A DNA stretch of 32,369 nucleotides, from the IMG/VR virus record IMGVR_UViG_3300030099_003039, positions 1 to 32,369 of that record. One strand, 5' to 3'. Below are positions 1 to 32,369 of the stretch, piece after piece (within the stretch, counting starts at the first letter, position 1; every line of letters begins with the position of its first letter). The notes under the pieces are model-generated. The model ran no database searches. It was not told the origin of the DNA and worked only from the letters and a program-made list of their open reading frames with translations. Source of the DNA: a virus. The position numbers and the translations under genes were made by a program.

Positions 1-98
1 GCGATGAGCCAAGGACTTGAAGGTCGAAAGACGAAGCGTAGAAGCAAAAAAGGATCGGAGGAGAACGACGAATCAGCCATTCAGGACTTGATCGCAAA
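1..98. repeat. Terminal direct repeat (contig closes into a circle), left copy
   Basis: Bases 1-98 are identical to 32271-32368; only the very last base of the window (32369, t) differs from its counterpart (99, c). The reading frame of the tail chaperone gene runs through the join without a break, so this is best read as the overlap of a circular assembly. The unit length is 32,270 bp. It could instead be a short physical terminal redundancy, but its place in the middle of a gene argues against a cos or direct-terminal-repeat end. Confidence 0.95.
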
Positions 99-423
99 CT
101 CATCCGCTGAGAAGCTGAAAACGATGGCTGGCTTGAAAGATGCAATCGTTGCGGCGGGGCTGATCGCTGTGATCAATCCAGATACCGGAGCCGTGGAAAA
201 AGTGAAGTGCACGCTCAAGTCTGAGCATTCAGATGCGCAGAACGGAGTCATCTGGGTTGGCGCTATTCCCAATCACATCGCAGACCAGTTGTTTAGTGAG
301 ATTCTTGATCTAAGCACGGATGGAGGCGCAGCTGTAGACCGGCTGCGAGCCTTTCGAGGAAAATCCGACCAGTTTGCTGGTGATCGACCAGATAGCCAAA
401 CGCTACGGCAAACTGCCGAGTGA
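1..423 (+). CDS. Tail assembly chaperone, C-terminal part (gene split by the circle join)
   Basis: This is the continuation of the gene that starts at 32148. The frame enters at base 1 (codon gcg) and runs to tga at 421-423, giving a 181-residue protein when joined (41 residues from the right end, 140 here). The product lies between the tail tube gene (31119) and the tape measure gene (573), the position of lambda gpG and its relatives, which coat the tape measure during tail assembly. The sequence is charged near the join (about residues 44-62) with no transmembrane segment. The family is assigned from position and from the overlapping second frame (see 356-562); I do not recognise a specific sequence motif in this part. 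Confidence 0.72.
   Translation, partial: AMSQGLEGRKTKRRSKKGSEENDESAIQDLIANSSAEKLKTMAGLKDAIVAAGLIAVINPDTGAVEKVKCTLKSEHSDAQNGVIWVGAIPNHIADQLFSEILDLSTDGGAAVDRLRAFRGKSDQFAGDRPDSQTLRQTAE
349..358 (+). other. Candidate +1 ribosomal frameshift site
   Basis: In the zero frame the codons are gcc ttt cga gga. A tRNA-Phe on UUU can slip one base forward and pair perfectly with UUC, and the next zero-frame codon, CGA, is usually slow to decode. The upstream limit is set by the tag stop at 335-337 in the second frame and the downstream limit by the zero-frame stop at 421. No better +1 or -2 slip site is visible between them. Most tail chaperone frameshifts are -1, so this would be one of the less common types. 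Confidence 0.5.
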
Positions 424-562
424 AGTTTTGGAGTTGGATATTTGGGAAATGTCGCTCGCGTTTGCTTGCATCCAGCAGGCAGATGCGACGGCTGCGCAGT
501 TGATGAAAAAGATCAATGCGGATTCGATGCCAGTGTTCCCCGTGGTAGTGCTTAGAGACTGA
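356..562 (+). CDS. Frameshifted C-terminal extension of the tail assembly chaperone (gpGT-like)
   Basis: A second frame, open from 338 to the stop at 560-562, overlaps the end of the chaperone gene and lies +1 to it. It has no ATG and no ribosome binding site at its head; only a TTG at 374 is available. Its product contains IAKRYGKLPSEVLELDIWE, which resembles the T part of tail chaperones of other siphophages. Fusion at the UUU-C site (352-355) would give a protein of about 227 residues against 181 unshifted. In the known systems the minor shifted product is needed at a fixed ratio and bridges the tape measure and tail tube. The stop lies 10 nt before the tape measure start. The shift itself is inferred. 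Confidence 0.65.
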   Translation, partial: EENPTSLLVIDQIAKRYGKLPSEVLELDIWEMSLAFACIQQADATAAQLMKKINADSMPVFPVVVLRD

Positions 563-572
563 GGTTTTCAAA

Positions 573-3140
573 ATGGCTGAAAAAGACGTCATCAAATATC
601 TGATAAAGCTGGAAGATCAAATGTCAGCGCAGATGGCTTTGACGTCTTCCCGGGCAGATGAGTTGAGCGACCAGCTCCGCGAACTGACCAAAGAAAACAA
701 AAAAGGAAAGAAAAGCGACAAAGAGCGAAAAAGCAGTGTCGAACAGCTGGCGAAAGGATTCAAACTTGCGGCGGTTGCTGCTGCCGCTGTTGGCGCTGCT
801 TTCACCGCGATGGGTGGCTTTGCAATCAAGACAAGTGCAAATCTTGAATCGTTTGAAACACGACTGGGTGGACTGCTCGGTGGTTTGGATAAAGGAAAAG
901 CGCGAGTCAGAGAACTGTTTGAGTTGAGCGCATCGACTCCGTTCAGCATCAACGGACTGGTTGAGGCAGAAGCAACGCTCGAGGCATTTGGTGTCAATGC
1001 GACCAGAGTGCGTGGCGGAGTCATGGACCTCGCTGGCGCTATGGGCATGGACGTCACCGAGGCAGCAAACGCTGTTGGAAAAGCACTGGCGGGAGGCGCA
1101 GGCGCAGCGGACCAACTACGTGAGAAGGGCGTGCTCGCTATGGTCGAGGTCACGGCTGGAATGTCAACAGCCGAGATGTCAGCGGACCAGTTTCGGCAGG
1201 CGCTTGTTCAGACGCTTGAAACCAATGAAAAGATTGCTGGTGGAACAGCGAAGCTGGCCACCACGTTCAGTGGTCTATTCTCCACCATGACCGACCAGTT
1301 TACGGTGTTCGCTAAAGATGTGGGTGATGCAGATCTTTTTGCTACAGCGAAAGCATCGATGGTCGTGCTGCTTGACCTCTTAGAGAAAAATAAGGAGGCT
1401 GTCGGTGGAATGGCATCCGCGATCGGTGGAGGGATGTCCAAAGCAATCGTGTTTATGATTGATGCGTTTTTCCGTTTTGCCGCATTGATTCAACAGACTC
1501 GAGAGGGCTTTTTGCAGATGCGGGCGATCATCAAGATGCTCGCTCTTGCGATGACGGAGTTTGTAGTCAGCGCAATCGAAGGTCTGGGACGGCTCCCGTT
1601 GATTGGACCCAAAATAAAAGAGGCAATGGGTGGTGCGCTGGCCGCTTCTAATGCTGAAATCAGTAGAATGAATAAAGAGTTTCTCGATCTTGGAAACGGT
1701 ATCGAGGATGCACAGCAAAAACAGAAGGCGTTTCTGGAAACAGGACAGCAGGTCGTCACTGACATTGAAGCGATGGCATCGGGCTTCCAGAAAGCAGCGG
1801 ACGCTGCGGCAGACATTGAACCACCAGAAGGTTCTGACGCAATCATGACGATGGTTGGTATCGACAAAAAAGCGGTGGCAGATGCCAAAAAAGCAGCCAA
1901 AGAAACGGAGCAGGCAGCGAACAAGCTTGAGGCGTTCGGACGAAAGATGGGTGGCCTTCGTGAGCAGTTTCGAGGCGCTGCGATGGCAGCGGACGGAAAC
2001 GCGAAAGCGTCGGAAAAACTACAGCTGAAACTCGATAAGATGGCTCGACAGTTTGCAGACGCAAAAGCGCAGGCTGAAAAGTTGGGTCCAGAAGCGGTCG
2101 CTGCGTTCCAAGAGATTGAGGCTGGAATGGTTGCGTCGATGAGCGCAATCGCTGCTCAGATACCTCAAATGCAAAGGCAGGAAACAGCGCAGGCTATTGG
2201 ATCAGGGATGCAGGCTGGCGCAGATTTTCTATCTTCTGGTGGACTGTCAGCGCTGGGTGCCGCTGGACCGGTTGGAGCAGGAGCGGCCAGCATCATTGGG
2301 CTCGGTCAGCAGGGTGATCAGGCATTTGATTCAGCGGTCAAAGAACTGGCATCAGAGTTGGCTGAAGATCGTCAGAAGGCACTGGAGGCAGAGCGTGCGG
2401 CTGCGGAGGCGAAGGGAGTTTCCGAGTCGCAGCTGGAAGCAATGGGTCTCGGCAAAGAGGACATCAAAGAAGCTGGAAAAGTCACTGAAGGGGACATCAA
2501 AGTTGCAGAAGGGCAAACGGATAGAGGCGAGGCGATGGCTGGCGTTGTTACCGAAGCGGTCAAGGGAGTGATCGAAGGTATCAGGTCAATCGTAGCGGGG
2601 CTGCCAGATATTCTTGCTGAGTTGATTCCTATGCTACTCATCGATCTGCCTACATCCCTGATCGCTGTGTTGCCGACGCTGATCGAGAAGCTGATTCCTG
2701 TACTACTGTTCGAACTGCCGAAAGCGATATTCTTGATGCTGGTGAAGCTGATACCGCGTTTGCTGACGATGCTTTTCCGCGATCTGCCGACAGCAATTAT
2801 CAACGGCATGGTGAACTGGTGGAGAAACGTCTGGAATCAGATCAAAGACTTTTTCAGCTTTTCATTCCAGACTGGTGGCTACGTTCCCAGAACGGGTATG
2901 GCCCTCGTCCATCAGGGTGAGCGAATAATACCGTCCAACGGTGCTGGGACCGGCACAGCGACGGCTCGAGGTCTTGGCGCGTTTGCTGGTGGTGGTAAAT
3001 CGTCCATCACAATAAATACCGCTGTTGTCGATCCAGATTCCATTCCCACTTTGGGCAGGCTGCTCGAGCGCGACCTTGGTGCGCACGGACGGGAAGAGAA
3101 CGATTTATTCGGACGGCCATCGCCGTTTACAACGTTGTAG
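573..3140 (+). CDS. Tape measure protein
   Basis: 855 residues, sited directly after the tail chaperone. A coiled-coil, Lys-rich start (about 1-65) is followed by an Ala/Gly-rich hydrophobic stretch (about 66-85) and a region around residues 90-220 that matches the usual N-terminal domain of lambda-like tape measures (ETRLGGLLGG, ASTPFSINGL). Hydrophobic segments at about 270-350 and 670-745 are typical of these proteins and may insert into the host inner membrane. Near the end is a GGYVPRTG...HQGERIIP motif common at tape measure C-termini. By the rule of about 0.15 nm of tail per residue, the tail would be roughly 125-130 nm long; this is inference. The start at 573 is preceded by gagg with fair spacing. 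Confidence 0.93.
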   Translation: MAEKDVIKYLIKLEDQMSAQMALTSSRADELSDQLRELTKENKKGKKSDKERKSSVEQLAKGFKLAAVAAAAVGAAFTAMGGFAIKTSANLESFETRLGGLLGGLDKGKARVRELFELSASTPFSINGLVEAEATLEAFGVNATRVRGGVMDLAGAMGMDVTEAANAVGKALAGGAGAADQLREKGVLAMVEVTAGMSTAEMSADQFRQALVQTLETNEKIAGGTAKLATTFSGLFSTMTDQFTVFAKDVGDADLFATAKASMVVLLDLLEKNKEAVGGMASAIGGGMSKAIVFMIDAFFRFAALIQQTREGFLQMRAIIKMLALAMTEFVVSAIEGLGRLPLIGPKIKEAMGGALAASNAEISRMNKEFLDLGNGIEDAQQKQKAFLETGQQVVTDIEAMASGFQKAADAAADIEPPEGSDAIMTMVGIDKKAVADAKKAAKETEQAANKLEAFGRKMGGLREQFRGAAMAADGNAKASEKLQLKLDKMARQFADAKAQAEKLGPEAVAAFQEIEAGMVASMSAIAAQIPQMQRQETAQAIGSGMQAGADFLSSGGLSALGAAGPVGAGAASIIGLGQQGDQAFDSAVKELASELAEDRQKALEAERAAAEAKGVSESQLEAMGLGKEDIKEAGKVTEGDIKVAEGQTDRGEAMAGVVTEAVKGVIEGIRSIVAGLPDILAELIPMLLIDLPTSLIAVLPTLIEKLIPVLLFELPKAIFLMLVKLIPRLLTMLFRDLPTAIINGMVNWWRNVWNQIKDFFSFSFQTGGYVPRTGMALVHQGERIIPSNGAGTGTATARGLGAFAGGGKSSITINTAVVDPDSIPTLGRLLERDLGAHGREENDLFGRPSPFTTL

Positions 3141-3149
3141 GAGCCAGCA

Positions 3150-3947
3150 ATGGGAATGCCGTTTTTCACATGGTGGCCACACCAAACTGGTGGCGGCACA
3201 ACACGTCAAGTCATCACGCTGACAGAGGATCTTAGCGATCTCCAGATCACTCCCAAGCGCGATGTGATCGACACATTTGCAATTGACGGTGGTCGAGTGC
3301 GCGAGTTGCTCAGACCGTACTGTGACGTGCGAATTGTTCTCGAGCGATACACCGATCGCGATTTGTTTCGTCGTTTAAACTCGATGATCAATCATTTGGA
3401 GCGGGGAGGCGTAGTTGCGTTCGGTCTCGACTCCGCGAAAGCTTGGGCATGCGAGTTGCGATTCGACGTTGACCCTAACGCTGAGATCGTTCACACCGGT
3501 CCAAACAAGACAGGAACCTACCATCCCGATTCCGCGTCAGCGACTCCAACTGTGGGTGATGAGATAACCATTGAAAGCAGTCCACCACTTGGAAAACGTG
3601 AGCAGCATATTGCGCAAACAGTTGCAGCTGCTGGCGATAACTTTGTCATCGGCATCAACCATGCGGACGCAAACGATTCGATGTTTGACTATTTCAAAGC
3701 CGGTTCAATCGTTCGAAACTCTGATTTTTTTCCGACGCTCGTTCTACCCGCCAGTGGAGTTGGAGCGATGACAAACACGCACGATCACAGAATCTCGTAC
3801 ACGTTTGACATCACGCTGACGTACATCAAACCAAGGTTTGAAGTGGAAGTGCCGAATCAGTACGGCAACACGGGAACAAACGTGACGGTGCAGGATCAGC
3901 CGGACTACACGATCTCAACAGTCATAGTGCAGGGACCAAAAAACTGA
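3150..3947 (+). CDS. Tail tip / distal tail-like protein
   Basis: 265 residues, directly downstream of the tape measure, where siphophages encode distal tail or tail tip proteins. A good ribosome binding site (aggag) precedes the ATG at 3150. The sequence begins with a Trp-rich MGMPFFTWWPHQ and is otherwise a soluble, probably beta-rich protein without signal peptide or membrane segment. No family motif is recognised, so the assignment rests on gene order. Its stop codon shares one base with the start of the next gene (tgatg), which implies coupled translation with the 662-residue protein and a joint role in the tail tip complex. Confidence 0.6.
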   Translation: MGMPFFTWWPHQTGGGTTRQVITLTEDLSDLQITPKRDVIDTFAIDGGRVRELLRPYCDVRIVLERYTDRDLFRRLNSMINHLERGGVVAFGLDSAKAWACELRFDVDPNAEIVHTGPNKTGTYHPDSASATPTVGDEITIESSPPLGKREQHIAQTVAAAGDNFVIGINHADANDSMFDYFKAGSIVRNSDFFPTLVLPASGVGAMTNTHDHRISYTFDITLTYIKPRFEVEVPNQYGNTGTNVTVQDQPDYTISTVIVQGPKN

Positions 3948-5935
3948 TGGCACGGTGGAGCAGAAAATTCAAACAAGCACTGGAGGCAGACGTATATGCG
4001 CCACAGTTTCGTTTGGTGATCGGAACACCGGCAATCACCAATCGGCTTGGTGCTTGGGAGGCTGGCGTCAAAAAGGTGCTTGAAATTGCATCGCATCCCG
4101 GCACCGCGTCATACGCTGGAGTCACAGGAAACTACGGTGAAGGAACAGTAAACGGAGCACCATACCGTTTTTTGGTTGGGCTGACCGATAAGATCAACCT
4201 CGGAGCACAGAGCGTATCACCGCGCAAGTTTCAATACACTGGTGCCCAGCTGACAGTTCAAGTCAGTCGCGCAGCGGCAGAGTTTGCGATGCAACTGGCG
4301 ACCGGAACGCTTTCGCGACTTCAGTGTCGACTAAAAGGTCAGAACTTTGAAGACACAGATTTTGAGACAATCCACTATGGTGTCTATCGGGGCTGCAAGT
4401 GGAACGGCGAGACATACACGCTGTCGTTTGGTGACGCACTGGAAGCAGCAGAGCAGCGCATCTACTACAACGAGGACTGGGCAGGTGGAGACTCTACCGA
4501 CGAAACTCCCAGCCAAGCCTATAGCTGGTTTGCAGGATGTGGTGGGACGACAAAAACCAGCGCAGCGCTGACTGCACTTACAGGCACGTCCCCGTTGGAC
4601 ACGGTGACTACATACAGCGCGGAACACGTTTTTCGGTGGGGGCACGCCTATAAAAAACCTGATGCGTTTGGAGGTCAGGACTACTCGTATGGTCCACCCA
4701 TATTTCCGGCTGCTGGCGCAACGCGAATCCATAACATTTGGAACGAAGTCACCAATCACGCAGGCAAACGAACATACATTTCCTACAGTGCAATCATTCG
4801 AGATCCCGGTGATGGTTCGATGAAGTTTGCTAACGTCGAGAGTGACGGAGTCTTTCCGCATCGCGGTAGAAAACGCGCCACTCATTCTGACGTTGGCGGT
4901 TTAGACGTAAACTCCGTGGTGAAACAGACATGCATCATTCACGGGACGCCAGTCACCGAGTTGGTGAATACGATTTACACTCTTGGATACCACGAAGAGA
5001 TGGTCTGTGGCCTATTTGGTGAGACGGTCGACGATGCGCGAGACTGTTTGAATGTTGTGGACATCAATACGCAGCATCATTTATTTAATCGGATCTATCA
5101 ACGGCTCGCCGGTTTTCTACCGACAGCTGTGATTCCTGTATTTGCGTCAATCACGTCGACAAGTCAGTCAGGGTATTCTGACATGAAAAAGTTGATGGCA
5201 AAGTGGGGAGTGTTTCCGCGTTTCAAGGAAGGAGGATACAGCGTTGGATTGACCTCCCAGTTCATTGATAGAACAGAAGCCGTGGGAAGAGAGCGACTTA
5301 TTCTTGAGGAGGACATTGAAAGCGCAGAGATCGATTTCAACGATCCAAAGTGCAAAGGCGCGTACAACACGCTCCGACTGGTCTCCAGTGACGACGGAGA
5401 ACGTGAAACAGAGGTCACGTTCACGACGTCGACTCCCACTGGAGCATTTCCGATCGTTCCAGAGTTGCAACTGAACAACAGTGACGTCGCAGCTGGTGGT
5501 GGCACTGCGGGAGGAGGGATTGAATTTTTCAAATATTTCAGCAACAACATTTTCATCCCGTGGTTCGTAAACAAGCGAACCAGCGTCAGCTTGCGTTTGA
5601 AAGGACTGCGTTTTGCTGGGCTATCAGTTGGTGACCACGTCGACATAATGATTAGAGGATCAGACGGAGCAGGCATGGGCTTTGCGTGGGGGCCAAGTTT
5701 CGCAGCGACTGTAAATCGTCGTCACTTTCTCAACACGATCGACAATTTAGATCAAAAACGCACAGGCGAATATTTTGTCACATCCGTCAAGGTTGACTGG
5801 ATAGGGGCCAAAGTCCACGTCACTCTCAATAGACAGCAATCCCACTCAATCCAAAAATCATTTAAGAACAAGCCACAAGGTCGTCTCACAAATGCGACGG
5901 GGATGCCTCAAGCCGACCTTGACGGTGACCTGTGA
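3947..5935 (+). CDS. Large tail tip / hub-like protein
   Basis: 662 residues. It overlaps the preceding gene by one base and is the largest protein between the tape measure and the fibre genes, the place of the tail hub or central tip protein in siphophages. It is soluble, rich in aromatic and Thr residues, with several Cys in the middle (for instance in the WFAGCGGTTK and VKQTCIIHGT segments). A short Gly-rich stretch AAGGGTAGGG lies at about residue 515-525. I do not see a lysozyme or peptidase motif. No family is recognised by sequence; position and length support a tail tip role with moderate certainty. Confidence 0.58.
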   Translation: MARWSRKFKQALEADVYAPQFRLVIGTPAITNRLGAWEAGVKKVLEIASHPGTASYAGVTGNYGEGTVNGAPYRFLVGLTDKINLGAQSVSPRKFQYTGAQLTVQVSRAAAEFAMQLATGTLSRLQCRLKGQNFEDTDFETIHYGVYRGCKWNGETYTLSFGDALEAAEQRIYYNEDWAGGDSTDETPSQAYSWFAGCGGTTKTSAALTALTGTSPLDTVTTYSAEHVFRWGHAYKKPDAFGGQDYSYGPPIFPAAGATRIHNIWNEVTNHAGKRTYISYSAIIRDPGDGSMKFANVESDGVFPHRGRKRATHSDVGGLDVNSVVKQTCIIHGTPVTELVNTIYTLGYHEEMVCGLFGETVDDARDCLNVVDINTQHHLFNRIYQRLAGFLPTAVIPVFASITSTSQSGYSDMKKLMAKWGVFPRFKEGGYSVGLTSQFIDRTEAVGRERLILEEDIESAEIDFNDPKCKGAYNTLRLVSSDDGERETEVTFTTSTPTGAFPIVPELQLNNSDVAAGGGTAGGGIEFFKYFSNNIFIPWFVNKRTSVSLRLKGLRFAGLSVGDHVDIMIRGSDGAGMGFAWGPSFAATVNRRHFLNTIDNLDQKRTGEYFVTSVKVDWIGAKVHVTLNRQQSHSIQKSFKNKPQGRLTNATGMPQADLDGDL

Positions 5936-5982
5936 TATTCCACACCATGTGATAAAGTTTTCCCACCAATTCGGAGCATAAA

Positions 5983-6327
5983 ATGGCAATGACTGAAATC
6001 ACCTTTGATCGCGACATCGCACCAGATGTAAAGCGATTCCAGCTTGACACTTCCAGCGCTGATAAAGCGACACAGGTAAACATTCCCTCATGGTGCAGGC
6101 GAGTGACTATTCGACCAGAAGGTTTCAAATGTCGTCTGTCGTTTACAAGTAGCAGTGACGATATCAATAGTGATTTCATCAAGCTCTCTGCTAACTCGCC
6201 GTCAGAGATCGAAATCGTGGCTGGAGAAGGCCGAGACAATCGCATCGACAAGCTGTACATCGCAAACATCAGCGGACGCAATTCGCAGTTTGTGAGTGTA
6301 CTCGTAGAAGGACGGACAACACGATGA
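5983..6327 (+). CDS. Small tail-region structural protein
   Basis: 114 residues, with ATG at 5983 after cggag and a 47-base gap from the large tip gene. It is predicted soluble and beta-rich, with a central Ser/Asp-rich stretch (TSSSDDINSD). Its last four bases overlap the start of the fibre gene (atga), so the two are probably translated together and it may be an adaptor between tail tip and fibre. A second ATG two codons downstream could also serve. No family recognised. Confidence 0.55.
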   Translation: MAMTEITFDRDIAPDVKRFQLDTSSADKATQVNIPSWCRRVTIRPEGFKCRLSFTSSSDDINSDFIKLSANSPSEIEIVAGEGRDNRIDKLYIANISGRNSQFVSVLVEGRTTR

Positions 6328-8363
6328 AAGGTATTGCAGAACAATCAGTCACAGCGGTCAATAACTCTGCTGCAAATCGAGTACTCACGGTCGACTCCGT
6401 AGCTGATGAACAGCAAGAGTTGAATGCAGAAGCCAATCTCACATTTGACGGCTCGACGCTTGCGCTGACTGGCGACCAGACGATCAGTGGCAATCTCACG
6501 GTCAGCGGCACGACGACGTCTGTACAGACCACAAACACGGTCATCAAGGATCAGCTGCTTGAGTTGGGCAACGGTCGAACCGGTAGCGCCAGCGGTGACG
6601 CAGGTATCATTGTGGAGCGAGGTAGCGACACGAATGCAGCGCTCGTTTACGACGAAAGCGAAGACGCTTGGAAAGCTTGCACGACCTCTGCTACTGGTGC
6701 GAGCACAGGGGATTTGACTTTGACGGACGCTCCGTTCAAAGCAGCTGGCATCACATCGTCCGGAACCGTGACAGCTGTAGCGTTAGACATCAGTGGTGAC
6801 GTGGACGTTGATGGCACGCTCGAAGCAGACGCACTTACGGTAGATGGAACAGCGATTGCGGAAGTGATCAGCGACACAGTCGGTGCAATGGTTTCATCCA
6901 ATACTGAGACCGGCATCGCGGTTACCTACGATGACAGCGACAACACGCTCGACTTTGTCTTAGATTCTGCACAAACAGCAATCGCGTCTGTGACAAATAG
7001 TGGTCTGGTTCTGGCTCGAGACGCTGATAATCAAATCAAATTTGCTACCGACAATCAGATCATCTTTCGAGTTGATGGTGGCGACAACGTCGTGATGAAA
7101 GCGAGCGGCGAAATCGAAGCTGCATCGCTCGATATTAGCGGCGATGCTGATATCGATGGGACGCTCGAGGCTGATGCAATCACCGTGGGTGGAGTGGCGC
7201 TGAACACTGTCATCGCTGGTGTAACCGTTACGAATGCAACGAATGCAACGAATGCGACCAATGCAACGAACGCAACGAACGCAACGAATGCGACACACGT
7301 GACGGTCACGGACAACGAGCAGACCGACGAAAACAACCTGATCACATTTATCGAGGATGCTTCGTCGACGGGCAACGTAGGTCTGGAGTCGGACGGTGAC
7401 TTTCACTACAACCCAAGCACTGGAACGGTCACGGCGACTGTGTTCAAAGGAAATATTGACGCAGTAGACGGCGACTTTGATGGCACGCTGGAGGCAGACG
7501 CAATCACAGTTGGTGGTGTGGCGCTAAACACGGTGATTGCAGGCGTTACTGTAACGAACGCGACCAATGCGACCAATGCGACCCACGTGACGGTCACGGA
7601 CAATGAAAACACCAATGAGGAAAACCTCATCCCGTTTATTGAAGACGCTTCTGCGACCGGAAACGTAGGTCTCGAATCTGATGGTGACTTTTCGTACAAT
7701 CCAAGCACAGGCACAGTCACGGCAACCGTGTTCAAGGGCAACATCGATGCGGTCGACGGTGACTTTGACGGAACGCTCGAGGCCGACGCGATCACGGTTG
7801 GTGGCACAGCTCTCGCAGAAGTGATTCAGGATACCGTTGGTGCGATGGTTAGCAACAACACCGAGCAGGGTATTGCTGTCACATACGAGGACAGCGATGG
7901 CACGCTTGACTTTGCGCTGAGTAGCACGATCGTTGCATCCACTGTGGAGTTTAACCAAAGCACACTCGCGGACGAAAACGTATCTGGCATCACCGCTATC
8001 TTTACCGCTGGCGAAGACATGAATCGTGGTGACGTATGCTTTTTTCAGGCAAGCGATAGCAAAATGATGAAAGCAAATCACGCAACCGGTCAGCACAAAA
8101 AGATGATCGTTGCGATGGCTGCTGAAGACATTGACGTCAGTAACAACGCGCAGGGAGTATTCCTTATGCAAGGCTTCTGCCGCGATGCTGCAACGTTTCC
8201 CACGTTCACCATAGGCGAGCCGATCTATGGTCCGGAACAAGAGGGACCGCCAACAAGCACAGCCCCGTCATCTGACGGTGATCTGGTTCAGGTACTTGGT
8301 TTCGCAGTCACAGGCGATATGGTCTATTTTTCACCGAGTTTCAATATTGTTGAGGTAGCATAG
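6324..8363 (+). CDS. Repeat-rich tail fibre protein
   Basis: 679 residues. The N-terminal quarter has a fibre-type pattern (TISGNLTVSGTT, then KDQLLELGNG and GIIVERGS) that I associate with long fibre or spike proteins of environmental phages. The centre is built of modules: DGTLEADA(I/L)TV(G/D)G recurs at about residues 162, 278, 386 and 482. Two full modules contain Asn-Ala-Thr tripeptides (seven copies, then three) followed by HVTVTDNE. Beginning and end of the repeat zone share an AEVIxDTVGAMVSxNTE segment. The last 150 residues are non-repetitive and could bear the receptor-binding or trimerisation part. Low hydrophobicity and the Thr/Asp/Gly richness fit an extended beta fibre. It overlaps the gene before it by 4 nt and abuts the next. 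Confidence 0.78.
   Translation: MKGIAEQSVTAVNNSAANRVLTVDSVADEQQELNAEANLTFDGSTLALTGDQTISGNLTVSGTTTSVQTTNTVIKDQLLELGNGRTGSASGDAGIIVERGSDTNAALVYDESEDAWKACTTSATGASTGDLTLTDAPFKAAGITSSGTVTAVALDISGDVDVDGTLEADALTVDGTAIAEVISDTVGAMVSSNTETGIAVTYDDSDNTLDFVLDSAQTAIASVTNSGLVLARDADNQIKFATDNQIIFRVDGGDNVVMKASGEIEAASLDISGDADIDGTLEADAITVGGVALNTVIAGVTVTNATNATNATNATNATNATNATHVTVTDNEQTDENNLITFIEDASSTGNVGLESDGDFHYNPSTGTVTATVFKGNIDAVDGDFDGTLEADAITVGGVALNTVIAGVTVTNATNATNATHVTVTDNENTNEENLIPFIEDASATGNVGLESDGDFSYNPSTGTVTATVFKGNIDAVDGDFDGTLEADAITVGGTALAEVIQDTVGAMVSNNTEQGIAVTYEDSDGTLDFALSSTIVASTVEFNQSTLADENVSGITAIFTAGEDMNRGDVCFFQASDSKMMKANHATGQHKKMIVAMAAEDIDVSNNAQGVFLMQGFCRDAATFPTFTIGEPIYGPEQEGPPTSTAPSSDGDLVQVLGFAVTGDMVYFSPSFNIVEVA
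7155..7766 (+). repeat. Two tandem protein modules in the fibre gene
   Basis: Module 1 (7155-7478, 108 codons) and module 2 (7479-7766, 96 codons) encode nearly the same protein, and a partial third begins at 7767. The 12-codon length difference equals four Asn-Ala-Thr tripeptides. The DNA of the modules differs at many third codon positions while the protein is almost unchanged. Confidence 0.9.
7233..7295 (+). repeat. 9-bp tandem repeat (AAYGCRACN)x7 encoding Asn-Ala-Thr
   Basis: Seven in-frame 9-bp units encode (Asn-Ala-Thr)7 in module 1; module 2 has only three units, at 7557-7583. Copy number differences of this kind are typical of slipped-strand change and alter fibre length by three residues per unit without shifting the frame. 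Confidence 0.9.
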
Positions 8364-9575
8364 ATGCCAGATGTCGAAACCCTGAACGGAGTAGCCAGAG
8401 CCAGCATTGAATCGGTTGACGGTGTAGCGTATGCAAACATCGAAACCATTGACGGTCTTACGTGTCCGTCTGGATCTGTTAGCGTCGGAACGCTGGTGGT
8501 GGGATGCGATGACGGTCTGATTTCGTTTGTGCCGATTGCGGATCAAGCAGTGAAGGCCACGTGGCAAAACAACAAATACAACGCTTTCAGCACTGGTGCA
8601 GCGTTCCAAGAGATCGCTGTTGGAAAAGACGGTTCCGGCAACACTATGTACGTCGGCATTTTGAACAGTAGCAACCCAGAAATCCTATTTGATGACGATA
8701 GCGACATAACGGACGGAGATACGTGGGGAAGCATCAATCTTGGCGGCTCTGGACAGCCCGCTGGAAACCACAGGCAGCGCACAGTCGCGTGGGGAAATAA
8801 CGTCTGGGTGACGATTGGAATGTTTAGTGGGTCCAGCAAAAAACTGTACAGATCAACGGACGGAACAAACTGGACAGCAATCGGCTTGGAGAATCTAACC
8901 GACATTGGTGATGCTCATACAGCGATCGCTAACGTAGGAGACAATCAGGGTGTGTACGGCATGACCACAAACGGAACCGGCACGTGGTGGTTTGGATACG
9001 CAAACAAACTCTATAAATCCACGGACAACGCAAGCAGCTGGTCGCTCGAGCACACGTTTACGAACCAAAGCAATGCGTATCACATCAAGGATCTTGCCTA
9101 CACCAACAATTCCCTGATCGCGCTGTTTCATCTAACGACCAGCAGCGACGACGTGTATCTTAGTTCAGCAGCAGACAGTGACACCACAGACTGGGGCACA
9201 GAGCAAAGAGCGACCGGAAATGATGGCACGCACATAGCGACGTACCACTACAACAATCTGGCCGCTGCGGGAGGCCGAGTCATCGTCAACGATGCTGGGG
9301 ACGACGGAGTGATTCTGTATGACGTAAACGGTAAAACGCTCACTCGACCAGCTGGCACCGCAGGCAACTACAATGACATTTCAGCGGGAACGGGGAACCT
9401 CAATTACATCATCGGTGATGGCACTGGAAACTGGTGGGGCGTTCGTGACGGCGACAACAACGGTGACATCATCAAATCGACCGACAACGGTGTTACGTGG
9501 ACGCATATCGTCGACGGATTCAGCGGTAGCCTGAAAGCGGAGTGCATCTGTCACGACATTCCGCTTCCACTTTGA
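8364..9575 (+). CDS. Asp-box (BNR) beta-propeller-like receptor-binding protein
   Basis: 403 residues, starting immediately after the fibre stop. Three Asp-box-like motifs are seen: RSTDGTNWT, KSTDNASSWS and the near-perfect KSTDNGVTWT (S-x-D-x-G-x-T-W) near the C-terminus. Such motifs mark blades of sialidase-type beta-propellers. Several WG/WW-containing strands (TGTWWFGY, GTGNWWGV) fit the same fold. The first 50 residues hold short imperfect repeats (LNGVARASIES, VDGVAYANIET, IDGLTC) that may anchor it to the fibre. The location beside the fibre gene suggests a glycan-binding tip. Enzymatic activity cannot be claimed. Confidence 0.65.
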   Translation: MPDVETLNGVARASIESVDGVAYANIETIDGLTCPSGSVSVGTLVVGCDDGLISFVPIADQAVKATWQNNKYNAFSTGAAFQEIAVGKDGSGNTMYVGILNSSNPEILFDDDSDITDGDTWGSINLGGSGQPAGNHRQRTVAWGNNVWVTIGMFSGSSKKLYRSTDGTNWTAIGLENLTDIGDAHTAIANVGDNQGVYGMTTNGTGTWWFGYANKLYKSTDNASSWSLEHTFTNQSNAYHIKDLAYTNNSLIALFHLTTSSDDVYLSSAADSDTTDWGTEQRATGNDGTHIATYHYNNLAAAGGRVIVNDAGDDGVILYDVNGKTLTRPAGTAGNYNDISAGTGNLNYIIGDGTGNWWGVRDGDNNGDIIKSTDNGVTWTHIVDGFSGSLKAECICHDIPLPL

Positions 9576-9579
9576 ACTT

Positions 9580-9609
9580 CACCATTGAGCACCATTAAGC
9601 ACCATGACT
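9580..9609 (+). repeat. Three 10-bp repeats over the endolysin start
   Basis: CACCATTGAG, CACCATTAAG and CACCATGACT follow head to tail, and the start codon at 9604 lies in the third. No clear Shine-Dalgarno sequence precedes this start, so translation may depend on the upstream gene or on this leader. Confidence 0.6.
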
Positions 9610-10194
9610 GAATCGATTCCCGACATTTTGAAAGACGTTGCCGATCGTGGGCACGCTGTTTTCACCAGAGGTCAGTGGAACGTGAACCTCATCGGAGTGC
9701 GAACACCGACGCGACTTGCAAACAAATTCGATGACTCACTGCATCTTGTGTTCAAAGATCACCGAGACAAGTGGGTGGATATTTCTTTCTCCTGCACCAC
9801 TGATCCCGGCACGTATTGGTTGAAAAACCCAATGAGATTCTCTGGCACTGCGATTTTGAAGGCAGGCCAATATAGAGGCAGTCACAAGATCGGAATGCAT
9901 CGTGGACGGTATCCTGCGCTGACGCAGGTGAAACCTGTGGTGGTGTATCGAGACTCCAATCGAGACAACGTTTTGGATTTGGACCCCAGTACTGAAATCG
10001 AAGGCGTTTATGGAATCAACATCCACCACGCAGGCTGGGACAGTCACCGCGTAGATAAGTGGTCCGCTGGCTGCACTGTGATCGGCTCACTCACCGAGTG
10101 GGATGTTTTCATGAATATTATTCGACGTTCCGCTGATCTTTGGGGAGAGCGGTTCACATACACTTTAATTGAAAAAGGAGAATCAAATGCTTGA
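9604..10194 (+). CDS. Putative endolysin with YkuD (L,D-transpeptidase)-like active site
   Basis: 196 residues. The C-terminal part contains IHHAG (about 140-144) and, 13 residues on, SAGC with Cys157, matching the H...(S/T)xGC catalytic arrangement of YkuD-fold enzymes, which use Cys to act on peptidoglycan peptides. There is no signal peptide, so release would need a holin, and holin-like genes follow directly. The gene opens the lysis cassette; its end overlaps the next gene by 8 nt. In a phage lysis cassette a hydrolytic (peptidase/carboxypeptidase) use of this fold is more likely than cross-linking, but that is inference. The usual SHGC is replaced by SAGC. Confidence 0.62.
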   Translation: MTESIPDILKDVADRGHAVFTRGQWNVNLIGVRTPTRLANKFDDSLHLVFKDHRDKWVDISFSCTTDPGTYWLKNPMRFSGTAILKAGQYRGSHKIGMHRGRYPALTQVKPVVVYRDSNRDNVLDLDPSTEIEGVYGINIHHAGWDSHRVDKWSAGCTVIGSLTEWDVFMNIIRRSADLWGERFTYTLIEKGESNA

Positions 10195-10384
10195 GAAATT
10201 CAAGAGTAGAAAATTCATCGCTGCATTTTGTGGTGCACTGTTGCCACCAGTCCTTGCGTATCTTGGTCAGGAAATTGAACTGGGTGAGGCATTGCAACTG
10301 TCAGCGGCTGTCATCGTTTCATACATCTTCGGCCAAGGTTACGTGGATGGAAAGGCTGCTGAAGGTGCTCCAGCTCCCGAATAA
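10187..10384 (+). CDS. Holin-like small membrane protein
   Basis: 65 residues from the ATG at 10187, chosen because AAAAGGAG lies 7 nt upstream; a TTG six codons earlier (10169) lies before that site and is unlikely. Two hydrophobic segments (about 10-27 and 37-53) are joined by a short acidic loop, with a basic N-terminus (KFKSRKF) and a hydrophilic Ala/Pro/Glu tail. This is the common two-helix small holin design. It overlaps the endolysin end by 8 nt and is followed after one base by another membrane protein gene. Confidence 0.65.
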   Translation: MLEKFKSRKFIAAFCGALLPPVLAYLGQEIELGEALQLSAAVIVSYIFGQGYVDGKAAEGAPAPE

Positions 10385-10385
10385 A

Positions 10386-10646
10386 ATGGCAAACATGATT
10401 GGTTCAATCATCGATGCGCTGGCAGTCATCGGGCTAACCGGACTGCTGGCGTTCTTTGGATTTGCGTTCAAAAAAATGCGTAAACCGGTCGATTCTCATG
10501 GTGCCAAACCGAGCCGTGAAAATCCAGCGCGAGATGCACTGATCGAAAACTCAAACGAGAAACAAATGAAAATCACAGACGCTTTAGAGGACGAAGACCC
10601 AGCTGGTGCGCTAGCCCGACTGGGAAATGAAAGGCGTCGAAAGTGA
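10386..10646 (+). CDS. Single-span membrane protein of the lysis cassette
   Basis: 86 residues. The ATG at 10386 comes one base after the holin-like stop (taaaatg), indicating coupled translation; the open frame extends upstream to 10191 but that part overlaps the holin gene and lacks sense. One hydrophobic helix (about 5-28) is followed by a charged cytoplasmic-type tail. It may be a second holin, an antiholin or a spanin component. No sequence family is recognised. Confidence 0.58.
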   Translation: MANMIGSIIDALAVIGLTGLLAFFGFAFKKMRKPVDSHGAKPSRENPARDALIENSNEKQMKITDALEDEDPAGALARLGNERRRK

Positions 10647-11056
10647 TTGCGCTTCTGGTGTCAATGCAGGTCGGTCTGGCGCAGACTGCCATCGTTCCCG
10701 ATTGGCCCGCGATGCCGGATACGGTGGCTGGTGAGTGTTCAGAATCTGTGCCTATCCGGGTAGGTCAGAAAGTCCCCAATCTCCTCGTGGGGGATTCTGG
10801 CCTTGCCAGCTGCTCATCCGTCTGTGAGCCACTGTCATCATACGCGCAACTGCTACAGATCGAACAGCACGCAATGATGCTCGAGGATCTTTATCACAAC
10901 GATGTGACCGCACTTCGGTACGAGCGCGATCACTGGCAGGCGATTGCAGAGCGAAATAGTGCGGTATTCAGACAGCCGTGGTTCGTTGCTGTCACCACTT
11001 CGCTGCTTGTCACGGGAACGATTGTGGCCTACGATTCAATAAGGAGAGATCAATGA
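10643..11056 (+). CDS. Lysis-cassette protein with N-terminal signal-like and C-terminal membrane segments
   Basis: 137 residues from a GTG at 10643 that overlaps the preceding stop by 4 nt. The N-terminus MIALLVSMQVGLAQ looks like a short signal or anchor ending in an Ala-x-Gln cleavage-like site. A Cys-containing middle (Cys in GECSES and SCSSVCEP) is followed by a helical stretch (about 70-108) and a C-terminal hydrophobic helix (about 112-130) ending in RRDQ. Position among lysis genes suggests a spanin-like or envelope-acting role, but no Rz/Rz1 signature is evident and function is unknown. Confidence 0.55.
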   Translation: MIALLVSMQVGLAQTAIVPDWPAMPDTVAGECSESVPIRVGQKVPNLLVGDSGLASCSSVCEPLSSYAQLLQIEQHAMMLEDLYHNDVTALRYERDHWQAIAERNSAVFRQPWFVAVTTSLLVTGTIVAYDSIRRDQ

Positions 11057-11355
11057 GCACCCACATTTCAATGTCAGACTGGATCGCTCCGCTTGCATCT
11101 TTGATCTTCGTTGCTGGTGGCGGCTGGTGGACGCTCGACGCTGTAGCAAACGACTCCGAGGCGCTCGAGGCCAAGGTCGAGAAGATCGAAAGCCGTTTGA
11201 CAACGCAGGACGTTCTCGAGGTCAAGGTCGAACAAGTCGAGGCGCGTTTGGAAAAGATGGAAAAGCTTCTCCAGAAAACCATAGAGGTTCAGCACAAGCA
11301 GAGTGCAAATATTGCAGCCATCTGCCAAGCAACGCAGGCGAGATGCGCACCATAG
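11053..11355 (+). CDS. Membrane-anchored coiled-coil protein (spanin or holin-like)
   Basis: 100 residues from the ATG at 11053, preceded by aaggaga and overlapping the previous stop by 4 nt. A hydrophobic helix (about 9-30, with GGGWW) is followed by a long heptad-rich charged segment (about 36-85; EALEAKVEKIESRL, EVKVEQVEARLEKMEKLL) and a short Cys-containing tail. The design (N-terminal anchor, periplasmic coiled coil) is like an inner membrane spanin, and a protein of the same plan is encoded at 17298. It is the last gene of the late strand; convergent - strand genes begin two bases on. Confidence 0.58.
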   Translation: MSTHISMSDWIAPLASLIFVAGGGWWTLDAVANDSEALEAKVEKIESRLTTQDVLEVKVEQVEARLEKMEKLLQKTIEVQHKQSANIAAICQATQARCAP

Positions 11356-11356
11356 C

Positions 11357-11446
11357 CTAAAGCATCATCATGATAATGAGCAGCGCTGTCCAGAATGCTG
11401 CGCCAGCCATATCTGCAATCGCATCTGTATTGGATCGGCTATTCAT
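11357..11446 (-). CDS. 29-residue membrane microprotein
   Basis: A very short frame on the - strand: ATG at 11446-11444, stop at 11359-11357, product MNSRSNTDAI followed by a hydrophobic helix (about 13-29, ending ALLIIMMML). A strong ribosome binding site (aggaaggg) lies 7 nt upstream, and its start overlaps the stop of the 52-residue gene by 8 nt (atgaatag), so the two form a translationally coupled pair. Small size lowers certainty, but binding site, overlap and a clean transmembrane helix all agree. It could be an antiholin or an exclusion peptide; function is unknown. Confidence 0.5.
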   Translation of the reverse strand: MNSRSNTDAIADMAGAAFWTALLIIMMML

Positions 11447-11597
11447 TGCACTGCCCTTCCTGTGGTAGGTCGTTTAGTGCGTTTGCGACTGACTTGCGAA
11501 TCATGAAGACTTTCCAGAAATTGTCGATCTCCAGTTCGCATTCCGATTCAATTTGTTTCAACGCAGCTATAAGTGCCAGTTCTAAATTCGTCATCAT
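11439..11597 (-). CDS. 52-residue - strand protein of unknown function
   Basis: Start chosen at the first ATG (11597-11595) because the leader CCCACGACAGGGAG ends 3 nt before it and the same leader precedes two + strand genes. The product is a short, mostly helical acidic protein (LELALIAALKQIESECELE, then KVFMIRKSVANAL). No helix-turn-helix is certain. It is one of only two genes on this strand, diverges from the early operon and points at the end of the lysis cassette. This layout is where a small repressor or modulator would be expected, but no function can be given. Confidence 0.6.
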   Translation of the reverse strand: MMTNLELALIAALKQIESECELEIDNFWKVFMIRKSVANALNDLPQEGQCNE

Positions 11598-11600
11598 GTT

Positions 11601-11634
11601 CTCCCTGTCGTGGGTAGTGGGTTCATCCCACGAC
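11601..11634 (-). promoter_or_regulatory. Hairpin and ribosome-binding leader of the - strand pair
   Basis: GTCGTGGG (11607-11614) and CCCACGAC (11627-11634), as written on the + strand, are perfect 8-bp inverted arms with a 12-nt loop. In the - strand transcript the stem is followed at once by AGGGAG and, 3 nt later, the start codon. Folding would place the ribosome binding site right beside a stable stem, so it could tune translation. Confidence 0.55.
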
Positions 11635-11660
11635 TCATTTGTACCGTGAATCGCAGAGAA

Positions 11661-11698
11661 GATCAAATGCGATCATAGATGAGATCAAATGCGATCAT
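11661..11698. promoter_or_regulatory. Pair of 16-bp direct repeats (operator candidate)
   Basis: GATCAAATGCGATCAT occurs at 11661-11676 and 11683-11698, exactly 22 bp apart (two helical turns). Each copy has GATC at both ends of a 6-bp core, so it is a partial palindrome and holds two Dam-type sites. The repeats sit in the divergent intergenic region between the - strand pair and the early operon promoters, the natural place for a shared operator. An iteron role is possible. Confidence 0.65.
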
Positions 11699-11706
11699 TC
11701 TTCTAC

Positions 11707-11752
11707 TTTCTGAGCCAAAGGACTTGTATAATGTTTTAAAGGGTTGTATATT
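11707..11752 (+). promoter_or_regulatory. Early promoter region with shared upstream element
   Basis: The 19-bp element TTTCTGAGCCAAAGGACTT (11707-11725) recurs with two changes at 18636. A TATAAT lies at 11727-11732 and a second -10-like TATATT at 11747-11752 with TTGTAT 17 bp before it. The element-to-TATATT distance (40 bp) equals the element-to-TATGAT distance at the second site, so the second -10 is the likelier one under control of the element. It would drive the operon starting at 11791. Confidence 0.6.
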
Positions 11753-11770
11753 AATAGAGGTTAAGCACAG

Positions 11771-11784
11771 CCCACGACAGGGAG
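11771..11784 (+). promoter_or_regulatory. Conserved leader/ribosome binding site CCCACGACAGGGAG
   Basis: This 14-mer is identical to 18872-18885 and to the - strand leader at 11614-11601. Here the start codon comes 20 nt after its first base, the same as at 18872. AGGGAG serves as the ribosome binding site; the conserved bases before it exceed what ribosome binding needs. Confidence 0.65.
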
Positions 11785-11790
11785 AACAAC

Positions 11791-11964
11791 ATGACACTCA
11801 TACAAAAAGCCCACTATGCGATGGACCACGGAACGCTCATCAAGAGTCCCGGCACCGCCACAGCAGATGAGATCGAAGCTGCATACAGAGAGGCAATGAG
11901 CCTCGTAGCCTCCGAGGTTTTGGTTTCCCTGGGCTACCCAAAAAACACTAACGGAGGTCAATAA
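11791..11964 (+). CDS. Small early protein of unknown function
   Basis: 57 residues (MTLIQKAHYAMDHG...KNTNGGQ), start set by the CCCACGACAGGGAG leader. The product is a short helical, slightly acidic protein without Cys or membrane segment. It is the first gene of the early operon, and its stop shares a base with the start of the next (taatg). No family recognised. Confidence 0.6.
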   Translation: MTLIQKAHYAMDHGTLIKSPGTATADEIEAAYREAMSLVASEVLVSLGYPKNTNGGQ

Positions 11965-12176
11965 TGAGTCGCTTACCAAACAGACCAGCCTTTCCAAGTT
12001 TCGACTTGGCCATCGGACCCCACGATCCGTCCAAACTTCAACATCGGCATCAGCTTCCAGCGTGGGTAAAGCCAGTGCCAGAGACAATCCCCCCAATGGA
12101 TGAACCACAACAGAGTGAATGGATTCGCCTGAACGATAGCGTGGTTCGCAGAGCAAAGACAGGAGAGCAAAAATGA
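11964..12176 (+). CDS. Small Pro-rich early protein
   Basis: 70 residues; ATG at 11964 with ggagg 6 nt upstream inside the previous gene. Rich in Pro, His and Arg (LPNRPAFPSF, HRHQLPAWVKPVPETIPPMDEP) and so likely to be extended rather than globular. Overlaps the next gene by 4 nt. Function unknown. Confidence 0.55.
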   Translation: MSRLPNRPAFPSFDLAIGPHDPSKLQHRHQLPAWVKPVPETIPPMDEPQQSEWIRLNDSVVRRAKTGEQK

Positions 12177-12373
12177 CTCAGAAAGAAATCAAACAACTGA
12201 AGAACATGCGGAAACTTTTGGAGCAGTGGTCTAAACCACAGCCCACGGTTGCGATTGGCAACGCAGAGAACGTTCAATCGTTCCCTGAAGAATCTCGTAT
12301 GGTGTTTCAGCAGCAGCTTGACGCAATCAACAAGGTTCTCGAAAGCGCAGATGCAGAGGACAGCCAAGCATGA
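12173..12373 (+). CDS. Small helical early protein
   Basis: 66 residues; ATG overlaps the previous stop by 4 nt and aggag lies just upstream. Two amphipathic helical stretches (KEIKQLKNMRKLLEQW and FQQQLDAINKVLESADAED) flank a short linker, suggesting a coiled-coil dimer. No family recognised. It is coupled by another 4-nt overlap to the zinc-finger gene. Confidence 0.55.
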   Translation: MTQKEIKQLKNMRKLLEQWSKPQPTVAIGNAENVQSFPEESRMVFQQQLDAINKVLESADAEDSQA

Positions 12374-12777
12374 CACAGCGACGATACTCTGCGCGGCTTC
12401 AAAACAAGCGACTCGTCAAAATCCACACGGGCAACTACTACGTGATCGACGCAGTATGCAAACACTGTCAGCACGTAAACACGGTCGGCTTCGCAGGATG
12501 GTCAGCAATCAAATGCGAGGGATGCGGACACGAGATTTACAGGACACCAGTCTACCCAGCGGTCCACCGCGCATTCCGAAGGCTCTCGCGGGGCACAAAC
12601 GCAAAGTGGACGGGGTGGGGAATCATCATGGACCTCATCGATATGCAGAAGATCAAACTGAAAGAAGTGGTCGCAATCGGTGCGGAGTACGGATTCTCGA
12701 AAGAGGTCATCCAGATGAGACGTACCGACTGGATCAAAATGCATATCGATCTTGAGTGGAAGGTCATGCATGTTTGA
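12370..12777 (+). CDS. Zinc-finger protein of the early operon
   Basis: 135 residues. Four Cys arranged C-x2-C (VCKHCQH, about residues 37-40) and C-x2-C (KCEGCGH, about 56-59) form a zinc ribbon followed by a basic segment (HRAFRRLSRGTNAKW). The second half looks helical and may carry a helix-turn-helix-like stretch (LKEVVAIGAEYGFSKEVIQMRRTDW). Nucleic acid binding and regulation are likely by design, but no family is recognised. Its end overlaps the next gene by 8 nt. Confidence 0.58.
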   Translation: MTQRRYSARLQNKRLVKIHTGNYYVIDAVCKHCQHVNTVGFAGWSAIKCEGCGHEIYRTPVYPAVHRAFRRLSRGTNAKWTGWGIIMDLIDMQKIKLKEVVAIGAEYGFSKEVIQMRRTDWIKMHIDLEWKVMHV

Positions 12778-13039
12778 ACGAATGTACTTGATTGTCCGCG
12801 ACGAAATGCAGCAGACCGAGATCCGAGTTGTGGCTCGATACTATCCCGGCACAGCTCAGTCGTGGTTTGAACAGGGAGAGCCAGAAGAGTTTGAGGTCGT
12901 ATCGTCTGTGGACGACCTCAACGGTCACCATGTCGATTTGCATGATTCAGAAGTGACCGAAATAAAAGCACTGATTCACAGATCCTACAACAACAGAGGT
13001 CTCGAGCATCGCTTCGATACCGACGATGGAATCTTCTAA
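12770..13039 (+). CDS. Small acidic early protein
   Basis: 89 residues from ATG 12770, which overlaps the zinc-finger gene stop and has a ggaagg site before it; an earlier in-frame start at 12752 and a later ATG at 12782 are less likely. Predicted mixed alpha/beta, acidic (EQGEPEEFEVVSSVDD), no membrane segment. Function unknown. Confidence 0.55.
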   Translation: MFERMYLIVRDEMQQTEIRVVARYYPGTAQSWFEQGEPEEFEVVSSVDDLNGHHVDLHDSEVTEIKALIHRSYNNRGLEHRFDTDDGIF

Positions 13040-13048
13040 GGAGGGAAC

Positions 13049-13594
13049 ATGACCATCAAACCTTGGCCACACAACGAAACACAGCTGCCCTATGTCAGAG
13101 GCAGCGACACCAGCAAAGAGGCTGCGGATTCAATGCGTAAAATCGCACCCAGCATTGAGCGAGAAGTGCTCGGACACTTTCTGGTGGACTACAACAGATC
13201 AGGATTCACCGACGATGAGTTGGAAGACCTTATGGGCAAGTCGCATCAGACAGTCAGCGCTCGACGCAGGGGACTTGAAACCAAAGGCGTGATTGAAAAG
13301 ACTGGAATGAAACGCAAAACCCGATCCGGTCGGAACGCAAACGTGTATGCACTGGTAGAAGGTCTCAACATCAACGAGATCGAAAATCGCTTGCGATCAA
13401 ACAAGACGATCGGTCGACCCAAAAGTCAAAACCCAAGGTCCAGTCGCATCACCATAGCGTTCAGCAAACATGAGATGTTTTGCATCGAGCGGCTCGCCAA
13501 AAAAGAGATGGTGCCGGTAGCGCAACTGGTTCGCGGTTTACTGCTTACGACCATCGCTATGGACCACGATCCGGACATTTTAAGACACGATTAA
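13049..13594 (+). CDS. Winged-helix plus ribbon-helix-like DNA-binding protein
   Basis: 181 residues, with aaggaggg directly upstream. Residues about 15-100 show a pattern I know from phage winged-helix proteins (YVRGSDTSKEAADS, then FTDDELEDLMGKSHQTVSARRRGLE and a GVIEKTG...SGRNANVY wing). Residues about 130-172 (SSRITIAFSKHEMFCIERLAKKEMVPVAQLVRGLLLTTI) look like a CopG-type ribbon-helix-helix: a beta strand then two helices. Two DNA-binding modules in one small protein make it the best candidate regulator of the early promoters and repeats. Family calls are by eye. Confidence 0.65.
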   Translation: MTIKPWPHNETQLPYVRGSDTSKEAADSMRKIAPSIEREVLGHFLVDYNRSGFTDDELEDLMGKSHQTVSARRRGLETKGVIEKTGMKRKTRSGRNANVYALVEGLNINEIENRLRSNKTIGRPKSQNPRSSRITIAFSKHEMFCIERLAKKEMVPVAQLVRGLLLTTIAMDHDPDILRHD

Positions 13595-13653
13595 AACTCA
13601 AAGATCGATTAAACTCAACAAGCCAATCACGGCAAAAAACGACGGAGGCAGCA

Positions 13654-14082
13654 ATGATGCCATCAACAGAAAGACTCTATAAACTACTCACCAAGTCAGG
13701 CTGCGCACAGCATCCAGACTGGGAATACCCGGTCGACCAAAAAGGATCGGTGCAGATAGAAGGCGCGGCAGAGTGCACGCGATTCAACTTCAAGCGCGGA
13801 CAGAAAAAATACTATGTCCAGCTGACTCGTAGGACATGCCTGCTCGATACAAGCAGTCCCAACGGCGAGATCCAGAAGTACACGCTGACTAACTTTGATC
13901 CGGAAAGCCCAAACGTGGGACGGACGTATCAGTTTGACGAGCGCGATGTTGTGAGCGCGTATGAGGTGTCGCGCATTTACAATGTCAATTACGCGGATGC
14001 GAATGCGCTGGTGTACCTGATTGAGCGGCTCGGTGTTCGAGTCACGTATGCGGAGACTCAGGAGTATGGGGTGCAGGCATGA
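13654..14082 (+). CDS. Early protein of unknown function
   Basis: 142 residues from the ATG at 13654; ggagg lies 5 nt before it and 8 nt before a second ATG at 13657, so either may be used. The frame is open back to 13480 but that part overlaps the previous gene. The protein is probably soluble and mixed alpha/beta, with a charged FKRGQKKYYVQLTRRT segment. Overlaps the next gene (annealing-like protein) by 4 nt, suggesting a link to recombination. No family recognised. Confidence 0.55.
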   Translation: MMPSTERLYKLLTKSGCAQHPDWEYPVDQKGSVQIEGAAECTRFNFKRGQKKYYVQLTRRTCLLDTSSPNGEIQKYTLTNFDPESPNVGRTYQFDERDVVSAYEVSRIYNVNYADANALVYLIERLGVRVTYAETQEYGVQA

Positions 14083-14921
14083 GAACGTTTGACTCAGATA
14101 ATCTGCCGGAAGGATTTCCAAGTGATGGAATCCAGAACATTCAAGGTAAACGCTACATCACGCACGTTGGTTTGGTCTGGCTTGCGAACCATCGCGGAAA
14201 ACCTTGGAGCAGCACCATAGACAACATCGAGCGCATGTACGGAGACGACGGCTGGCCGTTCTACGTGGAGGTCACGGTGACCATCACGGACGGCGAGTGC
14301 AGTCACACTGCGCTGGGCGACGCTACTCGTTCCAACGTAGGCAGGAACATTGTTCCGCACTTCGTTCGCATGGCTCACACCAGAGCGATGAATAGAGCGC
14401 TAAGAGCGTTCGTCGGATACGCGGGATGTACGTCGGACGAGTTGGGGTTCAATGATGAACCGATCGAAGCAAAGCCTGCGAGGTCCAGTAAACAGGATCA
14501 CGCGTCTGCTTCGCAACAGGTCGCGTCCGTGTCGGCTCCGGTAGTTGACAACGGCGACCGGAATCGAAGCATCCGCGAAGCACGGAACGGAGATCCATCA
14601 TGTCCGCACTGTGGCGCGATGGTATACGACAACCGCGAGACAGCCAAAGGAAGTCAGCCGCTGTTCGTCTGTAGCGCAAAGGATCGGTGCGCTGGCGCGA
14701 AGCGAAAAGGAGATCGAGTTTACGGCTGGTCTTCATGGGATCCTGATTGGTGGGATAAACAGAAGCGTCAAACCGACGCTGTGGAAGAAGATAACAGAAA
14801 GGTCGGAGAGCCAGCTGCTCGAGGCCTGATTGACGAAGTTGCAGACTCTATTGGGTCTGCCTACCGGGATGTCCGCGATGAGCGCGGAGAGCCCTTTTAT
14901 GACGAAGACTTGCCATTTTAA
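14079..14921 (+). CDS. ssDNA-annealing / recombination mediator-like protein with SSB-type tail
   Basis: 280 residues. The N-terminal half (about 25-125; VGLVWLANHRG, GDATRSNVGRNIVPHFVRMAHTRAMNRALRAFVG, DELG) follows a pattern shared by phage Rad52-like and related annealing proteins, with the TRAxNRALR helix most telling. A zinc site follows: C175-x2-C178 and C198-x5-C204. The last residues are FYDEDLPF, which resembles the acidic tip of bacterial SSB that recruits host repair proteins. Neighbours are a Gp157-like protein and RusA, so a recombination module is well supported. The exact family is uncertain. Confidence 0.62.
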   Translation: MRTFDSDNLPEGFPSDGIQNIQGKRYITHVGLVWLANHRGKPWSSTIDNIERMYGDDGWPFYVEVTVTITDGECSHTALGDATRSNVGRNIVPHFVRMAHTRAMNRALRAFVGYAGCTSDELGFNDEPIEAKPARSSKQDHASASQQVASVSAPVVDNGDRNRSIREARNGDPSCPHCGAMVYDNRETAKGSQPLFVCSAKDRCAGAKRKGDRVYGWSSWDPDWWDKQKRQTDAVEEDNRKVGEPAARGLIDEVADSIGSAYRDVRDERGEPFYDEDLPF

Positions 14922-14931
14922 GGAGGCAACA

Positions 14932-15519
14932 ATGAAAGCGACAGAAGAGAACAAACTTGCAGTGAAGGCGTGGAACCAGATGGCTGCGCAGACCAGTGGC
15001 TACAGGCTCATGGTGCGCGCAGAGGAAATCATACAAGAGCTGTGGGGTTCTGAGGGAGAGTTGACCGGTCTGATCAGAGGTCAGATTGAAGACTTTTTCA
15101 ACGAGTCCGACTCTAAGCTGGACCAGTATCGGTACGTGCGAGAAGTGCTGATCGGGAAAGCAGAGCGAGCAAAGAAAAACATGGAACGGTTTCGTGATCT
15201 ACGGAAGCAGTGCGAAAACGAAATCGCAAGGATCGGAGAGAGAGCGCTCGGACTTATGGAAGCGCGTATGGAAGTCGACGAAGAGAAAGGTCGGCGGTTC
15301 CAATCTGACCACGGACTGGTTTTCGTTTCTAAGCGGCAGTCGCTTGAGATTGACGACGAAAAGGCGTTCATCGAGTTGTGGCTAAAGAACGATCCGTCAC
15401 TGATCACAGAGACGGTCACACACAAGATCGACAAGATTGCACTGAAGTCCGCGCTGAAAAATGGTCGGAAAATTGAGGGTGCGCGGCTCGTTGAAAAACT
15501 TGGCGTGACTTTCAAGTAG
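14932..15519 (+). CDS. Siphovirus Gp157-like protein
   Basis: 195 residues from ATG 14932, with aaggagg 5 nt upstream at the end of the previous gene. A long coiled-coil centre (about 35-125) is followed by the family's typical end: KRQSLEIDDEKAFIELWLKNDPSLI then a KIALKSALKNGRKIEGARL helix. Gp157 proteins are found in recombination clusters of many phages; their role is not settled. The stop is followed by a strong inverted repeat. Confidence 0.75.
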   Translation: MKATEENKLAVKAWNQMAAQTSGYRLMVRAEEIIQELWGSEGELTGLIRGQIEDFFNESDSKLDQYRYVREVLIGKAERAKKNMERFRDLRKQCENEIARIGERALGLMEARMEVDEEKGRRFQSDHGLVFVSKRQSLEIDDEKAFIELWLKNDPSLITETVTHKIDKIALKSALKNGRKIEGARLVEKLGVTFK

Positions 15520-15528
15520 GAAAAAAAA

Positions 15529-15578
15529 GTGGCGGTAGTGTTCGACTTCTTACCAAGGAGGTCAATCACTACCGCCAC
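15529..15578. promoter_or_regulatory. 12-bp perfect inverted repeat with a Shine-Dalgarno-like loop
   Basis: GTGGCGGTAGTG (15529-15540) pairs perfectly with CACTACCGCCAC (15567-15578). The 26-nt loop contains AAGGAGG (15555-15561) with no start codon at usable spacing after it. Eight A residues lie just before the left arm, so on the - strand the stem is followed by a T tract, as in an intrinsic terminator for antisense transcription. On the + strand no T tract follows. A small second hairpin (GAGAG/CTCTC) lies further on, before the RusA start. Confidence 0.6.
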
Positions 15579-15617
15579 AACGACAGAGAGAGCAAAAACT
15601 CTCGAAGGAATAATAAC

Positions 15618-16064
15618 ATGATTATTTGGAATGAGTACGTGCGCGTGCTCGTACCCGGCGAGCCAGTACCGAAAGCGCGAGCCAGAGCCGTTGCAACCAA
15701 GAAGGGCATCCGTCACTACACACCGGACAAGACCAAGCTGTTTGAAAAGAAAATAAAAGTGCTTGCTCAAAAGTATAGGCGAGTGCAGGCGCCAAAGCGG
15801 ACGCCTGTTCGTTTTCATCTGATCGCGGTTTTTGAAAGACCCAAGTACATGATGGCTGCGAAATATGACGACGGCTTGATCGAACACACAGTGCGTCCTG
15901 ATCTGGACAACGTTCTAAAGGCGTGCAAAGACGCGCTGAACGGACTGGCCTACCACGACGATGGGCAGGTATGTCAAATCCGTGCAGAAGCGTACTGGGC
16001 TGAGAAAGATCCAAACAAAGCAAGAACCGAGGTCGTTCTGTACGTTCCAAAGGAGGGCGAATGA
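15618..16064 (+). CDS. rusA: RusA-family Holliday junction resolvase
   Basis: 148 residues. The start of the protein has the typical PGEPVPKARARA strand, followed by HYTPDKTKLFE. The metal-binding signature is plain: D95-L-D97-N with K101 six residues on, then DALNGL and Y-H-D114-D115, matching the Asp70/Asp72/Lys76/Asp91 arrangement of E. coli RusA with one residue less before the last Asp. The enzyme cuts four-way junctions as a homodimer and fits with the annealing and Gp157 genes upstream. The stop overlaps the next start by 4 nt. Confidence 0.93.
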   Translation: MIIWNEYVRVLVPGEPVPKARARAVATKKGIRHYTPDKTKLFEKKIKVLAQKYRRVQAPKRTPVRFHLIAVFERPKYMMAAKYDDGLIEHTVRPDLDNVLKACKDALNGLAYHDDGQVCQIRAEAYWAEKDPNKARTEVVLYVPKEGE

Positions 16065-16498
16065 ACGTATGGCATCCCGCACCACGGGGATTGGTGATTG
16101 CTGCCGCTACAGAGCGGTGGACGAAAGAACGGCCAGCACCACAGCTGGTGGTCTACCTCTGGGTCTGGTCGCAGCGAGAAGACGGGGAGAACCCAACGAG
16201 ACGACAGGTTGCACGGCTGTTCGGATGGACGGAACACTACGCGAGGCTCATGGTGGACAGAGTACGAACTGAGCACAGGGAATGGCTGGAGTCATTTTCG
16301 CCAGCGGCTCAAACCAGTGATCGCCCACCAAAACCTCGCAATCACACAAACTTAGATGGACATATCGCCCAGAAAAAACCAGCGATCACCCAGATATCGC
16401 CCGATCGCGCACGCGTATTCACAAGACAATCAAATACACAACACACTACACATTCAGAATTAGATCAGGAGTTTGGAAGATGGCATCGCAGAAAGTAG
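16061..16498 (+). CDS. Replication initiator-like winged-helix protein (lambda O-like place)
   Basis: 145 residues. The first 75 form a likely winged helix: VVYLWVWSQREDGENPTRRQVARLFGW, then a recognition-type helix (TEHYARLMVDRVRTEH). The remainder is Pro/Gln/Thr/His-rich and probably disordered, and its DNA carries iteron-like repeats (16318-16403). This combination and the overlap with a helicase-loader-like gene resemble the O-P arrangement of lambdoid phages, where the origin lies inside O. Homology to O itself is not claimed. The long A-rich, T-poor stretch near the end is unlike the neighbouring DNA. Confidence 0.6.
   Translation: MNVWHPAPRGLVIAAATERWTKERPAPQLVVYLWVWSQREDGENPTRRQVARLFGWTEHYARLMVDRVRTEHREWLESFSPAAQTSDRPPKPRNHTNLDGHIAQKKPAITQISPDRARVFTRQSNTQHTTHSELDQEFGRWHRRK
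16318..16465. other. Candidate replication origin inside the initiator gene
   Basis: Four 10-bp repeats of form WKATCRCCCR are seen at 16318-16327, 16362-16371, 16383-16392 and 16394-16403 (TGATCGCCCA, ATATCGCCCA, CGATCACCCA, ATATCGCCCG); the last two are 11 bp apart, one helical turn. They are followed at about 16410-16465 by an A/C-rich, easily melted tract. Position within an initiator-like gene fits a lambda-type origin. Confidence 0.5.
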
Positions 16499-17028
16499 TA
16501 CACAGATCGCTGGAAGCGATTGCAAACATGCACGGGAAAGGAAAGTGGTGGGTGGATGATTCACTGAAGATGTGGTGCTACCAGCTGGAGGATGTATCCG
16601 ACGAAGACTTGGCGCAGGGTGTCAAGGAGTTGCTACGCAAGAGCACGACGCTTCCGACTATTGCGAAACTGCTCGAGGTCATGAAAGCCAGCACGAAGAC
16701 GGCGGTTGGTGTCCCCCATGAGTATCAAAAATGCAAGGCATGTGGAAACACAGGGATGCGACAGCTGGCTCGTTGGTATCGCAAGATGGGTAAACTCAAA
16801 GTCTGGCAAGGGGTAGCAGCCTGCGATTGCGAGAAGGGACGTCGACTGTCGCAGGGACCGTTCCCTGTATGGTCGGACGTAGTAAACGAGTGGAAAGCAG
16901 ATAAGTGGACAGAGGAAATCTATTTTGGCACGCATAAAGAACCGGTCATCCCGTTCAAGTTCTGCGTGACTGCGGAAGTTTACGAGCGAGCCACGTCTGG
17001 CAAGGGGAACGAAGATGCCTCTGTATGA
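16480..17028 (+). CDS. Helicase-loader-like protein with zinc site
   Basis: 182 residues; ATG 16480 overlaps the initiator-like gene by 19 nt and follows aggag. The N-terminal part (about 20-70; KMWCYQLEDVSDEDLAQGV, then TLPTIAKLLEVM) resembles the small helical domain found in phage replisome organisers and G39P-like helicase loaders. A zinc motif follows: KCKACGNTG (about 84-92) and ACDCEKG (about 113-119), of DnaJ-like spacing. With no phage helicase, primase or polymerase present, recruitment of host replication proteins is the likely task. It overlaps the next gene by 14 nt. Confidence 0.55.
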   Translation: MASQKVVHRSLEAIANMHGKGKWWVDDSLKMWCYQLEDVSDEDLAQGVKELLRKSTTLPTIAKLLEVMKASTKTAVGVPHEYQKCKACGNTGMRQLARWYRKMGKLKVWQGVAACDCEKGRRLSQGPFPVWSDVVNEWKADKWTEEIYFGTHKEPVIPFKFCVTAEVYERATSGKGNEDASV

Positions 17029-17227
17029 GTACGAGTGTGAGCGGTGTGGACACATTCAGGAGGTTCTACAGGGCTACAAAGAGCCTGCTCCGCGCTGCGA
17101 GGTATGCGACCAAAACCTCAACGGCAAGGAGAGAGAGGCTACGGAGGCATCGTCGATGAAACGAAAAGTGTCTCGAAGCAGCTTCATCTTGGTCGGCGGT
17201 GGCTGGGCCAAGGATGGATATAAGTGA
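17015..17227 (+). CDS. FmdB-family zinc ribbon protein
   Basis: 70 residues. The start MPLYEYECERCGHIQEV is the hallmark of the family, with C-x2-C here and a second C-x2-C (RCEVCDQ) at about 28-31. The end SSFILVGGGWAKDGYK matches the conserved closing motif (SxF.L.GxGW..dgY). aagggg precedes the ATG, which lies inside the previous gene. Such proteins are common in bacteria and unclear in function; in a phage it may bind RNA, DNA or a partner. It sits two genes before a PP-loop enzyme. Confidence 0.85.
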   Translation: MPLYEYECERCGHIQEVLQGYKEPAPRCEVCDQNLNGKEREATEASSMKRKVSRSSFILVGGGWAKDGYK

Positions 17228-17257
17228 TTTCAACGTCATGGTGATGAATGGTGAAAA

Positions 17258-17293
17258 CCGCGACGGTCAACATGTATAATCGCGGAAAGGAGG
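17258..17293 (+). promoter_or_regulatory. Promoter-like region with inverted repeat over the -10
   Basis: TATAAT at 17275-17280 is a perfect -10, but the -35 position (TGAAAA) is poor. CCGCGA (17258-17263) and TCGCGG (17280-17285) form a perfect 6-bp inverted repeat around the -10. AAAGGAGG (17286-17293) follows, 4 nt before the start codon at 17298. A start of transcription at the usual distance would fall on the ribosome binding site, so either the leader is extremely short or the box is accidental. Confidence 0.4.
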
Positions 17294-17297
17294 TCGC

Positions 17298-17603
17298 ATG
17301 GACGCGATGATTGAGCAGCTTCTCAGCGCGGGCCATCTGGGTCTGTTTGCTGTTTTCTTGATTTACCAACACTTCAGTCTGCAAAAAAGGCACGACAAGC
17401 TTGTGGATTCATTTCAAACACAGCTGAAGCAGATCAACATCGATTATGAGAAGCGTATAGAAAAAATGAGGGAGAGGTACGATGCGGTCATACGAGAAGC
17501 GCGTGAGGAGCGCGAGGCCGACGCAAAAGACTTTCTGGTGGCGAGGGCAGAGATCCAACAGAAAATCGTAGCCAAACTCGACAGGATATTAGAACGAGGA
17601 TGA
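17298..17603 (+). CDS. Membrane-anchored coiled-coil protein
   Basis: 101 residues. One hydrophobic helix (about 8-26; LLSAGHLGLFAVFLIYQHF) is followed by a very long charged heptad-rich helix to the end (KRIEKMRERYDAVIREAREEREADAKDF...). Plan and size match the lysis-cassette protein at 11053, but this copy lies in the early region. It could be an antiholin, an exclusion factor or a membrane tether for replication. It has a strong AAAGGAGG site. No family recognised. Confidence 0.58.
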   Translation: MDAMIEQLLSAGHLGLFAVFLIYQHFSLQKRHDKLVDSFQTQLKQINIDYEKRIEKMRERYDAVIREAREEREADAKDFLVARAEIQQKIVAKLDRILERG

Positions 17604-17606
17604 AAG

Positions 17607-18620
17607 ATGAAAACGACAGCAGAGCATTTAGAAAAACTCAAAACAAGGATCGGTGACCGGGAGTTGGTAGTCAGCGTCTCAGGAGGCAAAGACAGCACGG
17701 CCACGTGTCTTTACCTGCAAGAGATAGGGCTCCCATACAAGTCAATCTTTTTTGATACTGGCTGGGAGCACGCGTCGACCTACCAATATCTGACGGACTA
17801 CCTGCCCACGAAGATCGGACCAATTGTTCGGCTGGCGCACACACTGGAAATGAAAACGCCAGAGCTGGAGCAGCTGGCACGTTCATACGAAAAACGCTTG
17901 GGCTTCTACTCCCCCATGATCCGATTGATCATAGACAAGGGAGCGTTCCCAGCCAGAATGCGTCGGTGGTGCTCGCTTGAGTTGAAGGTTCAACCGGCGA
18001 TGAAATACCTGCAAAACATGGAAGCGGAACCGATCAACGTTGTAGGCATACGGGGACAAGAAAGCAAAGCCCGATCAGCGATGCCAGAGTGGGAATGGTC
18101 AGACAAGTTTGACTGCGAGGTCTGGCGTCCCTTGATTAACTGGACGTATCAGGACGTGATCGATATCCATCAACGGCACAACGTGAGTCCGAATCCGCTT
18201 TATCTTGGAGACCATCCTTCGGAGCGAGTCGGATGCTATCCGTGCATCTATGCGCGAAAGTCAGAGCTGAAAGGAGTGGCAACGCGAAGTCCTGAGCGGA
18301 TTGATCTTCTGCGCGACCTCGAACGTGACATCACAGCGATCTGTGAAAAAAAGTACGCAGAAAAATCATTCCAGTCGCGAGGCCAGAAAGCCGACGTGGA
18401 TAACATGAACACCATACGAACTTGGTTTCAAAATCCAAACCCAACAAGAGATCCTGAAACCGGTAAACGGATCGGAGAGGCGTGGCCAATCGATCGAGTG
18501 GTTGCGTGGGCACGAACCAAGCGCGGTGGTCGTCAGTTTGAACTGTTTGACGCGCTACCGGGAGAGCAGGGATGCGTTCGCTGGGGCATGTGCGATACCG
18601 GATCGTCTCCGCAGAAATAG
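17607..18620 (+). CDS. PAPS reductase-like PP-loop ATPase
   Basis: 337 residues. The PP-loop S25-GGKDS30 near the N-terminus binds ATP in adenylating/thiolating enzymes. Further family marks are FFDTGWEH, RRWCSLELK, GIRGQESKAR, RPLINWTYQDVID, NPLY and GCYPCIYARKSE. Cys in RRWC, GCYPC and the C-terminal GCVRWGMC could hold an Fe-S cluster, as in the DndC branch. This phage type is usually annotated as phosphoadenosine phosphosulfate reductase, yet the cofactor partners for sulfate reduction are absent, so a nucleic acid or tRNA sulfur modification is a fair alternative. Substrate unknown. Confidence 0.82.
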   Translation: MKTTAEHLEKLKTRIGDRELVVSVSGGKDSTATCLYLQEIGLPYKSIFFDTGWEHASTYQYLTDYLPTKIGPIVRLAHTLEMKTPELEQLARSYEKRLGFYSPMIRLIIDKGAFPARMRRWCSLELKVQPAMKYLQNMEAEPINVVGIRGQESKARSAMPEWEWSDKFDCEVWRPLINWTYQDVIDIHQRHNVSPNPLYLGDHPSERVGCYPCIYARKSELKGVATRSPERIDLLRDLERDITAICEKKYAEKSFQSRGQKADVDNMNTIRTWFQNPNPTRDPETGKRIGEAWPIDRVVAWARTKRGGRQFELFDALPGEQGCVRWGMCDTGSSPQK

Positions 18621-18635
18621 CGATCTTTCTCGATC

Positions 18636-18681
18636 TTTCTGAGCCACAAGACTTTACCGCTGCTCAAAAAGATAGTATGAT
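18636..18681 (+). promoter_or_regulatory. Second promoter with the shared upstream element
   Basis: The element TTTCTGAGCCACAAGACTT (18636-18654) differs from the one at 11707 at two of 19 positions. It runs into TTTACC (18653-18658), then 17 bp, then TATGAT (18676-18681), a fair sigma70-type promoter. The element-to--10 distance is 40 bp as at the first site. A tandem CGATCTTTCT CGATCTTTCT repeat precedes it at 18631. Confidence 0.65.
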
Positions 18682-18704
18682 TGAGTATACACAGGGAGCA
18701 AGAC

Positions 18705-18863
18705 ATGACCTACCCAGCACACGCAATCAAACCCGGCGACAAAATCAACGGCATCGAAGTTTACGACCTCGCACGAAAAGGTTTCGGATGCTTTTATATC
18801 CCCATGATCGACGGAAGCCGGATCACGGTCAGAAGCCTGAACGACCAAATCACAATCGACTAA
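18705..18863 (+). CDS. Small protein of unknown function
   Basis: 52 residues from ATG 18705, after ACAGGGAGCAAGAC, a near copy of the conserved leader. The product (MTYPAHAIKPGDKINGIEVY...) looks like a small beta-barrel of SH3 size, with GDKINGIEVYDLARKGFGCFYI and IDGSRITVRSL strands. Found with its neighbour in a two-gene unit between a promoter and a terminator. No family recognised. Confidence 0.58.
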   Translation: MTYPAHAIKPGDKINGIEVYDLARKGFGCFYIPMIDGSRITVRSLNDQITID

Positions 18864-18871
18864 AACTCAAA

Positions 18872-18885
18872 CCCACGACAGGGAG
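18872..18885 (+). promoter_or_regulatory. Conserved leader/ribosome binding site CCCACGACAGGGAG
   Basis: Exact copy of 11771-11784 and of the - strand leader at 11614-11601. The start codon is again 20 nt from its first base. It sits in the 28-nt gap between two small genes, so the repeated block is tied to translation starts rather than to transcription starts. Confidence 0.65.
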
Positions 18886-18891
18886 CAAGAC

Positions 18892-19083
18892 ATGAACATC
18901 GACCTCAGCAAGCTTAACGCTCAACTCAAAAAACGCGGCTTCCCATGCGGCAACTGGTCACTCGGATTGCCCTACGACGGCAACGTCACAGTGGCGCAGG
19001 CAACCCAAGCTGTATCAGAACTGAACCGCGATGCTGACCGAGTACGCGCTCAGTTTGCTTTGAGCGCTACACTGCGCTCATAA
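18892..19083 (+). CDS. Small helical protein of unknown function
   Basis: 63 residues; start fixed by the CCCACGACAGGGAG leader. The product has an N-terminal amphipathic helix (IDLSKLNAQLKKRGF), a Gly/Pro/Tyr middle and a C-terminal helix (VAQATQAVSELNRDADRVRAQFALSA). It ends the early region and is followed by an intrinsic terminator 9 nt later. No family recognised. Confidence 0.58.
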   Translation: MNIDLSKLNAQLKKRGFPCGNWSLGLPYDGNVTVAQATQAVSELNRDADRVRAQFALSATLRS

Positions 19084-19091
19084 AACGTCCC

Positions 19092-19155
19092 CCCACCACT
19101 GTCTCCATGCCCTAAAGCAGGAGGGTTCCTACCGGAGACAGTGCGTGGGCTTTTT
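19092..19155 (+). terminator. Rho-independent terminator ending the early region
   Basis: A perfect 10-bp stem (19097-19106 CACTGTCTCC with 19134-19143 GGAGACAGTG) is extended by CCCAC (19092-19096) pairing with GTGGG (19145-19149) across a one-base bulge, and is followed by CTTTTT. The 27-nt loop can itself fold (CCCT with AGGG). It separates the early genes from the packaging and head genes. Confidence 0.85.
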
Positions 19156-19171
19156 CCTTCTTGATGGACAC

Positions 19172-19199
19172 GACATAAAAAATGTCATACTTGTATAGG
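19172..19199 (+). promoter_or_regulatory. Late promoter/operator candidate before terminase
   Basis: GACAT-AAAAA-ATGTC (19172-19186) is a small palindrome, followed by ACTTGTATAGGG with a -10-like TATAGG at 19194-19199. The nine bases ACTTGTATA also occur at 11722-11730 in the early promoter. The terminase start codon is directly after the box (19201), so transcription from it would give a leaderless or internally initiated message. Confidence 0.42.
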
Positions 19200-19200
19200 G

Positions 19201-19674
19201 ATGGCAGGCAGGAAAAATACGGACGAGGACGTTCAGGCTCGTATGGCAGCGGTGGAAGCTGTCCTGATGAGTGGTGAATACAACCGAGCGGCGAAAAACG
19301 CGCTGGCCAATCGTTTTGCGGTGACCGTTCGACAGATAGAGCGGGACGCATTCGCGATCAAAGCAGAGTGGTCGAAGCAGGTAGCCGAGACAGACCGGAT
19401 GACCGGAAAAGCGGACTGGCTGTATCGAGTGCGAAAAGCACAGGCGCGATCGTTCAAGGCAGGCCACAGTATGGCCGCTGCGCGACTGCTTCAGCTGGAG
19501 GGACAGGCGCTCGGAGTGTATGAGCCTGCCCAGCTGGACGTGAACCACAACGTCCACACGATTGATGACGCACCGCGTTTAGCAGCAGAGTTGTTGAAAG
19601 CAATACCTGCCGCGTGCGACGTACTGGGCGTCCCCGTTCCCCAATTACCAATAATCGACGTGGAGAGTGAATAG
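19201..19674 (+). CDS. Terminase small subunit (probable)
   Basis: 157 residues, first gene of the packaging block, two genes before the large subunit. The N-terminal half has a helix-turn-helix-like pattern (EYNRAAKNALANRFAVTVRQIERDAFAIK) as expected for DNA recognition, then a helical oligomerisation part and a variable C-terminus. The ATG at 19201 has no proper ribosome binding site (aggg touches it); ATGs at 19243 and 19267 are alternatives, the last with ggaag at good spacing. The sequence helix before residue 23 looks genuine, so the first start is kept. It shares one base with the next start. Confidence 0.68.
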   Translation: MAGRKNTDEDVQARMAAVEAVLMSGEYNRAAKNALANRFAVTVRQIERDAFAIKAEWSKQVAETDRMTGKADWLYRVRKAQARSFKAGHSMAAARLLQLEGQALGVYEPAQLDVNHNVHTIDDAPRLAAELLKAIPAACDVLGVPVPQLPIIDVESE

Positions 19675-20921
19675 TGGAAAAGGAAGCAGCAGCTGTATGG
19701 ATGAACGTAGATAGTCTCGTTCCGTGGGATCAGAACCCGCGAGACAATGACGAAGCCGTTCCAGAGGTAGCCGAAAGCATCAAGCGGTTTGGTTTTGCGT
19801 CACCGATCATCGCAAGGAAGGCTGGCCAGAAACATCAAGTCATTGCGGGGCACACTCGCTTGAAGGCTGCAAAGACGATCGGACTAACGTCGGTGCCGGT
19901 TCGGGTGATGGACCTCGATCCAGCGGATGCAAAGCTACTTGCACTGGCTGACAACAAGGTTGCGGAAATAGCGGAGTGGTCAGATGATCTTGGTCCGCTG
20001 CTTCGGGAGTTGCGCGACGAAGGCATGGTGCTCGAGGGGCTTGGCTGGGGAGAAGATGAGCTGAACGAGTTGCTTGCAGAGACTCTCGGTGACGGTGGCG
20101 AGTCAGAAGAGGTCGCACCGGAAGTGCAGGAGAAGATTCATAGCCAAGAGGGAGTCATCTATGAGTTAGGTCCGCATCGACTGTTATGCGGAGACAGCAC
20201 TGATATGGACGCGGTGTCGAATCTCATGGGGGAGAAGCAGGCAGACATATTCGTAAGCGATCCACCTTACGGGGTTTCGTATGCAGACAAAAACGAGTTT
20301 CTCAACACATTCGATGCAGGAAATAGAAATCAGACTCCGATCGAATCGGATCACGGCACTGTAGAGGAAACAGCGGATCTATGGTTCGACGCGTTTACCG
20401 TCGCATTCGCAATCACCAAGCCGGGAGGCTGCTACTACCTGACCGGTCCACAAGGTGGCGACCTCTCAATGAAAATGATGATGATGGTCGAGAAGACCGG
20501 ATGGCTGCTGAAGCACTGTTTGATCTGGGTAAAAAACAACCACGTGCTCGGTCGATGTGACTACAACTACAAGCATGAGCCGATCCTGTATGGCTGGAAA
20601 CCGGGAGCCGGTCACTACTACAAAAACAACGGTGACACATCTGTCTGGGAGATACCGCGACCTCTTGTAAGCAAAGAACATCCGACGATGAAACCGATCG
20701 AGGTCATGGCGAGGATGATTCGCAACGGTTCGAAGGTAGGAGAGATCGTCTTCGATCCTTTTATGGGAAGCGGAACAACGCTCATCGCGGCAGCGAAGCA
20801 CAACCGAGTGGCGTATGGTGCTGAACTCAGTCCTGCGTACTGCGACGTCATTCGTCGACGATGGACGCGGTGGGCGAAAGAAAACAATCAGGAACCGGGC
20901 TCTGGAGCGCTGGATGAATAG
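19674..20921 (+). CDS. ParB-domain / DNA methyltransferase fusion
   Basis: 415 residues from a GTG at 19674 that overlaps the previous stop by one base, with ggagag before it. Residues about 10-100 form a ParB/sulfiredoxin-type domain (VPWDQNPRDND, GHTRLKAAKTIG at 59-70). The rest is an amino-methyltransferase: SDPPYGV with D196-PPY199 (motif IV), then FDPFMGSGTT at 360-369 (motif I, SAM binding). Motif IV before motif I marks the beta group, which makes N4-methylcytosine or N6-methyladenine. No restriction enzyme is nearby, so protection of phage DNA or marking of packaging sites is likely. Such fusions are frequent in phages next to terminases. Confidence 0.92.
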   Translation: MEKEAAAVWMNVDSLVPWDQNPRDNDEAVPEVAESIKRFGFASPIIARKAGQKHQVIAGHTRLKAAKTIGLTSVPVRVMDLDPADAKLLALADNKVAEIAEWSDDLGPLLRELRDEGMVLEGLGWGEDELNELLAETLGDGGESEEVAPEVQEKIHSQEGVIYELGPHRLLCGDSTDMDAVSNLMGEKQADIFVSDPPYGVSYADKNEFLNTFDAGNRNQTPIESDHGTVEETADLWFDAFTVAFAITKPGGCYYLTGPQGGDLSMKMMMMVEKTGWLLKHCLIWVKNNHVLGRCDYNYKHEPILYGWKPGAGHYYKNNGDTSVWEIPRPLVSKEHPTMKPIEVMARMIRNGSKVGEIVFDPFMGSGTTLIAAAKHNRVAYGAELSPAYCDVIRRRWTRWAKENNQEPGSGALDE

Positions 20922-22284
20922 TGCGCTCGAGGTCATCAACGCAATCCAAGCGACCGAGGTTCTCAAGAGTCTTAAAAGGCAAAATCCTCTCGCGTTCGCA
21001 TTGCTGTGGGACCGAGCGGAACCGCGTACATCACAGCGTCGGGCGTTTCAGAACACTGGTGATCTGGTCACAATTATTTGCGGTGGCAACAGGTCCGGCA
21101 AGACAGAGGGCTGCGCTCAGTTTGTTTGTGCGCACTTACTGGGGCGTGAGCATGAGGCTACGCAGGCATGGTGCCGGAACAATCAAATCAACCCGATGAC
21201 TATTCCAAATCGACCGAGCACAGTCTGGGCAGTGGCTTTGGATTCAGGAGACTCAAGAGAATACCTCCGACCAGCTATCGCCAAGTATTTGCCTCCAGAC
21301 GCCAAGTGGAGAAACCAGTTTGGTTTTGGACAAGCCGAGGTCCGACTACCACAAGGAGGACGATGCCTTTTCAAGTCAGTCGATCAAGGCAGAGACGGAT
21401 TTCAAGGATCGAGTGTAGATCTGTGCTGGTTCGACGAAGAGCCCAACGATCAGGCCGTTGTAAACGAGTCGCTGATGCGACTGGTAGACAGGAATGGCTC
21501 TATGCTTTTCAGCATGACGCCACTGCGCGGAATGACGTGGCTATATGATCGATGGATTGCAGAACCGCCAGAGGATGCGAGGGTCCACTACATCCACGGG
21601 ATGGACAATCCGCATCTGCCAGCTGGTGCGCTGGAACGTCTGCTGCGTCAGTATGGAACGCATGAACGTGCAGCCAGAGCGAGAGGCGAGTGGACGACGC
21701 TTGAGGGGAGAGTGTATCAGGACTGGCAGAGGCAGAGAAACGTGGTCGCGCCTTTCGAGGTCGATCCATCGTGGGAGACCTACTTCGGAATCGACTGGGG
21801 TACTCGCGCTCCAACAGCGGTGGTCGTCTGCAAGTTAGATCCTGACCAGCGACTCTGGATCGTGGATGAGTACTATCGCAGTCAGGCCACCATCAACCAG
21901 CACGCTGTGGAGATACAGCGCTTGATCGACAAGCACGGTGAACCGGAATGGATCGTATGCGACCCAGAGGACCGTGGAGCGCGGCTCGCTCTTTCACGCG
22001 ATCACGGCATCGCAAATGTGCCTGCTCGTAAGGGACCGAATTCTGTTAGGGAAGGCATCAACCACTTAGCAGAGAGACTGTTGCCAGATGCATCCGAGCG
22101 ACCAGCGTTATTCGTCTTTGATCATTGTCGAAACTTTATTCGAGAGATTGAGTCTTATATCTGGGACGATCGTGGAAGCGGAGAGGGACGTGACCGACCG
22201 AAAGCACAACAGTCCGATCACTTGCTGGATGCCGCGAGATACGTCTGCACCAAGCTGTACCGTGGACAAATGCAGGTAGGATGA
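20914..22284 (+). CDS. Terminase large subunit
   Basis: 456 residues from ATG 20914, chosen because ggag lies 6 nt upstream; the frame is open further back but inside the methylase gene. Walker A is G57-GNRSGKT64, Walker B is VDLCWFDEEP (hydrophobics, D, then catalytic E). The C-terminal nuclease has the RNase H-like FGIDWGTRAPTAVVV strand, IVCDPED and the final SDHLLDAARY Asp. The protein packages DNA into the prohead with ATP and cuts concatemers. The start overlaps the methylase stop by 8 nt (atgaatag). Confidence 0.95.
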   Translation: MNSALEVINAIQATEVLKSLKRQNPLAFALLWDRAEPRTSQRRAFQNTGDLVTIICGGNRSGKTEGCAQFVCAHLLGREHEATQAWCRNNQINPMTIPNRPSTVWAVALDSGDSREYLRPAIAKYLPPDAKWRNQFGFGQAEVRLPQGGRCLFKSVDQGRDGFQGSSVDLCWFDEEPNDQAVVNESLMRLVDRNGSMLFSMTPLRGMTWLYDRWIAEPPEDARVHYIHGMDNPHLPAGALERLLRQYGTHERAARARGEWTTLEGRVYQDWQRQRNVVAPFEVDPSWETYFGIDWGTRAPTAVVVCKLDPDQRLWIVDEYYRSQATINQHAVEIQRLIDKHGEPEWIVCDPEDRGARLALSRDHGIANVPARKGPNSVREGINHLAERLLPDASERPALFVFDHCRNFIREIESYIWDDRGSGEGRDRPKAQQSDHLLDAARYVCTKLYRGQMQVG

Positions 22285-22315
22285 CGCAACAACCCAAAAC
22301 AGGTAGAGTGAAACC

Positions 22316-25135
22316 GTGAGTGATTTGACTATTAGCGATGGACCGTTTGCACGACTGCTTAAAGCTGTTGGGCTTGTCTCTGTGCGACCAGACGGACAGG
22401 TAGAACACAACGCTGGTGCGGACTACGTTCCCGACCACGGATTTCGTTCTCAGTACGATCCAAAGTCTGCACTATCTGTGCTGGCCGCATTTCCATTCCC
22501 GTATGCTTGCGTGACGGCCATTTCAACGGATTTGAGCCAAGTCCCTTTGAAGGTGTACAGAGGTCGTGGGAAAAATGCGGAGATGCTGGATAACCATCCG
22601 GTCCTTGATTTGCTTTCACAACCGTCATCAAGAATATCGGGTATTCAGTTTCGCAGGCAGGTTTACACTGACTCGACGCTTGTTGGAAACTGCTACATCC
22701 TGATCGCTGGCAACAACGAGCCGATGAGTCTTCTACGGCTGCATCCTTCACGCGTAACCGTGAGTCCACTGCAAGACGGTCAGCCAGATAAATACATGTA
22801 TGACGGTGGAGCCATGCCAGCGGAGTACGACTACGAGCAGGTTCTACACGTTCGGTCACCCAGCTGGTCAGACGATCCGACGTCACTGTGGGGAGTTGGT
22901 GCGGTTCAACCTTTGCACCATGACCTCACAACTGAGAAGGCTCAGTCTGAGTTAGCTGCACGCACAGCGTCTACTGGCCAGCCAACGGGAATCCTCTCTC
23001 CTCGGGCAGAAGGTGATTTGTGGAATAAGCGGCAGATCGAGACACTTCGGCAAGCTTACGAATCTCAGATGAGGGCTGGCGGTTCAGGAGTACTCATTCT
23101 CGGTGGACAAGCACAGTTCGACAAGCTGAGTTTCACTCCACGTGAAATGGAATTTTCACAGGTACGAGACTATGTCCGCAGTGCAACGATGGCCGCTTTT
23201 GGCGTGGTCCCAGTGAGATTGGGCATTGAGTCGCAAAACTACGCAACAGCGCAATCCCAGATGAAGCTGTACTGGGAAGGTCTTGCAGGCAGGGCTGCGC
23301 TGATCGACTCCGAGTTTACGCGACTCGCACGCATGTTTGGCGACGATGATGTTTATGTCGAGCACGACTTTTCAAACATTGCTGTCCTACAGGAAAGCAG
23401 AACCGAGCGCGTGAAGCGAGTACTGGACTGGACGTTGATGGGAGTGCCTCTTTCGACAGCTGCTGCATACGAGGGGTTTGACGATCTGCCTATCACGCAA
23501 GCGGACGACGCTCAGGCTGCACAGGACGCACAAGGTCCAGACGAAGATGAAACCGAAGTGACCGATGACTTTGATTTCTTTCACTGGCGTTCCCTTTCGG
23601 ATCTTTCGGAAGCGGTTCAAACGGGGCTTCGAAATCGGGCCAAGGACCACAACGAAGAGGTCGACGAAAAAGGCATGGCAGAGTGGCGCAAGACCACAGC
23701 GTCAACACTTGCGTCGGTATTCAAACGAGGCGTCGGTGCGTATCAGAACAATCCGGGAAGCGTTCGACCGTCCGTTACATCGCCAGAGGAATGGGCATAC
23801 GCCAGAGTGAAATCGTTTATCTACGTGCTGAAAAACGATCGATTCCGATCGGGTAAACACGACACCGATCTCCTTCCAGCGGAGCATCCGCTGTCGTCCA
23901 AAGAGCAGTCCGGTAAAAAAAAAACCTTTGATCTGATCACGGGACGCAAGTACGAGGACATCGACTTTTCCGTTCCCAGTGGAGTCAAAGACGAAATGCG
24001 ACGTGGTCTTGCGTGGCACGAAGAGGGACACAGTGGTGACGGATTGAAACCGGAAACAGTTGCGTGGGCGAGGCGCATGGTGAACGGTCAAGACATTTCA
24101 CCGGACAAAGCAGTAAAAATGCGTGCGTGGCTTGCGAGGCATGAGTCTGACAAAAGTGGCGAGGGCTTCCGTCCTGATGAGGACGGGTTTCCGTCTCCCG
24201 GTCGAGTAGCGTGGGCACTGTGGGGTGGAGACCCAGCAGTCAGTTGGTCCAACAAGCTGGTCCGACAGATGGAAAACGAAGACGAAGAGAAAACCCACGT
24301 CGCATCCGTTGACGAGGCAGTCTGGCGCAACTTTGTGGAGAAGGTGCAGGAGCCAGCTGAAAAACAAATCAGAGACGCGATTGAAGTTTATTTCGAACAA
24401 TACGCGGCTCGAATCGCTCAACGGCTTCCAGATGTTCTGGCCAACTACACAAAATCAATCCTTGCTGGCCCGGTCCCCGATCCAGATATCGTGATCAAGC
24501 AAGGAGACGAGCCGTGGTTAGACGCACTGCTTCAACTGGATATCGAAGGTGCCGCTGTTGACGAAGCAATGCGCGAGTCATTTGCTGATGCGTATAAAAA
24601 CAGCGTCCGCGCTGCGACCGACGCGATGCCGGACAGACTTGCGGAAGAATTTTCCTTCCCTTCACAAAGAATTGACAATTTGGTTGACGAGGACTTAGCA
24701 AACTTCATCGGCAACATCGAAGCCCAGACCAGAACATCGGTGAACGTCACTATCAGAAATGGACTTGCGGAGGGTATGAGCGTGAACCAGTTGCAGGCAG
24801 CGCTGGGCACAAGTTTTGCTTTTGCACCGGATAGGGCACTACGAATCGCACGAACAGAAGCAACGCGAAGTGTGAATGCTGGTGGAGTGCTTGCGTGGGA
24901 GTCTGCCGCTGGAAACGTTGGGCTGGAGGTCAAGTTTAGATGGCTTTCGCAGTCTGGAGCGCGACCAGAGCATGCGGCTCTGCACAATACGCTTAGGGGT
25001 GATGATGGATATTGGTATGCTGGCGGTGTTAAGGCTCCGTCACCGGGCAACTTTGAAGGATCGGCCAAGTTAGCAGCGGCTATGAATATCAATTGCAGAT
25101 GCACATTCGTACCAGAGATTGAAGATGAAGATTGA
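22316..25135 (+). CDS. Portal protein fused to a linker region and a MuF-like head protein
   Basis: 939 residues from a GTG at 22316 (aggtagag upstream); a usual HK97-type portal has about 400-500. Residues 1 to about 400 match the portal family (YACVTAISTDLSQVPLKVYR, LHPSRVTV, GIESQNYATAQSQMKLYWEGL). Then follows an acidic Gln/Asp hinge (about 400-420). A middle part has two patterns I know from phage head proteins: a segment near 490-530 (EEWAYARVKSFIYVLKNDRF, DTDLLPAEHPLS) and one near 545-640 (GLAWHEEGHSGDG, RMVNGQDIS, WALWGGDP). The end (about 840-935; RIARTEATRSVNAGG, NCRCTFVPEIE) matches phage Mu F minor head proteins. Encoding these as one chain fixes them 1:1. Confidence 0.85.
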   Translation: MSDLTISDGPFARLLKAVGLVSVRPDGQVEHNAGADYVPDHGFRSQYDPKSALSVLAAFPFPYACVTAISTDLSQVPLKVYRGRGKNAEMLDNHPVLDLLSQPSSRISGIQFRRQVYTDSTLVGNCYILIAGNNEPMSLLRLHPSRVTVSPLQDGQPDKYMYDGGAMPAEYDYEQVLHVRSPSWSDDPTSLWGVGAVQPLHHDLTTEKAQSELAARTASTGQPTGILSPRAEGDLWNKRQIETLRQAYESQMRAGGSGVLILGGQAQFDKLSFTPREMEFSQVRDYVRSATMAAFGVVPVRLGIESQNYATAQSQMKLYWEGLAGRAALIDSEFTRLARMFGDDDVYVEHDFSNIAVLQESRTERVKRVLDWTLMGVPLSTAAAYEGFDDLPITQADDAQAAQDAQGPDEDETEVTDDFDFFHWRSLSDLSEAVQTGLRNRAKDHNEEVDEKGMAEWRKTTASTLASVFKRGVGAYQNNPGSVRPSVTSPEEWAYARVKSFIYVLKNDRFRSGKHDTDLLPAEHPLSSKEQSGKKKTFDLITGRKYEDIDFSVPSGVKDEMRRGLAWHEEGHSGDGLKPETVAWARRMVNGQDISPDKAVKMRAWLARHESDKSGEGFRPDEDGFPSPGRVAWALWGGDPAVSWSNKLVRQMENEDEEKTHVASVDEAVWRNFVEKVQEPAEKQIRDAIEVYFEQYAARIAQRLPDVLANYTKSILAGPVPDPDIVIKQGDEPWLDALLQLDIEGAAVDEAMRESFADAYKNSVRAATDAMPDRLAEEFSFPSQRIDNLVDEDLANFIGNIEAQTRTSVNVTIRNGLAEGMSVNQLQAALGTSFAFAPDRALRIARTEATRSVNAGGVLAWESAAGNVGLEVKFRWLSQSGARPEHAALHNTLRGDDGYWYAGGVKAPSPGNFEGSAKLAAAMNINCRCTFVPEIEDED

Positions 25136-26195
25136 GCGCACATTCAGCACCAAAGCAAAGACCCGTGGAAGCACTACCAAAGTGGTAGCAAGCACAGGCA
25201 ACCCAGATCGATACGCGGATATCGTGGTGTGGGACAAGGACGCCGATCTCGAAAACTATAAAAACAATCCGGTCGTTCAGTTTGGTCACAACTATGACCT
25301 CCCGCCAGTAGGAAAAACTGTGGCGCTCGAGATCAATCGTAACGGCGACCTCATCGCTGAAATCCAGTGGGACAACAGTCCAGACAATCCGCTGGGGCAG
25401 ACCGTAGCGAGACAATTTGCAGAGGGCTATCTCAGCGCTGTCAGCGTCGGATTTCAACCCGGCGAAAGCGTACCTCGAAACCGTTTACCCAAAGACCATC
25501 CAGCCTATGGTGAAAAAGGAGCGCTCATGTCATCTCCCCGTTTGCTCGAAATATCCGCTGTCCCAATACCCGCAAATGCCGAGGCTCTTGCGATTCGAGG
25601 ACTCAACGGAATCACAAATGAAATCATTGATGTGCAGGATGATTTCGACTCCTACACGGTCGTGTTCCGCAAACTGAAAGCGGACGAGGAAGATGAGGAC
25701 GAGGACATGGCTATGGAAGATGAAGACGAGGACATGGCTATGGAAGATGAAGACGAGGAAGACGGATACGGAAGCGACGACGACGAAGACATGGCGATGC
25801 CGGATGAAGATGAGGAAGATCAATACGGCCACGACGACGACGACGAAGACGACGATGATAAAGAGCATGAGCCTGATCACGACGAAGACGAGGATGAGGA
25901 CGCGCCATCTTCGATGGGAGTAGAGGCACCAGACGGTTACCACTGGATGGACTACGATGGCGGTCCTGTTCTTATGGCAGGCGAGGACGCGAACCACGAT
26001 GGCGCATCCTCAATGTTCAACTTTGAAGTGGTTCAAGAGCACGACCCAGACCGACTGAAGGCAGCGGTCAAGTCTGTACTGCTTCATCTTTTGGCGAACG
26101 ATCCTGTCGTGAGGTCTATGATTAAACCTCGCAGATCGCAGCCCGACAGAAAGAGCAAGAACGCGATGGCAAACTTGTTCGGCATTGACAATTGA
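25125..26195 (+). CDS. Prohead protease, S78 type, with acidic tail
   Basis: 356 residues from ATG 25125, which overlaps the portal stop; a TTG two codons earlier is possible. The N-terminal 160 residues have the HK97 protease pattern: His55 in VQFGHNYD, Ser107 in SAVSVGF and Glu142 in LLEISAVPIPANA, with spacing close to the HK97 triad His65/Ser114/Glu148. Residues about 185-260 are almost pure Asp/Glu with Met, which is unusual. A final helical part (about 305-356) follows. The acidic tail may act as an internal scaffold, since no separate scaffold gene is present; that is inference. It cleaves the capsid N-terminal domain during maturation. Confidence 0.9.
   Translation: MKIERTFSTKAKTRGSTTKVVASTGNPDRYADIVVWDKDADLENYKNNPVVQFGHNYDLPPVGKTVALEINRNGDLIAEIQWDNSPDNPLGQTVARQFAEGYLSAVSVGFQPGESVPRNRLPKDHPAYGEKGALMSSPRLLEISAVPIPANAEALAIRGLNGITNEIIDVQDDFDSYTVVFRKLKADEEDEDEDMAMEDEDEDMAMEDEDEEDGYGSDDDEDMAMPDEDEEDQYGHDDDDEDDDDKEHEPDHDEDEDEDAPSSMGVEAPDGYHWMDYDGGPVLMAGEDANHDGASSMFNFEVVQEHDPDRLKAAVKSVLLHLLANDPVVRSMIKPRRSQPDRKSKNAMANLFGIDN
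25704..25757 (+). repeat. 27-bp perfect tandem duplication in the acidic tail
   Basis: Units 25704-25730 and 25731-25757 are identical and encode DMAMEDEDE twice. A diverged third copy (DMAMPDEDE) lies at 25788-25814. The exact identity implies a recent slippage or unequal exchange event. Confidence 0.9.
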
Positions 26196-26238
26196 TTTCT
26201 ATTCATTTATTTCTCAACACAGCACCGGGAGTATTCCA

Positions 26239-27702
26239 ATGGCTGACAGCATCCTGACCTCTAAACTCGACCTCTCTACAGCGGAGTCTGCTGCGAAAGC
26301 AATGCATGACTTGCACGCATCGCAAAAGGATCTCAAGCGGCAAAACCGTTCGCTCCGCGAAAACATCGACAAGAAAGCTGCCGATCTCAAGCGCATCCAA
26401 AAGCGGATGTCCGAGTTGGAAAAACGCGGTGGTGCTGTATCAGCGTCGAGCAACGTTCAGCTGAAAAAGTATTTGCGGGAAGACGGAACCGTCCGCACCA
26501 ACGGAGAGGCCACCAAGACCAAGTCTTACATGCCCGGTCTCCTTGACGACACTCCAGTATGTGACTGGCAAGCTGACCTCCAACAGGCTGTCGAGCAGTA
26601 CACTATGGTGAAAGCGCTCGCACCCAACGGAGCACCAAAGAGTCTCGCCAAGGTTCAAGAGATTGCATCGAAGGCGCCTGTGGAAGTCCAGCGGATTTTC
26701 GCTAACGACACTGCAATCGGTACTGAGTGGATTCCACAACCTCTGCTCCCAGAGTTTGAGCGTGATTTGGTTTCTGAGCGACGAGTCGCGGCTGCGTTCA
26801 ACACAATGAACCTGCCATCGAAGACCACTCTGCTTCCATTCCTTTCTACGGGTTTCCGTCCGTACATCAAAGCACAAGCCGTTGCGGACGATCCTGCTCA
26901 GTACACAAGCAGCAGCATGGTCACCGCACAGCGCACCATCACCGCGACTGGCTTTGCGGTCAGGGCACAGATTGCAGACGATGCCGAGGAAGACTCAATT
27001 GTAGCCGTTCTGCCAACAGTGCGAGCAGAACTTCTCGCGGCTCTGGTTGATGGTGAAGAAGACGCAATTATCAACGGGGCAACCGGAACACATCCCGATA
27101 CTGCTCTCTCCAGTTGGAACATTCGTGGACGCTGGGGCGATGCCGGACTTGGCTCATCATCCGACCATCGTCGCGCATGGTACGGACTTCGAAACCGAGC
27201 AATCAGTGCATCGTTCGCAAACAACGCGACGAACCGTGCAACGTTCAGCGCAGAAACGCTTCTTGCAGACTTTGCAAAGCTTGATGCGCCACACAGCACA
27301 TCGGGCTCGGTTGTTCTGATCACTTCCCCAGAAGCCTATCTCATCGAGTTGGCATCTATGGATCAAGTGTTGACTATGGAGAAGTTCCCGCAGCCAACTA
27401 TCGTGAACCGCAACCAGCTGGCTCAAGTGTACGGTGCACCAATCATCATCAGTGATTTCATTGATAACGATCTGCAATCGACCGGACTGTACACATCATC
27501 TGGTGGCGGCAAGACAGCCATTCTTGCTGTCAACACTGAGCGCTACCGAATCGGCTCACGACGCGGAGCCACTGTTGAAATCGATAAGGACATAACTCGC
27601 GGAACGCACCAGCTGGTCGCAACCGTCAGAGAGACCTTTTTCTCGATTGACGCGGACACTAAGAAAAACGTCCACGCAGCCATCAACGTCGCAGCCTCAT
27701 AG
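26239..27702 (+). CDS. Major capsid protein, HK97 fold
   Basis: 487 residues from ATG 26239 (gggag upstream); the open frame back to 26185 lacks a good start. Residues about 15-75 are a strong coiled coil (HASQKDLKRQNRSLRENIDKK...), like the delta domain that serves as built-in scaffold and is removed by the protease. From about 100 on the protein follows HK97-type capsids (IPQPLLPEFERDLV, FAVRAQIADDAEED, ETLLADFAKLD, TERYRIGSRRGATVEID, RETFFSID). The long coiled coil and the acidic protease tail are together consistent with scaffold-free head assembly. Confidence 0.92.
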   Translation: MADSILTSKLDLSTAESAAKAMHDLHASQKDLKRQNRSLRENIDKKAADLKRIQKRMSELEKRGGAVSASSNVQLKKYLREDGTVRTNGEATKTKSYMPGLLDDTPVCDWQADLQQAVEQYTMVKALAPNGAPKSLAKVQEIASKAPVEVQRIFANDTAIGTEWIPQPLLPEFERDLVSERRVAAAFNTMNLPSKTTLLPFLSTGFRPYIKAQAVADDPAQYTSSSMVTAQRTITATGFAVRAQIADDAEEDSIVAVLPTVRAELLAALVDGEEDAIINGATGTHPDTALSSWNIRGRWGDAGLGSSSDHRRAWYGLRNRAISASFANNATNRATFSAETLLADFAKLDAPHSTSGSVVLITSPEAYLIELASMDQVLTMEKFPQPTIVNRNQLAQVYGAPIIISDFIDNDLQSTGLYTSSGGGKTAILAVNTERYRIGSRRGATVEIDKDITRGTHQLVATVRETFFSIDADTKKNVHAAINVAAS

Positions 27703-27711
27703 GGGATAGAC

Positions 27712-28095
27712 ATGTCAGTACAAGAATCAGTCACAGTTTCGGCATTCGTCGATACGTCAGCAACCGTTACAACTGGAATCTGTCATGGACAGGCAGGCGA
27801 GTACAAGCTTGAGAGCATCACTCTTGTACCGTTCGCCACACTTGCGGAAGACGGATCTAACAAGTACGTGATCGCCGTCACGCAGGGTTCAGATACCGTA
27901 GCAACATCCTACGACACAAGCAGTAGTGGCAATGCGCTTGCGGCTGCAACGTCCAAGGCGTTGACCGTAACCTCAACTGCCGGAGCCGCTCTGGAGTTTG
28001 GGGCGACCGACGTGTTGAAGTTTGTTTGCACCAAAACAGGCACAGCAAACTTGAAGGTCAACATCGTTTGTGCCTTCAGTAAGGTGCGAGTCTAA
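27712..28095 (+). CDS. Head decoration-like protein
   Basis: 127 residues, 9 nt after the capsid gene. Predicted all-beta, Thr/Ser/Val/Ala-rich, low charge, without signal or membrane segment (VTVSAFVDTSATVTTG, ALTVTSTAGAALEFG). Position and size fit a capsid-stabilising decoration protein that binds the outer shell, but no family motif is seen. Its stop shares one base with the next start (taatg). Confidence 0.58.
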   Translation: MSVQESVTVSAFVDTSATVTTGICHGQAGEYKLESITLVPFATLAEDGSNKYVIAVTQGSDTVATSYDTSSSGNALAAATSKALTVTSTAGAALEFGATDVLKFVCTKTGTANLKVNIVCAFSKVRV

Positions 28096-28391
28096 TGCCT
28101 CGTCTCGCTCTCAAAGGTGACTCACCGCTTGGTTCGTTTGCTGGTGGACATGCAGAAACGAAGGTGCGGTGGTTCAAGGGGGAAGAGCGAGATGTTTCAC
28201 AGGCAACTGCTGACTACCTTCTTGAGACGTTTTCGGACGTGTTCGAGGAGGTAGTCGGCAGTCCTGTTGTGGCGTCTGCTGTGGAAAAACCAGCGGCAGA
28301 CAAAGCAATCAAATCCCCAGCAAAGAAAAAGGCACCAGCCAAGAAAGCCACTGCCACCAAAAAGGCATCCGCTAAAAAGGCGAAGGCATGA
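28095..28391 (+). CDS. Small head-region protein with histone-like Lys/Ala tail
   Basis: 98 residues. The N-terminal two thirds include VRWFKGEERDVSQATADYLLE and may be a small globular domain; residues about 70-98 are SPAKKKAPAKKATATKKASAKK-type repeats like a histone H1 tail. The tail would bind DNA non-specifically. The gene lies between capsid and connector genes, so an internal head protein or a DNA-end binder is possible. The start overlaps the previous stop by one base; its stop overlaps the next start by 4 nt. Confidence 0.65.
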   Translation: MPRLALKGDSPLGSFAGGHAETKVRWFKGEERDVSQATADYLLETFSDVFEEVVGSPVVASAVEKPAADKAIKSPAKKKAPAKKATATKKASAKKAKA

Positions 28392-28564
28392 TCAAAGTAA
28401 AAGCGACATCAGCAGGTACATGGCCCAGTGGCTGTCACTGGACCGAGGGTGAGGTTCGCGATCTTGAAGTCGATAAAGACGAGACGCTTCCGTCTTGGCT
28501 TGTTGAAGTGAAAACCAAGAAATCACCGGCGAAAAAGGCTGCTCCTGTCAAATCTGAGGAGTAG
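28388..28564 (+). CDS. Second small Lys-tailed protein, related to its neighbour
   Basis: 58 residues (MIKVKATSAGTWPSGCHW...KKAAPVKSEE), overlapping the previous gene by 4 nt (atga). It repeats the neighbour's plan: a (V)xW-x-x-GE-x-RD motif, then LPSWLVEV, then KKSPAKKAAP. The likeness (W..GE.RD and YLLE/WLVE plus Lys/Ala tail) suggests an old duplication. The next gene starts 3 nt after its stop. Function unknown, but the tail again implies DNA contact. Confidence 0.6.
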   Translation: MIKVKATSAGTWPSGCHWTEGEVRDLEVDKDETLPSWLVEVKTKKSPAKKAAPVKSEE

Positions 28565-28567
28565 GCG

Positions 28568-29188
28568 ATGGCAATCGTATCCGCAGCCACAGTCAGGGCA
28601 TACATTCCCACCTTGACCGGCGACTCGCAGGACACACTGCTGGACACAATGATCGCTCGTTTTGATGCGATGGCAGCGTCATACTGTAGCTTTCCGAAGC
28701 AAAACAGCGGGGCTGTTTCGTTGGAGGTCGGCACATATCACGAGTATTTCACTGGTGCGACGGACGGTGAAAATGGTCGTGAGTTGGAGTTGATGGTGCG
28801 ACCAGTCGTTTCCATCACGTCGCTGTTTGACGATGCGGACCAGCACTATGACGACACAACAGATCAAATCGATGCCAGCAATTTCATCGTCTACGGAGTA
28901 GAGGGCAGACTGGTTCTAAGAAATGACAAAGAGGATTCATCGTTTTCAGATGCACGACGAGCGATCCGTGTGATTTACACCGCTGGATATTCGGGCGCCA
29001 CCATGCCGAAAGCGATTGAGCACGCTGCTTGTCTACAAGTGGCTCACTGGTATCAGGCGCGAGCGCATATCGGTAAAACCAACGTGTCAAGCGCAGGACA
29101 GACTGCAGCACTAAGCACACTGGAGTTGTTACCGGAGGTCAAGCAGGCGCTGAATCCATATCGTCTGCCATCCACGTGGGTGGGCTGA
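28568..29188 (+). CDS. Head-tail connector protein (gp6-like)
   Basis: 206 residues with helical start (AATVRAYIPTLTGDSQDTLLDTMIARFDAMAASYC), then a strand-rich part (HEYFTGATDGENGRELELMVRPVVSITSL) and RAIRVIYTAGYSGATMPKAIEHAACLQVAHWY, a pattern I know from gp6-like DNA-packaging/connector proteins of HK97-type phages. These form the ring below the portal. The position after capsid genes and before the neck and tail terminator genes agrees. Confidence 0.8.
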   Translation: MAIVSAATVRAYIPTLTGDSQDTLLDTMIARFDAMAASYCSFPKQNSGAVSLEVGTYHEYFTGATDGENGRELELMVRPVVSITSLFDDADQHYDDTTDQIDASNFIVYGVEGRLVLRNDKEDSSFSDARRAIRVIYTAGYSGATMPKAIEHAACLQVAHWYQARAHIGKTNVSSAGQTAALSTLELLPEVKQALNPYRLPSTWVG

Positions 29189-29784
29189 TGGCTACGCTGA
29201 CACCAGAAGAGTTTGCTGCGTTTCTTAAAAAGCAGTCAAAAGGCGAAGTCATTCGCACGCTCAGTAGGTTCGCAGTCAAAAAAGCAGCACGCGCTGAGAA
29301 GTACGCAAAGAAAAACGCTGGATCAAACCTTAACGTCCGAAGCGGACGTCTACGCGCAAGCATTTCTGCGAAAGCTGTTGCGGACGAATCAAACACAATT
29401 GGCATCGTACTTCAAGCTGGTGGTCGTTCCAAAGGCGTCAGCTATGCAAGGATTCACGAAGACGGTGGTGCAAGAGGCGACGGAATCATTCGTCCCAAGA
29501 AAGGAAAGTTTCTCACCATACCGGTCCACGACAGCCTGATCACTGGATCTGGTGTCAATAAGTACGCATCCGTCCGCGATGTGCCAGTGCCGTTGGCTCC
29601 AGCGCAAACGCGGAAGGGACAGATGGTTCTGGTTCATCAGATGACTGGTGAAGTGTTCTATCTCCTACGCAAGCAGGTGCGGATTAAAAAACGTCCATAT
29701 CTGAAACCAGCTGTCGACCGTGTCATGCGTGAGATTGGTCGTGATTTGCGTCCGCTGCTCAGAGGGACGGTGCAGCATGGGTAG
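29188..29784 (+). CDS. Neck / head-closure protein (HK97 gp10-like)
   Basis: 198 residues from ATG 29188, which overlaps the previous stop by one base (tgatg); a GTG at 29176 is possible. Basic, helical start (KGEVIRTLSRFAVKKAARAEKYAKKN), then RSGRLRASISAKAV and ARIHEDGGARGDG, features of the HK97 gp10 type, which binds at the head-tail joint; and KKRPYLKPAVDRVMREIGRDLRPLL near the end, with typical RPYLxPA. Overlaps the next gene by 8 nt. Confidence 0.75.
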   Translation: MATLTPEEFAAFLKKQSKGEVIRTLSRFAVKKAARAEKYAKKNAGSNLNVRSGRLRASISAKAVADESNTIGIVLQAGGRSKGVSYARIHEDGGARGDGIIRPKKGKFLTIPVHDSLITGSGVNKYASVRDVPVPLAPAQTRKGQMVLVHQMTGEVFYLLRKQVRIKKRPYLKPAVDRVMREIGRDLRPLLRGTVQHG

Positions 29785-30247
29785 CACTGAACGGACGATC
29801 CTGAGTCGTGTCAAGAGCCAGCTTGCGACCATCAACGGGGGAGACACGTACAATTACGACTTCTCAGCTTCTGATGCTGTCGGCATAGGCACGATGCACG
29901 TTGGCGTGGCGCCGAGGGCTCCCGGCATATATCTGTACATCTTGGATATTCAATCCAGCAGAAACGCGGGCCGCACACTGCTGCGAAACTACGATCGTGA
30001 AATGACAATCCAGATCGACGTGTTTGTACCGCGAACAGATGAAACGTCGGAAAACGCTATACTGGCAGCTGCTGATGCGGTGAGCGACGTGATGAAGGTA
30101 TTAGAAAACGACCCAACTGTGAACGGAGTGGCTCGAGACGTAGAGTTTGATGTATCAGCGTTTGACGGAGAACAGATTCAGCTACCGGGATATGGCGTCG
30201 GCACGATTCAAATGCACATTGAATATACTGAAGTGAGAGGAGCATAG
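29777..30247 (+). CDS. Tail terminator-like protein
   Basis: 156 residues from ATG 29777; the frame is open back to 29720 inside the previous gene. Mixed alpha/beta sequence with YDREMTIQIDVFVPRTDETSE and AILAAADAVSDVMKVLENDPTVNG, then IQMHIEYTEVRG, the usual strand-helix-strand pattern of tail terminator or completion proteins, which cap the tail tube. Evidence is mainly gene order and size. The next gene begins one base after its stop. Confidence 0.62.
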   Translation: MGSTERTILSRVKSQLATINGGDTYNYDFSASDAVGIGTMHVGVAPRAPGIYLYILDIQSSRNAGRTLLRNYDREMTIQIDVFVPRTDETSENAILAAADAVSDVMKVLENDPTVNGVARDVEFDVSAFDGEQIQLPGYGVGTIQMHIEYTEVRGA

Positions 30248-30248
30248 G

Positions 30249-31103
30249 ATGGCATGGCTTGACGAAAACTACCTGTACAGACAGCCGATCACGATTGCCA
30301 ACAATGACTCTGGTCAGAACGTAGTCGGTGTCGCTGCGCCAGAGGCAATTTTGTCACCACCAAAAACCTTCGGGAAGTTTTGGGAAAACATCCAAACGAA
30401 TTTCAATGACATACGGATCACTGCGGCAGACGGAATCACGTTGCTTGACTACGCTTTCGACGGAACACCGTCGCTCGCAAATCGCACCATGACCATCCAG
30501 ATTGACGACACAAATCATAACGTCGCGACGCTCTACGGAAACAGCAACGCTGCACAGAACGCATCAGTGGGAGCGTTTCTTTACTACGGGAACGACGATT
30601 CCAATCTGGCGTCTGGAGCAAACAATTCAACGAACATCAATGTCAACACCGCAAAGATTGCGACGATTGACCTGACTGCACCGGGCAGCGCGGACGGCAC
30701 TTATCTGCTCGAGTGTTCATCACCAACAGCGGACCAGCTCTACCCAGTGCATCGTATTCGCAAGCAGGTAAACGATGACACCAAAATATACTGGGATCTG
30801 AGTCCCTGTATTGAGACGCTCAATCGTGTAAATCGGAACAGCATTCGTAAGCAGGAAATCGCGTATGTCAAAGCCCAGATCTTTGACCAAGACGGCAACG
30901 ATACGACTTCTGCGATGACCGTGCTAAACTCGATCACAATTCTAAAAGACTACATCGTGCAAATGCCAATCAAGGCAGGCGATCACGAAAAACGCTACAT
31001 CATCATCATGACCTTTGGTCTCGTTGATGAAACTGGAGCCGTTCGAGTGTTCGATCAACGCGCTACCCTTCTCGTCAACAACCTTGGCCTTCATCCTTCC
31101 TGA
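30249..31103 (+). CDS. Structural protein with DUF2341-like start
   Basis: 284 residues. The N-terminal part (YLYRQPITIANNDSGQNVVG, then FNDIRITAADGITLLDYA and VATLYGNSNA) follows the pattern of DUF2341-like beta domains, which often occur in surface or structural proteins. The rest is soluble and beta-rich. The gene sits between the terminator and the tail tube genes; a second tail or neck decoration protein is possible. Function is not known; family call by eye. Confidence 0.5.
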   Translation: MAWLDENYLYRQPITIANNDSGQNVVGVAAPEAILSPPKTFGKFWENIQTNFNDIRITAADGITLLDYAFDGTPSLANRTMTIQIDDTNHNVATLYGNSNAAQNASVGAFLYYGNDDSNLASGANNSTNINVNTAKIATIDLTAPGSADGTYLLECSSPTADQLYPVHRIRKQVNDDTKIYWDLSPCIETLNRVNRNSIRKQEIAYVKAQIFDQDGNDTTSAMTVLNSITILKDYIVQMPIKAGDHEKRYIIIMTFGLVDETGAVRVFDQRATLLVNNLGLHPS

Positions 31104-31118
31104 TCTCGGAGTATCATC

Positions 31119-32117
31119 ATGGCTACATCTTCATATTTTGGACGCAACTCCTTCGTGGGTATTGGACCGGAATCCACATACGGTACAGCGGCTGCGGAAG
31201 CTGCTATCACGCGACCGATCATCAGCTGCACGATGTTGCGACAGATCGAAAAGGTTGCGCGGCCTAACCTCCGAGTCTCTGGTGTCGCTGGGCTACGCAA
31301 AAAACACTACATCACCAAAGATGCCTCCACAGGTGTGCTCGAGCTGGAGACTACTTACGACAACTGCGGGTATTTTTTCAAAGCAGCGCTCGGTGCATCG
31401 GCAACATCAGCCGGTACTCCCAACACCCACACATATACGATGGGCGACGTCCCAATCGAAGGGAATACGTTGTTTCTGCAACGAGGTACTGGCGACAACT
31501 ATGAGCGTTTTGAAGGCGTAGTGGTCAACAACCTCACGTGCTCTGTCGCTGCTGGTGAGCACATGACAATGAGCCTTGATCTGATTGGTGAAACCAGTTC
31601 ATCGTCATCAGGCAATGCGCGGCACGACAGTCCGTCGCTTTCTTTCACAGATCCAACGAATGAAAACCTCGTGCTGCATCACCATGCCGGAACACTGTCA
31701 TATCGAAGCCAGACGCTCACTCTGGTCGACTTTGAGTACAAGATTGAAAACGGACTGTCCGATCGTATGCGGCTCGGATCACTCGTAACCAAGCAGCCTG
31801 TCCAGTCAGACTTCAGAAACTGCACCATGACGTTCTCGTTTGAGACGGATGATACGACATATCAGAAGTTTATTAGCGATGAGGAGGGCGATGCTATCGT
31901 CATTTTCAACAATGGACTGTCCAGCGGAAATGAGCGGGAAATGAAGTTTTCACTCAACAACGCTTACATCGAATCGTACACCGATGAGATTTCAGAAGCC
32001 GGTTTGATACTTGCTACTGTGACTCTGAGAGCCCAAGGGGATGGCACCAGTGGGCTTGCGCTCGGAACACAGATTGAAATCAAAAACGAAGCAGCCAGCG
32101 CGGTTCATTCTGGTTGA
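31119..32117 (+). CDS. Major tail tube protein
   Basis: 332 residues. Start MATSSYFGRNSFVGIGPESTYGTAA and the pattern LEVETxxD-like LELETTYDNCGYFFKAALG, VNNLTCSVAAGEHMTMSLDLIGE and FEYKIENGLSDRM are typical of tube proteins of this phage type. The protein stacks in rings around the tape measure to form the tail. The position before the chaperone and tape measure genes confirms it. Confidence 0.82.
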   Translation: MATSSYFGRNSFVGIGPESTYGTAAAEAAITRPIISCTMLRQIEKVARPNLRVSGVAGLRKKHYITKDASTGVLELETTYDNCGYFFKAALGASATSAGTPNTHTYTMGDVPIEGNTLFLQRGTGDNYERFEGVVVNNLTCSVAAGEHMTMSLDLIGETSSSSSGNARHDSPSLSFTDPTNENLVLHHHAGTLSYRSQTLTLVDFEYKIENGLSDRMRLGSLVTKQPVQSDFRNCTMTFSFETDDTTYQKFISDEEGDAIVIFNNGLSSGNEREMKFSLNNAYIESYTDEISEAGLILATVTLRAQGDGTSGLALGTQIEIKNEAASAVHSG

Positions 32118-32147
32118 TAAAACACACCCATAGTTAAGGAGATTGAA

Positions 32148-32369
32148 ATGGGACAACTACTCGCGGCAATTGAAAACAGTGCAATCAAAGAGATCGATAT
32201 CGGTCCAATGCGATGGCGCATCAAAAAAATATGCAGCGCGGACTTGGCATCCGTAGGTCACGCTGCACTGGCGATGAGCCAAGGACTTGAAGGTCGAAAG
32301 ACGAAGCGTAGAAGCAAAAAAGGATCGGAGGAGAACGACGAATCAGCCATTCAGGACTTGATCGCAAAT
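32148..32369 (+). CDS. Tail assembly chaperone, N-terminal part (gene split by the circle join)
   Basis: ATG at 32148 with aaggag 7 nt upstream. The frame runs off the right end and continues at base 1. The first 41 residues (before the repeated part) include GPMRWRIKKICSADLASVG. The 30-base gap from the tail tube stop holds no further gene. See the entry at 1-423 for the joined protein and at 356-562 for the shifted product. Confidence 0.78.
   Translation, partial: MGQLLAAIENSAIKEIDIGPMRWRIKKICSADLASVGHAALAMSQGLEGRKTKRRSKKGSEENDESAIQDLIAN
32271..32368. repeat. Terminal direct repeat, right copy
   Basis: Exact copy of bases 1-98. It lies in frame inside the chaperone gene that starts at 32148, so joining 32270 to 1 restores one continuous coding sequence. 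The mismatch at the last base is most simply a read-end or assembly error. Confidence 0.95.

What the first reader, a model, noticed from the sequence alone, without database searches (positions are those of the whole stretch)
338..423. Predicted +1 frameshift at UUU-C in the tail assembly chaperone
The chaperone gene and a second start-less frame lie +1 to each other and overlap by 86 bases. The second frame's protein looks like the T extension of tail chaperones. UUU-CGA at 352-357 lets tRNA-Phe slip to UUC and is the only good site in the overlap. Most known chaperone shifts are -1; +1 is rarer. A -2 shift would reach the same frame but I see no matching slip site.
Basis: partly seen in the sequence, partly recalled or inferred. 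Interest (0 to 1): 0.72.

Follow-up and report, generated by a model that had tools for sequence, protein, structure and literature searches.

The report
Forward ribosome slip in tail-chaperone gene
A phage tail-assembly gene almost certainly makes a second, longer protein by having some ribosomes skip one base at the sequence UUU-CGA; the same UUU-CGN site is kept in all 13 related viruses found and in 15 of 17 sampled phages of Mycobacterium, Gordonia and Nocardia, so it looks like a widespread forward-slip signal rather than a one-off.

Summary
The chaperone ORF (32148-423 across the circular contig's joint) and a start-less ORF (338-562) are +1 to each other, overlap by 86 bases, and lie between the tail tube gene and the tape measure gene. 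Thirteen distinct lineages from IMG/VR, with the common part down to 37% identical to the window, all keep in-frame TTT_CGN at this spot (12 CGA, 1 CGC). Protein conservation changes frame at this site. The slip TTT is the only one of 142 invariant-residue columns in chaperone plus tube that uses one codon in all 11 lineages tested. Three lineages, the window included, have no start codon between the last +1-frame stop and the site, which excludes a separate upstream start. A fold search led to annotated tail assembly chaperones of actinobacteriophages; 15 of 17 sampled have in-frame TTT_CGN followed by a conserved +1 extension, at a position that aligns with the window's. UUU_CGN is the +1 motif proven for influenza PA-X. 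+1 chaperone shifts are known, and a few actinophage records annotate a +1 join, so this is a new variant of a known kind. What may be new is the conserved motif. No expression data exist here.

The parts
32148..32369 (+). 5' part of the tail assembly chaperone (G-type) ORF, ATG at 32148; runs across the circular joint (32271-32369 repeats 1-99)
1..423 (+). rest of the frame-0 chaperone ORF, stop TGA 421-423; product 181 aa
   Evidence: phrog_4336 tail assembly chaperone E 0.0097 (weak); fold hits to tail assembly chaperones
352..357 (+). +1 slip site UUU_CGA (P site UUU to UUC, A site CGA)
   Evidence: 13/13 lineages TTT_CGN; single-codon column, 1 of 142
353..562 (+). +1-frame extension: Phe shared with the slip codon, then 68 aa EENPTSLLVIDQIAKRYGKLPSEV...VVLRD, stop 560-562
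   Evidence: 68 aa in 11 of 12 complete lineages, 70 in L045; conserved from the slip on
338..423 (+). 86-base overlap of the two frames
323..353 (+). possible 5' stem-loop abutting the slip site (GAGGCGCAGC / GCTGC..GCCTT); good in most of the main clade, absent or weak in L033, L044, L045, L046
   Evidence: function inferred only
31119..32117 (+). tail tube protein gene upstream
   Evidence: PF18906 E 1.8e-24
573..3140 (+). tape measure protein gene downstream
   Evidence: PF20155 E 9.6e-8, below the gathering score

Best explanation
The gene makes two tail assembly chaperones, as lambda G and GT do. Most ribosomes read frame 0 to the stop at 421-423 and give the 181-aa G-type protein. A minority, with tRNA-Phe on UUU (352-354) in the P site and the slowly filled CGA codon in the A site, slip forward one base so that tRNA-Phe pairs with UUC (353-355). 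They then read GAG GAA AAT and so on to 562, giving a 227-aa GT-type fusion (..RLRAF-EENPTS..). By analogy, the G part binds the tape measure protein and the T part recruits tail tube subunits; the ratio of the two matters for tail assembly. Shown here: frames, synteny, conservation, site. Inferred: slippage itself, its rate, and the assembly role.
For: 13/13 lineages keep TTT_CGN although the E-site codon varies (GCC, TCG, TCC, CGA, GGG, AGC) and the common part falls to 37% identity. The amino-acid change point is at codons 0 to +2 relative to the slip. In the upstream 60 nt all 20 frame-0 third positions vary; after the site variation follows the +1 frame's third positions. Slip TTT is the only single-codon column of 142. 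The extension is 68 aa in 11 of 12 complete lineages. In the window, L044 and L045 there is no start codon between the +1-frame stop and the slip. tRNA-Phe cannot re-pair after a -2 move in any lineage (E-site codons; for the window). Fold search of the frame-0 model gives annotated tail assembly chaperones: Mycobacterium phages Madruga 1.0e-4 and Predator 2.4e-4, and others. Fifteen of 17 sampled actinophage chaperones have in-frame TTT_CGN with a +1 extension conserved from the slip on. Profile comparison aligns the FR slip dipeptide of both groups (prob 64.6, E 6.2e-5). UUU_Ynn is reported as especially prone to +1 slippage in bacteria (PMC5009743), and UCC_UUU_CGU is the mass-spectrometry-proven PA-X +1 site (PMC3498833).
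Against: No expression data. CGA is not rare in this phage (commonest Arg codon), and in-frame TTT_CGN occurs 9 times elsewhere against 8.1 expected, so the bare motif is not avoided; efficiency is probably low or needs context. No conserved 3' structure was found. The T part has no significant Pfam or PHROG match. No host is known.
Confidence: 0.93

Rival explanations
1. The second ORF is a separate protein started inside the overlap (TTG 374 or GTG 380) or upstream, translated on its own or by coupling.
For: TTG 374 and GTG 380 exist with GAGGA at 356-360 upstream. Most relatives have an ATG at -32 in the +1 frame.
Against: The window, L044 and L045 have no start between the +1 stop and the slip. 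TTG 374 is CTA in L036 and is not conserved. A start there would drop the conserved F, E and P residues. Actinophages of clusters D1 and D2 have the +1 frame open only from -5.
Confidence: 0.03
2. The same frame is reached by a -2 slip, or by a +1 slip at another codon in the overlap.
For: -2 and +1 lead to the same frame; Mu uses -2 (PMC5009743).
Against: No codon in the overlap re-pairs after -2. In all 13 lineages the -2 codon for tRNA-Phe would be CCU, CGU, GAU, GGU or GCU. Protein conservation changes frame at TTT_CGN only.
Confidence: 0.03
3. A sequencing or assembly indel splits one in-frame gene.
For: Metagenomic contigs; the window's ends lie inside this gene.
Against: The same offset is present in 13 divergent lineages and in isolate genomes of actinophages. 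No in-frame fused homologue was found.
Confidence: 0.005
4. Transcriptional slippage makes mixed mRNAs.
For: It would also join the two frames.
Against: The invariant run is TTTCG with only three T; no long homopolymer.
Confidence: 0.01

Closest known systems
Lambda gpG/gpGT and the conserved tail assembly chaperone frameshift of dsDNA phages (Xu et al. 2004, as reviewed in PMC5009743)
   Same: Gene between major tail and tape measure; short product plus a frameshifted longer product; slip near the end of the first ORF.
   Different: Lambda shifts -1 on a heptamer; here +1 on a tetramer. No sequence match to lambda G or T was found.
Tail assembly chaperones of actinobacteriophages (Predator, Damien, Patience/Madruga, DrLupo, Benzema, Troll4, Hawkeye, Yikes, DumpTruck, Fowlmouth, Indlulamithi, Papyrus, Djokovic, LittleFella)
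   Same: Second ORF +1 to the first; in-frame TTT_CGN at an aligned position; fold match of the common part.
   Different: Extension longer (102-132 aa), A-site codon CGC or CGT; other hosts. Some records annotate a +1 join (Madruga, Fowlmouth, Papyrus), most list two genes. Aikoy and Nocardia P3.1 lack TTT_CGN.
UUU_CGN +1 frameshift class: influenza A PA-X UCC_UUU_CGU, amalgaviruses, fijiviruses (PMC3498833, PMC9559581)
   Same: [quoted passage not shown] L033 even has UCC_UUU_CGA.
   Different: Eukaryotic RNA viruses and 80S ribosomes; in PA-X the E-site UCC matters, here the E-site codon varies.
HSTV-2 (haloarchaeal virus) predicted +1 chaperone shift (PMC5009743, PMC8211752)
   Same: +1 shift proposed in the same gene role.
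   Different: Archaeal myovirus; its slip sequence was not examined here.
prfB (RF2) +1 frameshift
   Same: Bacterial +1 slip of a P-site tRNA.
   Different: RF2 uses CUU_UGA with a stop in the A site and a close internal SD; neither is present here.

Membership tests
G/GT tail assembly chaperone pair | Lies between the major tail (tube) gene and the tape measure gene | tested here: met
   PF18906 upstream, PF20155 downstream; in the relatives the chaperone follows a tail tube gene
G/GT tail assembly chaperone pair | Two overlapping frames, the second without its own start, joined near the end of the first | tested here: met
G/GT tail assembly chaperone pair | Sequence or fold relation to known chaperones | tested here: met
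   phrog_4336 E 0.0097 weak; Foldseek to annotated chaperones E 1e-4 and weaker, model pLDDT 62; hhalign to the actinophage profile prob 64.6, E 6.2e-5. No Pfam or PDB match
G/GT tail assembly chaperone pair | Fusion protein made at a fixed low ratio; required for tail assembly | not testable with these tools
   needs expression and genetics
UUU_CGN +1 frameshift class | P-site UUU_C in frame | tested here: met
   13/13 lineages
UUU_CGN +1 frameshift class | A-site codon CGN | tested here: met
   12 CGA, 1 CGC; 15 of 17 actinophages
UUU_CGN +1 frameshift class | Restricted E-site codon (UCC in PA-X) | tested here: not met
   GCC, TCG, TCC, CGA, GGG, AGC, ACC, ACG, GAC, CCC, CCG, TTG seen. This limits the claim of membership in the PA-X class proper, not the claim that the site works like it
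UUU_CGN +1 frameshift class | Direction and site proven by junction peptide | not testable with these tools
   mass spectrometry needed
[quoted passage not shown]
   A site CGA; frame-0 stop 72 nt away; GGAGG ends about 25 nt upstream of UUU

The most novel reading that the evidence does not exclude
UUU_CGN is an ancient, conserved +1 frameshift signal of one tail-chaperone family spanning uncultivated dsDNA phages and many actinobacteriophages. It is the prokaryotic counterpart of the PA-X class, and in part of the family it is boosted by a stem-loop that refolds just behind the ribosome.
Probability: 0.65. Interest if true: 0.7.

Novelty: new variant of a known kind. Interest (0 to 1): 0.6.

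Why it matters
+1 sites are hard to spot; a 2024 survey tool states that no general motif for forward shifts has been identified (PMC10885494). A UUU_C tetramer followed by a CGN codon that holds across divergent phage chaperones gives a usable motif, explains split annotations in sequenced isolates, and offers an easily tested bacterial system (M. smegmatis phages) for a slip class so far described for eukaryotic viruses.

Tried and rejected
Separate internal start: rejected. -2 slip: rejected. 3' stimulatory structure: none conserved. SD stimulation: GGAGG lies too far upstream and is also coding. Rare A-site codon: CGA is the commonest Arg codon in the window genes. A first change-point score that used raw BLOSUM sums pointed 12 nt upstream of the slip because it rewards identical Cys and Pro in a run of invariant DNA; a distance score on more lineages removed this. 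One DNA pattern scan was mis-specified and found nothing. Cellular genomes gave no relatives. PDB sequence and fold searches gave nothing. T-part profiles of the two phage groups match only weakly (prob 5.7, E 0.0067).

Full report
What is there. The window is a circular IMG/VR virus contig whose ends overlap by 99 bases with one mismatch. Across the joint lies an ORF, 32148-32270 plus 1-423, 181 aa, followed in the +1 frame by an open frame 338-562 without ATG in the overlap. Upstream is a tail tube gene (PF18906, E 1.8e-24) and downstream a tape measure gene (PF20155, E 9.6e-8, under the gathering score). This is the place of tail assembly chaperones. The frame-0 product alone gives a weak PHROG match to a tail assembly chaperone family (E 0.0097).

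The site. In the overlap only UUU_C at 352-355 lets the same tRNA pair again after a +1 move; no codon allows a -2 move. The joined product reads ..VDRLRAF-EENPTSLLVIDQIAKRYGKLPSEV...

Relatives. Scans of IMG/VR with the extension, the common part, a 17-base DNA pattern and tail tube profiles gave 13 distinct lineages, counting the window. All keep an in-frame TTT_CGN: CGA in 12, CGC in L046. The common part is 37-73% identical to the window. The extension is 68 aa in 11 of 12 complete lineages and 70 in L045. The codon before TTT varies freely, so the motif is not just a conserved DNA block.

Tests. (a) Scoring where protein conservation passes from frame 0 to +1 puts the change at codons 0 to +2 from TTT. 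(b) Upstream all 20 frame-0 third positions vary; after the site the most variable positions are the third positions of the +1 frame; the slip bases do not vary in the ten lineages compared. (c) Of 142 invariant-residue columns in chaperone and tube over 11 lineages, only the slip Phe uses one codon; other invariant Phe columns mix TTT and TTC. These counts do not correct for shared ancestry, but the control columns share that ancestry. (d) In the window, L044 and L045 the +1 frame has no start codon between its last stop and the slip, and no start downstream is conserved. A separate T protein is therefore not the shared mechanism.

Wider family. AlphaFold on the frame-0 protein is only moderate (pLDDT 62), yet Foldseek on viral models puts annotated tail assembly chaperones of Mycobacterium, Arthrobacter and other actinobacterial phages among the best hits, with E 1.0e-4 (Madruga) and 2.4e-4 (Predator). 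Their genomes show the second ORF +1 to the first in the records with two listed genes; where a joined CDS is annotated, its length implies a skip of one base (Madruga, Fowlmouth, Papyrus, Aikoy). Fifteen of 17 sampled have in-frame TTT_CGN followed by a conserved extension (F-A-K/R-N/D.. in most); Nocardia P3.1 has TTT_CCT, and Aikoy appears to use AAA_A. In those phages TTT is a minority Phe codon in the genes sampled (78 TTT to 250 TTC). Profile comparison of the two chaperone groups aligns 136 columns with the FR slip dipeptide matched (prob 64.6, E 6.2e-5, one comparison).

Mechanism. tRNA-Phe reads UUU and pairs better with UUC. A waiting CGN codon in the A site gives time to slip. UUU_Ynn is reported as especially prone to +1 slips in bacteria (PMC5009743). 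UCC_UUU_CGU was proven by mass spectrometry for influenza PA-X at about 1% (PMC3498833). Lambda needs about 30 G to 1 GT (PMC5009743), so a low rate would suffice. A stem-loop just upstream of the slip is well formed in most of the main clade (86% of cells paired over 13 lineages, limited covariation) but is weak or missing in L033, L044, L045 and L046. Upstream hairpins next to the E site raise +1 shifting on 70S ribosomes (PMC6321510), so it may be a clade-specific stimulator; this is a hypothesis. CGA is not rare in this phage and the bare motif is not avoided, which points to low efficiency or dependence on context.

Known and new. Chaperone shifts of -1, -2 and +1 are known (PMC5009743). 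+1 joins are already annotated in a few actinophage records. I found no paper in the library that names UUU_CGN as a phage chaperone signal (open-access papers only). The verdict is a new variant of a known kind, with good evidence for a conserved motif and none yet for expression.

Noticed in passing
window 1-99 and 32271-32369: Terminal repeat of 99 bases with one mismatch at the last base: the contig is a circular assembly opened inside the chaperone gene.
   Followed up: partly
L015, L016, L027, L037, L032: Several related contigs also end inside or next to the chaperone gene (54-57 nt past the slip, 234 nt into the gene, or at the tube end). Probably assembly breaks; cause unknown.
   Followed up: no
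L028:5599-6290 (Serratia phage Serbin MK608336): Two 'hypothetical' genes between the major tail gene and the tape measure look like an unannotated chaperone pair with the second frame -1 to the first.
   Followed up: partly
L047-L063 (actinobacteriophage records): Most records list the two chaperone frames as separate genes with unsupported starts; only some give a joined +1 product. Re-annotation with TTT_CGN as the join is suggested.
   Followed up: partly
L059 (Mycobacterium phage Aikoy) near 1211-1225; L061 (Nocardia phage P3.1): Exceptions to the motif: Aikoy's +1 join seems to use AAA_AGT, Nocardia P3.1 has TTT_CCT.
   Followed up: partly
-32 relative to the slip in L029, L031, L033, L035, L036, L038, L040, L041, L042, L046: An ATG in the +1 frame (within GATGGAGG or GATGGGGG) precedes the slip in most relatives but is closed off or absent in the window, L044 and L045.
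   Followed up: yes
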